From contig NZ_JABBNT010000001.1 in NCBI RefSeq assembly GCF_012926505.1, positions 372,001-436,000 on the forward strand: 64,000 nucleotides of DNA. The letters are read 5' to 3'. Under the pieces are notes generated by a model, which did not search any database, was not told the DNA's origin, and saw nothing but the letters and a program-made list of their open reading frames with translations. This document shows, one piece after another, positions 1 through 64,000 of this stretch. Each line of letters starts with the position of its first letter. Within the stretch, counting starts at the first letter, position 1. The stretch is from Pacificispira spongiicola (GTDB lineage Bacteria; Pseudomonadota; Alphaproteobacteria; UBA8366; Aestuariispiraceae). Both the position numbers and the translations under genes were made by a program.

Positions 1-612
1 CTGCCCGCCTGGAACGACGAGAACCTGAAACACCTGTCGGCGCAAATTCGATCCCGCCTGTTCTTCGCCCATGTCCGGGCCTCGACGGGGACGGCAACGA
101 CGCGCGCCAACTGCCATCCCTTCACACAAGGCCGCTGGCTGTTCATGCATAACGGCCAGATCGGCGGCTATTCGAAAATCCGCCGGGCGCTCGAACAGGC
201 CCTGCCGGACAGGCTCTATGCCTCCCGCCAGGGGACGACGGATTCCGAACTGATCTTCCTGTTGGCGCTATCGATGGGACTGGACGACGATCCGGTCGGC
301 GCGATGGGCAAAAGCCTGGGCTTCGTCGAAGGCGAGATGCAAAAGGCGGGCATCGACGAACCGCTGCGTTTTACCGCCGCCCTGTCCGACGGCGACCGGC
401 TGTTCGCCTTCCGCTATTCGACCGACGCCATGGCCCCGACGCTGTACCATTCCTGCACTGAAACGCCTTGCACTGGCGGCGGGTCGCTGACCGTCGTGTC
501 CGAACCCCTGGACACCGACCGCAAACGCTGGACCGCAATCCCGCCCAGCCACGCGATCTCCGTCACGGCCGATGGCGCGTTGACGACGGTCCCGTTCGCG
601 GTTCGGACCTAA
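1..612 (+). CDS. Class II glutamine amidotransferase, EgtC/YafJ-like (5' partial)
   Basis: The reading frame is open from the first base, so the N-terminus, including the expected catalytic Cys2, lies outside the window. What remains, about 203 residues, shows the GATase type 2 core: a FAHVRAST stretch, a C-HPF motif and FMHNGQIGGY, which in this family line the glutamine pocket and oxyanion hole. The family hydrolyses glutamine or gamma-glutamyl amides and includes EgtC of ergothioneine synthesis and YafJ. No ergothioneine genes are visible here, so the substrate is not assigned. It ends three bases before the convergent usg gene. The fold assignment is firm; the exact function is open. Confidence 0.85.
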   Translation: MPAWNDENLKHLSAQIRSRLFFAHVRASTGTATTRANCHPFTQGRWLFMHNGQIGGYSKIRRALEQALPDRLYASRQGTTDSELIFLLALSMGLDDDPVGAMGKSLGFVEGEMQKAGIDEPLRFTAALSDGDRLFAFRYSTDAMAPTLYHSCTETPCTGGGSLTVVSEPLDTDRKRWTAIPPSHAISVTADGALTTVPFAVRT

Positions 613-615
613 GCG

Positions 616-897
616 TCAGTGAATCTGCATCCAGGCGTCGGCGTAGCGGGCGTCGCCCGGCGTGACGAGATCGTAGCGCGCGACATGGACCGAATGCAGC
701 GGACCGTCGATATTATCTACCCAGAAGTCCAGAAATTTGTGCAGTTCGGGATAGTCCGGCGCGATGTCCAGATGCTGCCAAACGAAGCTTTGCAGCAGGT
801 CGGGATGGTCCGGCATGTGATAGAGGATTTCCGCCGTCGACAGGCGGTAGCCCTTCATCTGAAGGGAAAAGGAACCGTCGGAAACAAGATGGGTCAT
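616..897 (-). CDS. usg: Usg family protein
   Basis: A 93-residue protein matching the alphaproteobacterial Usg family by its conserved FVWQHLDIAPDYPELHKFLDFW and IDGPLHSV blocks (quoted here as short motifs QHLDIAPDYP and IDGPLHSVHVA). The family is named after a gene beside a trp operon, but its biochemical role is unknown. The start is supported by a GGAGG sequence about 8 bases upstream. It is convergent with the amidotransferase, and its promoter region faces groESL. It is a small soluble protein with no signal peptide or membrane segment. Confidence 0.85.
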   Translation of the reverse strand: MTHLVSDGSFSLQMKGYRLSTAEILYHMPDHPDLLQSFVWQHLDIAPDYPELHKFLDFWVDNIDGPLHSVHVARYDLVTPGDARYADAWMQIH

Positions 898-1089
898 GCA
901 AAAAGCCTCCGTGTTCGTAACGGCGCGGTTCGCGCTCCATCCTGGAATTTTGACCCAAAACGCATTTTCGGCGCAATAAAAATGTTATATTTCAATGCTT
1001 TGTCAGCCAAACGCCCCGACTGCTGATAAATTTACATATGGCCTCTTGAAACGCGCCTCGGATTTCAATAAATGCAGTGCTACGCGAGC

Positions 1090-1116
1090 TTGGCACTCTC
1101 CTGCCATGAGTGCCAA
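1090..1116 (+). promoter_or_regulatory. CIRCE operator (HrcA binding site)
   Basis: A perfect inverted repeat TTGGCACTC-N9-GAGTGCCAA, matching the 9-9-9 architecture of CIRCE (consensus TTAGCACTC-N9-GAGTGCTAA) with one symmetric substitution per arm. It lies about 50 bases upstream of groES. A TTGAAA hexamer at 1046-1051 could be the -35 element of the promoter it represses; I could not identify a convincing -10. In this family the repressor HrcA binds CIRCE and is kept active by GroEL, giving feedback control. Confidence 0.95.
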
Positions 1117-1167
1117 GTCATCATCAGCATGACAAACCTTTGTCTAAGGAATGGAGGAGGTTACATC

Positions 1168-1482
1168 ATGGCATTTCGTCCCTTGCACGACCGTGTTTTG
1201 GTTCGTCGAGTTGAAGAGGATCAGAAGACGGCCGGTGGGATCATCATCCCCGACACCGCCAAAGAAAAGCCGATGCAGGGCGAGATCATCGCTGTCGGCA
1301 CCGGGCATATTCAGGATGACGGCTCCGTCCGCGCCCTGGACGTCAAAGCGGGCGACATCGTGCTGTTCGGCAAATGGTCGGGCACCGAAGTCAAGATCGA
1401 CGGCGAAGACCTGTTGATCATGAAGGAAAGCGACATTCTGGGCGTTATCGAAGCGTCCGCCGCGAAGAAGAAGGCCGCCTGA
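1168..1482 (+). CDS. groS: Co-chaperonin GroES
   Basis: A 104-residue 10-kDa chaperonin. It has the N-terminal [12 protein letters not shown] strand, the mobile loop [15 protein letters not shown] that contacts GroEL, and the C-terminal [14 protein letters not shown] strand. I place the start at the ATG at 1168 because AGGAGG sits 7 bases upstream and the protein then has the usual family length; the frame is open further upstream to 1072 but that would run through the CIRCE operator. It caps the GroEL ring during ATP-driven protein folding in the cytoplasm. The last residues are an Ala/Lys tail (AAKKKAA). Confidence 0.97.
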
Positions 1483-1486
1483 GTAA

Positions 1487-3193
<1,707 letters not shown>

Positions 3194-3223
3194 GCTTCGG
3201 CTGACATCCTACGCTTAAAAAGG

Positions 3224-3256
3224 AAGGGCGGCATCCCACGGGTGCCGCCCTTCTTG
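3224..3256 (+). terminator. Rho-independent terminator after groEL (probably bidirectional)
   Basis: A perfect 10-bp stem AAGGGCGGCA / TGCCGCCCTT (3224-3233 and 3243-3252) around a 9-base loop. It is followed by TCTTG on the plus strand and by CCTTTTTAA on the minus strand. It lies between the ends of groEL and the convergent DUF2325 gene, so it can serve both. Confidence 0.85.
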
Positions 3257-3273
3257 ATTCGAACGCTGTTCGA

Positions 3274-4518
3274 TCAGTTGCCGGAAGACACCGGAAGGGT
3301 CGACAGCAACTGCGCCAAGGCGGAAACGCTGGGCGTGCGTACCGGCAGGAACCGCTTGTTGGCTGCCTTGCAGAATTGTTTCGCCCGTTTGCAGGCGCTG
3401 TGGCTGACGCATTCGATCGGTACGACGACGAAGTCCGCCCGTTCCAGCGCCCCATCCAGCCGATTGATGCAATCCCGGTTGCCGCCGTCATGGTGCATGA
3501 AGACGCAGCATGCCTCCTCCGCCACCGTCTTGTATCGGTCCAGCAGGCTGTCGACGCCGCCGATATACAGCAAGCGTTGGCCTTTGAAGTCCGCCTTGTC
3601 GGACCGGTCTGTCACCTGGATGGGCCGCTCGGTTTCGGGATTGGCCTTTTCCACGATCTTTATCGCCGGGCCTTCGGCCAGGAATTCGGCGCGCTCCCGT
3701 TCCAGGCGATCGACCCGCCGCCGCAACTCGTCGTTCTCCGCCTTCAATTGCGCGGGCAGGCCGTTCACCGCTTCCTGATACTGGCCTTGCAGATAATCGT
3801 TGGACACCGTCAGCCGGCGCGCCTTTTCCTCCATCGCCGTCAACCGGTTGGCGAGATCGTCGCGTTCCGCCTGCAACCCGGCGGATTTCTTGCGTTCGTC
3901 CCGCAGGGCTTGGTCGGCGGCGGCGGCATCTTCAGCCAGTTTCGTCAGTTTCGACGCCGATTTCGCCGTTGCCTGCGCGACGCCGTGCGACAGCATATGC
4001 ACCTCGCCGAAGACTTCGGATACCAATGCCGCATCAACATGACCGGCGCTGACGAAGGCCCAAAAGGCGCCGGGCAGACCGCCCTGCACCTGACTGTCCG
4101 CCCAGAAACGCCGCTGTGCGTCTTGGTCCGGCTGTCGCTCCAACTGGCGCACCGGCACGGCGTATTTCTTTTCCAGCGCCTTATACATCGCCTTGGACAC
4201 CGGTTCCGATGTCTTCGCCTTTTCAACGAAGAAACCATGCACCGTGTAATCCTGGGTCTTTTCCGGAAAGGAAACACCGTATTTCGAGCCCAGCTTTTTC
4301 AGCTCCGCGATGGAAAAACACGTTCCGATCACGGCGCAATGATAGGCCATGTCGATTTCCCACAGTTTCTTGCGGCCTTGCTTCTGCTTCCCGATGAACG
4401 GCAGCCCGCCCTTCCCTTTTTCGACTGCCGGCGCTGCTTTCGCCAGCGGGTCCTTGCCGAACCCGTCGAAGGACGGCACCGATCCGAAACTTCTGCTTCC
4501 GTCGCAATCGCGGCACAT
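3274..4518 (-). CDS. DUF2325 domain protein with central coiled coil
   Basis: A 414-residue protein. The N-terminal half (to about residue 190) is an unassigned region with several Cys/His (MCRDCDG at the start, MAYHCAVIGTC). Residues about 190-300 are a strongly charged heptad-rich coiled coil. The C-terminal 100 residues match DUF2325: LLYIGG, CCVFMHHDGG, a central RLDGAL, ADFVVVP, and VSHSACKRAKQFC. The family's function is not established; the domain has a Rossmann-like pattern. I chose the Met at 4518 because GGGAG lies 9 bases upstream, whereas the longer start at 4548 has no ribosome site. It is divergent from the TetR-like gene at 4649. Confidence 0.75.
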   Translation of the reverse strand: MCRDCDGSRSFGSVPSFDGFGKDPLAKAAPAVEKGKGGLPFIGKQKQGRKKLWEIDMAYHCAVIGTCFSIAELKKLGSKYGVSFPEKTQDYTVHGFFVEKAKTSEPVSKAMYKALEKKYAVPVRQLERQPDQDAQRRFWADSQVQGGLPGAFWAFVSAGHVDAALVSEVFGEVHMLSHGVAQATAKSASKLTKLAEDAAAADQALRDERKKSAGLQAERDDLANRLTAMEEKARRLTVSNDYLQGQYQEAVNGLPAQLKAENDELRRRVDRLERERAEFLAEGPAIKIVEKANPETERPIQVTDRSDKADFKGQRLLYIGGVDSLLDRYKTVAEEACCVFMHHDGGNRDCINRLDGALERADFVVVPIECVSHSACKRAKQFCKAANKRFLPVRTPSVSALAQLLSTLPVSSGN

Positions 4519-4648
4519 AACTTCTCGCTCCCGTATCGTGGTTCCCATTAACCGTTCGTATTAATAATGCGAGTCATTCTTAATTGCATCATTTTTTTCT
4601 TGTCCCAATGGATCCGCCCCCCAAATCTTTGTCGGACAGGAGGCAATC

Positions 4649-5284
4649 ATGAACACGACCACCAGCCAGCCCTCGCAGGACGACATCATCGACACCGCCA
4701 TGACCGTGATTGCGGAACGAGGGGTATCCCACGACGCCTGGGAAGAGGTCGCGGCCCGAAACGCCTGTACGGTGCAGGTCTTACGCGGGCATATCGGCGA
4801 TCTGCCGGATGCCGTTCTCAAGTTCCTCGACCGGGCCGACCGGCAGGTCTTGTCGGAGGACGCGGGCTTCACCGATGAAGACAGCGTGAAGGACCGGTTA
4901 TTCGATCTGCTGATGCGCCGATTGGACGGATTGGCCCCTCATCGGCAAGCGATGGCCGCGATATCGCGGGAAATGCGCCGCAACCCCTGCCTCGCCGCCC
5001 TGATCGGCGGGCGGGAGCTTCGGGCTCTATCCTGGTATCTGGAAGCAGCAGGGGTATCGATCAAAGGTCCGTTCGGCCTGATCCGGACGAAAGGACTGGG
5101 CCTTGTCTGGACTCGCGTCTTCACCGTCTGGTTGGACGACGACAGCGACGATTTCGCAAAGACCATGGCCACCCTGGACAAAGACCTGTCCCGTGCCGGT
5201 CGTGCAGCCTCGTGGTTCGGGCCGCGCCGTGGTGGCGGGCCGGTCCAGGATGACGGTGGTACCGAGGCGGTCAGCCCCCTTTAA
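4649..5284 (+). CDS. TetR-like transcriptional regulator
   Basis: A 211-residue protein. Residues about 8-55 have the TetR N-terminal helix-turn-helix pattern (DIIDTAMTVIAERG ... WEEVAARNACTVQVLRGHI). The C-terminal domain contains the pattern LGLVWTRVFTVWLDDDSDDF followed by AKTMATLDKDL, which resembles the ligand domain of COQ9-like/TetR proteins. The ligand is unknown. AGGAGG lies 7 bases before the start. It is divergent from the DUF2325 gene (130-base gap) and its last 14 bases overlap the end of the convergent AsmA gene. A COQ9-like role in ubiquinone synthesis is a possible alternative, because the two families share the fold, but the N-terminal HTH pattern favours a DNA-binding protein. 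Confidence 0.65.
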   Translation: MNTTTSQPSQDDIIDTAMTVIAERGVSHDAWEEVAARNACTVQVLRGHIGDLPDAVLKFLDRADRQVLSEDAGFTDEDSVKDRLFDLLMRRLDGLAPHRQAMAAISREMRRNPCLAALIGGRELRALSWYLEAAGVSIKGPFGLIRTKGLGLVWTRVFTVWLDDDSDDFAKTMATLDKDLSRAGRAASWFGPRRGGGPVQDDGGTEAVSPL

Positions 5285-7871
5285 GCCATCGCCCGTTCAG
5301 CTTCATATCCGGCGCGCCCAAGGCGCCTTTCAGGTCGACGGTCAGGGCCGGGTCCGGTTCTTGCGGCGTGACGATGTCGATTGACGCGGTCAGCCCCCGC
5401 GTCGCGCGATCAATCGCGGCATGGGATTCCAAGCGTCCCCCGGCCCCCAACAGCGCGAAATCGACGCCGATCCGAGACGGGTCCACCGTTATCGTGCCAG
5501 TGACGTCGCCCGGCATCGCGAATGTCTTCGCAAGTTTGGTGCGGATGGTTTTCAGACGCCCGGCACCGCCGCCACCGCGCCGCAGGGACAGGGATGCCTT
5601 ACCGCTCAGTGCCAAGCTGCCGGACAAATCCGAGACAGCAGCCCCAAAACTGCCGCCGCGCCCCGTCAGCCGACCTGCGCCCAAGAGATTCCCTTCGGGC
5701 AACAGCGGAACCCCGGCGCGCGCAACGAACAATCCTAAATCAGCCTGCGCATCGGTAATATTGACCCCCAATTCGCGGGTTCCGTCCGCCAGAACCTTCA
5801 CCTCGCCCGACCCTTGCACTTGAAGCCCAGGCACCGCCCCGGACCATTCGGGACACTGCCATCCACCCGCCTGAAAGGATCGGCAATCGGCGGAAACCCC
5901 GAACACCGTCAGATAGTCCGTATTGATCGCGCCGTCGGAGATGCTGAGTCGCACTGGACTGCCCGCCTGTGTATAGCCGTTCAGCCGCGCATCGCCGCCC
6001 GATCCCAATGCATCCAGCACATAACCGAGGCCGGTATCCGGATTGTAGGAGAGATCCAGCGTTATTTCCGTTTCGCCGAAGGAGGCAAACGTCGCCGCCT
6101 GCCGCGCCGGGACGCCGAAGGCGCCGAACAGCCGGTCCGGCGCGGGGATCGATGCCGTAACCTGCGCCTTGGCCGCCCCCTGCGCCTCTAACCCCATCCG
6201 TCCGGAAATACGACTGCCGACGATATCGGCGACCGACAAATCCATGCTGGGCAACATGCCGGCGGCAGCCTGCAAATCCAGCGAAACGCCGCCGACCGGC
6301 ACGCCGCCGACGATCATCCGGTCCAGATAGAAGGAGAGATGCCGATTCCGGTCGGATATAAGCCATCCGTCCGGCAAGGCGATCCCCTCCCCCTCGCCCC
6401 GATAGCGATCCAGATTGAGGCTGTCCCCCTGAAGCACCGCGCTGATCGTGCCGGTATCCTCACCGCCGGTGGATCCCATCGGCACGGAAAGTGCCCCCGC
6501 CCAGACCGTGTCGTCGACACGCGCGGTCAATTCCGCCACTTCCAGGCTTTTCGGTTCCAGGATCATATGCGCGGTCAGTTCGGTCCGCTTCAGGCGATCC
6601 GGTGGCAAATTCGCCCACACCGCCTTCCGATCCGGTAAGGCCCAATCGAGCAACCCGCGCAAATCGCCCGCCGACAAGGCAAGGTCCCCGTCGAACCACC
6701 AGCCGTCTTCCGACGGATTGATATTGCCGAAGAAGGAAAGGTCCGCCTGCCCCGGCAGGACCGCGCTCGCCCGGTCGATCATCGCCACCCCGCCCCCGGC
6801 CGCGAGCGACAGAACCGCATGGCGCAGCATCCCGGTGGGCAGGCGCAGAGACCCGGCCTCAATCGTCGCGGTGACATCAACCCCGCCGTTGCGTTGCATG
6901 AAGCGCGACAGGTCAGCGGACAGTAACGCAACATCGGGCGCGTCGGTTGCGAAATCCGCCCGATCGAGTGTCAGGGACAGATCGACGGCAGGGCGGTTTC
7001 CGGGGACCAGCGTCCCCCGGCCCTTACCGGAAAGGCGGGTCGATTCCAGGGACCGAATGTCCAGGGACAACACCCCCGCGGCATCCAGCGCGATGTCGGC
7101 TTCCATGGTTGCCGCGCCTTCACCGACCAGCCGGGTTGCGGCATCCAAATCCAGGGTAGACAGGAAGGCCGCTTCCTCAAACACCAGGGTTCCCTTGCCC
7201 CGCCACCCGTCGGCGGTCGCCATGCCGCTCAACACCAGATCGCCGGAACTGGGGCCATGTCCGATGGCGATGCGGGAATAGCCGTCCCGTCCGACATCGA
7301 GGACGAGGCCGACCGGTTGCCCCTGATAGCGAGCTTCCCCGTCGAAGGACAGGCCTGCCCCGCCATTGACCGCGGCGCCCCCAAGGGACAGCACGCCGTT
7401 CACGCGTTCGACGGATTGGGGCAGCCAATCCGGCCCGCCGGTCAGGGAAACGCGGCTGTTTTCGATGGCGACCACCGCCTTGCCCATGCCGGTCCCGATC
7501 CGAGGAATGGCGGCGGGCAATCGAATATCGGCCTCAACCAGATGCAGATCGCGCGGCAGAATTTCCCCGAACAGCAACCCGCGCGGGTCCAGTGTCCCGC
7601 GCAGCCAGCGCAGGGACCCGTCAACGCCGTCCCCCACGACAAGGACGTCCGCCGCCGTGATCTTGGGTTGCGGCAGGATGTCGACCAGCAGGGCGCCGCG
7701 CAGGACGACATCGACACCCAATTGTTTGGAGATCAGCGATTCCAGGCGCGGCTTGAACCCGCTCCAATCCACGAAACGGGGCCCGAACCACAGGCCGGCG
7801 AGGACGGCAACCACCGCCACAAGCGCCAGCCAGACCGGCCTGCGTCCATTGGATACAGCCTGTTCCGTCAT
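5271..7871 (-). CDS. AsmA family protein
   Basis: An 866-residue protein with one N-terminal membrane segment (about residues 12-30, WLALVAVVAVLAGLWFGPRF) followed by the AsmA N-terminal motif VDWSGFKPRLESLISKQLGVDV. The remainder is long beta-rich sequence ending in VTPQEPDPALTVDLKGALGAPDMKLNG, typical of AsmA C-terminal domains. AsmA-like proteins sit in the inner membrane with a large periplasmic part and are associated with lipid transport to, or assembly of, the outer membrane; the specific role here is inferred only from the family. It is convergent with the TetR-like gene and divergent from the DUF4169 gene. Confidence 0.85.
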   Translation of the reverse strand: MTEQAVSNGRRPVWLALVAVVAVLAGLWFGPRFVDWSGFKPRLESLISKQLGVDVVLRGALLVDILPQPKITAADVLVVGDGVDGSLRWLRGTLDPRGLLFGEILPRDLHLVEADIRLPAAIPRIGTGMGKAVVAIENSRVSLTGGPDWLPQSVERVNGVLSLGGAAVNGGAGLSFDGEARYQGQPVGLVLDVGRDGYSRIAIGHGPSSGDLVLSGMATADGWRGKGTLVFEEAAFLSTLDLDAATRLVGEGAATMEADIALDAAGVLSLDIRSLESTRLSGKGRGTLVPGNRPAVDLSLTLDRADFATDAPDVALLSADLSRFMQRNGGVDVTATIEAGSLRLPTGMLRHAVLSLAAGGGVAMIDRASAVLPGQADLSFFGNINPSEDGWWFDGDLALSAGDLRGLLDWALPDRKAVWANLPPDRLKRTELTAHMILEPKSLEVAELTARVDDTVWAGALSVPMGSTGGEDTGTISAVLQGDSLNLDRYRGEGEGIALPDGWLISDRNRHLSFYLDRMIVGGVPVGGVSLDLQAAAGMLPSMDLSVADIVGSRISGRMGLEAQGAAKAQVTASIPAPDRLFGAFGVPARQAATFASFGETEITLDLSYNPDTGLGYVLDALGSGGDARLNGYTQAGSPVRLSISDGAINTDYLTVFGVSADCRSFQAGGWQCPEWSGAVPGLQVQGSGEVKVLADGTRELGVNITDAQADLGLFVARAGVPLLPEGNLLGAGRLTGRGGSFGAAVSDLSGSLALSGKASLSLRRGGGGAGRLKTIRTKLAKTFAMPGDVTGTITVDPSRIGVDFALLGAGGRLESHAAIDRATRGLTASIDIVTPQEPDPALTVDLKGALGAPDMKLNGRWLKGG

Positions 7872-7973
7872 ACCGTCCTGCCCCTAACCCCGTACTGGAC
7901 GCACCCGCCCGGTCATCCTACCCTTCCCTGCCGATATGATTCCATAGGGCAGGATTTTCGATAGGACATGGCC

Positions 7974-8165
7974 ATGGCGGAGATCGTCAACCTTCGCGAG
8001 ATGCGTAAACGGAAACGCCGCGAAGACAAGGAAAAACAGGCCGACGCCAATCGACGCCTGTATGGGACGCCCAAGCGCCTGCGCGACACGGAAGAAAAAC
8101 GCCGGGACCGTGAAAGCGCCAAATTGGACGGACACAGATTGGAGACCGATCCGGCGGAAGACTGA
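7974..8165 (+). CDS. DUF4169 family small basic protein
   Basis: A 63-residue, very basic and helical protein: MAEIVNLREMRKRKRR at the N-terminus and LDGHRLE near the C-terminus, the two conserved blocks of DUF4169. The family is common in alphaproteobacteria and has no known function. A second ATG six bases earlier (7968) is possible, but AGGA lies about 7 bases before 7974, which favours the shorter form. It is divergent from the AsmA gene and convergent with the LysR gene. Confidence 0.85.
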   Translation: MAEIVNLREMRKRKRREDKEKQADANRRLYGTPKRLRDTEEKRRDRESAKLDGHRLETDPAED

Positions 8166-8186
8166 CCTTGTCTGCCGGATGGACAG

Positions 8187-9107
8187 TCAGGAAAACGGCG
8201 GCGGTTCCTTGCCCAATTCCTGAAAAATCCAATTTCGGAAGGCCAGGAGTTTCGGGTCGGCATAAGTGCCGGGCAAGGCGACCAGTCGATACCGGTGTTC
8301 CGAAACATAGTCCATGCCGAACGGCGCCACCAAAAGACCGCTGTCCATCGCTTCGGTAATCAGACTGGATCGTCCGATCATCACACCCCGCCCCGCGATA
8401 CAGGCCTGCACGATCAACTGACTGTCGCTGAAACGCGGCCCCCGTTCAGAATCGATGGACGTCACGCCGCAAGCCTGCAGGAAGCGCGGCCAGGACAGCA
8501 TACTGCCTGTTTGCGCGTCGGCATCGTGCAGCAATGTGTGACGGGCAATGTCTTCAATCCTGTTGATCGGGCGTTCAGGATCGCGTGCAAGCACGGCGCT
8601 GCATACGATCCCCAAATGGTCGTCCATCAGTTCCTCGACGTGGAGGTCCGGCCAAGTCCGGCTGCCATATCGGATCGCGATATCGATATTTTCCCGCGCC
8701 ATGTCGGACAGCCGATCCGACGAGGATAGCAGCACGTCGATTTCCGGATGTTGGGCGGTGAACCGATGCAGGCGCGGCGACAACCATAAGGCCGCGAAGG
8801 AGCTGAGCGTGCTGACGGTCAGCGAGTGCGTCGACTTGCTGCGTTCCATCCGCAAGGTCGCGCGGTCAATCTGGTCCAGCGCTTCCGTCAGGTCGGGCAA
8901 ATAACGCAGCGCCGCCTGCGTCGCGGTCAGGCCGCGCGGCAACCGCCGGAACAGGGTAACGCCCAGCCATTCCTCCAACTGTTTCACCTGTTGGCTGACC
9001 GCCGACGGGGTTACAGCCAGTTCGTCCGCCGCCTCCACGAAGCTAAGGTGACGGGCCGCGGCCTCAAAGGCGCGCACCGAATTCAATGGCGGAAGGCGGC
9101 GACGCAT
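8187..9107 (-). CDS. LysR-family transcriptional regulator, GcvA-like
   Basis: A 306-residue LysR regulator. It starts MRRRLPPLNSVRAFEAAARHLSF, the hallmark opening of the GcvA subgroup, followed by the helix-turn-helix VTPSAVSQQVKQLEEWLGV. The C-terminal two-thirds is a periplasmic-binding-protein-like effector domain. GGAG lies 6 bases before the Met at 9107, so I prefer it to the Met at 9119. It is divergent from the DUF1127 gene; LysR proteins commonly control such a neighbour. The intergenic region carries a direct repeat CCTTATTCA at 9132-9140 and 9185-9193 that could be part of a binding site. The effector is unknown. Confidence 0.9.
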   Translation of the reverse strand: MRRRLPPLNSVRAFEAAARHLSFVEAADELAVTPSAVSQQVKQLEEWLGVTLFRRLPRGLTATQAALRYLPDLTEALDQIDRATLRMERSKSTHSLTVSTLSSFAALWLSPRLHRFTAQHPEIDVLLSSSDRLSDMARENIDIAIRYGSRTWPDLHVEELMDDHLGIVCSAVLARDPERPINRIEDIARHTLLHDADAQTGSMLSWPRFLQACGVTSIDSERGPRFSDSQLIVQACIAGRGVMIGRSSLITEAMDSGLLVAPFGMDYVSEHRYRLVALPGTYADPKLLAFRNWIFQELGKEPPPFS

Positions 9108-9229
9108 CGCAGACTCCAATGGCTAAGTTTTCCTTATTCAATGGGCTGGATAATCCCGTTTGTCGGCGCTCAAGGCAAGCATTACCTTATTCACATCGAA
9201 AGCGAGAACCCAACTGAGAGGACTGAGCC

Positions 9230-9442
9230 ATGAGTGATTATGCAAGCCACGGAAACTTCGAATCCTACGCCGATGCGCTGGAACGGGACGGTTTGACGGT
9301 CGGCGCGCTGATCGTGAAATGGCACGCCCGTTGGCAGAACCGCCGCGCCTTGGAAGAGATGCCGCGCGAACGACTGGACGACATCGGCATGACCCGCGAA
9401 GAAGCCCTGCGGGAAGCCGCGAAACCGTTCTGGAGAGCGTGA
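9230..9442 (+). CDS. DUF1127 family protein
   Basis: A 70-residue protein whose second half is a DUF1127 domain: WQNRRALEEMPRERLDDIGMTREEALREAAKPFWRA, recognised by the RRALxxMxxxxLxDIGxTRxEA pattern and the KPFWR ending. Small DUF1127 proteins in alphaproteobacteria have been linked to phosphate and RNA metabolism and to stress responses, but this one has no proven role. GAGAGGA lies 8 bases upstream of the start. It is transcribed away from the LysR gene and followed directly by a strong terminator, so it is probably a single-gene unit. Confidence 0.88.
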   Translation: MSDYASHGNFESYADALERDGLTVGALIVKWHARWQNRRALEEMPRERLDDIGMTREEALREAAKPFWRA

Positions 9443-9464
9443 CCCCCTATCGTCGCTTTCCAAA

Positions 9465-9506
9465 AAGAAAGCCGGCCGCCGGAGACAATCCGAGGCCGGC
9501 TTTTTC
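9465..9506 (+). terminator. Bidirectional rho-independent terminator
   Basis: A 10-bp stem AAAGCCGGCC / GGCCGGCTTT (9468-9477 and 9494-9503) followed by a T run on the plus strand and, read the other way, by TTTTTG. It lies between the ends of the DUF1127 gene and the convergent FAD-linked oxidase. Confidence 0.85.
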
Positions 9507-9521
9507 GTATCCGCGCGATCG

Positions 9522-10922
9522 TCAGATGGAAACGATCTTGCCGGGATTCATGATGTTGTTCGGATCGAACGCCTTTTTGATATCCCGCATCAGGGAGACC
9601 GCCTCACCATGTTCGGCGGTGAGATAGGACATCTTGCCATAACCAATGCCGTGCTCGCCGGTGCAGGTGCCGCCGAAGGCGATAGCCCGGTGATTCAGGC
9701 GTTCCACGATCCCCTTGGCGCGGGCAAGGTCTTCCGGGTCGTCCGGATCGAACATCAGACACAGATGGAAATTGCCGTCGCCGACATGGCCGACGATCGG
9801 GGCGAAGACACCCGTATCCGTGACGTCCTGTTTCGTTTCGAGGATACAATCCGCCAGTTTCGAAATCGGCACGCAGGCATCGGTCGCCAGCCCCTTTTTG
9901 CCCGGTGCGGCGGCAAGCGCGGCATAGAATGCGTTGTGACGCGCCTCCCAAAGGACCGTTCGGTCTTCCGCCAGTTTCGCCCAGGTGAAGGCGCTACCGC
10001 CGAAGTCGGTGGAAATCGCCTGAACCTGTGCGGCCTGCTCGTCGACGCTGGCTTCGGTGCCGTGGAATTCGAAGAACATGGTCACGGCCGGCTCGAAGCC
10101 TTCGAGTTTCGAATAGGCGATGCAGGCCGCCATCTGAACTTCGTCCAATAATTCGATCCGTGCGACGGGGATGCCGGACTGAATGGTCAGGATGACGGTG
10201 TTCACCGCGCTTTCCAGATCGGGGAACTGGCAGACGGCGGACGAAATCGACTCCGGAATGCCATAGAGACGCAATTGGACTTCGGTGATAATCCCCAGCG
10301 TCCCTTCGGACCCGACGAAGAGGCGCGTCAGGTCATATCCCGCCGCCGACTTCCTGGCCCGGCCGCCGGTCTTCACGATGCGTCCATCCGCCGTCACCAC
10401 CGTCAGGCCCAACACGTTTTCGCGCATGGTGCCGTAACGCACCGCGTTGGTACCCGACGCACGGGTCGACGCCATCCCGCCCAGGCTGGCATTCGCGCCC
10501 GGATCGATGGGGAAGAACAGCCCCGTATCGCGGATATGTTCGTTCAGTTGTTTCCGGGTCACACCGGCCTGCACGCGGCAATCCAAGTCTTCCGTGTTCA
10601 CCGACAGGACCGCGTCCATCTGGGACAGGTCAACGGTAACCCCGCCGTGCAGGGCGGAAACATGCCCTTCCAGCGACGTCCCGGTGCCGAAGGGAATGAC
10701 CGGAATACGGTATTCGGCACAGACCGTCACGATCTCTGCCACTTCCTCTGTCGTATGCGCATAAATCACGAGATCGGGCGGCATGGTCGGGAACCAGCCT
10801 TCGCCGCGCCCGTGATGTTCGCGCACCGATTCCGCGGTGGACGCTCGGTCGCCGAAGCGCTGTTTCAGGATCGCGATCCCCGGATTGTCCGCATGGGTTC
10901 GGACGGCGGCGTCTCCGCTCAT
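9522..10922 (-). CDS. FAD-linked oxidase, D-lactate/glycolate dehydrogenase (GlcD) type
   Basis: A 466-residue flavoprotein. The N-terminal half has the vanillyl-alcohol-oxidase FAD fold (IPVIPFGTGTSLEGHV, DPGANASLGGMASTRASGTNAVRYGTMRENVLGL split across two motifs, FVGSEGTLGIITE). The C-terminal half has the substrate domain ending with GHVGDGNFHL and CTGEHGIGYGK, where His and Asn/Glu residues bind the hydroxyacid and metal in D-lactate dehydrogenases. Most likely it oxidises a D-2-hydroxyacid and passes electrons to the quinone pool or a cytochrome. There are no glcE/glcF partners beside it, which favours a stand-alone D-lactate-type enzyme. GGAGAAGGAAG precedes the start. Confidence 0.88.
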   Translation of the reverse strand: MSGDAAVRTHADNPGIAILKQRFGDRASTAESVREHHGRGEGWFPTMPPDLVIYAHTTEEVAEIVTVCAEYRIPVIPFGTGTSLEGHVSALHGGVTVDLSQMDAVLSVNTEDLDCRVQAGVTRKQLNEHIRDTGLFFPIDPGANASLGGMASTRASGTNAVRYGTMRENVLGLTVVTADGRIVKTGGRARKSAAGYDLTRLFVGSEGTLGIITEVQLRLYGIPESISSAVCQFPDLESAVNTVILTIQSGIPVARIELLDEVQMAACIAYSKLEGFEPAVTMFFEFHGTEASVDEQAAQVQAISTDFGGSAFTWAKLAEDRTVLWEARHNAFYAALAAAPGKKGLATDACVPISKLADCILETKQDVTDTGVFAPIVGHVGDGNFHLCLMFDPDDPEDLARAKGIVERLNHRAIAFGGTCTGEHGIGYGKMSYLTAEHGEAVSLMRDIKKAFDPNNIMNPGKIVSI

Positions 10923-11067
10923 CTTCCTTCTCCTCGTTTTCAGGCCGAATTTTCGGCGGAATATTAAGATTTCCGACTTCGCCGTTTTTTGGCCATTCTT
11001 TAATTGCCTGATAAGGATATGGCATTAAGTTGCCTCCCGTGAAAGACCGTAGGGCCGCCAATTGAGA

Positions 11068-11730
11068 ATGACGGAAACCGAACAGACCAATAGTGCAGGA
11101 GGCGCCCCGCAAGGACAGGGGGAGCCGCCGAAGCGCCTGTCCCGCATCGCACGCCTGTTGAAATATCGGTTGGTCGTGCCGATTGCCCGGGGCCGACATG
11201 ACGGTTCCTACACTGCGCGTGGCACTGCGATCGGCCTGTTTTTCGGTCTGACGCCGACGGTCGGCATCCAAATGCCGATGATCCTCGTTTTCTGGGGCAT
11301 TCTGAAGGCGCTGCGCAGCGACTGGAAATTCAACCTGATCGTCGCCCTGGCCTGGACGTGGCCGACCAACGTTCTGACCGCCCCCTTCTACTACTATCTC
11401 TGTCTCATGACCGGGCGGTTGATGTTGGGCGATACGACCGATCTGGGCTTCGCCGATTTCCGGGCCCATATCGATTCCGTGCTGGCGCAGGATTCGGGGT
11501 TCCTGGAATCCCTGTGGGTCTACACCCACGAAATCTTCAAGACATGGGGGCTGCCGCTCTTCGTCGGCTGCATTCCATGGACTATTATCGGTACCTGGGG
11601 CGGCTATTACCTGACCATGAAATTCCTGAAAAAGTTTCGGGAAAAGCAGCGGATCATGGCGCACAACCGGCGCGAAAGGCTGGCCCGGAAACGCGCCGCA
11701 AAGGAACGCGCCCGGGCCACGCAGATTTAG
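11068..11730 (+). CDS. DUF2062 family membrane protein
   Basis: A 220-residue protein with the DUF2062 pattern: SYTARGTAIGLFFGLTPTVGIQMP, WKFNLIVALAWTWPTNVLTAPFYYYL, and a C-terminal membrane segment LFVGCIPWTIIGTWGGYYL, followed by a highly basic tail (RRERLARKRAAKERARA). Three or four membrane segments are evident. The function of the family is unknown; it is often placed next to cell-envelope or glycosyltransferase genes. I use the ATG at 11068; a TTG six bases earlier is an alternative. The stop codon lies in the first copy of a small tandem repeat. Confidence 0.8.
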   Translation: MTETEQTNSAGGAPQGQGEPPKRLSRIARLLKYRLVVPIARGRHDGSYTARGTAIGLFFGLTPTVGIQMPMILVFWGILKALRSDWKFNLIVALAWTWPTNVLTAPFYYYLCLMTGRLMLGDTTDLGFADFRAHIDSVLAQDSGFLESLWVYTHEIFKTWGLPLFVGCIPWTIIGTWGGYYLTMKFLKKFREKQRIMAHNRRERLARKRAAKERARATQI

Positions 11731-11765
11731 GGGGCCACGCAGGTTTAGGGGCCACGCAGGTTTAG
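11715..11765. repeat. Three-copy 16-bp tandem repeat carrying the stop codon
   Basis: GGCCACGCAGRTTTAG occurs at 11715-11730, 11733-11748 and 11750-11765, differing at one base only. The first copy is the last codons and TAG stop of the DUF2062 gene; the other two fill the gap before the convergent tenA stop. It looks like a recent short tandem duplication. Confidence 0.85.
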
Positions 11766-11769
11766 TCCT

Positions 11770-12438
11770 CTAGGTCCGCACCGCGTCAAGGCCCATTTGC
11801 CAGAAGCCGATTTCCAACCGCGTCGCATCCCGGAAGCAGCGGGACAGTTCATTGAAACGCGCCTCCCCGATCCCATCGGCCAGGGACGCGATATATTCCC
11901 GTTCTTCCGCGCAGGCGTTCTGGCATTCCTCGCCCGCATACATCTCGATCCACTCCAGATAAGGGTTGCCGACTCGCCGCGTCGCCGGGTCCGCCGCCAA
12001 CCGCTTGCCGATTTCTCCATAGCCCAACATGCAGGGCGCCAGTGCGATATGCAGGTCCAGCAGATCGCCCGCCATGCCTCGTTCCAGGACATAGCGGGTA
12101 TAGGCCATATTCTCCACGGCCTCCGGCAAATCGGTAAGATCGGCCGGGCCGATCCCCCATTTCTCGCAATAGGACAGATGCAGGGACAGCTCCACATCGA
12201 CGATGGCGGATATTCCCTCCTTCGCTCGTTTGATATCGTCAAGGGTCTTCGCCTTGTATCCGGCCAGGGCAAAGGCACGCGCGAAATGGATCAGGAACAG
12301 GTAATCCTGCGTCAGGTAGTGGCGGAACGCGGCCTCCGGCAAACTGCCATCCGCCAGTCCGCGCACGAAGGCATGGTCGGTATAGGCATGCCAATCCGCC
12401 GCGCACTCCGCCTTTAGCCTGTCGAATAGATCGGCCAT
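11770..12438 (-). CDS. tenA: TenA family thiaminase II / aminopyrimidine aminohydrolase
   Basis: A 222-residue all-helical protein of TenA type. It has FRHYLTQDYLFL near the N-terminus and ALAPCMLGYGEIG, where the Cys corresponds to the catalytic Cys of TenA, and a C-terminal Glu region (RDATRLEIGFW). TenA hydrolyses thiamin or, as its salvage role, 4-amino-5-aminomethyl-2-methylpyrimidine to HMP. It is the last gene of the TPP-riboswitch operon; its ATG shares one base with the TAA stop of the upstream ThiY-like gene (TAATG), so translation is likely coupled. With the transporter next to it this supports salvage of degraded thiamin. Confidence 0.92.
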   Translation of the reverse strand: MADLFDRLKAECAADWHAYTDHAFVRGLADGSLPEAAFRHYLTQDYLFLIHFARAFALAGYKAKTLDDIKRAKEGISAIVDVELSLHLSYCEKWGIGPADLTDLPEAVENMAYTRYVLERGMAGDLLDLHIALAPCMLGYGEIGKRLAADPATRRVGNPYLEWIEMYAGEECQNACAEEREYIASLADGIGEARFNELSRCFRDATRLEIGFWQMGLDAVRT

Positions 12439-13403
12439 TACCGGACATCCACTGCATAAGTTTCGACCGGCGGTGTGGTCTGGGTCAGCCCCGCATCCTG
12501 CATGAAACCGGCGAAAGCATCGTAACGCGCGACGTCCAGCGCCCCCGGATCGGTGGCCAACAGCGGCACCGTGTCGCCCCAGGCCCGGTGGTTCAATTCG
12601 TCATCCAGCGCCGGATCGATCGCGGCGAAGGCCATCCAGGCTTCTTCCGGATTGGCGCGGATATAGGCCGTCGCGGCGGTCAGCGCCTTCAGGAAACGCG
12701 GCAGACGCGGGTCATCAATATGGTCCGAATGGGACAATAGGATCAATTCGTCGTAAGTCGGCACGCCGTGTTCTTCCGGCAGAAAGGCCCGGCCCGGACG
12801 CCCGACGATATCCATCTGGTTCAGTTCGAAATTGCGGAAGGCACCGATCACCGCATCGACCTGCCCCGCGATCATCGACGGCGACAGCGACCAATTGACG
12901 TTGACCAGTTCGATATCCGAAAGGGTGAGGCCCGCGTGTTTCAGCATTTCGCCCAGAAGCGCGTCTTCGAAGCCACCGACCGAAAAGCCGACCTTGCGTC
13001 CTTTCAAATCCGCGATCGACTGGATCGGCCCATCTTCCAGCACGACAAGGCTGTTCAACGGCTGGTCGACCAAGGTGCCGACCCGGACCAGCGGCAGCCC
13101 CTGATCCGCCATCAGATGCAGTTGCGGCTGGTAGGAAACGGCAAGATCCGCCTTGCCCGCCGCGACCAGCTTCGGCGGATCGTTCGGGTCGGCGGGCGCG
13201 ATCAGATCGACATCCAGGCCTTCCGCTTCGAAGAACCCCTTTTCCCGCGCGACGATCAGGGCCGCGTGGTCCGGGTTCACGAACCAGTCCAGCAGGACGG
13301 TCATCTTGTCCGCCGCCTGCGCTTGGGCGGCTGTCATAAGGACTGAGAACATCAGACCGGCGAACAGGCCCGTTGCCAGGGCGATACGCTTCATTGAGGT
13401 CAT
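12438..13403 (-). CDS. ThiY-like periplasmic pyrimidine-binding protein (NMT1/THI5 fold)
   Basis: A 321-residue secreted binding protein. A signal peptide (MTSMKRIALATGLFAGLMFS to about residue 30, cleaving near AQA-AD) is followed by KMTVLLDWFVNPDHAALIVAREKGFF, the diagnostic opening of NMT1/THI5-like proteins such as ThiY, which bind N-formyl-aminopyrimidine, a thiamin breakdown product. I place the start at 13403 because AAAGGAAC lies about 7 bases upstream. An ATG at 13427 overlaps the stop of the permease gene by one base and would add eight residues. It is the binding component of the ABC transporter encoded just upstream in the operon. Confidence 0.88.
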   Translation of the reverse strand: MTSMKRIALATGLFAGLMFSVLMTAAQAQAADKMTVLLDWFVNPDHAALIVAREKGFFEAEGLDVDLIAPADPNDPPKLVAAGKADLAVSYQPQLHLMADQGLPLVRVGTLVDQPLNSLVVLEDGPIQSIADLKGRKVGFSVGGFEDALLGEMLKHAGLTLSDIELVNVNWSLSPSMIAGQVDAVIGAFRNFELNQMDIVGRPGRAFLPEEHGVPTYDELILLSHSDHIDDPRLPRFLKALTAATAYIRANPEEAWMAFAAIDPALDDELNHRAWGDTVPLLATDPGALDVARYDAFAGFMQDAGLTQTTPPVETYAVDVR

Positions 13404-13426
13404 TTGCGGTTCCTTTCTTGATACCA

Positions 13427-14176
13427 TCAAGCGAAGCCGTTTTCCGGCTGCCAATACGCGAGCCGCCGGGCGATGAGATCGACCAGCGCGTAGAGGGTGA
13501 GCGCCATCAGCGCGAGAACGAACAGGCTGGCGAACATCAAATCGGTCTGCATACGGCCATTGGCATGCAGCATCAGGTAACCGAGCCCACCCGCCGACCC
13601 GACCCATTCGCCGACCACGGCGCCGATCGGCGCGACGGCCGCGGCGACCCGAAGGCCGGACCCGAAGGCAGGCATCGCCGCCGGAACGCGGATCACGCGC
13701 AGGACGGATCGTGTCGACCCGCCCATGACCCGGGCGAGGTCCAGCCATCCCGGATCGACCCGTCGAAGCCCGTCATAAAAAGCCGCCGTGACCGGGAAAT
13801 AGATAATCAACACGGCCATCGCGACCTTGGACACAAGGCCATAACCCAGCCAGAGGACCAGCAACGGCGCGAGGGCGAAGACGGGAAGCGCCTGACTGAC
13901 CACCAAGACCGGCAGCACCCAGCGCCGCGCCGGGGCGGACACCGTCAAAACCAAGGCACTGGTCCCGCCGAAAACGGTGCCGACGGCCATACCGATCACA
14001 ATCTCCATCCCGGTCGTCACCGCATGGGGCAGGATCACCCCGGCCCGGTCGATCAAAACCGTAGCGACCCGTTCCGGTCCGGGCAGGATGAAGTCCGGCA
14101 CACCGGTCAGCGAAACCAGGACCTTCCACAGGACGACAAGCCCCAGGAAAGTCAGGATCGGTCGTAAGACTTTCAT
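13427..14176 (-). CDS. ThiX-like ABC transporter permease
   Basis: A 249-residue integral membrane protein with about six membrane segments (for example LTFLGLVVLWKVLVSL at the N-terminus and LMFASLFVLALMALTLYALV near the end). It has the binding-protein-dependent permease signature around residue 175 (VPAAMPAFGSGLRVAAAVAPIGAVVGEW, the EAA loop region). The family includes SsuC/TauC and ThiX. Its ATG overlaps the ThiZ-like stop by four bases (ATGA). Context in the riboswitch operon points to pyrimidine or thiamin-precursor uptake. Confidence 0.87.
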   Translation of the reverse strand: MKVLRPILTFLGLVVLWKVLVSLTGVPDFILPGPERVATVLIDRAGVILPHAVTTGMEIVIGMAVGTVFGGTSALVLTVSAPARRWVLPVLVVSQALPVFALAPLLVLWLGYGLVSKVAMAVLIIYFPVTAAFYDGLRRVDPGWLDLARVMGGSTRSVLRVIRVPAAMPAFGSGLRVAAAVAPIGAVVGEWVGSAGGLGYLMLHANGRMQTDLMFASLFVLALMALTLYALVDLIARRLAYWQPENGFA

Positions 14177-14952
14177 GACGCAGCCCCCTCCAGGGACCCG
14201 CTGCCCAACTGCTGAAACAGCAATGCGGCCCGTTCCGCCATTTCCGGCTGGAACGGATCGCGGGGGATAGATAGGGCTGGCGGATCGCCCGCCGACCGCA
14301 GCCGCGCCGGGCTACCCGACAGGATCATGATCCGCCCGGCGAGGCGCAGCGCTTCCATCGGGTCATGGGTGACCAACAGGACCGTCCGGCCGGACAGCAG
14401 GGACGCCGCCATTTCCTGCAACTGAAACCGCGTCACCGCATCCAGCGCGGAAAACGGTTCGTCCATCAGGACGATGGGGGCGTCTTCAAACAGTGTCCGG
14501 GCGAGAGCCACGCGTTGCCGCATGCCGCCGGACAGCGACCCCGGCCGATCCGTCGCGCGGTCCGCAAGCCCCATCGTGTCCAGCAGGTGCATGGCAACGC
14601 GCCGGGAGTCCGCGTCCCTCCCCTTACCGCGCATCCGCGCACCCAGCCTGACATTGTCCAACACGCTAAGCCAGGGCAGCAGCAGATCGCGCTGCGCCAT
14701 ATAGGCGATCCGTCCGGCAAGCGAGGCACCGTCCGTCGCCCGGACCGACCCCGCCGCCGTCCCCCCAGCGGCAGGCAATCCCGCGATAAGACGCAGCAGG
14801 CTGGACTTGCCGACACCGCTGGGCCCCAATAGAGCCGTCCATTCCCCCCCCGGCAGCGACAGGTCCAAATCATCGAACACCGTCCGTCCGGCATAAGCCA
14901 GGGCCGCGCCGTGGATCGACACGCCCGGCATTTGGGGAAGAACGGCAGTCAC
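14173..14952 (-). CDS. ThiZ-like ABC transporter ATP-binding protein
   Basis: A 259-residue ABC ATPase. It has Walker A GPSGVGKSSLL, a Q-loop AYMAQRDLLLPW, signature LSGGMRQRVALART, Walker B VLMDEPFSALD and the switch His in LLVTHD. It energises the ThiX-like permease. Translation appears to start at a GTG at 14952, three bases after the end of the TRAP binding protein gene; there is no strong ribosome site, consistent with coupling. It forms an uninterrupted cassette with the permease and the ThiY-like protein. Confidence 0.9.
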   Translation of the reverse strand: MTAVLPQMPGVSIHGAALAYAGRTVFDDLDLSLPGGEWTALLGPSGVGKSSLLRLIAGLPAAGGTAAGSVRATDGASLAGRIAYMAQRDLLLPWLSVLDNVRLGARMRGKGRDADSRRVAMHLLDTMGLADRATDRPGSLSGGMRQRVALARTLFEDAPIVLMDEPFSALDAVTRFQLQEMAASLLSGRTVLLVTHDPMEALRLAGRIMILSGSPARLRSAGDPPALSIPRDPFQPEMAERAALLFQQLGSGSLEGAAS

Positions 14953-14955
14953 GGG

Positions 14956-16041
14956 TCAGGCGTCCCGGATCGACTGATAGGCGGCGGCCCCGACCGCGCC
15001 CCAGCCTTTCGCCTTCCGCTGCGCCTCGGCATAGGAGTCTTCGATCTCCTTGCCGAGAGGGGCTTCGGCCAAGGCGGCATCCAATACCAGACGCGCCTCC
15101 GTCCTCGCCGCCGCGATCAAATCGTCCGGCAGGGGCATCAGGGTGACGCCGCGTTCGGAAACCAGCCGTTCCAGCGCGTCTGCGTTCTTCCAATCCGCCT
15201 CTGCCAGGGCATAGGCATGTTCGGCGATGCAGGCATCCTGAACCACGGTCTGCAAATCGACCGGCAATTCCTCGAACAAGTCCCGCCGGATCAGGCATTC
15301 GCCGGTCCCATTCGGTTTGTTGAAGCCGGGCCAGACGTAATAAGGCGCGACCTTGTAGAAGCCGAAGGCCTCGTCGCTCCATGGTCCCAGGAATTCCGCC
15401 GCGTCGATCGCCCCGGACGCCAAATTCGTGAAGATATCGGACGCCGGCATGGCGACGGTCGTCGCCCCCAGCCGCCGATAAATATCGCCGCCGAAGCCGA
15501 TGATACGGATTTTAAGGCCCTTGAAGTCGTCCAGCGACCGGATCGGCTGCTTGAACCAGCCACCCATCTGCATGCCGGTATTGCCGGCCATGAACGGCTT
15601 GATCCCGAAGGGTTCGTACAATTTGTCCCACAGGGCTTGTCCGCCGCCGTGATAAATCCAGGCCATGTGTTCGCGCGAGGTCAGGCCGAACGGTACGGTG
15701 GTGAAAAAGGCTGCCGCCGCCGTCTTTCCAGTCCAATAGGCGGCGGCCGTATGCGCCATTTCGGCGGTGCCGCCCGCGACCGCATCGAACACCTCAAACC
15801 CGGAAACAACCTCGCCCGCGCCATAGACCTTGATGGAAATCCGGCCGTCGGATGCGTCTGTGATCCGTTTCGCCAGCCGATCCGCCGACTGTCCCGGTCC
15901 CGGCGATCCCTTCGGCCAGGATGTCAGCATCCGCCATTTACGGTTTCCATCGGCAATAGCGGGGGTTGCGACGGCGCTCGCCGCCAATCCTGCAGCGGCG
16001 CCTGCGATCAGTCCACGGCGTGTCGTTTGTTTCGTCATCAT
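14956..16041 (-). CDS. TRAP-type substrate-binding protein (DctP/TakP family)
   Basis: A 361-residue periplasmic binding protein. The N-terminus carries a twin-arginine signal (TTRRGLIAGAAAGLAASAVATPA). The mature part has the TRAP DctP pattern: MLTSWPKGSPG, GAGEVVSGFEVFDAVAGGTAEM, GLKIRI, and the late NLASGAIDAAEFLGPWSDEAFGFYKVAPYYVWPG region, close to the TakP group that binds alpha-keto acids. The usual DctQ and DctM membrane subunits are absent from the window. It lies inside the thiamin operon, overlapping thiD by four bases (ATGA), so it is co-expressed with thiamin salvage genes. Its ligand could be a thiamin precursor; that is an inference from position only. Confidence 0.85.
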   Translation of the reverse strand: MMTKQTTRRGLIAGAAAGLAASAVATPAIADGNRKWRMLTSWPKGSPGPGQSADRLAKRITDASDGRISIKVYGAGEVVSGFEVFDAVAGGTAEMAHTAAAYWTGKTAAAAFFTTVPFGLTSREHMAWIYHGGGQALWDKLYEPFGIKPFMAGNTGMQMGGWFKQPIRSLDDFKGLKIRIIGFGGDIYRRLGATTVAMPASDIFTNLASGAIDAAEFLGPWSDEAFGFYKVAPYYVWPGFNKPNGTGECLIRRDLFEELPVDLQTVVQDACIAEHAYALAEADWKNADALERLVSERGVTLMPLPDDLIAAARTEARLVLDAALAEAPLGKEIEDSYAEAQRKAKGWGAVGAAAYQSIRDA

Positions 16042-16859
16042 CCGTTCTCCGGCCAGTATGCGTGGAAGTGGTGGACGGGACCGTGCCCCGATCCGATGGT
16101 CAGCGTGTCGGCGGCGGCGATGGCGCGGCCGATATAGGCTTTGGCCTCAATCACTGCGTCTCGCACGCTCAACCCCTTGGCCAGCCCGGCGGCGATCGCG
16201 CTGGACAGCGTGCAACCGGTGCCATGGGTGTTCTTGGTTTCAATCCGTTGCGACGGCAGCCAGACCATGTCGGCCCCGTCGAACAACAGGTCCGACGAAT
16301 CCGCGCCTTTCAGGTGCCCCCCTTTAAGCAATACCGCCTTCGGTCCCATGGCGTGCAGGCGCCGCGCGGTTTCCTCCATGGCGTCCTGTCCGGCGGCTTC
16401 CTCCGCGTCGTCCAGAATCGCCGCGGCCTCCGGCAGGTTCGGCGTCACGATATCGGCCAGGGGCAGCATGTCCCCGACCAGCGCGGCAACGGCGTCCCGC
16501 GCCAGCAGCGCATCGCCGCTTTTCGCGACCATGACCGGGTCAAGCACGATCCATTTCGGACTATTCGCGGCCAATCCGTCCCGAACGGCGCGGATCGTCG
16601 CCACGTCGCCCAGCATGCCGATCTTGACCGCATCGACGGCGATATCGGCGAAAACGGTATCGATCTGCTGACGCACGAAACCCGGGTCGATGGGGAAGAT
16701 ACCCGTCACGGCCCTTGTATTCTGCGCCGTCAGCGCGGCGATGACCGAACAGCCATAGACGCCCAGCGCGGAAAAGGTCTTCAGATCGGCCTGAATCCCG
16801 GCGCCACCGCCACTGTCCGATCCGGCGATTGTCATCGCAATGGGGGTATGACGGGTCAT
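16038..16859 (-). CDS. thiD: Hydroxymethylpyrimidine/phosphomethylpyrimidine kinase ThiD
   Basis: A 273-residue ribokinase-fold enzyme that phosphorylates HMP to HMP-P and HMP-PP. It has the N-terminal IAGSDSGGGAGIQADLKTF that binds the pyrimidine, the SVIAALTAQNTRAV block, PKWIVLDPVMVAKSG, and the C-terminal anion-hole motif THGTGCTLSSAIAA with its catalytic Asp replaced by the usual Cys-containing GTGC of this family. It is of standard length. It overlaps thiE upstream and the TRAP gene downstream by four bases each. Confidence 0.95.
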   Translation of the reverse strand: MTRHTPIAMTIAGSDSGGGAGIQADLKTFSALGVYGCSVIAALTAQNTRAVTGIFPIDPGFVRQQIDTVFADIAVDAVKIGMLGDVATIRAVRDGLAANSPKWIVLDPVMVAKSGDALLARDAVAALVGDMLPLADIVTPNLPEAAAILDDAEEAAGQDAMEETARRLHAMGPKAVLLKGGHLKGADSSDLLFDGADMVWLPSQRIETKNTHGTGCTLSSAIAAGLAKGLSVRDAVIEAKAYIGRAIAAADTLTIGSGHGPVHHFHAYWPENG

Positions 16860-17527
16860 GCGAAGGCGCTTTCCCGGCCACGCTTATTGGCATCGACTGT
16901 CTGACGGATGGCCCGCGCGGCATCTTCCGCATTCGGGGCCAGGGCAATCGCACTGATCGTGCAGACGCCGTCCAAGCCACAGGCCGCGACCGATCCGGCC
17001 TTTTCCAGATCGATCCCGGCAATGGCGCAACGCGGCATCTCCGGGGCAAGGGCATCCAGCGCCGATACCATTTCCCGCAATCCGCTCAGGCCCAAGGGCG
17101 CGCTGTCATTCTGTTTGCTTTTCGTGTCGAAAACCCCGCCGATGGAGGCATAATCCACGATCGCAGGGTCGATCCGCCGAACCTCATCGACGGTCTTCAC
17201 CGTCACACCGATGGCAAGCCCATCGCCCGCGATCCGCCGCGCGTCTTCCGGGGTCATGTCGCTCGCGCCCAGATGCACGCCATAGGCACCGCAGGCCAAG
17301 GCGACATCCACACGGTCGTTGATGAACAACTTCACCCCCGTGCCGTTCAGCACGGTCAGCAAGCGTCTCGCGCTGTCCACCATCTGGCGGGTACCGGACG
17401 TCTTGTCGCGCAATTGGATCAGGGACACGCCGCCCTGGACCGCCGCCTGCACCAGGGCCACGGGATCGCCCGCGACATGGCTGGGTCCGACAATGAAATA
17501 GAGAGAAAGGTCGAAATCGCGTCTCAT
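16856..17527 (-). CDS. thiE: Thiamin-phosphate synthase ThiE
   Basis: A 223-residue TIM-barrel enzyme joining HMP-PP and thiazole phosphate. Visible motifs are GGVSLIQLRDKTS (pyrophosphate binding), LFINDRVDVALACGAYGVHLGASDM, and YASIGGVFDTKSK, with a C-terminal CAIAGID phosphate-binding loop. The start ATG overlaps the thiM stop by four bases (ATGA). With ThiM and ThiD it completes salvage of both thiamin halves without de novo genes (thiC, thiG) in this locus. Confidence 0.94.
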   Translation of the reverse strand: MRRDFDLSLYFIVGPSHVAGDPVALVQAAVQGGVSLIQLRDKTSGTRQMVDSARRLLTVLNGTGVKLFINDRVDVALACGAYGVHLGASDMTPEDARRIAGDGLAIGVTVKTVDEVRRIDPAIVDYASIGGVFDTKSKQNDSAPLGLSGLREMVSALDALAPEMPRCAIAGIDLEKAGSVAACGLDGVCTISAIALAPNAEDAARAIRQTVDANKRGRESAFA

Positions 17528-18282
17528 TGCGCGGTCTCCTTCCGGTCATCGGTGAAAGCGGTAACGGTTTCTCGGATCGCCGCAGCATCCAGGGTCGACA
17601 GGGAATCCAGCAGGGCGACCGCAAAACTGCCCGGCCCTTCCGCGCGTTTCCCCGCCATAGCACCCGCTGCGCCAAAACTTGCCAGTCCCGCAACCGTCGC
17701 GGCGAAGGGATCGTCGCGGCCCACGGCTAGAAAAGCCGCCAATATCGCGGACAAGGCACAGCCCGCCGCCGTGACCTTCGCAAGATAGGGGTGCCCAGCC
17801 GATAAGCTGGCGCTGTTCGCGTTTTGGGAGATTCTGTCTTCCGCGCCGGTCCGGGCCAGGATGCCCGTGAACCCATCCAGGGATAGGCGCGCGGCCTCCC
17901 CCGCATTGCAGCGGATGGCGTCCGGCCGGAAAGTCAACAGGGCCTGCGCGGCGTCCAGGCGACCGGCGGCCCGGTCGACCATGACGGGGTCCAGGACCCA
18001 GGGTTTGCCGGACCCGCTTGCTTGCACCGCCGCCGCGACCCAGGCTGCACGGCGTTCCTGGGTCGGCGTCCCCAGATTGACCAACAGCGCATCGGCGCTG
18101 TCCACGAATTCGGACAGTTCTTCCGCATCGGCGGTCAGACTGGGCACGGCGCCGATGGCCAGCAAGGCGTTCGCCGTGATCGGCTGCGCCACGGAATTCG
18201 TCAGGCAATGCACCCGCACGGCGCGGTCTTCGATCCGCCGCAACAGGTCCTGCGCCAAGTCTGCCAGTTCAAAAACGTCCAA
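17524..18282 (-). CDS. thiM: Hydroxyethylthiazole kinase ThiM
   Basis: A 252-residue ribokinase-like enzyme that phosphorylates the thiazole moiety of thiamin. It has RVHCLTNSVAQPITANALLAIGAVPSL at the N-terminus, NLGT, KPWVLDPVMVDRA, CNAGEAARL and GCALSAILAAFLA with the terminal active-site Cys of the family. The only suitable start is a TTG at 18280-18282, preceded at 7 bases by GAGGCGG; the weak start codon fits a gene whose translation is limited by the upstream riboswitch. First gene of the operon. Confidence 0.93.
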   Translation of the reverse strand: MDVFELADLAQDLLRRIEDRAVRVHCLTNSVAQPITANALLAIGAVPSLTADAEELSEFVDSADALLVNLGTPTQERRAAWVAAAVQASGSGKPWVLDPVMVDRAAGRLDAAQALLTFRPDAIRCNAGEAARLSLDGFTGILARTGAEDRISQNANSASLSAGHPYLAKVTAAGCALSAILAAFLAVGRDDPFAATVAGLASFGAAGAMAGKRAEGPGSFAVALLDSLSTLDAAAIRETVTAFTDDRKETAQ

Positions 18283-18362
18283 GGGTCCGCCTCGTCAAAT
18301 CAGCGGATCGGATCGGGAATGAAGGGGGATTTATCGATACGGGTTCTGTCGCGTCACCCGAA

Positions 18363-18467
18363 AATCTCCCTTCCCTACGCCGGTCCGAACCGGTTCAGGT
18401 TCCACGGGTCGGCGGGTTCCCGCCTCTCAGCCGTCGACTCGAAACCGACGGCACCCCGAGGAGATGT
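18363..18467 (-). promoter_or_regulatory. TPP riboswitch (THI element)
   Basis: Read on the minus strand, the conserved parts appear in order: an ATCTCC arm, CGGGGTGC, a hairpin of variable sequence, CTGAGAGG, ACCC, GAACCTGAACCGG, GGCGTAGGGAA, and a closing GGGAGAT arm. These are the pyrimidine-sensing and pyrophosphate-sensing helices of the THI box. It is followed by a possible switching hairpin (CGGGT / ACCCG at 18340-18360) and then thiM about 60 bases on. Thiamin pyrophosphate binding would reduce expression of the whole operon. The lack of a clear U-tract suggests control of translation. Confidence 0.95.
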
Positions 18468-18519
18468 CTGACGCGGACATTACAGCTTCGTTACGGCGGG
18501 TCAAGACCCCCTGCCGCGA

Positions 18520-19593
18520 CTATGCGACGGCGATGCCGATCTTTCCGATATGGGACTTCGCGACGAAGGCTTCTTGCGCCGCCCGAAGATCCCGCAGGGC
18601 GTAGGTTTCCGCGACCGCCGGGCGAATCTCGCCCGCCTCGATATATCCGATCAAATCGGTGAATACCGAATCCGCCTGATAGGTGCATCCCATCAAGGTA
18701 AGGTCGCGCAGATACAGCGTGCGAAGATCGAGTTCCACGATCGGCCCGGCGATGGCGCCCGCCGTGACATAGCGCCCCCCGTCCCGCAACGCATCGATCA
18801 TATCGTCCCATCGCGGTCCGCCGACAAGGTCCAGCACCACGTCGAACTGGCGTTTCGGGATCGCGTCCTGCCGCATCATGGTTTGATCCGCCCCCAAAGC
18901 GCGCAGGTCCGCCGCCTTGTCCGCACTTGTGATCGCCGTTACATGGGCACCGCGACGCTTTGCCAATTGGATTGCCGCCGATCCGACCCCACCGGACGCA
19001 CCGGATATCAAAACCCGTTCCACCCCCAAGGCGGAACGTTGGATCATCCCTTCCGCCGTCGAAAACGCGCAGGGAAACGACGCCAGTTCGACATCCGACA
19101 AAGTGGAATTTACCGTGACCGCATCGCGATCGGCCGCGACCGTATATTCCGCAAATCCGCCATCGCATTCCGATCCGAAGGTTGCCACGCGGCGGTCGCC
19201 GTCGGGTCCGACAATCGACTGAAGCGCCCGAACGAGGACCCTCTCCCCTATTCGGGTCTGCGCGACGCCCGGACCGACAGCCACGATCGTGCCGCAACAA
19301 TCGGTCCCCTGGATGCGTGGAAACGCCAAGGCCTCGCCCGACCAGGCCCCGTCGGCCACAACATCGTCGCCGTAGCCGCCGCCTGCGCCGGACGCGGTAT
19401 CGCCGCGAACCGCCTTCGAATACCAGCCGGTTCTCGTATTGATATCCGTGTTGTTGACCGCCGAGGCCGATACCCGGATCAACACTTCCCCGGCGGCCGG
19501 TTCCGGAACGCGCAAGTCGTCGCGCCATTCCAATTTCTCAAGCCCGCCATGGCCGGTCAGCACCATGCCCGTCATTACCGTCGGCAGCGTCAT
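18520..19593 (-). CDS. Zinc-type alcohol dehydrogenase / quinone oxidoreductase (MDR superfamily)
   Basis: A 357-residue medium-chain dehydrogenase/reductase. It has the GroES-like substrate domain (VSASAVNNTDINTRTGWY, IQGTDCCGTIVAVGPGV, GERVLV) and the NADPH-binding Rossmann loop VLISGASGGVGSAAIQLAKRRGAHVTA. The classical catalytic and structural zinc Cys sets are not evident, pointing to the zinc-free quinone-oxidoreductase or enoyl-reductase branch. I take the Met at 19593, with AGAAAGGA 8 bases upstream, because the longer frame runs into the operator. It is divergent from a TetR gene and probably its target. Confidence 0.85.
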   Translation of the reverse strand: MTLPTVMTGMVLTGHGGLEKLEWRDDLRVPEPAAGEVLIRVSASAVNNTDINTRTGWYSKAVRGDTASGAGGGYGDDVVADGAWSGEALAFPRIQGTDCCGTIVAVGPGVAQTRIGERVLVRALQSIVGPDGDRRVATFGSECDGGFAEYTVAADRDAVTVNSTLSDVELASFPCAFSTAEGMIQRSALGVERVLISGASGGVGSAAIQLAKRRGAHVTAITSADKAADLRALGADQTMMRQDAIPKRQFDVVLDLVGGPRWDDMIDALRDGGRYVTAGAIAGPIVELDLRTLYLRDLTLMGCTYQADSVFTDLIGYIEAGEIRPAVAETYALRDLRAAQEAFVAKSHIGKIGIAVA

Positions 19594-19611
19594 CGCATGT
19601 CCTTTCTTGCA

Positions 19612-19655
19612 GTAGAGCAATCCTTCTACTTGCGTAGGTAGAGGGATTACTCTAC
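19612..19655. promoter_or_regulatory. Double palindromic operator between TetR gene and oxidoreductase
   Basis: Two 18-bp elements, 19612-19629 and 19638-19655, are inverted copies of each other with 16 of 18 positions matching. Each is itself an imperfect palindrome with GTAGAG and CTCTAC-like ends. The block lies between the divergent starts at 19593 and 19666, exactly where a TetR dimer pair would repress both promoters. Confidence 0.75.
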
Positions 19656-19665
19656 ATCGTCAAGC

Positions 19666-20196
19666 ATGATCGATACGATGACGAAAATTGCGGCGGGACT
19701 GGAACGCGCCTTCGCGACCCAGGGCTTTGCCGAACCGAGTGTGGAAGACCTGCGCGACGCGGCGGGGGTAAGCCTGCGGACGCTCTACAAATACGCGCCG
19801 TCCCGCAGTGAAATGGTCTATGCGGCGTTGGAACACCGTCACCGACGCTATCTGTCCCACATGTTCGACGACCTGCCTGCGACACCCTCGGACGCCCTGC
19901 CGGCGCTTATGGATCGCGTCGGGTCGTGGATGCGGCGGGAATCCTCGCATGGTTGCCTGTTCCATACCGCGGTTGCAGCGGCACCGGGGGACGAGCGGCT
20001 TCGCAAGCTACTGCAAGACCACAAGGCCGACGTCGCCTTTCGTGGGGCAGGCGCATTGCATCTCGTCGGTCATGAGACCGAACTGATGATCATCCTGGAA
20101 GGATTGACGCAAAGCTGGCCCCTGCACGGTGACAATGCGGTTCAGGCAGCGAAGCATTTGGGCGCGGCGCTGATGCAAGAAACCAGTCCTGCCTGA
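19666..20196 (+). CDS. TetR/AcrR family regulator
   Basis: A 176-residue regulator. Residues about 1-50 form the TetR DNA-binding domain (GLERAFATQGFAEPSVEDLRDAAGVSLRTLYKYAPSRSEM, seen as the pattern FxxxGFxxxSVExLxxAAGVSxxTLYKYxxS). The short C-terminal domain contains HGCLFHTAVAAAPG. There is no Shine-Dalgarno sequence before the ATG, which lies only 11 bases from the operator, so the transcript may be leaderless or nearly so. It very likely represses itself and the divergent oxidoreductase through the 19612-19655 operator. The inducer is unknown. Confidence 0.88.
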   Translation: MIDTMTKIAAGLERAFATQGFAEPSVEDLRDAAGVSLRTLYKYAPSRSEMVYAALEHRHRRYLSHMFDDLPATPSDALPALMDRVGSWMRRESSHGCLFHTAVAAAPGDERLRKLLQDHKADVAFRGAGALHLVGHETELMIILEGLTQSWPLHGDNAVQAAKHLGAALMQETSPA

Positions 20197-20218
20197 TCGA
20201 CGGGGACGACAGCCCTAA

Positions 20219-20243
20219 ACAAAAACCCCCGCCGAAGCGGGGG
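20219..20243 (-). terminator. Rho-independent terminator after ccrM
   Basis: A 7-bp GC stem CCCCCGC-CGAA-GCGGGGG (20226-20243), followed on the minus strand by TTTTTG. It ends ccrM transcription and lies between the convergent TetR and ccrM stops. Confidence 0.8.
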
Positions 20244-20269
20244 CTCTCGCAATTCGATCCGTGGTCGGA

Positions 20270-21475
<1,206 letters not shown>

Positions 21476-21476
<1 letters not shown>

Positions 21477-22159
21477 TAGATGTTGAGGCCGATCTGAAGG
21501 CGGGCCTTGATGGGGGCGAAGCTCTTGCGGTGATGCTCCGTCACGCCGAGGGTCGCCAGCCCCGCCTGATGCTCCTTCGTGCCATAGCCCATATTCCGTT
21601 CCCAGCCGTAGCCGGGAAAGGCCATCCCAAGCGCCTGCATCATCCGGTCGCGCCTGACTTTCGCCAGGATGGAGGCCGCCGCAATGGCAATGGACCGCCC
21701 GTCCCCTTTCACGATCAGTTCCGTCGGCATGCCCAAATTCGGATCGCGGTTTCCGTCCACCAGCGCCCCGCAGACGGGACCGGGCAGCCCTTCCAAAGCG
21801 CGGCGCATGGCCAGCAGGCTCGCCTGCAGGATGTTTAGATCGTCGATTTCCTGAACGCTGGCCTCGCCGAAGGCATGCGATACCGCTTGGGACAATGGAT
21901 CGAAGAGCGCTTCCCGCCGGGCTTCCGTCAGTTTCTTGGAATCGTCCAGCGCCTCGAAAACCGCCTGCGGCAAACCGCCAAAGTCATCCAACGGATCGGG
22001 CAACGCCACCGCGCAGGCGACGACCGGACCGGCCCAGGGACCGCGACCGACCTCGTCCAGACCGGCGACGGGCCCGCCGTTGCACCGCGCCGCCATCGCC
22101 CGTTCGAAGGTCAGGTCGGGACCCATCTTATCCGGTTCCGCGCTACTCTTTGGCGGCAT
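21476..22159 (-). CDS. rnhB: Ribonuclease HII
   Basis: A 227-residue RNase HII, which removes ribonucleotides and RNA primers from DNA-RNA hybrids. It has the [17 protein letters not shown] block with the Asp-Glu catalytic pair, [19 protein letters not shown] with a catalytic Asp, and [21 protein letters not shown]. The first 17 residues are an extension; a Met at residue 12 is an alternative start. Its start overlaps the end of the antiporter gene by 17 bases, so the two are likely co-transcribed. The stop TAG lies at the edge of the GANTC cluster. Confidence 0.95.
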
Positions 22160-23606
22160 CTGGGTTCGGACTCGTTGCTCGGGGTTTCTTCGCCGACGCT
22201 TTCTTTGCGGGCGCTTCCGTCGATGTTCCTCCTTCGGGCGCGGTTTCCGCTTTCACAGCCGTTTTGGAGGGACGGGTTTCGCGGATCTTCTTCGCCGCGT
22301 GACGGCGTAAGCCCGACGCCCGGTCATAGAACCAGTCGGACACCCGGAAGACCATGGCGAAGACGGCGCGGGAAATCTGCTTGGTCACCTGCCACTCGCG
22401 GAAATAGGCGAAACGCAGCAGCCCGCCGACACTGGAAATCCGCCCCGCCGCCCGGTGCCGGATACGGCGGTGGAAGTCGAACAGGACAGGGCTGACCATC
22501 AGCGAGAACACGGTCAGTGCGACGATCATCTTGTGAATGTCGCTGCCGATCAGCGCCGTGGACGCCGCCGCCGCCGCCATGACGAAGGAAAATTCCCCCA
22601 ACTGGCCGATGACCAGGGACACGGAGAAGGCGCATTGCCAATTTTCCCCCTGTGCCCGCAGGATTCCGGCATTCAGCAATGTCTTGAACACGGTGACGAA
22701 GAACAGCAACCCGCAGAGCAGACCGAAATTGTCCCAGACGAAGGGCAGGTCCAGCAACAGGCCGATCGACAGGAAGAAGACCATCATCAGGACGGCCTGG
22801 ATCGGTCCGGCGTTTTCGTGAACCTCCTGACGTTGGGCGCTGTTCCCGACGGTAAGCCCCGCCAAGAACGCCCCGAAGGCGGGGGACAAGCCGACGACCC
22901 CCGCCACCGACGCGACGCCGAAACAAAGCGCCAGCGCGGCCAACGGCTTCAGGTCGGCACTGTTCCCCACCAGTCGATGGAACGGCAGGTTCACCTTCGT
23001 CCTTCGCGTCAGGAACAAGATCAGCGCCAACAGGATGCCGACCGACAGGCCGACTTCCACGATCATCTTCATGACCGCGCCTTCGGCCTCCGACGCCATG
23101 TTGCTGATCACGACCAGCATCGGCGCGACGGCAAGATCTTGGGCGATCAGGATGCCGACGGCGATCCGGCCCGTGTGGGTCCGCAACTCCCCCGTATCCT
23201 CCAGCACCTTCACCGCCACGGCGGTGGACGACAGCGCCAGACAGAAGCCGAACAGGATCGCCCATTCTCGCGGCCATTCGAACAGGGCGCCCAGGATATA
23301 CAGCGCCCCCACCGACAGCCCGATCTGCGCCGCCGCCGTCACCAGCGCGACCTTCCAGATCGTCCTGAAACTGCGCAGGCTCAGTTCCATGCCGACAAAG
23401 AACAGCAGCATGATGACGCCCAATTGCGCGAGGAGATCGATCGTTTCCCGGTTTTCCACCAGGGACAATCCGTTGGGGCCGAGCAACAGCCCGGCGAAAA
23501 TATAGCCGATGATCGCCGGCTGTTTCAGCCGCACCATCGCCATGCCGCAGAACACCGCGCCGACGATGACGATCACAATACCTGTCAGATCAGAAGCACC
23601 ATGCAT
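22143..23606 (-). CDS. Kef-type cation:proton antiporter (CPA2 family)
   Basis: A 487-residue inner-membrane protein with about 12 membrane segments. Family motifs include [44 protein letters not shown], and [16 protein letters not shown], with the intramembrane Asp in [12 protein letters not shown]. It exchanges monovalent cations, probably K+ or Na+, for protons. Unlike KefB/KefC it has no C-terminal RCK/TrkA-N domain; instead there is a tail of about 60 residues rich in Lys, Ala and Thr that looks disordered. The gene overlaps rnhB downstream. Confidence 0.88.
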
Positions 23607-23665
23607 AATGCCCGGATCATAACACGGGCTTCATGGCTAAACAGCGTTAAAGCCGTGGCACGAAA

Positions 23666-23705
23666 CGAAAAAAGCCGGGCCCGACAATTCGGAACCCGGC
23701 TTTTT
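23666..23705 (-). terminator. Rho-independent terminator after leuA
   Basis: An 11-bp stem AAAAAGCCGGG / CCCGGCTTTTT (23668-23678 and 23694-23704) with T runs on both sides. It separates leuA from the co-oriented antiporter gene. Confidence 0.85.
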
Positions 23706-23724
23706 GAAAGGTCGAAGGTCGGTT

Positions 23725-25690
<1,966 letters not shown>

Positions 25691-25753
25691 TCAGCTTAGC
25701 GCTAGGCCTAGAAGAAGCTCCGGAAGGAGCAGAATGCCGCTCAAGTTCGTCAT
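25691..25753 (-). CDS. Leucine-rich leader peptide of leuA
   Basis: A 20-codon open frame on the leuA strand with 9 leucine codons, including the runs ILLL and ELLLGLAL, then a TGA stop. Leu runs of this kind are diagnostic of attenuator leader peptides that sense charged tRNA-Leu. A promoter-like TTGACC-17-TAGCTT lies just before it and would place the 5' end only a few bases from the ATG, which explains the missing Shine-Dalgarno sequence. It is followed by the hairpin-rich leuA leader. Confidence 0.75.
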   Translation of the reverse strand: MTNLSGILLLPELLLGLALS

Positions 25754-25762
25754 GGTGATCGA

Positions 25763-25791
25763 AAGCTACTCTTCACCTTTGGGGCGGTCAA
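25763..25791 (-). promoter_or_regulatory. Candidate leuA promoter
   Basis: On the minus strand TTGACC (25786-25791) and TAGCTT (25763-25768) are separated by exactly 17 bases, in the 60-base gap between the mutY stop and the leader peptide. The -35 matches consensus at five of six positions and the -10 at three. The predicted start site is within about 5 bases of the leader ATG. Confidence 0.5.
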
Positions 25792-25813
25792 GCGGTTTGG
25801 TTCCGCAAAACTT

Positions 25814-26875
25814 TCACCCGGAAAGAGCCGCCTTCGCGACCTTGCGCATGACGGTCGGCAAGGCCCGGTCGCCCAGCGCGTCGATGGGGCACCAATGGCA
25901 GTCGGGCGGCGCATCCTTGTGATCGGCCTGACCGCGATGCACCGACAGTTCCAAATGGAAATGCGTGAAGGTATGACGGATCGCGCCCGCCGGCCGAAAA
26001 TCGGCGGAAAGACCGGCCAGCCCTGTATCTTCAAACCGCTCGCTGCCGTGCTCCGTCCAGTCGGTCGATGGAAACTCCATCATACCGCCCAGCAACCCGC
26101 TTTCCGGACGACGGCGCAGCAGGACCGCCCCGTCCGACCGTTCGATCCAGAAGGCGGCGCCGCGCCGGGTCGGCTTCGCCGCCTTCGGTTTCTTGCGCGG
26201 CAGGGTTTCCGCGATGTCCTTGCCGGTACAGATTTGAACCAAGGGACACAGCATGCATTTCGCCTTGCCGGGGACACAGATCGTCGCCCCCAGATCCATC
26301 ATCGCCTGGGCGAAATCGCCGGGCCGTTTTCCGGGCGTCATCGCCACCACGCGCTTATACAGCGCCGGTTTCGAATCCGGCAGCGGTGTTTCGATGGCAT
26401 ACAGGCGCGTCGTCACCCGTTCGATATTGCCGTCCATGACCGCCGCGGGCCGGTCGAAGGCGATGGCCGCGATGGCGGCCGCCGTGTAACGCCCGATCCC
26501 CGGTAGGTCCAACAAGGCGTCTTCCGTGTCGGGAAACCGCCCGCCGAAATCGTCGGCGACGCGTTTCGCGCATTTATGGAGATTTCGGGCACGGGCGTAA
26601 TAGCCCAGCCCCGCCCATTCGGTCAGGACGTCGTCCAATTCCGCCGCCGCGAGGTCGGACACCGTCGGCCAGCGGGCCAGGAACTTCGCGAAATAGCTGC
26701 CGACCGTCGCGACGGTCGTCTGCTGCAGCATGACTTCCGACAGCCAGACATGATAGGGGTCGGGCCGTTTCCCCGGCAGGGATCGCCACGGCAACCGCCG
26801 CGCATGCCGATCATACCAGGGCAGCAGCAAGGAGGCGGTCTTGTCGGCGATATCGGTTTCGGAACGGGACGACAT
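25814..26875 (-). CDS. mutY: A/G-specific adenine glycosylase MutY
   Basis: A 353-residue base-excision enzyme that removes adenine mispaired with 8-oxoguanine. It has LPWR and YHVWLSEVMLQQTTV with the catalytic Glu, the helix-hairpin-helix LPGIGRYTAAAI followed by catalytic Asp in AVMDGNIERV, and the iron-sulfur cluster Cys pattern C-x6-C-x2-C-x5-C (CVPGKAKCMLCPLVQIC). The C-terminal NUDIX-like domain recognises 8-oxoG. I use the Met at 26875; the frame is open to 26932 but would then overlap the promoter and start of the divergent DUF721 gene. Confidence 0.96.
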   Translation of the reverse strand: MSSRSETDIADKTASLLLPWYDRHARRLPWRSLPGKRPDPYHVWLSEVMLQQTTVATVGSYFAKFLARWPTVSDLAAAELDDVLTEWAGLGYYARARNLHKCAKRVADDFGGRFPDTEDALLDLPGIGRYTAAAIAAIAFDRPAAVMDGNIERVTTRLYAIETPLPDSKPALYKRVVAMTPGKRPGDFAQAMMDLGATICVPGKAKCMLCPLVQICTGKDIAETLPRKKPKAAKPTRRGAAFWIERSDGAVLLRRRPESGLLGGMMEFPSTDWTEHGSERFEDTGLAGLSADFRPAGAIRHTFTHFHLELSVHRGQADHKDAPPDCHWCPIDALGDRALPTVMRKVAKAALSG

Positions 26876-26934
26876 GCGCCAGAGTGTAGTCGCGCCGGGC
26901 GGCAATTCCAGCGCTGAAATGAAAGGGTGCATCC

Positions 26935-27459
26935 GTGACGGACGACAAGCAGGATAAGATGCGATATGCGGGCATGCGTCCGCTGGCCGCGCTTGTCCCG
27001 TCCATTGCGAAAAAGGCCGTCGGAAAACGCGGCTTCACCGATGCGCGCATTCTGAACGAATGGCCGCAGATCGTCGGCGCGGACCTGTCCCGCCACGCCC
27101 ATCCCGACCGCCTGTCTTTCCCGAAGGGGCGCCGCGACGGCGGGACGCTATATATCCGCGCCATGGGACCGATGGCGACCGAATTGCAGCATCTGGAACC
27201 GGTGCTGATCGACCGCATCAATTCACATTTCGGTTATCGCGCTGTATCCGGGATCAAGCTGATGCAGGTGCCGCCCAACCGGTCGGATACGACACGCACC
27301 GCGAAAGCCGCGCCGAAAAAGCCCCTGCCCCCCGCCGATCCACAGCAGATGGCGGCCCTGTCGGATCGCTTGGAGAATGTAGAAGATCCTGAAATGCGGG
27401 AAATTCTGGCGCGGCTTGGTGAGTCGCTGTTGCGGCGGGAAGCGGCCAAGGGCCGTTAA
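26935..27459 (+). CDS. DUF721 (DciA-like) protein
   Basis: A 174-residue protein with the DUF721 pattern: MRPLAALVPSIAKKAVGKRGF, ILNEWPQIVGADLSRHAHPDRLSF, GTLYIRAMGPMATELQHLEPVLIDRINSHFGY. DUF721 proteins related to DciA load the replicative helicase in bacteria without DnaC; whether this alphaproteobacterial branch does so is an inference. It begins at a GTG with AAAGGG about 8 bases upstream. The order mutY (divergent) - DUF721 - dsbA-like - smc is typical for alphaproteobacteria. The C-terminal third is Pro/Ala rich with a short helical end. Confidence 0.8.
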   Translation: MTDDKQDKMRYAGMRPLAALVPSIAKKAVGKRGFTDARILNEWPQIVGADLSRHAHPDRLSFPKGRRDGGTLYIRAMGPMATELQHLEPVLIDRINSHFGYRAVSGIKLMQVPPNRSDTTRTAKAAPKKPLPPADPQQMAALSDRLENVEDPEMREILARLGESLLRREAAKGR

Positions 27460-27546
27460 CGGGCCTTGCCATCCTCGCGCTGAAACAATACCTAACCCCC
27501 TAATAGGTTTTGCTGGATTGTCATTTCTTCGAAACGGGACCGGTCA

Positions 27547-28272
27547 ATGAATCGCAACATCCTCATCGCCATTCTCCTTGCCATCGTCATTGTCGGCGGC
27601 GGCGCGGCCTATTATCTGACCGCCCAGAACGGCGAAGAAATGGCCACTATGGAACCGGCCGGAGATCAAACGGCTGAGTCGCCCGCATCCGGCGAGATCG
27701 CGACACCCGCCCCCGCGCCGACGCCCGCTCCTGTCACCACCTCGGAGGAGGAAGTCCTGCTGGCCCCGCATGTGCTGGGCGATCCGAACGCCCCGGTCAC
27801 GATCATCGAATATGCCTCCCTGACCTGCCCGCATTGTGCCGCGTTCCACCGCGAGACCTTCCCGCAGATCAAGGAAAAGTATATCGACACCGGCAAGGTG
27901 AAGCTGGAAAGCCGCGACTTCCCGTTGGACGAACGCGCGGCGCTGGCCACGCTTCTGGCTTATTGCGTACCGGACGATCGCTATTTCCCGCTGATCGATC
28001 TGCTGTTCGAACAGCAGCATAGCTGGGCCGTCGCACCGAACTTGATTGAGCAACTCAAGAAAATGGCCGGTTTCGCAGGGCTGTCCTCGGAAGACGCCGA
28101 TGCCTGCTTCAACAATCAGGCGCTCTACGACAAGGTTTTGGGCCAGCGGAAAATCTATTCCGACAGCGGGGCGGTGTCGTCCACCCCCACCTTCTACGTC
28201 AACGGGTCGAAGATCGTCGGCGCGCAACCCTTCGCCACGTTCGAAGAAGCCATTGAAGCGGCCCTGAACTGA
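27547..28272 (+). CDS. DsbA-family thiol:disulfide oxidoreductase
   Basis: A 241-residue exported protein. An N-terminal membrane anchor or signal (NILIAILLAIVIVGGGAAYYL) is followed by a Pro/Ala-rich linker to about residue 65 and then a thioredoxin-fold domain with active site CPHC in SLTCPHCAAFH. The cis-proline loop is VSSTPTFYVNG. The helical insert places it in the DsbA/BdbD-like group found just upstream of smc in many alphaproteobacteria. It would form or rearrange disulfides in periplasmic proteins. The AAAACGGGACCGGTCA upstream contains a modest ribosome site. Confidence 0.9.
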   Translation: MNRNILIAILLAIVIVGGGAAYYLTAQNGEEMATMEPAGDQTAESPASGEIATPAPAPTPAPVTTSEEEVLLAPHVLGDPNAPVTIIEYASLTCPHCAAFHRETFPQIKEKYIDTGKVKLESRDFPLDERAALATLLAYCVPDDRYFPLIDLLFEQQHSWAVAPNLIEQLKKMAGFAGLSSEDADACFNNQALYDKVLGQRKIYSDSGAVSSTPTFYVNGSKIVGAQPFATFEEAIEAALN

Positions 28273-28358
28273 GTCCTGAATCACCGGCGATTCCAACCGA
28301 TTCCGAGAGTGACTCGACTCTTCGCTCAGAATCCGTATCCCCTACCCCCTTGGGAATC
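28271..28358. promoter_or_regulatory. Cluster of eight GANTC sites upstream of smc
   Basis: GANTC occurs at 28271, 28278, 28289, 28299, 28311, 28316, 28329 and 28354 (first base of each), filling almost the whole gap between the dsbA-like stop and the GTG start of smc. Roughly 0.3 sites would be expected by chance in 88 bases. No standard -10/-35 pair is clear within it. Confidence 0.75.
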
Positions 28359-28382
28359 GGCTGAAGCGGATATAGAGCCTAA

Positions 28383-31300
28383 GTGAACTTCAAAAAGCTT
28401 CGCGTTCACGGATTCAAGTCTTTCGTCGACCCGGTCGAACTCGTCATCGAGCCGGGAATCACAGGTGTGGTCGGGCCCAACGGCTGCGGCAAGTCGAATG
28501 TCATCGAATCGCTGCGCTGGGTGATGGGGGAGGCTTCCGCCAAACGCATGCGTGGCGGCGAGATGGACGATGTGATTTTCGGCGGCTCCGCCGGACGCCC
28601 GCAGCGAAACAACGCCGAAGTCACCCTGACCCTCGACAATCAGGAACGACTGGCCCCCGCCGCCTTCAACGATTCGGACGAATTGGAGATCACGCGGCGA
28701 ATCGACCGGGGCCAAGGATCGACCTACCGCATCAACGGTAAGGAAGTCCGCGCCCGCGACGTTCAATTGTTCTTCGCCGATATGGCGACCGGTGCGAATT
28801 CGACCGCCATTGTCAGTCAGGGCCGCGTCGGCGCGCTGATCGGCGCGAAGCCGACCGATCGCCGCACCCTGTTGGAAGAAGCAGCGGGCATCCGGGGCCT
28901 GCATTCCAGACGGCATGAAGCGGAACTGCGTCTGAAGGCCGCCGAAAGCAACCTTGAACGCCTGGAAGACGTTATCGGCGCCCTGGAAAGCCAATTGGGT
29001 GGGCTTCAACGGCAGGCGCGTCAGGCGAATCGCTATCGCAAGATCGCCGAACAGCACCGCGCGCAGGAAGCGATTCTGCTGCATCTCCGCTGGTCGGCGG
29101 CGCAAGAATCGCTCGATGCTGCCCGCGCCCGCCTGACGGAAGCGGAGGCCCTCGTCGCCGAACGCACGCGCGGCACGGCGCAGGGGACGGCGCTGCAAAG
29201 CCAAGCCCACGACATCCTGCCGAAACTACGCGAGGCGGAGGCGGAAGCGGCGGCGCGCTTGCAGGCGCATATCCTGTCCGAAGGCCAATTGGAGGCGGAG
29301 GCGGAGCGTGTCGCCGGACAATTGGAAGACTTGGTCCGCCGCCTTGACCAGATCGCCGCCGATATCATCCGGGAAGAAACCCTGGCGACCGATGCGGCGG
29401 AAGCGCTTGAGCGGCTGACAACGGAACAGGAAGGCCTGTCATCCCAAGGCGGCGGGGAAAGCGAAGCCCTGGCCGCGCTGCAGGCCGAATGCGAACGGCT
29501 GGACGCCGCCGTCGCCGAACGCGAAGAAACGCTGGACGAAATGAACCAGCATGTCGCCGCCGTGGAGGCGCAACGCGGCACCCTGTCCCGGCAGGTGGAC
29601 GAAGCCCGTCAACGCCTGGCCGCCCTACAACAGCGCGAGACGGAAATCGCGGCGGAAAATGCCGGTCTGTCGGAGGCCATCGCGGGCGCCGGCGATATCG
29701 ATGCCGCACGGGCCGAAGTAACGGCCGCGGAAACCGCACTGACTGCCGCACGGGAAACGCTGGAGACCGCTGAAGCGGCGCGCGCTGAGGCCGATCGTGC
29801 CGCCGCCGCCGCCCGCGAGGCCCTGTCGGAGGCCGATTCCCAACGTCGAGAGGCCTTGGACAAGGCGCGCAACGCCGCGCGGGATGCCGTGAGCGCCGCC
29901 GAACGCATCGCCCGCGAATCCCTGTCCCAGTCGGAACAGACGGCCCGAACCAAAATCGCCGAAACGGAAAATGCCGGACGCGCGGCGGTAGAGGCCGAGT
30001 CGCGTCGCGTCGCCGACCTGTCGGCGGAAGCAAAGGCACTGCACGACCTGCTGGATCAGGACGAGGACGACGCCGACCCGGTCTTGGAAAAACTGACCGT
30101 CGATGGCGGTTTCGAAACGGCGCTGGGGGCGGCCTTCGGTGACGATCTGGATGCCGCTTTGGACGACGATGCCGCTCGCCAATGGCGCGATCTCGGCGGT
30201 CTGCCCTCCGGCAGTCCGGTCCTGCCCGCCGGAACCAAGCCGCTGTCCGAATTCGTCATGGCCCCGCCAGCCCTCGCCCGGCGCTTGAGCCAAGTCGGGC
30301 TGGTGGACTCGGCGGAGGATGCCACGGCGCTTCAGGCGTCGCTTGCCGTCGGTCAGCGCCTTGTCAGTCGCGACGGCGGATTGTGGCGCTGGGATGGGCT
30401 GCGCATCCGCCCAGGCACAGCGACCGCCGCCGCCAAACGCCTGGAACAACGCAACCGACTGACTGTCGTCGAAACCGAATTGGCGGACGCGAAGACCGCC
30501 CTAGAACGCGCGACAGAGACCGCCCGCACGGCGCTGGACGCCGTGAAGGCGGAACAGGAAGCTGCCGTCGCCAAAACGAAGGACGCGGGCGCCGCCGCGA
30601 TCGAAGCGGCAACCCGCGAAGGTGAAGCCGCCGTGACTGCCGCCGAAAACGCGGCGACCGACCGCCTGGACACATTGCGCCGCGATGCGGAAACCGCCGC
30701 CCGGACCGCATCGGAAAAGACAGAGGCTGCCCAGGCCGCGCGTCGGGCGCAGCAAGATGCCTTCGACCGCGCCGGGGCCGCGCGGACCGCCCTGTCCGGC
30801 TTGGAGCAAAAAGTGTCCGACAGCCGCACCCGGCTGGCGACCCTGGTGGAAGAAAGCCGCCGTGTTGAAGAGGAAAAAACCGACGCCGCCGGTCGGATCG
30901 AAGGCTCGGAACAGGCCCTGTCCGTGCTGGAAGACACCAATGCCCTGCGCGAACGGCTGTCCCGCGCCCGCACCGAACTGGCGGAACTGAGGGCGGAACA
31001 GGTGGAAAAGCGCGCCACCCGCGACCGGTTCGAACGCGATGCCAAATCCCGCAAGGAGCGTTTGAACGCTATTTCCGCCGAACAGCAGTCCTGGCAGGCC
31101 CGCGCCGATGGCGCGACGCGGCGCATGAAAGACCTGAAAGACCGTCAGTTCGAGGCCGTGAAGGAAAAGGACGCGCTGGCCGAACGCCCCCAGGCAATCG
31201 CCGAACAACGCGCCTTGCTGCGCGACCAGATCGCGGCCCTGGAAGCCGAAAGACAGGCGGCGGCGGACCGGCTGGTCGAGGCCGAAACCGCCATGCGCGA

Positions 31301-32174
31301 TACCGACCATGCCCTGAAACTTGCGGAACAGGCCTTGGCCGAGGCTCGCGAAACCCGTGTGCGGCGGGAGGCCGAGGTCGAACAGGCGATGCAGGCCGTC
31401 GCCACGGTCGCGGAACGCATCCGCGAGAAACTGGAATGTGCGCCGGAAGAAACCTTGGCCCAATCCGGCTTGGAACCGGACGCCGCCTTGCCCGACCTGG
31501 ACGACGTTGAACGGCGGCTGGAACGGCTGGCCCGCGAACGCGACAGCATCGGCCCGGTCAACCTGCGCGCCGAACAGGAAGCCCAGGAACTGGAAGAACA
31601 GATCGCATCGATGAAGTCCGAACGCGACGATCTGGTTGCCGCGATCGGGCGTCTGCGTCAGGGGATCAACGCCCTGAACCGGGAGGGCCGCGAACGCCTG
31701 CTGAAGGCTTTCGACGAGGTCGATGCCCATTTCCGGGAGCTTTTCGTCACCCTGTTCGGTGGCGGAGAAGCGCATCTGAAACTGACCGAATCCGACGATC
31801 CGTTGCAGGCCGGCCTGGAAATCATGGCCAGCCCGCCGGGCAAGAAGATGCAGATTCTGTCCTTGCTGTCCGGCGGGGAACAGGCGCTGACCGCGCTGGC
31901 GCTGTTATTCGGGGTGTTCCTGACCAACCCCGCCCCGATCTGCGTGCTGGACGAGGTCGATGCGCCGCTGGACGACACCAATGTCGATCGTTTCTGCCAA
32001 ATGCTGGATCAGATCACCAAGGCGGGATCGACGCGGTTCCTCGTCGTCACCCACCACCGCATGACCATGGCGCGCATGGACCGCCTTTTCGGCGTCACCA
32101 TGGCCGAACGCGGCGTGTCACAGCTGGTTTCCGTCGACCTGCGCCAAGCCGAGCGCATGCGCGAGGCGGGTTAG
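28383..32174 (+). CDS. smc: Chromosome segregation protein SMC
   Basis: A 1263-residue SMC ATPase. The N-terminal head has Walker A GPNGCGKSN (residues about 31-39) and FADMATGANSTAIVSQGRVG. Two very long Ala/Glu/Arg-rich coiled coils flank a hinge at about residues 550-680. The C-terminal head has signature LSGGEQALTALALL (near residue 1160) and Walker B ICVLDEVDAPLDD. It starts at a GTG, within 25 bases of the GANTC cluster. SMC forms the ring that compacts and separates newly replicated chromosomes; ScpA and ScpB are not in the window. The stop overlaps the convergent small gene by four bases. Confidence 0.96.
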   Translation: MNFKKLRVHGFKSFVDPVELVIEPGITGVVGPNGCGKSNVIESLRWVMGEASAKRMRGGEMDDVIFGGSAGRPQRNNAEVTLTLDNQERLAPAAFNDSDELEITRRIDRGQGSTYRINGKEVRARDVQLFFADMATGANSTAIVSQGRVGALIGAKPTDRRTLLEEAAGIRGLHSRRHEAELRLKAAESNLERLEDVIGALESQLGGLQRQARQANRYRKIAEQHRAQEAILLHLRWSAAQESLDAARARLTEAEALVAERTRGTAQGTALQSQAHDILPKLREAEAEAAARLQAHILSEGQLEAEAERVAGQLEDLVRRLDQIAADIIREETLATDAAEALERLTTEQEGLSSQGGGESEALAALQAECERLDAAVAEREETLDEMNQHVAAVEAQRGTLSRQVDEARQRLAALQQRETEIAAENAGLSEAIAGAGDIDAARAEVTAAETALTAARETLETAEAARAEADRAAAAAREALSEADSQRREALDKARNAARDAVSAAERIARESLSQSEQTARTKIAETENAGRAAVEAESRRVADLSAEAKALHDLLDQDEDDADPVLEKLTVDGGFETALGAAFGDDLDAALDDDAARQWRDLGGLPSGSPVLPAGTKPLSEFVMAPPALARRLSQVGLVDSAEDATALQASLAVGQRLVSRDGGLWRWDGLRIRPGTATAAAKRLEQRNRLTVVETELADAKTALERATETARTALDAVKAEQEAAVAKTKDAGAAAIEAATREGEAAVTAAENAATDRLDTLRRDAETAARTASEKTEAAQAARRAQQDAFDRAGAARTALSGLEQKVSDSRTRLATLVEESRRVEEEKTDAAGRIEGSEQALSVLEDTNALRERLSRARTELAELRAEQVEKRATRDRFERDAKSRKERLNAISAEQQSWQARADGATRRMKDLKDRQFEAVKEKDALAERPQAIAEQRALLRDQIAALEAERQAAADRLVEAETAMRDTDHALKLAEQALAEARETRVRREAEVEQAMQAVATVAERIREKLECAPEETLAQSGLEPDAALPDLDDVERRLERLARERDSIGPVNLRAEQEAQELEEQIASMKSERDDLVAAIGRLRQGINALNREGRERLLKAFDEVDAHFRELFVTLFGGGEAHLKLTESDDPLQAGLEIMASPPGKKMQILSLLSGGEQALTALALLFGVFLTNPAPICVLDEVDAPLDDTNVDRFCQMLDQITKAGSTRFLVVTHHRMTMARMDRLFGVTMAERGVSQLVSVDLRQAERMREAG

Positions 32175-32506
32175 AGGATATCGTCCTCGTCCGTGACGAG
32201 GTTGCTGAGCGCCGACAGGCTCTTACGCAATTTCTGACGCGCCATCAGCTTCTTCTGCGCTTCCACCGGGAAATCCGTGAAATTCAGGATGTTCCGCGTG
32301 ATCAACACGTCGATCAAATCTTCCGCGATACGCGCCATTTCAAGGTCGGTCGCGCTCAAGCGATCCATCATCACGCTGGGGCTCGCCCCGCGCAGATATT
32401 GCATCACTTCCGGATGATCGTTGGGCAAGAACTCTTTCGCGTTCCCCGACGGCCGGTCGCCGATCCCATTGATCTTTCCGTTTTCATCGCGGGAGACATA
32501 AGGCAT
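32171..32506 (-). CDS. Conserved hypothetical protein (often annotated tryptophan synthase beta-like)
   Basis: A 111-residue protein from the Met at 32506. It has the recurring proteobacterial pattern MPYVSRDENGKI, then HPEVMQYL, and a helical C-terminal half SATDLEMARIAEDLIDVLITRNILNFTDFPVEAQKKLMARQKLR (motifs EDLIDVLI and NFTDFP). Homologues are loosely labelled tryptophan synthase subunit beta-like, but nothing here resembles TrpB catalysis, so I treat it as unknown. The frame is open for another 116 codons upstream, but that part has no family likeness and would cross the radical SAM start. It is convergent with smc. Confidence 0.7.
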   Translation of the reverse strand: MPYVSRDENGKINGIGDRPSGNAKEFLPNDHPEVMQYLRGASPSVMMDRLSATDLEMARIAEDLIDVLITRNILNFTDFPVEAQKKLMARQKLRKSLSALSNLVTDEDDIL

Positions 32507-32664
32507 TGCCGGATCCAAATCGCTGCAATTGCTGACGGTTCGCAGTGTAAGAAGCGTCGCACCATTCGGCAACCGGCAGCCTATCCCGGCAAGAATGTCA
32601 TGCATTAAAGAACATAACATGTCTTTTTTGTTTATTGTTCCATTTTTGTTGTTATATTGATCCC

Positions 32665-33771
32665 ATGACAAAAAGAACACCCCCCCATCCCAGCGACGAT
32701 CTGCCGGACCTTCCGGTGAAGGGACGGGGGACTCTGTCCAATCGATCCGGCCGGTTCGAGGCGACCAACAACCAACGGGTGGACGACGGTTGGCCCGGAC
32801 AAGGCGAAGACCCGCCGCCCTCTCCCCGAACCCGATTGGGCATCGACGCGGCACGCAAGATCATAACCCGGAACGACAGTCCCGATGTGCCCTTCGACCG
32901 GTCGATCAACCCGTATAAGGGCTGTGAACATGGCTGCGTTTACTGTTTCGCGCGGCCGACCCACGCCTATCTGGGTCTATCGCCCGGATTGGATTTCGAA
33001 ACGCGGCTGTTCTGGAAACCGAATGGCGTCGACCTCCTGAAAGCGGAATTGGCGAATCCCCGTTACCGCTGTGCGCCGATCGCCTTTGGCACCAATACCG
33101 ACCCGTATCAGCCGATCGAAAAGGAAACCCGGCTGATGCGCGGGTTTCTGGAGGTGCTGACCGGATGCGCTCACCCGTTCTCCATCGTCACCAAGAATGC
33201 CATGGTCTGCCGAGACATCGATCTGTTGGCCCCCGCCTCCGCTGCCAACCGGGCCCGCGTCACCCTGTCCGTCACGACCCTGGACCGGCATCTGGCGAAT
33301 AAGATGGAGCCCCGCGCCAGCACGCCGATGCGCCGGATCGACGCCATCCGGCGGCTGCGCGACGCCGGTGTTTCCGTCAGCGTCCTGGCCGCGCCGATGA
33401 TCCCAGGCCTGAACGACCATGAAATGGAGGATATCCTGGCCGCCGCGAAGGATGCGGGGGCGGACAGCGCGGGCTATGTCCTGCTGCGCCTGCCGTTGGA
33501 AATAAAGGACCTGTTCCGGGAATGGCTGGAAGCCCATGTGCCGGATCGCGCCGCCCATGTCCTGTCGCTGATCCGGCAAAGCCGGGACGGCGGCCTGAAC
33601 CACGCCCAATTCGGCACGCGCATGCGCGGAACCGGCGCCTATGCCGACCTGATCGCCCAACGCTTCAAACTGGCCCGCAAACGCTACGGACTGGACGGGC
33701 GCAGCCTTGCCATGGATTGCACATCCTTCCGTCCGCCCGCCAAACCGTCGGCGCAATTGCCCTTATTGTGA
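32665..33771 (+). CDS. PA0069-family radical SAM protein
   Basis: A 368-residue radical SAM protein, related to the spore photoproduct lyase group. The cluster motif CEHGCVYC sits in SINPYKGCEHGCVYCFARPTHAYLGLSPGLDFE (motif quoted in part), followed by FGTNTDPYQPIEKE and VTKNAMVCRD. Family members keep this layout but their substrate is unknown. The ATG at 32665 has no good Shine-Dalgarno sequence and is preceded by an AT-rich stretch of about 60 bases. It is divergent from the small conserved gene and convergent with the cyclotransferase-like gene (9-base overlap). Confidence 0.88.
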   Translation: MTKRTPPHPSDDLPDLPVKGRGTLSNRSGRFEATNNQRVDDGWPGQGEDPPPSPRTRLGIDAARKIITRNDSPDVPFDRSINPYKGCEHGCVYCFARPTHAYLGLSPGLDFETRLFWKPNGVDLLKAELANPRYRCAPIAFGTNTDPYQPIEKETRLMRGFLEVLTGCAHPFSIVTKNAMVCRDIDLLAPASAANRARVTLSVTTLDRHLANKMEPRASTPMRRIDAIRRLRDAGVSVSVLAAPMIPGLNDHEMEDILAAAKDAGADSAGYVLLRLPLEIKDLFREWLEAHVPDRAAHVLSLIRQSRDGGLNHAQFGTRMRGTGAYADLIAQRFKLARKRYGLDGRSLAMDCTSFRPPAKPSAQLPLL

Positions 33772-34497
33772 TCGGTCTTCCAGCACCGTGATCGGATAGC
33801 CGAAGGGCCGCGCGTTTTCCGAAATCGTTTTGGTGACAGCGCGACGATAGTCAGAATCGGCAACGAGACGCAGGATGAATTCGTCCGGATCGGCCTTCGG
33901 GGCAACCCGTTCCCTGATTTCTTCCAGGACTTCCCCTGTCGCCATCGGGGTGCCCAGTCGGCGGCTTCCGGTCAAGGCGAGAAGCGGGACGGCCCCGCCA
34001 TGGGATCCGACAAAATGGCCGTGCCGCCCGACATAGCACTGAACGGAAGACAATCCGCCGCCGCTGCCCAATTGCAGCGAGACCGTCTCCAACCGCGCAT
34101 AGACATAATTCGCCGCAGCCATTTCGCTGTCATGCATGATCGGCAGTTGCGCGTCGTCCAGCCAGGTTACCGCCACTTCCACCGTTGCGCCCGGGCAATG
34201 CTGCAACATCGCGGGGATCGCGCCATAGGACGTGATATGCGCCGAATAGACGACATCGAAATCGCGCAACACAGCGCGTTCGACCGGGATCGTATGGGTG
34301 CCGAGGGACGCGAATTTCTGCGCCAGGCGTTCCGGCGTGCGGTTCGACCCATAGGCCAGAACCGGCGTCCGGCCGTCCCGATCCGCCGGGTCGAACGGTT
34401 CGACCGCCCCATCCCGCCAGCAGTAACTATCCGGTGGTGCCAGATAGGGATAGGAGCGCGCGCGGTGAAGAACTGCCTCGCGGGCGGTTTCGCTCAA
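33763..34497 (-). CDS. Gamma-glutamylcyclotransferase-like protein
   Basis: A 244-residue protein. The clearest clue is VLAYGSNRTPERLAQKF, similar to the YGSN substrate loop of the gamma-glutamylcyclotransferase fold, with a later MHDSEMAAANYVYARL that could hold the catalytic Glu. Length is larger than usual for that fold, so the assignment is tentative. The first in-frame start is a TTG at 34495-34497 overlapping the stop of the duplicated DUF4170 gene (TTGA), implying translational coupling. I see no signal peptide. Confidence 0.5.
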   Translation of the reverse strand: MSETAREAVLHRARSYPYLAPPDSYCWRDGAVEPFDPADRDGRTPVLAYGSNRTPERLAQKFASLGTHTIPVERAVLRDFDVVYSAHITSYGAIPAMLQHCPGATVEVAVTWLDDAQLPIMHDSEMAAANYVYARLETVSLQLGSGGGLSSVQCYVGRHGHFVGSHGGAVPLLALTGSRRLGTPMATGEVLEEIRERVAPKADPDEFILRLVADSDYRRAVTKTISENARPFGYPITVLEDRSQ

Positions 34498-34868
34498 AGC
34501 TTCTCGATCCGATAGCGGGCATAGGCGTCATCGATGGCGGCCATGGACCGGGCCTTCCATTCGCGCTGCGCCTGTTCGTAGGAGGTGAAGGGACCGAACC
34601 GCTGTTCCGATCCGCCGTCGGCGAGCTTGTGGAAATTGGTGTCGGTGTAGTTGCCGCCGATCACCCAGAATTCGTCGTGGCTTTCCTTTTCGATGGAATA
34701 GCGCGCATGGGCATCGTCCACCGTTTCCATCGCCTTCGCCCGCCAAACGGCCTTCGCCTGATCGTAATCGTCAAAGGGGCCGAGCCGCGTTTCATCGCGA
34801 CCCGCGGCAATCTGGCTGAAGTTCGTATCGGCGTAAATACCGCCGACGACCCAGTAACGTGACGACAT
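34494..34868 (-). CDS. Duplicated DUF4170 protein
   Basis: A 124-residue protein made of two tandem DUF4170 units. Unit 1 is RYWVVGGIYADTNFSQIAAG then GPFDDYDQAKAVWRAKAMETVDDAHARYSI; unit 2 is FWVIGGNYTDTNFHKLADG then GPFTSYEQAQREWKARSMAAIDDAYARYRI. Family members usually have a single unit. The function is unknown; the compact YWVVGGxYxDTxF...ARYxI pattern suggests a small alpha-beta domain. GGGAG precedes the ATG by 8 bases. It is the first gene of a two-gene unit with the cyclotransferase-like protein. Confidence 0.85.
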   Translation of the reverse strand: MSSRYWVVGGIYADTNFSQIAAGRDETRLGPFDDYDQAKAVWRAKAMETVDDAHARYSIEKESHDEFWVIGGNYTDTNFHKLADGGSEQRFGPFTSYEQAQREWKARSMAAIDDAYARYRIEKL

Positions 34869-34945
34869 TGGCGACTCTCCCGCTCTCGACAGTCTCGGAC
34901 AGGGGCTCTATCTAGGACATGATAGCGAATTTAGAAAGCGTTCCA

Positions 34946-36460
34946 ATGCCCTATTCCTCTCTCCGCGACTTTATCGACCGACTAGAACGGGAAGGTCGCC
35001 TTGTGCGGGTCAGCCAGCCCGTTTCGACGGCACTGGAGATGACGGAAATCCAGACCCGCCTGTTGAAGGATCGCGGTCCGGCGGTGCTGTTTGAAAATCC
35101 CGTCGGGCCGGATGGCACGCCCTGCGAGATGCCGGTTCTGGTAAACCTGTTCGGGTCCGTGGAACGGGTCGCCTGGGGCATGGACCGGACACCGGACGAA
35201 TTGCGCGCCGTCGGCGAAACCCTGGCCTTCCTGCGCCAACCGGAACCGCCCGGGGGGTTGAAGGAAGCCCTGGAGCTGTTGCCGCTCGCCAAGCAAGTCC
35301 TGGCGATGAAGCCGAAGACCGTCTCCAAGGCCCCGGTGCAGGAAGTCGTCCTGACCGGCGACGATATCGACCTGTCGCGCCTGCCTGTGCAGACCTGTTG
35401 GCCGGGAGAGCCCGCGCCGCTGATTACCTGGCCGCTGGTGGTGACGCAGGGACCGAATCCGAAAGGCGACAAGACCGACGCCTTCAATCTGGGCATCTAT
35501 CGGATGCAGGTGACGGGTCGCGACACCACGCTGATGCGCTGGCTGAAGCATCGCGGCGGCGCGCAGCATTACGCGCGCTGGAAAAAGTCCAAGCCCGATC
35601 CGCTGCCCGCCGCCGTGGTAATCGGCGCCGATCCGGGCACGATCCTGGCCGCCGTCACCCCGGTACCGGACACATTGTCGGAATACCAATTCGCCGGGCT
35701 GCTGCGCGGTAAGAAGGTCGAGTTGGTCGATTGCAAAACGGTGCCGCTGAAGGTCCCGGCCAGCGCGGAAATCGTGCTGGAAGGCCATGTCATGCTGGAC
35801 GAATACGGTGATGAAGGCCCCTATGGCGATCACACCGGCTATTACAATTCGGTGGAACCCTTCCCTGTCTTCCGTGTTTCCGCCATCACCATGCGGAAGG
35901 ACCCGATCTATCTGTCGACCTTCACCGGGCGACCGCCGGACGAACCGTCGATCCTGGGCGAGGCGCTGAACGAGGTCTTCATTCCGCTGCTGCAACAGCA
36001 GTTTCCAGAAATCACCGATTTCTGGCTGCCGCCGGAGGGTTGTTCCTATCGCATCGCGGTCATTTCGATGAAGAAGGCCTATCCCGGCCATGCCAAGCGC
36101 GTGATGCTGGGCGCGTGGTCCTATCTGCGCCAGTTCATGTATACGAAATGGTTGATCGTCGTGGACGACAATGTGAACGCCCGCGACTGGAAGGACGTCA
36201 TGTGGGCGATTTCAACGAAAATGGACCCGGCCCGCGACATCACCGTGATCGAAAATACGCCCATCGACTATCTGGACTTCGCCTCCCCTGAAAGCGGCTT
36301 GGGATCAAAGATCGGATTGGACGCCACCGACAAATGGCCGCCGGAAACCAAGCGCGAATGGGGTCAGGAAATCCGCATGGATCAGGACGTGATCGACAAG
36401 ATCGACCGCCTGTGGCCCGATTTGGGGCTACCCGGCGACGGCAAGACGATTTGGAAATAG
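34946..36460 (+). CDS. ubiD: UbiD-family decarboxylase (4-hydroxy-3-polyprenylbenzoate)
   Basis: A 504-residue decarboxylase that uses prenylated FMN. It starts [22 protein letters not shown], the typical UbiD opening, then has [36 protein letters not shown] (the catalytic Glu-containing loop) and the C-terminal [13 protein letters not shown] region (here [13 protein letters not shown]). Length and motifs fit the ubiquinone-pathway UbiD rather than aromatic-degradation relatives. The prFMN synthase UbiX is not seen nearby. A Met nine codons earlier (34919) is possible but would be atypical. Confidence 0.93.
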
Positions 36461-36537
36461 CGATCCTCTTGCCAAGACCGCCATTCGGTATCATCTAGAA
36501 GCATGGGCACCATCGCCCCTGTTTCGGAAAAACGGAA

Positions 36538-37503
36538 ATGTCTGACGACCGTCTGCGCGCCGCCCGGCGTTTGGATCTCGGTCTCGCCTTGGCGGAAGAA
36601 GGGGACATCCCCGCCGCTGTCGAGGCGCTCACCGCTGCCTGCGATCTGGCGCCTGCCTGGCCGGAAGCGCAATTCGCGCTGGCGGGCCTACTGGAAAGGC
36701 TTCCCGATAGGGCGGAGGCCGAACGGCGCTACAACGCCTATCTGGCGCTTGAACCCGACGACCGTATGGGCGCGCAAATCCGCCTTAGCCTGCTGGGCGC
36801 GGCCCCGGTGCCGGACCGCCTGCCCGCGGCCTATGTCGAGGCCCTGTTCGATCAGGAAGCCCATCGCTTCGATACGAAAATGCGGGACAGGCTGGCCTAT
36901 CGCGGGCCGGAAGTAATCGCGGAAAGCCTTGCCGAAATTGCCCCCCATATGCCGGACGGCGCGCGGGTTCTCGACCTGGGATGCGGGACCGGATTGACCG
37001 GCCAACCGCTGCGGCTGCTCGCCGGTTCCTTGGAAGGCATCGACCTGTCGTCCAAAATGCTGGTTCAAGCAGCGGCGACGGGCCTTTACGATACCGTCCG
37101 GCAGGCCGACATCCTGACCGATGGATGGAGCGACAATGCCGCGCATTTCCACCTGATCGCGGCGGGCGACGTGCTGAATTATATCGGCGATCTGGGTCCT
37201 GTCATGCAACGCGCGGCGGAGTTTTTGGAACCGGGCGGCTATTTCGTCTTCACCGTGGAAGCCGGGACCGACACCGATATTGAACTGGGCGAGGGCCACC
37301 GCTATCGCCATTCGGCGGAACGCCTGCGCCCCTGGATCGCGGCGGCGCTGTTGGACGTCGTATCCGTCAACCAATGCGTCCTGCGCGAAGAAAAGCGCCG
37401 CCCGGTGAACGGTCTGGTATGGACCCTGCGGAAGCCGGTGCTGGATACGGATATGATGGACGTTGGGCGGGCCGTTCGGGGCGGGGCGCGCGACCCGCTG
37501 TAA
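36538..37503 (+). CDS. TPR-containing class I methyltransferase
   Basis: A 321-residue protein. Residues about 5-85 are two or three TPR-like helical pairs (LGLALAEEGDIPAAVEALTAACDLAPAWPEAQFALAGLLE, pattern only). Residues about 135-280 are a SAM-dependent methyltransferase: VLDLGCGTGLTGQPL (motif I), GIDLSSKML, VRQADIL, LIAAGDVLNYIGDL. The substrate is unknown; methyltransferases with this architecture are widespread in alphaproteobacteria. The Shine-Dalgarno sequence is weak. It follows ubiD by 77 bases in the same direction and may be co-transcribed, though a role in quinone synthesis is not supported by the sequence. Confidence 0.82.
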   Translation: MSDDRLRAARRLDLGLALAEEGDIPAAVEALTAACDLAPAWPEAQFALAGLLERLPDRAEAERRYNAYLALEPDDRMGAQIRLSLLGAAPVPDRLPAAYVEALFDQEAHRFDTKMRDRLAYRGPEVIAESLAEIAPHMPDGARVLDLGCGTGLTGQPLRLLAGSLEGIDLSSKMLVQAAATGLYDTVRQADILTDGWSDNAAHFHLIAAGDVLNYIGDLGPVMQRAAEFLEPGGYFVFTVEAGTDTDIELGEGHRYRHSAERLRPWIAAALLDVVSVNQCVLREEKRRPVNGLVWTLRKPVLDTDMMDVGRAVRGGARDPL

Positions 37504-37601
37504 GATCGCGTCCGGTCTTTCACCTCACCGACAGTTGATTGGCGCGACAGCCGCGCCATACTCATCTTTCCGGTGTAGCGCAGATGCGAAAGGAACCGAT
37601 C

Positions 37602-38285
37602 ATGTTCTTTATCAGCCGTAAGGACAAACTGACCCTGCCCAACCCCAAAGACGCCCTACCGGGCCGGGTGGAGGCCATGCGCGTCAATCCCCTGCACCAT
37701 CATTTGGGTACGCGGATCGTGGAACCCTTCCCCAACGGCAACGAAATGGCGCTGTTCGGCCTCGGCTGCTTCTGGGGGGCGGAACGCATGTTCTGGCGTA
37801 TTCCTGGCGTCTATGCGACGGCGGTCGGCTATGCCGGCGGATACACGCCCAATCCGACCTATGAAGAAGTATGCAGCGGCCTGACCGGCCATAACGAGGT
37901 CGTGCGGGTCGTCTTCGATCCCAGCCGCGTTTCTTATTCGGATTTGGTGAAGGCGTTTTTCGAAGGCCACGACCCGACGCAAGGCATGCAGCAAGGCAAC
38001 GATGTCGGTACGCAATACCGATCCAGCATCTACACTTACGATTCCGTGCAGCAGGAAACGGCGGAAGCCGTCGCACGCGTCTACGGCAAGGCGCTTCAGG
38101 CACGCGGACGCGGGCCGATCACGACGGAAATCGTTGCCGCGCCGGACTTCTACTACGCGGAAGATTACCATCAAGGCTATCTGTCGAAGAATCCGGGCGG
38201 CTATTGCGGCCTCGGCGGGACCGGCGTGACCTGCCCCGCTATTCCGACGCGGGCGGCTCCGGCACAGCAGGGGGCGGCGGAGTAA
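37602..38285 (+). CDS. msrA: Peptide methionine sulfoxide reductase MsrA
   Basis: A 227-residue enzyme that repairs methionine-S-sulfoxide. It has the active site [13 protein letters not shown] (Cys of GCFWG), [38 protein letters not shown] and [13 protein letters not shown]-terminal Cys pair in [10 protein letters not shown] may act as resolving cysteines. The Met at 37602 has AAAGGA 8 bases upstream; the frame extends to 37539 but those residues are not family-like. Its last 47 bases overlap the convergent XRE gene. Confidence 0.96.
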
Positions 38286-38517
38286 CCGGCGGCATATCGT
38301 CCTCCGCCCGTTTCGGCGGTCCGTGGTAATCCCGGAATCCGGCGTTATACGCCGCGCAGGCCAGACGCACGGTCAGGGGGATGTCGACTTCCTTTCCGTC
38401 GCGTTCCCCTTTTTCGTAATACTGCACCACCCGGCGTTTCAGGCCGAGCACATGGGCCGCATCCTTTTGCGAAAGGTCATGCGCCTTGCGCCATCGTTTG
38501 AAATCAGACGGTTTCAC
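38239..38517 (-). CDS. Small XRE/Cro-type DNA-binding protein
   Basis: A 92-residue protein. Residues about 5-45 are a helix-turn-helix of XRE type: [34 protein letters not shown], shown by the LSQKDAAxxLGL and VQYYEKG elements. The tail is Pro/Glu-rich and probably disordered. Translation appears to begin at a GTG (38517) with GGGA about 9 bases upstream. It is divergent from a small unknown gene, and three identical palindromes lie between them. It is therefore the obvious candidate to bind those sites and to regulate itself and the neighbour. Confidence 0.82.
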
Positions 38518-38574
38518 CGTGTCGTCCCATCACTGCCCACCCGAGATACGATCGGAATCCCATCAGATCGCAAA

Positions 38575-38651
38575 GCGCACGATGTGCGCAGATTTTCCTT
38601 GAACTGCGCACCAAGTGCGCCTATCTATTATCAAAGGCGCACGACGTGCGC
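38575..38651. promoter_or_regulatory. Three identical palindromic operators at 31-bp spacing, with promoter
   Basis: GCGCAC-N3-GTGCGC occurs perfectly at 38575-38589, 38606-38620 and 38637-38651; the starts are exactly 31 bp apart, about three helical turns. On the plus strand TTGAAC (38599-38604), a 17-base spacer and TATCTA (38622-38627) form a good promoter, and the middle palindrome fills its spacer. The block lies between the divergent XRE gene and the small gene at 38730. Confidence 0.85.
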
Positions 38652-38729
38652 AACCTTTAACGAATTGGTCGATGCCGCGCGGCACGTGATCCCCACAAAA
38701 TGACGCGGCTAGCCCATTGGAGGATGGCC

Positions 38730-38969
38730 ATGACATTACTGTATGTTGGCGAGAAACACGCCTACCGGGATGAAGTATCGATCGCCCGCGCCGAATCGGC
38801 GCAGGTCGCGGTCGCCGCGCCGCGCGCGCAAACCCTGGATTGGGCCGCGAAGCTGCTGTTCCGCGTCACTTGGGATGGCGGACAGATTTATACGACGGAT
38901 TCGATCGAGGTTACGAAACTCGTCGACCGGCATCCCAGCTGCGACGTAAAGGTGATTTCCGTCGTCTGA
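38730..38969 (+). CDS. Hypothetical small protein under XRE control
   Basis: A 79-residue protein I do not recognise. It is mixed alpha-beta with no signal peptide or membrane segment: MTLLYVGEKHAYRDEV at the start, LLFRVTWDGGQIYTTDSIEV in the middle, and CDVKVISVV at the end. GGAGG ends 7 bases before the ATG at 38730, so I prefer it to the ATGs at 38700 and 38724. A well-formed promoter with an operator in its spacer lies about 100 bases upstream, and a strong terminator follows, so this is a tightly regulated single-gene unit. It could be a toxin-like or stress protein, but nothing in the sequence shows that. Confidence 0.6.
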   Translation: MTLLYVGEKHAYRDEVSIARAESAQVAVAAPRAQTLDWAAKLLFRVTWDGGQIYTTDSIEVTKLVDRHPSCDVKVISVV

Positions 38970-38984
38970 TACCGACGGCAAAAG

Positions 38985-39026
38985 AAAAAGGCCGGGCCGC
39001 GTATTCCGCTGGCCCGGCCTTTCTTA
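38985..39026 (+). terminator. Bidirectional rho-independent terminator
   Basis: A perfect 12-bp stem AAAGGCCGGGCC / GGCCCGGCCTTT (38987-38998 and 39011-39022), followed by CTTATTT on the plus strand and CTTTTGCC on the minus strand. It lies between the convergent genes at 38730-38969 and 39038-39355. Confidence 0.88.
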
Positions 39027-39037
39027 TTTCTGGGCAA

Positions 39038-39355
39038 TCAAGCGAAGACGTTGACCACGGATCCCCGACGCGGCGCATTTCCGCCGTTACGTTCCTGGGC
39101 GGCACGCGCATCGGACTGCGCATCGCGCGGCAAGTCGCGGCGGCTGGTACCCGCGCGACCGGAATCATCGGTGTTAGCGGCCGTAACGGCCAGTTGGCTT
39201 TGCGGCGCCTGAGCATTTTGCTGGCGCGCCGTGTCCTGAACGACCTGCGATTGATCGCGCTGCGTGGCGTCGCGACGGTCCTGTACCGTCTGGCGTTGCG
39301 ACGCGGTCAGTTGCGCGGTCAGCAGTGCGTTTGCATCGGTGTTGGTAATGTTCAC
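39038..39355 (-). CDS. Hypothetical Gln/Arg/Asp-rich small protein
   Basis: A 105-residue, strongly polar protein, rich in Gln, Arg, Asp and Ala and probably disordered for most of its length. It ends with RRGSVVNVFA; short C-terminal motifs of the form RGSxVxxxA recur in small alphaproteobacterial proteins, but I cannot name a family. There is no signal peptide. It is followed by a strong terminator and preceded by an AT-rich gap, so it looks like an independent transcription unit. Real coding is supported by its isolated position and good start context (GAGGTTGTTGTGAAC region), but not proven. Confidence 0.6.
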   Translation of the reverse strand: MNITNTDANALLTAQLTASQRQTVQDRRDATQRDQSQVVQDTARQQNAQAPQSQLAVTAANTDDSGRAGTSRRDLPRDAQSDARAAQERNGGNAPRRGSVVNVFA

Positions 39356-39419
39356 AACAACCTCGTTACCGTAGTTCCCACCCGACGGGAACTTTTACGC
39401 TCAACCTATTAAAAAAAAG

Positions 39420-40655
39420 CTAACGGTGGAAAATCTTCCAGATCGTGCCACCCAAGTCGTCCCCGACATAGATCGCGCCGTCCTCACCTACCGCCAGTCC
39501 GACCGGTCGACCCCAGACTTCTGCGGTTTCCGCCCCGTTATCGACGCGGAATCCGGTCATGAAATCGATATACCGGCCGGTCGGGCCGCCGTTTTCAAAT
39601 TCGACGCGGACAACCTTATAGCCTGTCGGCGTACCGGAATTCCAGCTGCCATGTAAGGACACCAATGCGTCGTCTCGCCACGCATCCGGCACATTCGCGC
39701 CCTGCAGAAAGACAAGGTCCAGCGGCGCGCTATGGGACTGGAACAAAACGTCCGGCACCCTGCCGGCCTGAACGAGGTCAGGGCGACGGTCGGCATAATC
39801 CGGCTGCGGATTCGCCCCGATATAGGCATAGGGCCAGCCGTAGAACGCACCCTGATGCACTTCGGTGAAATAGTCGGGAACCAGCCCGTCCCCCATACCG
39901 TCCCGTTCATTCACCACGGTGAACAACCGTCCGGTCCCCGGCAGGAAGGCGATGCCGACGGGGTTGCGCAGACCGGCGGCGAAGGTTTCTCCCGGCCCCA
40001 CACTGCCATCCGGCATGATCTCGTAACGTTGAATGGTGGCGCGGGGAGCATCTTCTTCGCCAATGTTGCTGCGCGAGCCGATAGACGCGTAGAGGTATCG
40101 TCCATCCGGCGAGACGGCAATATTGCGGGTCCAATGCCCACCGGACGACCCGAACAGGCCCGGCGAGGTCAGCGGCGTAAGCTCCCCGGCAAGCGGCCAT
40201 GACGTCCGATACACGGTTTGCTGATCGGCAACGAAAAGATTCCCGCCCTGCAGGACGAGACCATGCGGTCTCGAAAGTCCGGTCAGGATATCCCGCTTGC
40301 TGTCGGCGCGCCCGTCGCCGTCCCGATCTTCCAACAACATGACCGCGCCGGATCGGCTGCGCGCGACAAGAAGCCCGTTGCCCGGTACGACCCGCAGAGT
40401 CCGCGCGCCGGTGACACCATCCGCGTAAAGCGTGGCCTCAAATCCGTCAGCCAGGATCGGCATCGCATCGCCGCGCCGCACGCGTTCCGCCGAATTCGCC
40501 ACGGATGGGGTGGCGTAAGGAGCCGGAAGCGTTGTCGGATCGACGAAATGCACCTGCCCCGGACGATCGTCCTGGGCGAATGACGGAACCGCCAGGATCG
40601 GCGACATCAACGCCGCCGCACAAAGTCGCCGGATCGTCTTGGACATATCGCGCAT
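39420..40655 (-). CDS. Exported PQQ-dependent sugar (sorbosone) dehydrogenase-like protein
   Basis: A 411-residue secreted protein. A signal peptide (SKTIRRLCAAALMSPILAVPSFA) is followed by a six-bladed beta-propeller of soluble glucose/sorbosone dehydrogenase type: ILADGFEATLYADGVTGARTL, GLSRPHGLVLQGGNLFVAD, HWTRNIAVSPDGRYLYASIGS, LRNPVGIAFLPGTGRLFTVVNERDG, SHSAPLDLVF, SLHGSWN, and GRPVGLAVGEDGAIYVGDD at the end. The conserved His and Arg residues around the RPHG and RNPVG turns fit PQQ and calcium binding. The substrate is unknown. GGGAGGAG lies 8 bases before the start at 40655. Confidence 0.85.
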   Translation of the reverse strand: MRDMSKTIRRLCAAALMSPILAVPSFAQDDRPGQVHFVDPTTLPAPYATPSVANSAERVRRGDAMPILADGFEATLYADGVTGARTLRVVPGNGLLVARSRSGAVMLLEDRDGDGRADSKRDILTGLSRPHGLVLQGGNLFVADQQTVYRTSWPLAGELTPLTSPGLFGSSGGHWTRNIAVSPDGRYLYASIGSRSNIGEEDAPRATIQRYEIMPDGSVGPGETFAAGLRNPVGIAFLPGTGRLFTVVNERDGMGDGLVPDYFTEVHQGAFYGWPYAYIGANPQPDYADRRPDLVQAGRVPDVLFQSHSAPLDLVFLQGANVPDAWRDDALVSLHGSWNSGTPTGYKVVRVEFENGGPTGRYIDFMTGFRVDNGAETAEVWGRPVGLAVGEDGAIYVGDDLGGTIWKIFHR

Positions 40656-40720
40656 GCGCCGTCTCCTCCCGTTTGCCGTCAATGGGACCTGGGGATCACG
40701 CGGCGAAGATCAAGTCCGGT

Positions 40721-41908
40721 TCAGCGGTTCAGCGCGGCAACCCCGGGCAATTCGCGGCCTTCCATCCATTCCAGGAAGGCGCCGCCCGCCGTCGATACAT
40801 AGGTAAAGTCGTCGGACACGCCCGCCGCGGCCAGCGCCGCCACGGTATCCCCGCCGCCCGCCACGGAAATCAGCGTGCCTGCCTTGGTCAATGCCGCCGC
40901 TTTCCGCGCCAGCGCGACCGTCCCGGCGTCGAAGGGCGGGATTTCGAAAGCGCCCATCGGGCCATTCCAGATCAGGGTCCGGCAATTTTCCAGTTCCGCG
41001 CACAGCGCCGCTGCCGTTTCCGGGCCGATATCCAGGATCATCTTATCCGCCTGAACGGCATCCAACGGTACGGATTCGCTGGCCGCGCCCGCCGCGAATT
41101 CGGACGCGACGGTGACATCGTGCGGCAGGCCGATCCGGCATCCGGCGGCATCCGCGCGGGCCAGGATTTCGCGGGCCGTATCCGCCAGATCCTTTTCGCA
41201 CAGGCTCTTGGCAATATCCTTGCCCATCGCGTGCAGGAAGGTATTCGCCATTCCGCCGCCGATGATCAGCAGATCGACCTTTTCCACAAGATGGTTCAGA
41301 ACCGCCAGCTTGGTCGACACCTTGGCACCGCCGACAATGGCCGCCACCGGCCGTTCCGGTGCGCCCAATGCGGATTCCAGCGCTTCCAGCTCGGCCTGCA
41401 TGTTCCGACCGGCGACGGCAGGCAGCAGCCCCGCAATCGCGTGGGTGGAGGCATGGGCGCGGTGCGCGGCGGAAAAGGCGTCGTTCACATAGATATCGCC
41501 CAGATCGGCCAGTTCCTTGGCAAACGCCGCATCATCCGCTTCCTCGCCCGCATGGAAGCGCAGGTTTTCCAACACCACAATCGTGCCGTCCGCTGCGGCG
41601 GCGATGGCGTCCGCCGCCATTGCCCCGATGCAGTCGGCGGCGAAGACGACTGGCCGCCCCAGGACATCGACGACCGCTTCGGCCACGGGCTCCAACGACA
41701 TTTCCGGAACGACCTTGCCTTTCGGACGACCGAAATGCGACATCAACACGACCTTTGCCCCGCCCGCAATCAGGTCGTCGACCGTGTCGCGCAGGCGTTC
41801 AATGCGGGTCGCGTCAGTGACCGCGCCGTCGCGCATCGGTACGTTCAGATCGGCGCGAACCAGCGCCACCTTGCCGGTGAGGGAAACGTCGTCGATGGTT
41901 TTGAACAC
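40721..41908 (-). CDS. pgk: Phosphoglycerate kinase
   Basis: A 395-residue glycolytic enzyme converting 1,3-bisphosphoglycerate and ADP to 3-phosphoglycerate and ATP. It has [56 protein letters not shown], and the nucleotide loop [13 protein letters not shown] with GGGDTVAAL near the end. It begins at a GTG (41908) with GAAAGGCGA about 8 bases upstream, giving the usual family length. The frame stays open to 42148, but that extension is not family sequence. It is divergent from a methyltransferase gene. Confidence 0.97.
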
Positions 41909-42002
41909 GGGCCGTCGCCTTTCTGTCAGAATACTTGAAATTTCGCCCCCTGCTCTACCTGATCCTATAGTATATGGGCAAGGTCCGACGGAGGAATAGC
42001 CA

Positions 42003-43028
42003 ATGGGTCTGATCGGAAAATCGATGTTCCTGGCCAGCCAAACCACCAGAACGGCATGGTTCGGCGCGCAATACGGCTTGGCACAGCGACTAGCCCCGCC
42101 GATTGACGGCCCCTTGCCGAAACCGGGTAGCCTGCCCGGCTGGCCCACGATCCTGAAGGACCTGCGCGCCCTTCGCCTGCAGGATTGGGCGAATATCGAG
42201 GCCGGTTATTACCCGATGCCGGACGATCTGATCCCCGATCCGCGTCGGGCCATCGGTTCTGCCCTGCGCTTCGTGAAGGACCTGCCCGCGGTCAATCTGC
42301 GCCGCCGCCTGCGCGACTGGTCCGATGTCCCACCGGCAGCGAGACCGCGCTATTATATGCAAAACTTCCACAATCAGTCCGGCGGCTGGATGACCGACGA
42401 CAGCGCCGCACTCTACGACCATCAGGTGGAGGTGCTGTTCACCGGCGGGGCCGACGCGATGCGGCGGCAGGCCCTGGTACCCCTGGGCGATTGGCTTCGG
42501 GTCAATGGCGCGGCGGACCGCACGCTGCTCGACATCGGTTGCGGGACCGCGCGCTTTCTGGCGGAGGCGAAGCGGGCGCATCCCGCCCTATCCCTGATCG
42601 GTCTGGATCCCAGCGCCGCCTATCTGACCAAGGCCCGGCAAGGCTTACGACGGTGGCGGAAGGACTTCACGCCGATCCTGGGATTGGCGGAATCCCTGCC
42701 TTTCGCCACCGGTCTGGGGCCGGACCTCATCGCATCGGTTTTCGTGATGCATGAATTGCCGCGCAAGATACGGCACAAAGGCCTGTCGGAAATGGCCCGT
42801 GTCCTGCGGCCCGGCGGGCGTCTGGTGATCGTCGACTCCATCCGGCTTGGGGACCATGCCGACTATGACACATTGCTGGATCGTTTCCCCATCGCCTTCC
42901 ACGAGCCCTATTATCAGGACTATATCCGCGACGATTTGGAACGCGTCGGGACGGAATGCGGACTGGTCCATACCGGGACCAGCCGCGCCTTCTTCTCGCG
43001 GATCATGACCTTCGACAAACCGGTTTAA
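42003..43028 (+). CDS. Class I SAM-dependent methyltransferase
   Basis: A 341-residue protein. The N-terminal 165 residues contain [28 protein letters not shown] and [28 protein letters not shown], an unassigned region conserved in this kind of protein. From about residue 175 it is a methyltransferase of UbiE type: [20 protein letters not shown] (motif I), [11 protein letters not shown], and [14 protein letters not shown]. Such proteins act on small lipids or quinones, but the substrate cannot be named. CGGAGGAATAGCC gives a good ribosome site before the ATG. Its stop overlaps the end of the convergent MscS fusion by four bases. Confidence 0.83.
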
Positions 43029-46000
43029 GAATTGGTCGGCGCCGTCCCCGTTGCCGCGGCGGCCGCCTTGTCGCGCTTCAGGTTGATATCCATCGGCGCC
43101 GGTCCTTGTTCGATCCCGTCGATGCCGAATTGGCGGAAGACTTCCGCATAGACCGCTTCGCGCACGATTTCGAAATCGTTGTATTCGTCGATCCAGTAAT
43201 CGACGCGGAATCGGTGGAATAGGCCCAGTTCGAAAACCTTCACGCCGTCATAGCGCCACGTATAGTCGTCCAGCGCATCGTCGCGTTTCAGCATCCGTTT
43301 CAACGCGTCCCGGATGCGGGATTCGGCCGCACGAATCGATTGATCGACCTTATCCGGGGAGAACCGTTCCGGGACGAAAAACTCGGAACTAAACCGAACC
43401 ATTTCCCCGGTTGAGTAGTTTTCGATCAGGGATTCCGACACAACGCCGTTCGGGATACTGACATGATAGCCCTCGCGCGTCAGAAGCCGCATCGTCCGCC
43501 AGGTAATATCCGTGACGATCCCGGTCGTCTCGTCGATCTGGACCCAGTCGCCCACCTTGAACGGGCGTTCAATGTTCAAGACGATCCCGGAGAAAATGTT
43601 CGCGATATTGGCATGGATCGCCAAACCGATGATGGTCGCCAACAAACCGGACGTGGCGAGAAGGCTGGTCAAGCGCTGGTCGAAGACGAAGGCAATAACA
43701 CCGAAGATCGCCAGCAAATAGATACTGCCCGATGCGAACAGGCGCACGACGTTCGGGATACGCCGTCCGGATTTCTCCTCAATCGGGACCCAGAAGAACC
43801 GTTCGATGGATATCGCCAACAGGCGCGCCGGCACGATCCACCAAAGACTGTCGAACAGCATGACCAACGCATCGGTCACCGCGTTGGGAAGATTCTGGGC
43901 AGAATAGTCCAGCATCAGCGTACTGGCCGACACCAGCAGGACCGGCCAACCGATCACCCGCATCCCCAAGGTTTGGACTCGCCAGAATTGCCCACGATCC
44001 TTCCGGTCCATGATGGCGGCGAAAATCAGGATGACGATGGAAAAGATCAGCAGATAGACAAACCAGTTATAGGGCACCGCATCCGCCGGATCGACGCCCG
44101 CCGGTCCCAGGATAACGCCAAGGTCGATGCGCGTGAATTCGGGGGCCTGCTTGCCATAGCCGATAAAGGACGGATCGCCCTCCCCGGTCCCTTCGTAGAC
44201 TTCCTGCGAAATCCAACTGCGCGCCGGCACCCAATCCGGCATGCCGGCGAAAACGCGCCGTTCGGACAGCCCGTCCAGCAGGGGATCGCCGCTGGGGCCG
44301 GTGCTGAAGAACGCCGCCAGATCGACCTGATCCAGGCCCAGCATGTTCAGCCAGCTTTCCGCTTCCTCCGCGAAGGCGCCCGTTTCCTTATCTTCCTGCA
44401 CCGACGCGACGGCATCGTTGCGCGCCTTCGCCAAGCCCATGCCCAGAACGTCGGTCACATACATCAGGTTGTTGCGACTCAACAGGCGGTGATGGAAGCC
44501 GAGGCCGGTCAGAACCGTCCCGTAGGGATGTTTGATGTCCGAGAATTCCAACTTGAATTGACCGGACACGCGGTAGGATGCGTAGCTCAGATCGCCGTCG
44601 GTGCCGGTCTTGTCCGGTGCGCTCAGCGTAATCGGCTCGACCGCATTGACGAAGACGACATCCTGCGGCTCGAAATTGCCGCGATACCGGAACCAGACCA
44701 AGAAATCGATGCGATAGCGATCCTCCAGCGTCCGGCTTTCCTCGCCCTGGCCTTCGCGGACTTCTTCCACGTTCAACAGTTGCACGCCGGTATAGACGAC
44801 GTTCGTCTTGTACATGAAGCGGTCGTTCACATAGAGAACCTTGCCCGCCTGCACGAGATCGAGGAACCCGGTCACGCCGCGTTCCAGGATCGGCTGTAAC
44901 TGGGTCAGCGCTGAAATCATGCTGGACCCGTTATACAGACCGATCTGAACGCTGGTCGTGTTGGTGCCGTTCGGCCCGAAATAGCGCTCGCCCCCGACGG
45001 TCCGGCGCGCCCGTTCGACATGATCGAAGCGATCCAGGAAGCCGCGAATGGCCGAATGCAAGGTCGCCATATCGTCCAACTGCGCCTTCCCGCTGTCGGC
45101 ATCGGGGCCCAGATCGTCGATCAGGGCGTCGATGGTCAATTGCGCGGCATCGAAGGTATAGGCGGAAACCCAGTCGGGCACCGTGCCATATTCGGCCAAA
45201 TAGTCGGTTCGGAAGTTTTGCGCGACCTCTGTCGCCGTATCGAACAAAAGCGGGGTCGTCACGAACATACCGTTCGTCACCGACGCCGCCGGGTCACCGT
45301 CGGGCAGAGCTTCCTGCACCGCCGAAACGAATGCCGTAGAGGCCATGTCGGCAAGACCGACGATCCCGTTGCGCACCTTGGCCTGACGCAGGGCGACGGC
45401 GATCTTGGCGGCCTGGGGCGCACCACCCTGAATGAAGATATGGCCGGTCAGCTTCCGGTCGCGGATTTCCTGCGCGATCGCATCGGCCCGCGCGGTCAGC
45501 CCTGCCAGATCGTCGGGATCGTAGTCCCAATAGTTCAGAACCTTGGTGCCGAACCGCCGATAGGTCGCATCGAAGGCCGCCGCCAGATCCCGCCCGCGCG
45601 CCGTGTTCGCATGGATGATCGACACCGTTTCCTGTCCGACCACGTTGCGCAGATAGTTCGCCAGGAACCGGGTTTGCTCCAAGTCGTCGAACACGGTGCG
45701 ATAAACGGTTCCGGCCTCATCCGATTCGGAACGGGGTTCCGCCGGGGCGGTGACGATGACCGGCAGACCGGCGGCTTCGTAGATCGGTTCGGCGACGCGG
45801 GTCGCCGCCGATGACCAATGCCCGACGACGGAAACGATATCGCCGCGCCCGACGATCTCCTCCGCGATTTCCGCCGCGCGCTTGGGATCGTTCGCATCGT
45901 CGAAGGCTTCCACAACGACGGCATGCCCGCTGACGCCGCCGTTCTCATTCGCCCGTTTGGCGGCAAGTTCCGCCCCTCGGCGCATCGCATCGCCCAGCGC

Positions 46001-46195
46001 GGATTCAGGGCCGCTCATCGGGCCGACAACGGCAATTCTGACGGGGGAGGATGTGTTCAGGTCCAGAACGGTGACCCGGGTGACCAGCGAAAATACCGCC
46101 GACGTGATCGCCACGGCCAGCAGGATCACGATGAACATATTCCGTTTGGTCATCGGCCAATTGCCGAAAACCGTCCGCCAAATTTTTTGAAACAC
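43025..46195 (-). CDS. Periplasmic-binding-domain / MscS mechanosensitive channel fusion
   Basis: A 1056-residue membrane protein with an unusual domain order. An N-terminal membrane segment (about residues 17-40) is followed by a type 1 periplasmic binding domain to about residue 395 (RIAVVGPMSGPESALGDAMRRGAELA, IVSVVGHWSSAATRVAEP), like branched-chain amino acid receptors. A middle beta-rich region (about 430-640) has VYTGVQLLNVEEV, YRIDFLVWFRY, and YRVSGQFKLEFSDIKHPYGT. Four or five membrane segments start near 705. An MscS channel follows: SGLLATIIGLAIHANIANIFSGI pore and RPFKVGDWVQI beta domain (near 860-880). It begins at a GTG. The ligand is unknown; ligand-gated ion or osmolyte release is an inference. 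Confidence 0.8.
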   Translation of the reverse strand: MFQKIWRTVFGNWPMTKRNMFIVILLAVAITSAVFSLVTRVTVLDLNTSSPVRIAVVGPMSGPESALGDAMRRGAELAAKRANENGGVSGHAVVVEAFDDANDPKRAAEIAEEIVGRGDIVSVVGHWSSAATRVAEPIYEAAGLPVIVTAPAEPRSESDEAGTVYRTVFDDLEQTRFLANYLRNVVGQETVSIIHANTARGRDLAAAFDATYRRFGTKVLNYWDYDPDDLAGLTARADAIAQEIRDRKLTGHIFIQGGAPQAAKIAVALRQAKVRNGIVGLADMASTAFVSAVQEALPDGDPAASVTNGMFVTTPLLFDTATEVAQNFRTDYLAEYGTVPDWVSAYTFDAAQLTIDALIDDLGPDADSGKAQLDDMATLHSAIRGFLDRFDHVERARRTVGGERYFGPNGTNTTSVQIGLYNGSSMISALTQLQPILERGVTGFLDLVQAGKVLYVNDRFMYKTNVVYTGVQLLNVEEVREGQGEESRTLEDRYRIDFLVWFRYRGNFEPQDVVFVNAVEPITLSAPDKTGTDGDLSYASYRVSGQFKLEFSDIKHPYGTVLTGLGFHHRLLSRNNLMYVTDVLGMGLAKARNDAVASVQEDKETGAFAEEAESWLNMLGLDQVDLAAFFSTGPSGDPLLDGLSERRVFAGMPDWVPARSWISQEVYEGTGEGDPSFIGYGKQAPEFTRIDLGVILGPAGVDPADAVPYNWFVYLLIFSIVILIFAAIMDRKDRGQFWRVQTLGMRVIGWPVLLVSASTLMLDYSAQNLPNAVTDALVMLFDSLWWIVPARLLAISIERFFWVPIEEKSGRRIPNVVRLFASGSIYLLAIFGVIAFVFDQRLTSLLATSGLLATIIGLAIHANIANIFSGIVLNIERPFKVGDWVQIDETTGIVTDITWRTMRLLTREGYHVSIPNGVVSESLIENYSTGEMVRFSSEFFVPERFSPDKVDQSIRAAESRIRDALKRMLKRDDALDDYTWRYDGVKVFELGLFHRFRVDYWIDEYNDFEIVREAVYAEVFRQFGIDGIEQGPAPMDINLKRDKAAAAATGTAPTNS

Positions 46196-46224
46196 GACCC
46201 GCCCCTAAACAGTTCGACCGCTAT

Positions 46225-46260
46225 CCGGCGGGTACGGGGTTCCCCCCTCCGTATCCGCCG
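46225..46260 (-). terminator. Hairpin after the adhesin gene
   Basis: GGCGGGTACGG / CCGTATCCGCC (46227-46237 and 46249-46259), 10 of 11 pairs, directly after the adhesin stop on the minus strand. There is no T-run, so it is a possible, not a typical, terminator. Confidence 0.4.
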
Positions 46261-49200
46261 TTACACGACCACAGTAACATCAATATGCTGCGTTACTGTA
46301 TCCGTTCCGTCGGAAATCTCCACCGTGAAGCTATCGTTACCGGTGCCGTCGTGATCGTAAACAAAACTATTTCCGTCCAACGTGACCTGACCGTGTTCCG
46401 GCCCATCGACGATCTGATAGCTCAGATGATCATTATCGGCATCGCTGCCGAACAGAAGTCCCTTGTAGACTTCGTTATTGGCGATGGAGATTTCGACCAG
46501 ATTCTCGCGGTCTCCCCCGGCGCTCATCGTGCCGTCATGGCCGTTATCCGTCTGATCGACGACGGTCGTGCCCGCCCCTTCATTGAAGCTCCAATATCCG
46601 ACAAGACCGTTTTCGTTGCCGTTTAGCTCCTGACCCATCGTCGAGGCAATTTCAGCTTCGCTACGCGCATGATCCCAAACGCGGACCTCGTCCATCGGAT
46701 AAGCATAGCCGCTTCCCTGACCGGATCCCGGATTTCCGATAATCAGCGAATCGGAAGGTGCCGTGATATCAGCGGAATTCCAGCTATTGCCGTAACCGGT
46801 CGGAACACCCCATCCGCTTGCGCTGCCGTCCAGATACCCCTGGATGCTGGCGACGCCCGGCGTACCGGTCTGGTCGATCACCATTGCGACATGGTGCCAG
46901 CCCGACGTCACGCCTTCGCTCGCCAGATCGATTTCCATTTCGCCCTTCTCGCCACCTCCGGCCGCGGTACGAACCGACAGCGTGTCGTCGTTCATAAAGA
47001 TGGAATAGCCTTCGTCGGACGAATTGGCCGTGTTGCCCTTCGACGCCAGGAAATGGACGCCGGACACCGAACCGGAACCTTCCCAATAGAACCACATTTC
47101 CACCGTCATGCTGGCCGTGCCGGGGTCCAGATCAGCGGCATGGGCGATCTCGACGCTTTCGGTTGCGGAGCCGGGCGCATAGGCAAACTGGGCAGCGTCG
47201 CCCAACGGATAGTTGTCGCTGTTCACCGACGCAGAATTTACCGCCGTCCCGTCATAGTTTCCGGCCAGATCGGTGATGGTGTCGCCGTTCCCGTAAGCGG
47301 AAGAGAAATTGTAAAGGGCGCGAAGTCCGGTTTCGGTTCCGTCCATGGACGCCAGATAGTTATCCTCGATTTCCTGGGCTGTGCGAACGGTATCCCAAAC
47401 GCGGAACTCACCCATTTGGCCGTCCATATCGAAGCTGGAGTCACCGTGTTCATACCAGCCGCCGATCGCGGCGCCGCCGCCATTCGTCGTCGTTACCGGC
47501 GGCACGGAGAAATTGGCCGTGACCGTGGTGTCGAGTTGCCCGTCGATATAGATGGAGCCTTCGGTACCGCTGAACGTGACCGCAACATGGTGCCATTCGC
47601 CGGTCGGTATCGTGGCGGAGCTGGTGAGGAACGGTGCCCCGTTATAGGGTCGCCAGCTCACCGTTCCGTCCGGCAAATCCGCATAGGCGTTCTTGCCGAT
47701 CTGCAGGAACGCCGCGCTGTTCACGCCATGCGCCTGATAGCCGTAGATCACCTCGTTATCATTGGCGTCGAGATAGATCCATGCTTCGATCGTGCCCTGG
47801 GACATGTTGTTCACGGTGTTGTCCGGCACTTCGATATAGGATTGCGACCCGGAGAAATCCGCGACGGTTGCGTTCAACACTCCGGCGGTCTCGGGGGCAT
47901 GATTCTGTTCGATCACAGATACCGAAATCTGCTGCGTCGTGAACTTGCCATTCCCGTCCTGCACCTGAACGGTGAAGGCATCGGTCCCGAAGAAACCGGC
48001 ATTCGGTGTGTAGGAATAGGTTCCGTCAGGGGTGACCACCGCCGTCCCATGCCCGCCGTCGGCCGACAACAGATAGGTCAGCGTGTCGCCGTCAGCGTCG
48101 CTTGCCAGAATGGTCCCTTCGACGATGCTGTTCTCTTCCATCGTGATCGTGGTCGTGACGTCGCCGAAACGCCCTTCCCCCACGCCGATGGACGCGCCGG
48201 TGACCAGCGTTCCGTCATTGCCGTTGCCGGAAATGTCGGGCACGGTCGTCCCGTCGCTGCCGTCGAAGGTCAGATTGAACACCAAATCGCCTTCGTTGAC
48301 GGCATCCGGCAATTCCGCGTCCTTATAGGTCTGAATTTCCGTCTCGGTGCGCGCGGTGCTCCACAGGCGGACATCGTCGATCAATCCATCGTAGTTCCGT
48401 CCGGCTTGCGAATCCTCGCCGATCGTCCAAGGATCGTCGTTCCACGCACCGAGCGTCCAAGGCGCGGAGCCGGTTTCGACACCGTCGACATAGGCGGTCA
48501 GCGTCGTCCCGTCATAGGTCACCGCGATGTGCTGCCAAACGCCTTCGACGACCGCGCCGCCGAGATTGGCGACATCGCCGCCGTTCCAAACCACGATATT
48601 TCCATTGTCGATGTGAACGCGGAAGGTGGACAGGTCCGAACCGGCCAACGATTTATCGAAAATGGTGTTCAGGCCATCCACCTCGTCCGGCTTGACCCAC
48701 ATTTCGACACTGATCGGCGTGTTACCGCCCGCCGCGAACCCGGCGACATTCGGAATCTCGACTTTGCTGGTTTCACTGCCGTCCAGGGACAGCACGGAAC
48801 CCGCTGTAACCCCGGCAATCACCGGGGCCGTATTGGTGTCGACCACCGCGATTTCAACGGTTTGGCTGACCGGCGGGGCAATCCCGTCGTCGACTTCCGC
48901 CGTGACCGTCGCCGTCCCGGTGAACCCGTTGGCACCGGTGAAGGTCGCGGTATTCAACGCGGCCTGCACATCGGCGGGCGACCCGGTGATGACCAGTGTC
49001 GCGCCATTCATCTGCACGTCCGCGGATCCGCCGCCTTCATCCGCAAACAGCGTTCCGTCGGTGGCGCTGAGCGTCAGCGTGATCGGCGCGTCATCGGCAT
49101 CCGAGACAACGATGCCGGCCAAGGGAATGGCGCTGTCCATTGCGCCGCTGGCATAGACGCCGCCGTCTTCCATCGTCGCATTGTTCAGGGTCAGTGTCGG

Positions 49201-52200
49201 CGCGCCGGGGACGTTACTGTCCAACGACCCGTCGAAGGAATAGTCCGCGATCAGATTCGGATAAATCGCGGGATCAAGGTCTTCGGCCATCGTGGCGCGA
49301 ATTTCCGATTCCGTCAGGGCCGAATTCCAAACCCGCAAGCCGTCGAATTCGCCCTTCAAGGATTGGCTGGATTCGAAGTCGCCGCCGACCACATCCTGAT
49401 CCGCTCCGAGAATCAGTGTTCCGCCGGAGGTCAGCGAGGCGGTGCTGCCCAGATCGAAAATCGGCTCGCCATCGAGATACAGGACCGTATCGGTCGCGCC
49501 GCTGCCGAACGACAGGGAGACATTGTGCCATTCGCCATCCAGCATGGGCGACCCATCGACCGAACCGAGATTCGTATTGTTCAGCCAAACTGCCAGCTTT
49601 CCGCCAGTCAAGTGCACCCACAACTCATTCGCAGAACCGGGTACGGCATAGGAGAACAGCGTCCCGCTGGTATCCGTCGTCTTAACCCATGCCTGAACCG
49701 TGCCCTCGCTGGTCGGGAAACTCGTAAAGTTCGCGGCTTCCGCATAGGAGAAGCTGGAATCGGTCCCATTTGAACCGGCGCCGCTGGTCGCGACCGAGCC
49801 GGGCCAAGTCAATGTCGACGGCGTCACTTCCCGCACGACGGCGCTCCAGTCGCTGCCGTCCTGGCCGTAGCTGTTCCAAACGACGAAATAACCGCCGTCC
49901 GGCTTTGCCGCCAAATCGACGTTGCGCTGTTCGGACGCCGTGTAGTCGTTCAGTTGCGTTTCGCTGCCGACCGGGTTGCCGCTGGCATCGAATTCCTGCG
50001 CATAAACGCCGTAGCTGCTGCCGTCCAAGGCGCTGCCGTCGGTCCATGCGATGACGTAGCCGCCGTCGGTCAAGGCGACGACATCGGGGAAGTACTGGTC
50101 CCCCGCATCCGTCGTGTTGACCAGGATTTCCCCCGTGATCGGGTTCATATCGGCATCGTATAGGCGCTGCATAACCGACCAACCGCTGCCGTCGTCCGCA
50201 TAGCTGGACCAGGTCACCACGGTCGTCCCGTCGCCCAGGATCGCAACGGCGGGCGTATGTTGATCTTGGTCCGTCGTCGTGTTGATGATGATTTCGCCGC
50301 CGACCTTGGAGCCGTCGGCCGCGAAACGCTGTGCCACGGCGGCATAACCGCTGCCATCCACGCTTTGAGACGACCATACCGCGACGAAAGAACCATCCGG
50401 ATATCCGGAAATCGGCGAACCATGCTCCGTCCAGATGTATTGTTCACCCACCGTCGTGGTGTTCATCTGGACGGGACCGGACGTCACCTCATTCCCATCG
50501 GCGTCGTAAACCCGCATCATAACGGCGAAGCGGTCACCGTCCTGACCCGAGGCACTCCAGGTAATGACTTCGCCGCCATTCGGAAGGGCGGTAACCGTCG
50601 GATGCACCTGGTCTCCCACCGTCACGGTGTTGAGCTGGAATTCCCCGCCGTCCGGCGTGCCGTCGGCATTGAAACGCTGTGCCTGCGCGCTCCAGCCGCT
50701 GCCGTCCTGATTGGCACTGCTCCACACCACGGTGTAGGTACCATCCGCGTGGGCGGCGATATCCGTATTGATCTGATCGCCCGCGGTGTACGTGTTGACG
50801 ATCGTTTCGCCGCCGACCTTCGTACCGTCAGACGCGAACCTTTGGGTGACGACAGCGCTGCCGCTGCCGTCTTGGTCCATCGCCGACCAAACCACCACAT
50901 AGCCGCCATCCGCGAAGGTCCCGATCGCCGGATACGCCTGGAAACCGGCGGCGGAGGTGTAGGGATTGAACTCCTCGCCCATCCCTCCAGCGGAACCCGA
51001 CGCGAGCGAAACCGACGGTGCGTCATTCTCGCCGGTAACTGTCAACGTCGCCGTATTCGCGACCGACCCGCCGTTTCCGTCGACAACATTGTAATTCACG
51101 GTCAGGGAAACCGATTGCCCTTGGGCAAGATAGTTAAACTGGGCCGGATCGATATTCAGGGTACCGGTCTCATTATCGGCGGAAAACACCACCGGATGGC
51201 CGTCGCTGGACGTCACCGATACGGAACTGGTGTCCAAATCATCGGACAAATCGATATCCTGAGCACCGTCGAGCAGGTCGATTTGTACCACGGCGCCGTC
51301 TTCGGACACCGCGCCCGCATCGATGGTGCCGGATACGGTGGGCGCATCATTCGCCCCCGTAATCCTCACAGTCGCCGTGTTGGCGACACTCGCGCCATAT
51401 TCGTCCACGACGTTGTAAGTCACCGTCAAATCAACGGACTCGCCAACCGCCAGATACTCAAATTGCGCGGGGTCGAGGACCAGCGTGCCGGAGTCGTCGT
51501 CCAGAGAAAGCGGCACGACAGGGGTGCTGTCCGGCATAGTGACGACAACGGAATCCGTATCCAAATTGGCGCCGTTGTCGACGTCCCGGGCGACCGACAG
51601 CAGGTCGATCTGGAACGGTGCCGCATCTTCGGAAACCAAACCTTCGTCGATGGTGCCGCTGACGGTCGGGCTGTCATTCGTCCCGGTGATCGTCACCGTG
51701 ACGTCCTGCGTGATGGTTGCGCCCTGGGAATCCTCCGCCACGACGGTGAAGGTTTCCGTCGTCGTTTGGTCCTTGGCAAGAGAGTTGTAGGCCGCTTCGT
51801 CGACCGTATAGATCCAGGTGATTTCCCCCGTTCCGCCCGCGGCGGGCGTCGATACCGTCGCCGTCAGGGTTCCGTTGGTCGCCGCGCCGTTTTTCCCGTC
51901 GGAAGACACAATCGTCAACGTGTCGTCCGCATCGACGTCGACGAAGGAAATAGCCCCCGTCGTGGTCAGTTCGACCGCGTTAACGGCGGCATTATCCCCT
52001 TGTTCGGTCACGTCGCCGGTCACCGTGCTGTCGGCAACGGTGATCACCGGCGCGTCGTTCGTCCCGGTAATCAGCAGGCTGACCGTCGCGGTGTCGCTGC
52101 CCCCGGCACCGTCCGATATGGAATAGGTGATCGTGACGGTTTCCTCGTCCCCGGCATCCAGATCGTCGAAATCCGTGCCCGGCTTGAACAGGATCGACCC

Positions 52201-54522
52201 GCCCACGACACTGGCTTCACCTTTACCATCCGGCAGGGGCGATACGCTGATGGTCAGGTTCTGACCGTCAGGATCGCTGTCATTGTCCAGAACGGTCAGG
52301 GTCAGGTCTTCATTTTCCGTCCCGGCGCTGCTGTCGTCCACAGCCGTCGGTGTGGAGTTCACGAAGCCAGGATCATTCCCCGCCCCGCCGGTCGCGGTAT
52401 TCGAATCGTCGCTGGACCGTGTGGTGCTGCGCGTTGTCGTGGTGCCGCCGGTTCCGGTATTGCTCGGCGTAAAGCCGTTGCCGGTAAAGCCGCTGTCTTC
52501 CAAGGTGGATTGGTAGCTGGGGCGTGTGCCGGTCGTACCCGTCCCGGAACCGCCCTGATTGTTGCCGCCAGCCGCCGTGGCGATGTCTTGCAGGGCCTCG
52601 ATATCGGCGTCAGAGATGGTGTCGTCGCCCTCTCCGCCACCTTCCTGGCCACCACCGACACCTTCGACGGGCGTCGTTTCCGCAAGCTGCTGATCTTCCG
52701 GCGCGTCGGAACCACCTTCGCCGCCACCGTCGGCCTGGGTCTCGTCACCCGTGCCGTCACCGCCTTCCGCGGTTTGAATGGTTTCGGTCACACCGTCACC
52801 CGTGGCGTCGCCCTCGCCTGTCGCCTCGCCGCCATCCGCGTTTTCGGTCGGGGCTTGGGCGGCCTCTTCCGTCGATTGGGCCGTTTGGCTTTGGGTTTGC
52901 GGCTCGGACTGGGCTTGAGGCTGCTGCTCTTGGGATTGTTGCGTTTCGGTGGACGCCGTCGTCATGACCGGCTGCTGCCCATCGCCCGCGCCGGAGTCGA
53001 CGCCGGTAGAGCCGGTGGCATCGGCGACCGCCCCCGCCATGTCGACACCCTGCGTCGCATCGCCGCCCTGCGCCAGGGCCGTCGCGGCGGCATCCGCCGG
53101 GACGGATTGCTGAGACGCCGTATTGTCCGCCGTCTGCTGGGCGGAACCGGCTTGGTTCATGGCATCCGTCGGAGATTGCCCCGACGCCAATTGCGCTTCC
53201 AATTCGTCGGAGAACGCATCGCCGCCACCGGCATCCGCCAGCGCTTGATCGACATTCTCGCCCGACGACAGGGACGCCGCCAATTGATCTGCCTGAGACA
53301 CGGGAACGGATTGATCCGCCGCGGTCTGATCCGCGACATCGGATGCCTGCTGCCCATCGGCCATGGCGGCATCCGGGGTCGACCCGTCCGCAAGGCTCTG
53401 TTCCAAGGCATCGACGAAGGCATCGCCACCGCCAGCCGCGCCCAATGCGTCATCCACATTGTCGCCGGACGCCAGCGATGCCGCCAGTTGATCCGCGGGC
53501 GACAAGGGCACGGACTGTTCCTGCGTGATCGCATCGGACAGTTGCTGCGCCTCGTCGGCCTGGTTCATCGCGTCGCCGGGGGTCGAGCCGCCGGCGAGCG
53601 CTTGCTCCAGTGCGTCGGCAAAGGCATCGCCGCCGCCCGCACCGGCCAGCGCCTCATCGACATTCTCGCCGCTGGACAGGGTCTGCGCCAGCTTATCGGC
53701 GGCGCTGAGTTCCACCTCGGCTTCGCCTTTGGCCAGTTCGGTATCTTTGGCAATCTGTTCCGCCTCGGTCAGCGCGTTTTCCGCGCCGACACCATCGGCC
53801 AGGGCATTTTCCAACCCTTCGACGAAGGCGTCCGCGTCGCCGCCGGACGCATTGATCGAATCCTGCAGGGCAGTGTCGACATTCTCCCCACCGGCCAGCG
53901 CCGTAATCAGGGGATTTTCCACCGGCACCTGGGCGGCCTGCATCGCGTCGATCGATCCCTGCGCGGCGCCCTCGGCTGTTTGCAGCGCGGCCTGCGGATC
54001 CTGCCCCTGTGCCAACGCGGCCTGCAATTCATCCAGGAAAACGGATTCGACATCCGTCAAATCGGCGTCCGACGGAAGGGCACCGTTCGCCGCCATCTGC
54101 TGGACCAGATCACTGACCGCCGCCTCGACACCGTCGCCGGAGGCAATCGCCGCCAGCAACGCATCGGCAGGGTCGGTGACAGACCCCGTCGGATCGTAGG
54201 ATTCAATGGTATTCAGCATCGCTTGACGCGCGTAATCCACGGCATCGGCGATATCGAAATTTCCGTTGTAGAGTTCTGTGCGCAGCGTATCGATGAAAGA
54301 ACCGGCGGCCGCGGTCGCGGAATCGGCAGACGCGCCTTGGTCCATCAGTTGCTCGAAAACGGCAGAATGCAGGGACGCAATGGCGTCTTCGATGCCGTCC
54401 CCCGCCGAGAGCGCGGTCAGGATTCCCTCGAACTGATCGGGACCAAGGGTCACATCAAGCTGTTGCTGCGGCGGTACCGCGTCGGTATTTCCGACCGGCA
54501 GAACATTGCTATCGTCAGCCAT
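46261..54522 (-). CDS. Giant repeat-rich surface protein (type I secreted adhesin)
   Basis: A 2753-residue acidic protein with no signal peptide. In order: an N-terminal region (about 30-490) built of repeated units of about 60-66 residues with the core LAxGxxVxxAL..GGGDAFxxxLExxLAxGxxPxxAM; a Gln/Glu/Thr/Gly-rich linker (about 500-720); three or four VCBS/cadherin-like domains (PTAVDD, GTNDAPVI, GTNDSPTVSGTI, GANDAPTVSGTI) to about 1180; seven repeats of about 55 residues with VVWSSxxQDGSG (about 1187-1575); four LamG-like domains (starting near 1590, 1915, 2225 and 2455) with interspersed cadherin-like domains; and a final cadherin-like domain to the C-terminus. I see no RTX nonapeptides. 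The type I secretion genes lie directly upstream. The Met at 54522 has GAGAGGGA upstream. Role in adhesion is inferred. Confidence 0.88.
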   Translation of the reverse strand: MADDSNVLPVGNTDAVPPQQQLDVTLGPDQFEGILTALSAGDGIEDAIASLHSAVFEQLMDQGASADSATAAAGSFIDTLRTELYNGNFDIADAVDYARQAMLNTIESYDPTGSVTDPADALLAAIASGDGVEAAVSDLVQQMAANGALPSDADLTDVESVFLDELQAALAQGQDPQAALQTAEGAAQGSIDAMQAAQVPVENPLITALAGGENVDTALQDSINASGGDADAFVEGLENALADGVGAENALTEAEQIAKDTELAKGEAEVELSAADKLAQTLSSGENVDEALAGAGGGDAFADALEQALAGGSTPGDAMNQADEAQQLSDAITQEQSVPLSPADQLAASLASGDNVDDALGAAGGGDAFVDALEQSLADGSTPDAAMADGQQASDVADQTAADQSVPVSQADQLAASLSSGENVDQALADAGGGDAFSDELEAQLASGQSPTDAMNQAGSAQQTADNTASQQSVPADAAATALAQGGDATQGVDMAGAVADATGSTGVDSGAGDGQQPVMTTASTETQQSQEQQPQAQSEPQTQSQTAQSTEEAAQAPTENADGGEATGEGDATGDGVTETIQTAEGGDGTGDETQADGGGEGGSDAPEDQQLAETTPVEGVGGGQEGGGEGDDTISDADIEALQDIATAAGGNNQGGSGTGTTGTRPSYQSTLEDSGFTGNGFTPSNTGTGGTTTTRSTTRSSDDSNTATGGAGNDPGFVNSTPTAVDDSSAGTENEDLTLTVLDNDSDPDGQNLTISVSPLPDGKGEASVVGGSILFKPGTDFDDLDAGDEETVTITYSISDGAGGSDTATVSLLITGTNDAPVITVADSTVTGDVTEQGDNAAVNAVELTTTGAISFVDVDADDTLTIVSSDGKNGAATNGTLTATVSTPAAGGTGEITWIYTVDEAAYNSLAKDQTTTETFTVVAEDSQGATITQDVTVTITGTNDSPTVSGTIDEGLVSEDAAPFQIDLLSVARDVDNGANLDTDSVVVTMPDSTPVVPLSLDDDSGTLVLDPAQFEYLAVGESVDLTVTYNVVDEYGASVANTATVRITGANDAPTVSGTIDAGAVSEDGAVVQIDLLDGAQDIDLSDDLDTSSVSVTSSDGHPVVFSADNETGTLNIDPAQFNYLAQGQSVSLTVNYNVVDGNGGSVANTATLTVTGENDAPSVSLASGSAGGMGEEFNPYTSAAGFQAYPAIGTFADGGYVVVWSAMDQDGSGSAVVTQRFASDGTKVGGETIVNTYTAGDQINTDIAAHADGTYTVVWSSANQDGSGWSAQAQRFNADGTPDGGEFQLNTVTVGDQVHPTVTALPNGGEVITWSASGQDGDRFAVMMRVYDADGNEVTSGPVQMNTTTVGEQYIWTEHGSPISGYPDGSFVAVWSSQSVDGSGYAAVAQRFAADGSKVGGEIIINTTTDQDQHTPAVAILGDGTTVVTWSSYADDGSGWSVMQRLYDADMNPITGEILVNTTDAGDQYFPDVVALTDGGYVIAWTDGSALDGSSYGVYAQEFDASGNPVGSETQLNDYTASEQRNVDLAAKPDGGYFVVWNSYGQDGSDWSAVVREVTPSTLTWPGSVATSGAGSNGTDSSFSYAEAANFTSFPTSEGTVQAWVKTTDTSGTLFSYAVPGSANELWVHLTGGKLAVWLNNTNLGSVDGSPMLDGEWHNVSLSFGSGATDTVLYLDGEPIFDLGSTASLTSGGTLILGADQDVVGGDFESSQSLKGEFDGLRVWNSALTESEIRATMAEDLDPAIYPNLIADYSFDGSLDSNVPGAPTLTLNNATMEDGGVYASGAMDSAIPLAGIVVSDADDAPITLTLSATDGTLFADEGGGSADVQMNGATLVITGSPADVQAALNTATFTGANGFTGTATVTAEVDDGIAPPVSQTVEIAVVDTNTAPVIAGVTAGSVLSLDGSETSKVEIPNVAGFAAGGNTPISVEMWVKPDEVDGLNTIFDKSLAGSDLSTFRVHIDNGNIVVWNGGDVANLGGAVVEGVWQHIAVTYDGTTLTAYVDGVETGSAPWTLGAWNDDPWTIGEDSQAGRNYDGLIDDVRLWSTARTETEIQTYKDAELPDAVNEGDLVFNLTFDGSDGTTVPDISGNGNDGTLVTGASIGVGEGRFGDVTTTITMEENSIVEGTILASDADGDTLTYLLSADGGHGTAVVTPDGTYSYTPNAGFFGTDAFTVQVQDGNGKFTTQQISVSVIEQNHAPETAGVLNATVADFSGSQSYIEVPDNTVNNMSQGTIEAWIYLDANDNEVIYGYQAHGVNSAAFLQIGKNAYADLPDGTVSWRPYNGAPFLTSSATIPTGEWHHVAVTFSGTEGSIYIDGQLDTTVTANFSVPPVTTTNGGGAAIGGWYEHGDSSFDMDGQMGEFRVWDTVRTAQEIEDNYLASMDGTETGLRALYNFSSAYGNGDTITDLAGNYDGTAVNSASVNSDNYPLGDAAQFAYAPGSATESVEIAHAADLDPGTASMTVEMWFYWEGSGSVSGVHFLASKGNTANSSDEGYSIFMNDDTLSVRTAAGGGEKGEMEIDLASEGVTSGWHHVAMVIDQTGTPGVASIQGYLDGSASGWGVPTGYGNSWNSADITAPSDSLIIGNPGSGQGSGYAYPMDEVRVWDHARSEAEIASTMGQELNGNENGLVGYWSFNEGAGTTVVDQTDNGHDGTMSAGGDRENLVEISIANNEVYKGLLFGSDADNDHLSYQIVDGPEHGQVTLDGNSFVYDHDGTGNDSFTVEISDGTDTVTQHIDVTVVV

Positions 54523-54598
54523 ATTTTCCGTCCCTCTCGCCGGAAGCCCCCACAAGCCTGCCCAACCTGCGCCTCCAGATATCGACAATTTAAGCCAA

Positions 54599-54631
54599 GA
54601 TGGCGTAAAATTGCCATCTATATGTATAGCA
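54599..54631 (-). promoter_or_regulatory. Candidate adhesin promoter with operator-like palindrome
   Basis: On the minus strand an extended -10, TGC-TATACA (54623-54631), lies about 100 bases before the adhesin ATG. Just downstream, over the predicted start site, is a perfect inverted repeat GATGGC-N8-GCCATC (54599-54618). The surrounding 100 bases (54600-54700) are strongly AT-rich in a GC-rich genome. No good -35 is visible, as expected for an extended -10 or activated promoter. Confidence 0.45.
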
Positions 54632-54701
54632 CGAGATCGGATTTTTAGTATCTTTTAAAAAATTTTGTCTAAAATTTTATCTAAATGATTAAAAAATGAT
54701 A

Positions 54702-56024
54702 TTACCGTTCCCGCATCGCGGCCCGCATGGAGCTGACGTAAGGGTCTAGAATATATTGGGCAATTCGTCTTTCACCGATGATGATGCTGCTGGCCACGCG
54801 CATGCCCGGATAAAGCCTGTAAACAAGCTGGCCGTCCTCGAATTCCTGCGCATTGGTTTCGATCCGCACCGCATAATAGGGCACGCCTTCCTCATCCAGC
54901 AGGGCATCGGGGCTGACGCCCACGACTTCCCCGTCGATCGTCCCGAACCGCGACGCATCCGCCGAGGTCAAAGCGATCTGCGCGCGCTGACCCGGATGGA
55001 TATATCCGATGTCTTCCAACCGCAGCCGCGCATCGATGACAAGCCGGTCGTCCAACGGCACGATTTCCGCCACCACATCGCCGGGTTTGATCACGCCGCC
55101 GACGGTGGAAACCTGAATGGTCTTCACGATCCCATCGACCGGAGAGCGCAGCACCATCCGGGTCTGGCTATCCTGAAACTTGCGCAGCCGTTCGTTCAAT
55201 TCGTCGAATTCCCGCCGCGCCTTGCTCAAGGCATCCCGTGCTTCTTCCGAGAAGGTCTCCGCAATTTCCCGCAGCTTCGCCCTGCCTTCCTCAAGCGCCG
55301 CCTTGGTCCGTTGCAGCAGCGCCCGGTCTTCTTTCACCTGTCCGTCCAGGGCAGCGAGATCCTTCAGCAGGTTGATGTGCGTCATCCGGTTGGTGATGTT
55401 CTGCGCCAGCAACGTATCGGAGATATCGATCTGTTCCTTCAGGTATTTCCGCGTCGACGCCGCCGTTTCCAGCCGCGCCGTGACCTCCGCAATTTCCTGC
55501 TGCCGCTGGGCGATCGCCTGCCGTTGCACATTGAACGAGGCCGTCAATCGTTTGCGTCTGGTATCGGTCAGGGCCATCGCCTCGGCGATCTGATCCGGTG
55601 CGTTTTCCACAAGATCCGCCGGAAAGTCGGGGGCTTCCTGCCCGGCCAATTCCGCTTCCAAGCGCACGATATCGATCCGAAGCCCGGTCAGCCGCGCGGT
55701 CAATTCCGCAATTTCGGCGTCGATCTGGGTCGATTCCAACTCGATCAGCGGTTGGCCCGCCGTGACGATCTGCCGGTCCTGAACATGAATATCGGCGACG
55801 ATCCCGCCTTCCAGATGCTGAACCTGTCGAACCCTGGTACCGGGAACGACCTCCCCAACCGTCGCGCTGACGATATCCAGCGTTCCGAACCAGGACCACA
55901 GACCGATCGCCAGAACGAACGCCGCCGCGATCAGAACGAAAATCGCGGTCGCCCCGGCCGTGTCGCGGGGTGCTTCCATTCCCTGCGGACGGGATGACGA
56001 GAGGGATTGCGGCGTATCGGTCAT
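54702..56024 (-). CDS. Type I secretion periplasmic adaptor (HlyD family)
   Basis: A 440-residue membrane fusion protein. A single membrane segment (about residues 26-46, AIFVLIAAAFVLAIGLWSWFG) is followed by the lipoyl/barrel half GEVVPGTRVRQVQHLEGGIVADIHVQDRQIVTAGQPL (key element VQHLEGGIV), a long alpha-helical hairpin rich in Glu, Arg and Leu (about 100-290), and the returning barrel RMVLRSPVDGIVKTIQVSTVGGVIKPGD. It bridges the inner-membrane ABC protein and the TolC-like channel. TAGGAA lies 6 bases before the ATG, and the gene starts 8 bases after the ABC gene, so they are co-transcribed. Confidence 0.93.
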   Translation of the reverse strand: MTDTPQSLSSSRPQGMEAPRDTAGATAIFVLIAAAFVLAIGLWSWFGTLDIVSATVGEVVPGTRVRQVQHLEGGIVADIHVQDRQIVTAGQPLIELESTQIDAEIAELTARLTGLRIDIVRLEAELAGQEAPDFPADLVENAPDQIAEAMALTDTRRKRLTASFNVQRQAIAQRQQEIAEVTARLETAASTRKYLKEQIDISDTLLAQNITNRMTHINLLKDLAALDGQVKEDRALLQRTKAALEEGRAKLREIAETFSEEARDALSKARREFDELNERLRKFQDSQTRMVLRSPVDGIVKTIQVSTVGGVIKPGDVVAEIVPLDDRLVIDARLRLEDIGYIHPGQRAQIALTSADASRFGTIDGEVVGVSPDALLDEEGVPYYAVRIETNAQEFEDGQLVYRLYPGMRVASSIIIGERRIAQYILDPYVSSMRAAMRER

Positions 56025-56032
56025 GACCGTTC

Positions 56033-57760
56033 CTACTCCGCCGCTTTCGGCTTCACGGGCGGGCGCCCGCGTGCACCGGCGCCCCAATCCTTGGAAGCCC
56101 CGGCGGGTTCCTTGGACAGGGAGGTTACCGTCGGCTTCGGCTTCGCGTCCAGATCGACCATGATCTGCGCACCCTTGATGATCTGCGGATCATGGGACGA
56201 AATGACGATCGTCCGCCCGGCGCGGGCAAGCTGGATCAGCGATTCATAGACCTGACGCACACCTTCATCGTCCATGCCTTCGGTCGGTTCGTCGAACAGG
56301 ACGACCCGCCCGCCGGACGCCATCGCACGAGCCACCGCCAGCCGCCGCCGAACACCGCGCGCCAGGGTCAGACCGTCGCCGGTAATACGCGTATCCAACC
56401 CATTCGGCGTTTCATGGACGAAACGCGCCGCGCCGCTGCGTTCCAGCAAGGCCTCCAGCGCTTCGTCCGACAGGTCGGGGTTCAGCATCTTCAAATTGTC
56501 GCGGATCGTCGTGTTGAAGAAGGTCGGTTCCTGCGGCAGATAGACAAGCTGCTTGCGCCACCATCCCGGCACGATCTGGCGCAGATCGACGCCGTCCGCC
56601 AGGATTTGCCCCCGGTCCGGACCGATAAGCCCCGCCATCATCCGCATCAGCGTCGTCTTGCCCGCGCCGTTTCGCCCGACAAGGGCCACGACCTGTCCCG
56701 GCTCGATCTTCACCGTCAATTCCTCGAACAAGGGACCGGGCGCCCCCGGCGGCGTGAAACTGACGTCCCGGAGTTCAAGCGCCCCGGAATATTCGCGCAG
56801 CGCGGCGCCCTCGCCCCGTTCCACCGACAAGGCGCTCAAACCGCGGACCCGATCGAGGGCCTGTCTGGATTTCACCAGGGCTTCCGACAATTGGGCGAAG
56901 CGGGTGATCGGCTGTAGCGCCCGCGCCGCCAGCAGGTTCGCACCGATCATCATGCTGACATCAAGCTCGCCTTTGACGACCAGTGTCGCACCGACGCCGA
57001 TCACAGCCGCGCCCATCAATCCCTGGGCGCTTTGCGTCATCGACTGAACGACGCCTTGCCGCCGCGCGAGGCTGCGCCGTAGCGATTGCACCGCCGTCAA
57101 ATTGGCCGACCAATCCCCGATCAGCTTTTGCGCGGCGCCGAAGGCCCGCACGCTTTCCGCCGCGGTCGATGTCGTCCCGATCAACCCATGCCCCACGGAC
57201 TGATGTTCCGCCAGTTTCCGGGTAAAGGGGCGCACCGCCATTTGGTTCAAGACCCCGACCGTCGCCACAAAAATCAGGAAGGCGAGCACGATACCGGCCA
57301 GCATGGGACTGAACAGATAGATCGCCCCGACATAGATGATGCTGAAGGGAAGATCGAACAATGCGGTCAGGTTCGGCGCGGAAAAGCCGCTTTCCACCTG
57401 TTCGACGCTTGAGACCGCTTCGCGACGTTCGCCCGGCGCCAGCTTGTTCAAATCGCCCAATTGCGCGGTCGCCAGGATACCGAAGGCACCGATCCCCAGT
57501 TCGTGATCCGGGCGCCCCGAGACGACGGCCGCCAATTTCATACGGCTCCACCGGAAGCCGAATTCGAAGACGATGGCCAGAATCACGCCGACCGTCAGCG
57601 TGGCGAGCGTCGCATCGACGCCATAGGAGACGTAACGCTTCAGAACCTGAATGACGTAGAGCGAGGAGGCGAGCCCCAGGATGTTCGCGAATAGCGAGGC
57701 AACGAACATCAGAACCGCCGGTCCCGGCCTCTGCCTGAGCCTGGCCCAAAGTTCGTTCAT
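56033..57760 (-). CDS. Type I secretion ABC transporter (PrtD/LapB-like)
   Basis: A 575-residue ABC exporter. The N-terminal 330 residues hold the six-helix membrane domain (LMFVASLFANILGLASSLYVIQVL is the first). The nucleotide domain has Walker A ALVGRNGAGKTTLM, Q-loop YLPQEP, Walker B VVLFDEPTEGMDD and H-loop ISSHD. There is no N-terminal C39 peptidase-like domain. The signature is LARGVRRRLAVARAM in place of the usual LSGGQxQR, and the D-loop is EGMDD rather than SALD; both are unusual but may be shared by a subfamily. I use the Met at 57760; one five codons earlier is possible. It exports the giant protein encoded at the end of the locus. Confidence 0.92.
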   Translation of the reverse strand: MNELWARLRQRPGPAVLMFVASLFANILGLASSLYVIQVLKRYVSYGVDATLATLTVGVILAIVFEFGFRWSRMKLAAVVSGRPDHELGIGAFGILATAQLGDLNKLAPGERREAVSSVEQVESGFSAPNLTALFDLPFSIIYVGAIYLFSPMLAGIVLAFLIFVATVGVLNQMAVRPFTRKLAEHQSVGHGLIGTTSTAAESVRAFGAAQKLIGDWSANLTAVQSLRRSLARRQGVVQSMTQSAQGLMGAAVIGVGATLVVKGELDVSMMIGANLLAARALQPITRFAQLSEALVKSRQALDRVRGLSALSVERGEGAALREYSGALELRDVSFTPPGAPGPLFEELTVKIEPGQVVALVGRNGAGKTTLMRMMAGLIGPDRGQILADGVDLRQIVPGWWRKQLVYLPQEPTFFNTTIRDNLKMLNPDLSDEALEALLERSGAARFVHETPNGLDTRITGDGLTLARGVRRRLAVARAMASGGRVVLFDEPTEGMDDEGVRQVYESLIQLARAGRTIVISSHDPQIIKGAQIMVDLDAKPKPTVTSLSKEPAGASKDWGAGARGRPPVKPKAAE

Positions 57761-57850
57761 GCCGCCTCCCGTCACCTATCGGCCGTGCGATCCGGGCAAA
57801 CCGAACCGCACACCGCGCCCACGCTTATGACCACGCCTACAACTACGGAG

Positions 57851-59692
57851 TTATTGTGCCCATTGGAAGAGCGGGTTGTCGAGTTCCCCATCACCTTGGC
57901 CGTTTCCGCCTTCGGATTGCGGCGCGGTTTCATCAACTGCACCGGTCGGTTCTTCCCCACGAGCCGGGGCGGAAGGCGGTTCCGGACGCGGCGGCGCATC
58001 GAAGCTCGGCGGCGCCAGGAGACTATCGCGCAGAACGTCGCCGTCTTGTGGGGACGGTTCCGCCTCCACACCCAAATCCGGCGAGGGCACCGGTTCCGCC
58101 GCTGCGGGCGGTTCGGCCGGTTCAAGTGTTGAGACGGGCGGTGCGCCCGGCGGAGACGCACCCGGCGGCGGCGTGATCGTCGTCGTACCATCCCCGGTCT
58201 GCGACGGATCCAGGATCAGCGACGACGGGTCCAGCGTTTCCCCCAAACCGGTCGGCGATTGCAGCAATTGCATCGCCGGGTCCGGCCCGGCACCCCACAA
58301 CCCGCTGATCGGCTCCAGCATTTCGCTGCGGTCCTTGCGCGGCACCGTCAGGATGATGTCGTATTCCAATGCGCCGGATGCCGCGAGAAGTTCGACGATC
58401 GCCAACAAGACCTCCGCTTCCGCCGACACCGCATCGCTTTGCGCGTTGATCAGGGAGGTTTCCCCGGCCAGCACGTCGATCAACGACCGTTGTCCCAGGC
58501 TGCGTTCCTGAATGGCGACATCCAGAAACGCCTTCGCGATACCCGCCTGATCGAACAGGTGACCGGATCGCAATTGCGCGGTCTCCAACTGTTTCCAGGC
58601 GTTGCGCACGCGCTCTTCGACGGTGCGTTCCAAATCCGCCATGGTGCGGTTGGACGCGACGACGTCCGATTGCGCCGCACGCAGCGTGTTGATCGCGGTG
58701 AACCCGAGATTGAAGGGGAAGCTGAGTTCCAGCTTGATCGAGGATTCGATCTTGCGGCCGATCACCCCCGCGTCGTTTTTCGTCATCGTCCGATCCGCGA
58801 CGATTTCGAAGGTCGGGAAGAAGTCGCCCTGCTTGCTGGCGATGCGATCCTGATTGGCCAGGGAAATGTCGATACTGGCCAATCGGATGTCCGGGTTCCC
58901 CTTGAAGGCCAGGATCAGCGCTTCGTCCAGGCTGGTCGGCATTGCGGACCGGTCGATATCGATCCCCGGCAGTTCATCCATTGCGGTCGGCACGTCGCCG
59001 AATACGGCGCGATAGCGGTTCAATGCGATTTCCAGGCCGCCCTGCGCGTCCACCAGGCGGGCTTGCGCGCCCGCCAATTGCGTCTTCGCCTGCAACAGGT
59101 CGGTCGACAGGCCGGATCCGGCTTCGATCCGGGCTTCTTCCAAACCGGTCTGGCGGCGAATATTTTCAACGGACCGTTCCGCGAAGACCAGGACATCGGC
59201 GCTGCGCAGCAGGTTGATATAGGCCGCCAGCGCTTCCGCGATCAAATTCTGCCGCGTCTGAACCAGAGAGATTTCCGACTGTACGTGTTCCAACCGCGCC
59301 CGTTCGATCGTCGCGTTGGTCGCCCCGAAATCCCAAAGAAGCTGCGAGATTTCCGCAGAGACTTCCTGCGCCGGTTCAATCAACCCGTTCTGTTGGGAGC
59401 GTTCGAGCTTATAGCGTTCAACATTGGCGGTAAGGTCCAAGGACGGATACCAAGCACCAAGCGATTCATAAGACCGTTGTCGCGCCGCCTCCACCCGCGC
59501 CTGACTGGCGAGCACGCGGTCATGGGTTTCGACGACTTCGGAAATCAGCGTTTCAAGGGCCCCGCCGGATGCCGGATTGACCGGTCCTTCGCCAACCGGG
59601 GCCGCGTTATCCTGCGCGCGCACGCCGAAAGTCCCGCCGAAGCAGGTTGCCGCGCAAATCGCGGCGACTTTCAGGATGCGCATCTTCCCCAT
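57851..59692 (-). CDS. TolC-family outer membrane channel with long C-terminal tail
   Basis: A 613-residue protein. A signal peptide (MRILKVAAICAATCFGGTFGVRA) is followed by a TolC/PrtF-like domain to about residue 445: two repeats of coiled-coil and strand segments, with SYESLGAWYPSLDLTANVERY and SLANQDRIASKQGDFFPTFEIVADRT as the paired beta-strand motifs and an RNAWKQLETAQLRSGHL helical segment. TolC proteins are usually about 450 residues; here a further 165-residue Pro/Glu/Gly-rich tail (ITPPPGASPPGAPP and similar) follows, ending in LDNPLFQWAQ. It forms the outer-membrane exit for the adhesin. The gene is first in the T1SS operon. Confidence 0.9.
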   Translation of the reverse strand: MGKMRILKVAAICAATCFGGTFGVRAQDNAAPVGEGPVNPASGGALETLISEVVETHDRVLASQARVEAARQRSYESLGAWYPSLDLTANVERYKLERSQQNGLIEPAQEVSAEISQLLWDFGATNATIERARLEHVQSEISLVQTRQNLIAEALAAYINLLRSADVLVFAERSVENIRRQTGLEEARIEAGSGLSTDLLQAKTQLAGAQARLVDAQGGLEIALNRYRAVFGDVPTAMDELPGIDIDRSAMPTSLDEALILAFKGNPDIRLASIDISLANQDRIASKQGDFFPTFEIVADRTMTKNDAGVIGRKIESSIKLELSFPFNLGFTAINTLRAAQSDVVASNRTMADLERTVEERVRNAWKQLETAQLRSGHLFDQAGIAKAFLDVAIQERSLGQRSLIDVLAGETSLINAQSDAVSAEAEVLLAIVELLAASGALEYDIILTVPRKDRSEMLEPISGLWGAGPDPAMQLLQSPTGLGETLDPSSLILDPSQTGDGTTTITPPPGASPPGAPPVSTLEPAEPPAAAEPVPSPDLGVEAEPSPQDGDVLRDSLLAPPSFDAPPRPEPPSAPARGEEPTGAVDETAPQSEGGNGQGDGELDNPLFQWAQ

Positions 59693-59963
59693 ATCGTTCG
59701 ACCCTATGAGCCCCGGCCTAACAACCGACCGGCGGCCCGGACCTGAGTGGAAGACCCGATGCGATGTCTCGATTGATCAGAATCGCCCCCTCTTACCTCG
59801 TTCTATCCAATTGCACGCGCTGGAGCCAGCCTTCGCGCCGTGAAATCGATAAATTCCGGACTTTACCGAAACGATCGTCCCCAAGGTGGTGGCAAGGCTG
59901 CCCCATACTCTCTATCTTACGATTCCATGGTTCTTGTGAATCCCCTTTCGATTGGCGGGTGTG

Positions 59964-61712
59964 ATGAAAAGTGGAATTGGTGTCTCTGTTCGGACTTTCG
60001 GCGCGATTGTCGGAACCGCCTGCGCAATCCTTGCCGCGGTCCCCGTCCATTCGTCTGCGGACCAGACCAGCGAAGACACCGTTCTGGCCGCACCGTCGGA
60101 AACGGATGCATTCTACGGCGCCTATATGGGCGCGAAGCACGCTGAAATCGTCGCGGATTTCAGCCGCGCCGCCGATCTCCTCGATCAAGTTCTGGAAAAC
60201 CGCCCGGACGACCCGCTGCTGCAACGGCGCGGCATGCTGGCCAATCTGCATGCCGGTCGGATTGAACGCGCGGTAGACCTCGCCCGGCCACAAATCGCCG
60301 TCTATCCCAGCGAGGTGGACATCGCTGCCATCACGCTTGCCGCCGCTGCCATGAAACGGGGCGATTGGGAACGTGCGGTTTCCATCCTTGAACCGGAACG
60401 CCGCATCGCCCTGGCGCGGTTTTCCGCGCCCGTCATCGCGGCCTGGGCGGAACGGGGACGCGACGCGACCGACGCCGCGATCGAAAGATTGGCACCGCTG
60501 CGCGCGGAAAAGGAACTGCCGGACCTGCATGACTTCCATGCGGGCGTAATCTTTCTGGACGCCGGCCGTAACGAGGAAGCGGATGCGATATTATCGCCGC
60601 ATGTCGAAAACCTGGAATCCGCCACGATCGGCATTGTCCGCGCCGCCGCCCGTGCGAAACTGGCCCTGGGCGAGAAGGACGCGGCGGAAGAACTGCTGAC
60701 CAGTTACAACGCGCTGCATGAAGGCGTTTCGCTGATCGAGCAGGATCTATCGGAACTGGACGAAACCGGTAAACTGACGCCGTTAATCGACGGCCCCTTG
60801 GCCGGCGCGGCGGACGCCTTGGTCAATCTGGGACTTCAGGTTCGCCATCAGGCCCCGTTGATCGGACTGCGCTATGCGCGATTGGCGGTCTATCTGGACC
60901 AAAAGAACGATCTGGGCCGCATGATCGTCGCGGCCATATTGGAAAGCTTCTCGCGCAACGACGAGGCGATTGCCGAACTGCGCGAAATTCCGGCGGACTC
61001 TCATTACGGCTGGGACGCCCGCATGGAAATCGGCGACAACCTGATGCAGTTGAAACGCGACGACGAGGCGATCGAGCATTTCGAGGAAATGGCGGACGAA
61101 CGCCCCGACGATATCGAGGCGTTGGAACAACTGGGCTTCCTGATGCGGGCGCGCGACCGCTTCGCCGAGGGCACGGAATATTACGACCGCGCCCTGGACC
61201 GCGTGAAGACCGTAGAGCCGCGCCATTGGACGCTGTTCTACAATCGCGGCATTACACTGGAACGCACCGACCGCTGGGAAGAGGCCGAAGAGGACCTGAA
61301 GAAAGCGCTGGAACTTAATCCCGACGAACCCTTCGTGCTGAATTATCTGGGGTATACATGGGTCGACAAGGGCATCCATGTCGAAGAAGGCATGGACATG
61401 ATCCGCAAGGCCGTCGATCAGCGCCGCAACAACGGCTTCATCGTCGACAGTCTGGGCTGGGCCTATTATCGGCTGGGTCAGTATGACGAGGCCGTAGTTC
61501 AACTGGAACGCGCCATGCAGCTACGCCCGGAAAACGGTGTGATCGCCGATCATCTGGGCGATGCCTATTGGCGCGTCGGTCGTCGGACCGAAGCCCGTTA
61601 CCAATGGACCCATGCGCTGGATCTGGAAGATGTCGACGACGATCTGCGAGAGGCCATCGAAAGCAAACTCAAATCCGGACTCGACGCCGTCGAGTCCGCC
61701 GCCAAGGAATGA
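59964..61712 (+). CDS. Exported TPR-repeat protein
   Basis: A 582-residue protein with an N-terminal signal (VRTFGAIVGTACAILAAVPVHSSA) and then about ten TPR-like helical repeats, most obvious at the C-terminal half: WTLFYNRGITLERTDRWEEAEEDLKKALELNPDEPFVLNYLGYTWVDKG, and GQYDEAVVQLERAMQLRPENGVIADHLGDAYWRVGR (motifs GYTWVDKG and HLGDAYWRVGR). This is the standard TPR gene found directly upstream of ispE in alphaproteobacteria. It probably acts as a periplasmic scaffold; no partner is known. I use the ATG at 59964; GTG at 59961 is also possible. The stop overlaps the ispE start (ATGA). Confidence 0.85.
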   Translation: MKSGIGVSVRTFGAIVGTACAILAAVPVHSSADQTSEDTVLAAPSETDAFYGAYMGAKHAEIVADFSRAADLLDQVLENRPDDPLLQRRGMLANLHAGRIERAVDLARPQIAVYPSEVDIAAITLAAAAMKRGDWERAVSILEPERRIALARFSAPVIAAWAERGRDATDAAIERLAPLRAEKELPDLHDFHAGVIFLDAGRNEEADAILSPHVENLESATIGIVRAAARAKLALGEKDAAEELLTSYNALHEGVSLIEQDLSELDETGKLTPLIDGPLAGAADALVNLGLQVRHQAPLIGLRYARLAVYLDQKNDLGRMIVAAILESFSRNDEAIAELREIPADSHYGWDARMEIGDNLMQLKRDDEAIEHFEEMADERPDDIEALEQLGFLMRARDRFAEGTEYYDRALDRVKTVEPRHWTLFYNRGITLERTDRWEEAEEDLKKALELNPDEPFVLNYLGYTWVDKGIHVEEGMDMIRKAVDQRRNNGFIVDSLGWAYYRLGQYDEAVVQLERAMQLRPENGVIADHLGDAYWRVGRRTEARYQWTHALDLEDVDDDLREAIESKLKSGLDAVESAAKE

Positions 61713-62590
61713 CCGGACCGACATTCACGATGCTGGCCCCGGCGAAGGTTAATCTGAGCCTGCGGATCACCGGACGGCGGGCGGACGGCTACCACCTGTT
61801 GGACAGCCTCGTCGCCTTCACCGATTTCGGCGACCGCCTGTCCGTCTCGCCAAGCAATGACATCACGTTCAGCATCACCGGCCCCTTCGCGGGTATCGTT
61901 CCCGCCGATGCGTCAAACCTTGTGGTGAAAGCCGCCGAGGCCTTGGCCGATCGCTTTGATATCCCGGCAGGTTTGGGCGCGTCCCTGACTCTTTCGAAGG
62001 AATTGCCCGCTGCTGGCGGCATCGGCGGCGGCAGCGCCGATGCGGCGTCGGCTCTGCGATTGCTCTGCGATTTATGGGACATCGATCCCGACCACCCGGC
62101 CCTGCCGGGCGTCGCCCTGTCCTTGGGCGCGGATATTCCCGTCTGCCTGCGGGGGCGGGCCTGTCGCATGTCGGGGATCGGGGAAACGCTCTCGCCGATC
62201 CCGCCGCTACCGTCACTCGGTATCGTGCTGGTCAATCCCGGCGCGCCCTGCCCGACCCCGGCGGTATTCAAGGCGCGTGTCGGATCGTTCTCCCCCGCCG
62301 CATCGTCCATTCCTGACGCTTGGGACAGAGAAACAGTATTGGCCTTCCTCGCCGACGAACCGAACGACCTGACCGATGCCGCCGTTACGGTCTGTCCGGA
62401 AATCAAAACAATCCTGACGGCCTTCAGCACCCTTCCCTCCTGCCGATTGGCGCGCATGTCGGGCAGTGGCGCGACCTGTTTCGGCTTGTTCGACACAGCA
62501 GACTCCGCACAGGCTGCGGCGACAGCATTGGCCCGTGATCCTGCGGTCCCGGATGCTTGGTGGATCAAGGCAGGGCAATTAGTCTCCTGA
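61709..62590 (+). CDS. ispE: 4-diphosphocytidyl-2-C-methyl-D-erythritol kinase
   Basis: A 293-residue GHMP kinase of the methylerythritol phosphate pathway to isoprenoids. It has the N-terminal APAKVNLSLRITGRRADGYHLLDSLV, the ATP-binding loop ELPAAGGIGGGSADAASALRLL and the C-terminal RMSGSGATCFGLF. It is of standard length. The ATG overlaps the TPR stop by four bases and AAGG sits directly upstream, within the end of the TPR gene, so the two are translationally coupled. The frame is also open further upstream to 61568, but that part overlaps the TPR gene and is not family sequence. Confidence 0.96.
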   Translation: MTGPTFTMLAPAKVNLSLRITGRRADGYHLLDSLVAFTDFGDRLSVSPSNDITFSITGPFAGIVPADASNLVVKAAEALADRFDIPAGLGASLTLSKELPAAGGIGGGSADAASALRLLCDLWDIDPDHPALPGVALSLGADIPVCLRGRACRMSGIGETLSPIPPLPSLGIVLVNPGAPCPTPAVFKARVGSFSPAASSIPDAWDRETVLAFLADEPNDLTDAAVTVCPEIKTILTAFSTLPSCRLARMSGSGATCFGLFDTADSAQAAATALARDPAVPDAWWIKAGQLVS

Positions 62591-62666
62591 CATTTGTTCC
62601 TCTTTTATATCTTGATTGTTTTTCTAATGTTCCTATTATCTCGCCTCCACACCGAAGGAGGCAACA

Positions 62667-63707
62667 ATGACCCATGCACAGGAAACACCGGTATTCGCGC
62701 GCCGCGCCGCCCCTGGCTGCCAGTCCGTTCGGGGCCGCCTCGTTGAATCGATGCAGCGCCGCCTGACCGACGGCGGTTATACCGTGAACGGGATCGACGG
62801 TATTTTCGGCGCCGGGTCGGAACGCGGCTTGAAGGCCTTTCAGGCGGATGCCGGGCTGCCGCCCAGCGGCGTGCTGGACGGAGTAAGCTGGTCCTGCCTG
62901 TTCCCGGAACACCCCGTACCGGAAACCTTCGATCTGTGCCTCGCCCTCACCGGCACTTTCGAAGGTCACGGCTATGGTCTGGCCGTCGGCAACTTCGATG
63001 GCGCGGGCGTAACCTGGGGGATCATCGGATTCACCCTGGCCTCCGGCGAATTGGCGACGGTCCTGGGCGATATCGAGGCCCGTGCACCGGGCAGCCTGTC
63101 CCGCGCCTTCGGCGGACTGACCGACGAATTGCGGCGTGTTCTGGGATCGGATCGCGCGCGCCGGATCGCTTGGGCGGATTCCATCAGCCTGGGCGCCCGC
63201 AAATACCGTTTGCGCGAAGACTGGGCGCGCGGCTTCGCCCGATTGGGGGCGACGGAACCGGCCCAGGCCGTTCAATCCGCCCGCGCCCGCGAAAAATTTT
63301 GGCGCATCGCGGTCCGGGATGCGGAACGGTTCGGCCTGACCGGCCCGCTGGGCCATGCGCTGTGCTTCGACATCGCGGTGCAGAACGGCGGCATCAACGA
63401 GATCGCGGAAATTCGCGCCGCATTCGATGCGGAAGCACATCTGGATCAACGCCGACGCCGGGAAATCGTCGCGGAAAAGGTCGCCATGGGATCGCGCGAA
63501 AAATACCGACAGGACGTGCTGAACCGGAAGCGCTGCCTCGCGCTCGGTTCCGGTACGGTGCATGGCAGCCGCTACACGCTCGCCGATTGGGGGCTGTCAG
63601 ACGACGACACGGAGGCTGAAACCGCCCTGCCGTCCGACCTAGCGCTTATGCCAACAGGCGGTCTTCGAACGGGTAGCGGGTCAAGTTTTCGTAACCCGTC
63701 TCCGTGA
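62667..63707 (+). CDS. Peptidoglycan-binding / GH46-like hydrolase
   Basis: A 346-residue protein. Residues about 22-75 form a PG_binding_1 domain (LVESMQRRLTDGGYTVNGIDGIFGAGSERGLKAFQADAGLPPSGVLD, pattern only). The rest is lysozyme-like: LTGTFEGHGYGLAVGNFDGAGVTWGIIGFTLASGEL aligns with the chitosanase GH46 active-site region, giving Glu99 and Asp111 as likely catalytic residues, followed by helices with QNGG. There is no N-terminal signal peptide visible. GAAGGAGG lies 6 bases before the ATG, after an AT-rich upstream stretch. The final 62 bases overlap the convergent M24 gene. Cell-wall or chitosan hydrolysis is inferred. Confidence 0.7.
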   Translation: MTHAQETPVFARRAAPGCQSVRGRLVESMQRRLTDGGYTVNGIDGIFGAGSERGLKAFQADAGLPPSGVLDGVSWSCLFPEHPVPETFDLCLALTGTFEGHGYGLAVGNFDGAGVTWGIIGFTLASGELATVLGDIEARAPGSLSRAFGGLTDELRRVLGSDRARRIAWADSISLGARKYRLREDWARGFARLGATEPAQAVQSARAREKFWRIAVRDAERFGLTGPLGHALCFDIAVQNGGINEIAEIRAAFDAEAHLDQRRRREIVAEKVAMGSREKYRQDVLNRKRCLALGSGTVHGSRYTLADWGLSDDDTEAETALPSDLALMPTGGLRTGSGSSFRNPSP

Positions 63708-64000
63708 TCGCGACCTGGTCTTCCAGCTTCACGCCGCACGGTCCGCCGACAGAACCGACATAGGCTTCGACGCAAACGACCATACCCGGCACCAGTTCAC
63801 CGTCATAGCCGACGGACTCCCAATCCTCGGGATAGACCACTGCCGGGTATTCGTCGCACAGGCCGACACCGTGATACATGACGCTATAGCGCCGTTCCCG
63901 GAATTTTTCCGGCAGGGGTTTCGCGCCTTCCGTCAATTCGCGGAAGGACACGCCCGGCTTCAGCAACTGCATATTGTTCTGAATCTGGTCATGGGCGACC
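63646..64000 (-). CDS. M24 family metallopeptidase (Xaa-Pro dipeptidase-like), 5' partial
   Basis: The C-terminal 118 residues of a protein that continues past the right edge. It has the late metal-ligand motifs of the pita-bread fold: MYHGVGLCDEYPAVVYPED (His and Glu region), VPGMVVCVEAYVGS (Glu ligand) and GGPCGVKLEDQVAITETGYENLT (final Glu ligand in KLED). These match Xaa-Pro aminopeptidases, prolidases and creatinase-type relatives; the defining N-terminal part is missing, so the substrate is not assigned. It is convergent with the GH46-like gene and overlaps it by 62 bases. Confidence 0.85.
   Translation of the reverse strand, partial: VAHDQIQNNMQLLKPGVSFRELTEGAKPLPEKFRERRYSVMYHGVGLCDEYPAVVYPEDWESVGYDGELVPGMVVCVEAYVGSVGGPCGVKLEDQVAITETGYENLTRYPFEDRLLA

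What the first reader, a model, noticed from the sequence alone, without database searches (positions are those of the whole stretch)
38575..38651. Three perfect palindromes spaced exactly 31 bp between an XRE gene and an unknown gene
GCGCAC-N3-GTGCGC appears three times with exact 31-bp spacing, so the three sites face the same side of the helix. The middle copy occupies the 17-bp spacer of a well-formed promoter for the 79-residue unknown protein. This is a cooperative switch in miniature, like a phage or toxin-antitoxin control region, but in what appears to be a chromosomal housekeeping setting.
Basis: partly seen in the sequence, partly recalled or inferred. Interest (0 to 1): 0.75.

Follow-up and report, generated by a model that had tools for sequence, protein, structure and literature searches.

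The report
Conserved repressor switch for tiny proteins
A small DNA-binding protein in many alphaproteobacteria appears to sit on one to three copies of its own recognition site to hold down a neighbouring gene for a tiny protein of unknown function; the control region stays alike across families while the tiny gene beside it differs.

Summary
The three palindromes are real, correctly placed, and the only perfect copies in the 4.2-Mb genome. Among 66 upstream regions of XRE relatives, fetched by protein similarity alone, 46 carry the site, 36 at least two, 19 at least three; spacing clusters at 31-32 bp, so exact 31 is not conserved but about three helical turns is. In 31 of those 46 a site fills the -35/-10 spacer of a promoter pointing away from XRE; shuffled flanks give 1.9, maximum 5. 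XRE is therefore the likely binder and repressor. The 79-aa gene is real: purifying selection, own terminator, confident model without a clear fold match. It was found in 9 of 385 class genomes, all XRE-positive, 8 directly beside XRE. Elsewhere similar control regions face other small genes. In its genus and family the locus is core chromosome beside msrA; no XRE relative turned up on plasmids or, for close relatives, viral contigs. Best reading: an autogenous repressor module working like anti-CRISPR-associated (Aca) repressors. Binding, cooperativity, inducer and toxicity are untested.

The parts
38239..38517 (-). XRE-family regulator, 92 aa, GTG start; HTH core of about 65 aa plus a proline-rich tail; no sensor domain seen
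   Evidence: HTH_3 E 5.8e-7; model mean pLDDT 91; relatives in 30 of 385 class genomes
38575..38589 (.). Operator O1, nearest the XRE gene
   Evidence: sites in 46 of 66 relatives' upstream regions
38606..38620 (.). Operator O2, inside the 17-bp spacer of the small-gene promoter
38637..38651 (.). Operator O3, at or just downstream of the expected transcription start
   Evidence: start site inferred from the -10 box
38599..38604 (+). -35 box TTGAAC of the small-gene promoter
   Evidence: sequence; such a promoter around a site in 31 of 46 loci with sites
38622..38627 (+). -10 box TATCTA of the small-gene promoter
   Evidence: sequence
38568..38573 (-). Weak candidate -35 (TTGCGA) for the XRE gene, 18 bp from GTATCT at 38544-38549; uncertain
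   Evidence: read by eye; no general XRE promoter around a site (5 of 46 against 1.65 by chance)
38719..38723 (+). Ribosome-binding site GGAGG
   Evidence: sequence
38730..38969 (+). 79-aa protein of unknown function
   Evidence: conserved family, low pN relative to pS, model mean pLDDT 93
38990..39029 (+). Intrinsic terminator after the small gene (stem 38990-39019, then T-rich tail)
   Evidence: fold -30.5 kcal/mol, z -5.65

Best explanation
An autogenous repressor module. A dimer of the 92-aa XRE protein binds each palindrome, reading the GCAC / GTGC half-sites. Bound at O2 it fills the gap between -35 and -10 and keeps RNA polymerase off the promoter of the 79-aa gene. O3, near the start of transcription, should add a second block. 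O1 lies at the XRE end of the region, so XRE probably also limits its own synthesis. The sites repeat on about one face of the helix, which would let neighbouring dimers help each other. SHOWN: sites, spacing, promoter geometry and their conservation; linkage to XRE; the small gene is protein-coding under purifying selection. INFERRED: that XRE is the binder, repression, autoregulation, cooperativity. UNKNOWN: what releases repression (XRE has no visible sensor domain, so a change in XRE amount or a protein partner seems more likely than a small ligand) and what the 79-aa protein does.
For: (1) Loci were fetched by XRE protein similarity only, yet 46 of 66 have sites upstream. In a first set of 52, partly mis-oriented and so an undercount, there were 33/23/10 sites with 0/1/2 mismatches against 0/0.19/1.95 in base-shuffled copies. 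(2) Sites accompany XRE whether the divergent gene is the 79-aa family (23 of 66 loci) or something else (23 further loci with sites). (3) 31 of 46 loci have a site inside a divergent-strand promoter spacer; shuffled flanks mean 1.88, maximum 5 in 100 trials. (4) Tandem perfect pairs occur in 7 of 385 class genomes, 6 of them XRE-positive (4 at the XRE locus, 2 elsewhere: G106, G418), where 30 of 385 are XRE-positive (Fisher p about 1e-6, overstated because three of the genomes are one genus). The promoter-embedded site is found in 7 of 381, 6 XRE-positive, with one control hit. (5) In G106 (68% complete) the small gene with three sites stands without XRE beside it, and XRE is on another contig with no site, consistent with action in trans. 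(6) In 104 sites the inner GCAC/GTGC is almost invariant, the centre is free, and arm changes are one-sided 66 times and two-sided 3 times, as for a protein-read DNA site. (7) A few relatives with other recognition helices have shifted sites, e.g. ACGCA-N5-TGCGT in L115 and L034.
Against: 20 of 66 XRE loci have no site, several with the same recognition helix (L013, L015, L019, L023); one of the 20 (L033) had only 77 bp to look at. One site-positive genome in each of two searches has no XRE hit (G163, G153); either could be chance or incompleteness. Single perfect sites occur in 54 of 144 relatives, 38 of them without an XRE hit. A promoter towards XRE around a site is found in only 5 of 46 loci, barely above chance (1.65, maximum 5), so autoregulation is weakly supported. 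Two of the site pairs (G106, G418) are not next to XRE. No expression or binding data exist here.
Confidence: 0.77

Rival explanations
1. Type II toxin-antitoxin pair: XRE is the antitoxin and the 79-aa protein the toxin.
Against: Divergent rather than one operon; XRE single-copy here; synteny with msrA in the genus and family; no PADLOC hit for the small protein; XRE not found in plasmids; XRE in 30 of 385 genomes, the small protein in 9. The XRE model shows one HTH domain and a tail, no separate toxin-binding domain.
Confidence: 0.12
2. Relic of a phage immunity switch of the CI/Cro type.
Against: The small protein has no HTH hit; the neighbours are housekeeping-like genes with conserved order; no close XRE relative in viral contigs (single-protein query, so distant ones could be missed). 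The six viral stretches with paired sites look by eye like repeats or coding DNA.
Confidence: 0.08
3. The palindromes act as RNA hairpins (attenuator or processing signal) rather than protein sites.
For: Each can form a 6-bp stem; the region folds better than shuffles (z -4.57).
Against: Arm changes are one-sided 66 times and two-sided 3 times, so there is almost no compensation; O1 and O2 lie upstream of the predicted start site; spacing tracks the promoter.
Confidence: 0.03
4. A different DNA-binding protein reads the sites and XRE is merely a neighbour.
For: 20 of 66 XRE loci lack sites; sites without XRE next door in G106, G418 and G153.
Against: Sites follow XRE across changing divergent genes and 6 of 7 genomes with paired sites are XRE-positive. 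Whether another regulator is shared by these genomes was not tested.
Confidence: 0.08

Closest known systems
Anti-CRISPR-associated repressors Aca1, Aca2, Aca10 (PMC9410906, passages read)
   Different: Aca genes share an operon with acr genes on mobile elements. Here the controlled gene is divergent, chromosomal and, in the family, syntenic; no anti-CRISPR is known among the partners.
Restriction-modification controller (C) proteins such as C.Esp1396I, C.AhdI, C.Kpn2I (PMC3758141, PMC3115060, PMC6237814, passages read)
   Different: No restriction enzyme gene seen next door; sites lie 31-32 bp apart, whereas OL and OR of Esp1396I share one 35-bp operator.
NE0471-type HTH (PDB 2auw)
   Different: The HTH is one part of a larger protein of unknown function.
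Lambda/P22 CI-Cro immunity regions (recalled)
   Same: Divergent genes, three operators, repressor at the core promoter.
   Different: The partner has no HTH hit; spacing differs; no phage context.

Membership tests
XRE (HTH_3) transcriptional regulators | HTH_3 domain above the curated cut-off | tested here: met
   29.9 bits against cut-off 23; HTH model mean pLDDT 91
Aca repressors | Inverted repeat inside the core promoter of the controlled gene | tested here: met
   this locus by sequence and 31 of 46 loci with sites
Aca repressors | Gene in one operon with an anti-CRISPR gene on a mobile element | tested here: not met
   divergent gene, conserved chromosomal neighbours; no XRE in plasmids, no close relative in viral contigs; small protein has no PADLOC or PHROG hit
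R-M controller (C) proteins | Adjacent restriction enzyme and methyltransferase genes | tested here: not met
   Pfam-scanned neighbours are msrA, a TPR/SAM methyltransferase-like protein, UbiD and a sugar-dehydrogenase-like protein, no restriction enzyme; order kept in the genus
Type II toxin-antitoxin systems | Toxin and antitoxin genes in one operon | tested here: not met
   divergent genes; small gene has its own predicted promoter and terminator
Type II toxin-antitoxin systems | Partner protein toxic without XRE | not testable with these tools
   needs an expression test
Phage CI/Cro immunity region | Second regulator (Cro-like HTH) encoded divergently | tested here: not met
   no hit in Pfam, NCBIfam or PHROGs for the 79-aa protein; of 21 family members scanned in Pfam none hit an HTH model
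All of these | Regulator binds the palindromes | not testable with these tools
   only indirect genomic evidence

The most novel reading that the evidence does not exclude
An undescribed alphaproteobacterial control cassette in which regulator, operator sequence and promoter geometry are kept while the controlled tiny gene has been replaced several times: an 80-aa family without a clear fold match, a roughly 50-aa basic family, and others. It would be a chromosomal counterpart of the Aca repressor with changing acr genes, and a handle on several unknown small-protein families at once.
Probability: 0.4. Interest if true: 0.65.

Novelty: new variant of a known kind. Interest (0 to 1): 0.52.

Why it matters
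It turns an isolated oddity into a testable regulon. XRE relatives occur in 17 of the sampled alphaproteobacterial families, and the operator in its paired or promoter-embedded form is specific enough to search for in whole genomes, where it also points to other small genes (G418, G153). The 79-aa partner has a confident model and strong constraint but no known family, so removing the repressor is a direct way to learn when and why such small proteins are made.

Tried and rejected

Rows dropped before counts: duplicates L049, L055, L057, L061, L065 and L098, L105, L110; L068 (wrong frame, dropped) and L111 (start not found). One contig is still counted twice in the 66 (L019 and L063, both without sites), so distinct loci are 65. 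mis-oriented some loci; its site counts are an undercount, redone, and only its shuffle comparison is quoted. One search used 30 XRE-positive genomes for the 381-genome set as well; four genomes of the 385 were missing there, one of them XRE-positive (G419), a negligible change. The family models were built mostly from the loci they were run on, so their scores are circular except for L007 and L051 (79-aa family), L108 (50-aa family) and L017 (third family).

Full report
WHAT IS THERE. Three perfect 15-bp palindromes GCGCAC-N3-GTGCGC lie at 38575, 38606 and 38637 between a 92-aa XRE gene (38239-38517, minus) and a 79-aa gene (38730-38969, plus). They are the only perfect copies in the 4.2-Mb genome; a first-order model expects about 1.7 anywhere in it and 0.026 in the window. 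The small gene has a ribosome-binding site (GGAGG) and a strong terminator, so it looks like a one-gene transcript. XRE ends tail-to-tail with msrA, with a 47-bp overlap.

CONSERVATION OF THE SITES. Relatives of XRE were collected by protein similarity. Among 66 upstream regions (65 distinct), 46 have at least one site within two mismatches, 36 two or more, 19 three or more; 20 have none. Of 58 start-to-start spacings 17 are 31, 16 are 32, 5 each are 30 and 34, 4 are 33, and 11 lie elsewhere between 21 and 195. All six genomes of the window's genus examined carry three perfect sites at this locus, spaced 31-33. In 104 sites the inner GCAC...GTGC is nearly invariant, the three central bases are free and the outermost G often becomes A. 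Arm changes are one-sided 66 times and two-sided 3 times, which suits a DNA site bound by a dimer and not an RNA stem (sites with more than two mismatches were not counted).

PROMOTER GEOMETRY. On the strand leading away from XRE, a site lies wholly in the 16-19 bp spacer of a -35/-10 pair in 31 of 46 loci; shuffled flanks give 1.88 on average and at most 5 in 100 trials. On the XRE strand this is seen in 5 of 46 (1.65, maximum 5), so a site inside the XRE promoter is not a general rule; L058, L064 and L029 are the clearest examples. In the window the XRE promoter is uncertain.

LINK TO XRE. Paired perfect sites are found in 7 of 385 class genomes; 6 of the 7 have XRE, against 30 of 385 overall. 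In four of the six the pair is at the XRE locus (G000, G002, G005, G070); in G106 and G418 it is elsewhere. The promoter-embedded form is found in 7 of 381, again 6 with XRE, and the control pattern once. Exceptions: G163, where the pair overlaps the 3' end of a glycosyltransferase-like frame (named by eye), and G153, 81% complete, where the sites precede two short frames. The G418 pair stands in front of a 134-aa frame. G106, 68% complete, keeps three sites at the small gene while XRE lies on another contig without sites. Single perfect sites are found in 54 of 144 relatives, 38 of them without an XRE hit, so only tandem or promoter-embedded sites are informative.

THE SMALL PROTEIN. A family profile finds it in 9 of 385 class genomes, all XRE-positive and 8 of them directly divergent from XRE. 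A single-protein search finds it in 12 of 144 relatives, all among the 21 with XRE. It is under purifying selection (for example pS 0.227, pN 0.011 between G003 and G005; the window against relatives has pS 0.68-0.84, nearly saturated, and pN 0.17-0.23). AlphaFold2 gives mean pLDDT 93.2, pTM 0.77, beta-alpha-alpha-beta-beta-beta-alpha-beta. No library gave a convincing match. Among the 66 loci 23 have this family beside XRE, and all 23 have sites. Other loci with the same kind of control region face other small genes: a roughly 50-aa basic family in 7 loci and another family in 3. NUDIX-like genes lie beside more distant XRE relatives with altered or no recognisable sites (L034, L035, L114) and a pyruvate-kinase-like gene beside a single-site locus (L032); these names are by eye. 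The grouping of the shortest frames rests on models mostly trained on themselves.

SETTING. The order methyltransferase-like gene, msrA, XRE, small gene, a 105-aa frame, sugar-dehydrogenase-like gene is kept in the five other genomes of the genus examined, and msrA stays next to XRE in five further genomes of the family; UbiD follows in the longer stretches L004, L005 and L030. One of these is Marivibrio halodurans (L005 and G012 agree in contig length and position), placed in Aestuariispiraceae. XRE is single-copy here and absent from 72,556 plasmid records at E 1e-5. In viral contigs 113 stretches matched a peptide pattern and none encodes a relative, a search that reaches close relatives only.

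MECHANISM AND COMPARISON. The simplest account is repression by exclusion: XRE at O2 occupies the promoter spacer, O3 blocks the start region, O1 lies on the XRE side. This matches what was shown with reporters for Aca repressors, whose inverted repeats lie within core promoters and sometimes come in twos (PMC9410906, passages). Aca2 and Aca10 are among the best fold matches of XRE, beside NE0471 and antitoxin HTH domains; a shared HTH fold shows no function. C proteins work alike, with three operators and strong cooperativity in Esp1396I (PMC3758141, passages) and a roadblock in Kpn2I (PMC6237814, passages), but belong to restriction-modification genes that are not seen here. XRE is not filed as a member of Aca or C proteins, because the operon and context features were tested and not met. 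What differs from both is the chromosomal, divergent arrangement and the change of the controlled small gene around a kept control region.

LIMITS. All regulatory statements rest on sequence. Cooperativity, direction of autoregulation, inducer and function of the small protein are open.

Noticed in passing
G418 C1:86183-86228 (L121): A site pair with a promoter-embedded site, away from the XRE locus, in front of a 134-aa frame: probably a second controlled gene.
   Followed up: partly
G153 C376:3012-3036 (L137): Promoter-embedded site upstream of 76-aa and 54-aa frames; the second resembles, by eye, the roughly 50-aa basic family seen beside XRE elsewhere. No XRE found in this 81% complete genome.
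   Followed up: partly
L115, L116 (1.4-Mb genomes) and L034, L035, L114: More distant XRE relatives with altered recognition helices have changed sites such as ACGCA-N5-TGCGT (L115, L034); a chance to map helix residues to bases.
   Followed up: partly
G007 C31:27730 (L054): A fourth perfect site 65 bp (about two periods) from the third, inside a promoter that points towards XRE.
   Followed up: partly
window 38239-38285: XRE and msrA overlap tail-to-tail by 47 bp.
   Followed up: no
window 39038-39355; L004 1542 and 2184: A glutamine-rich 105-aa frame of unknown function, conserved in the genus and present twice in L004.
   Followed up: no
G419 C1:1138967 and C1:1059636: Two XRE relatives in one 2.6-Mb genome, unlike the single copy in the other 29 positive genomes.
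   Followed up: no
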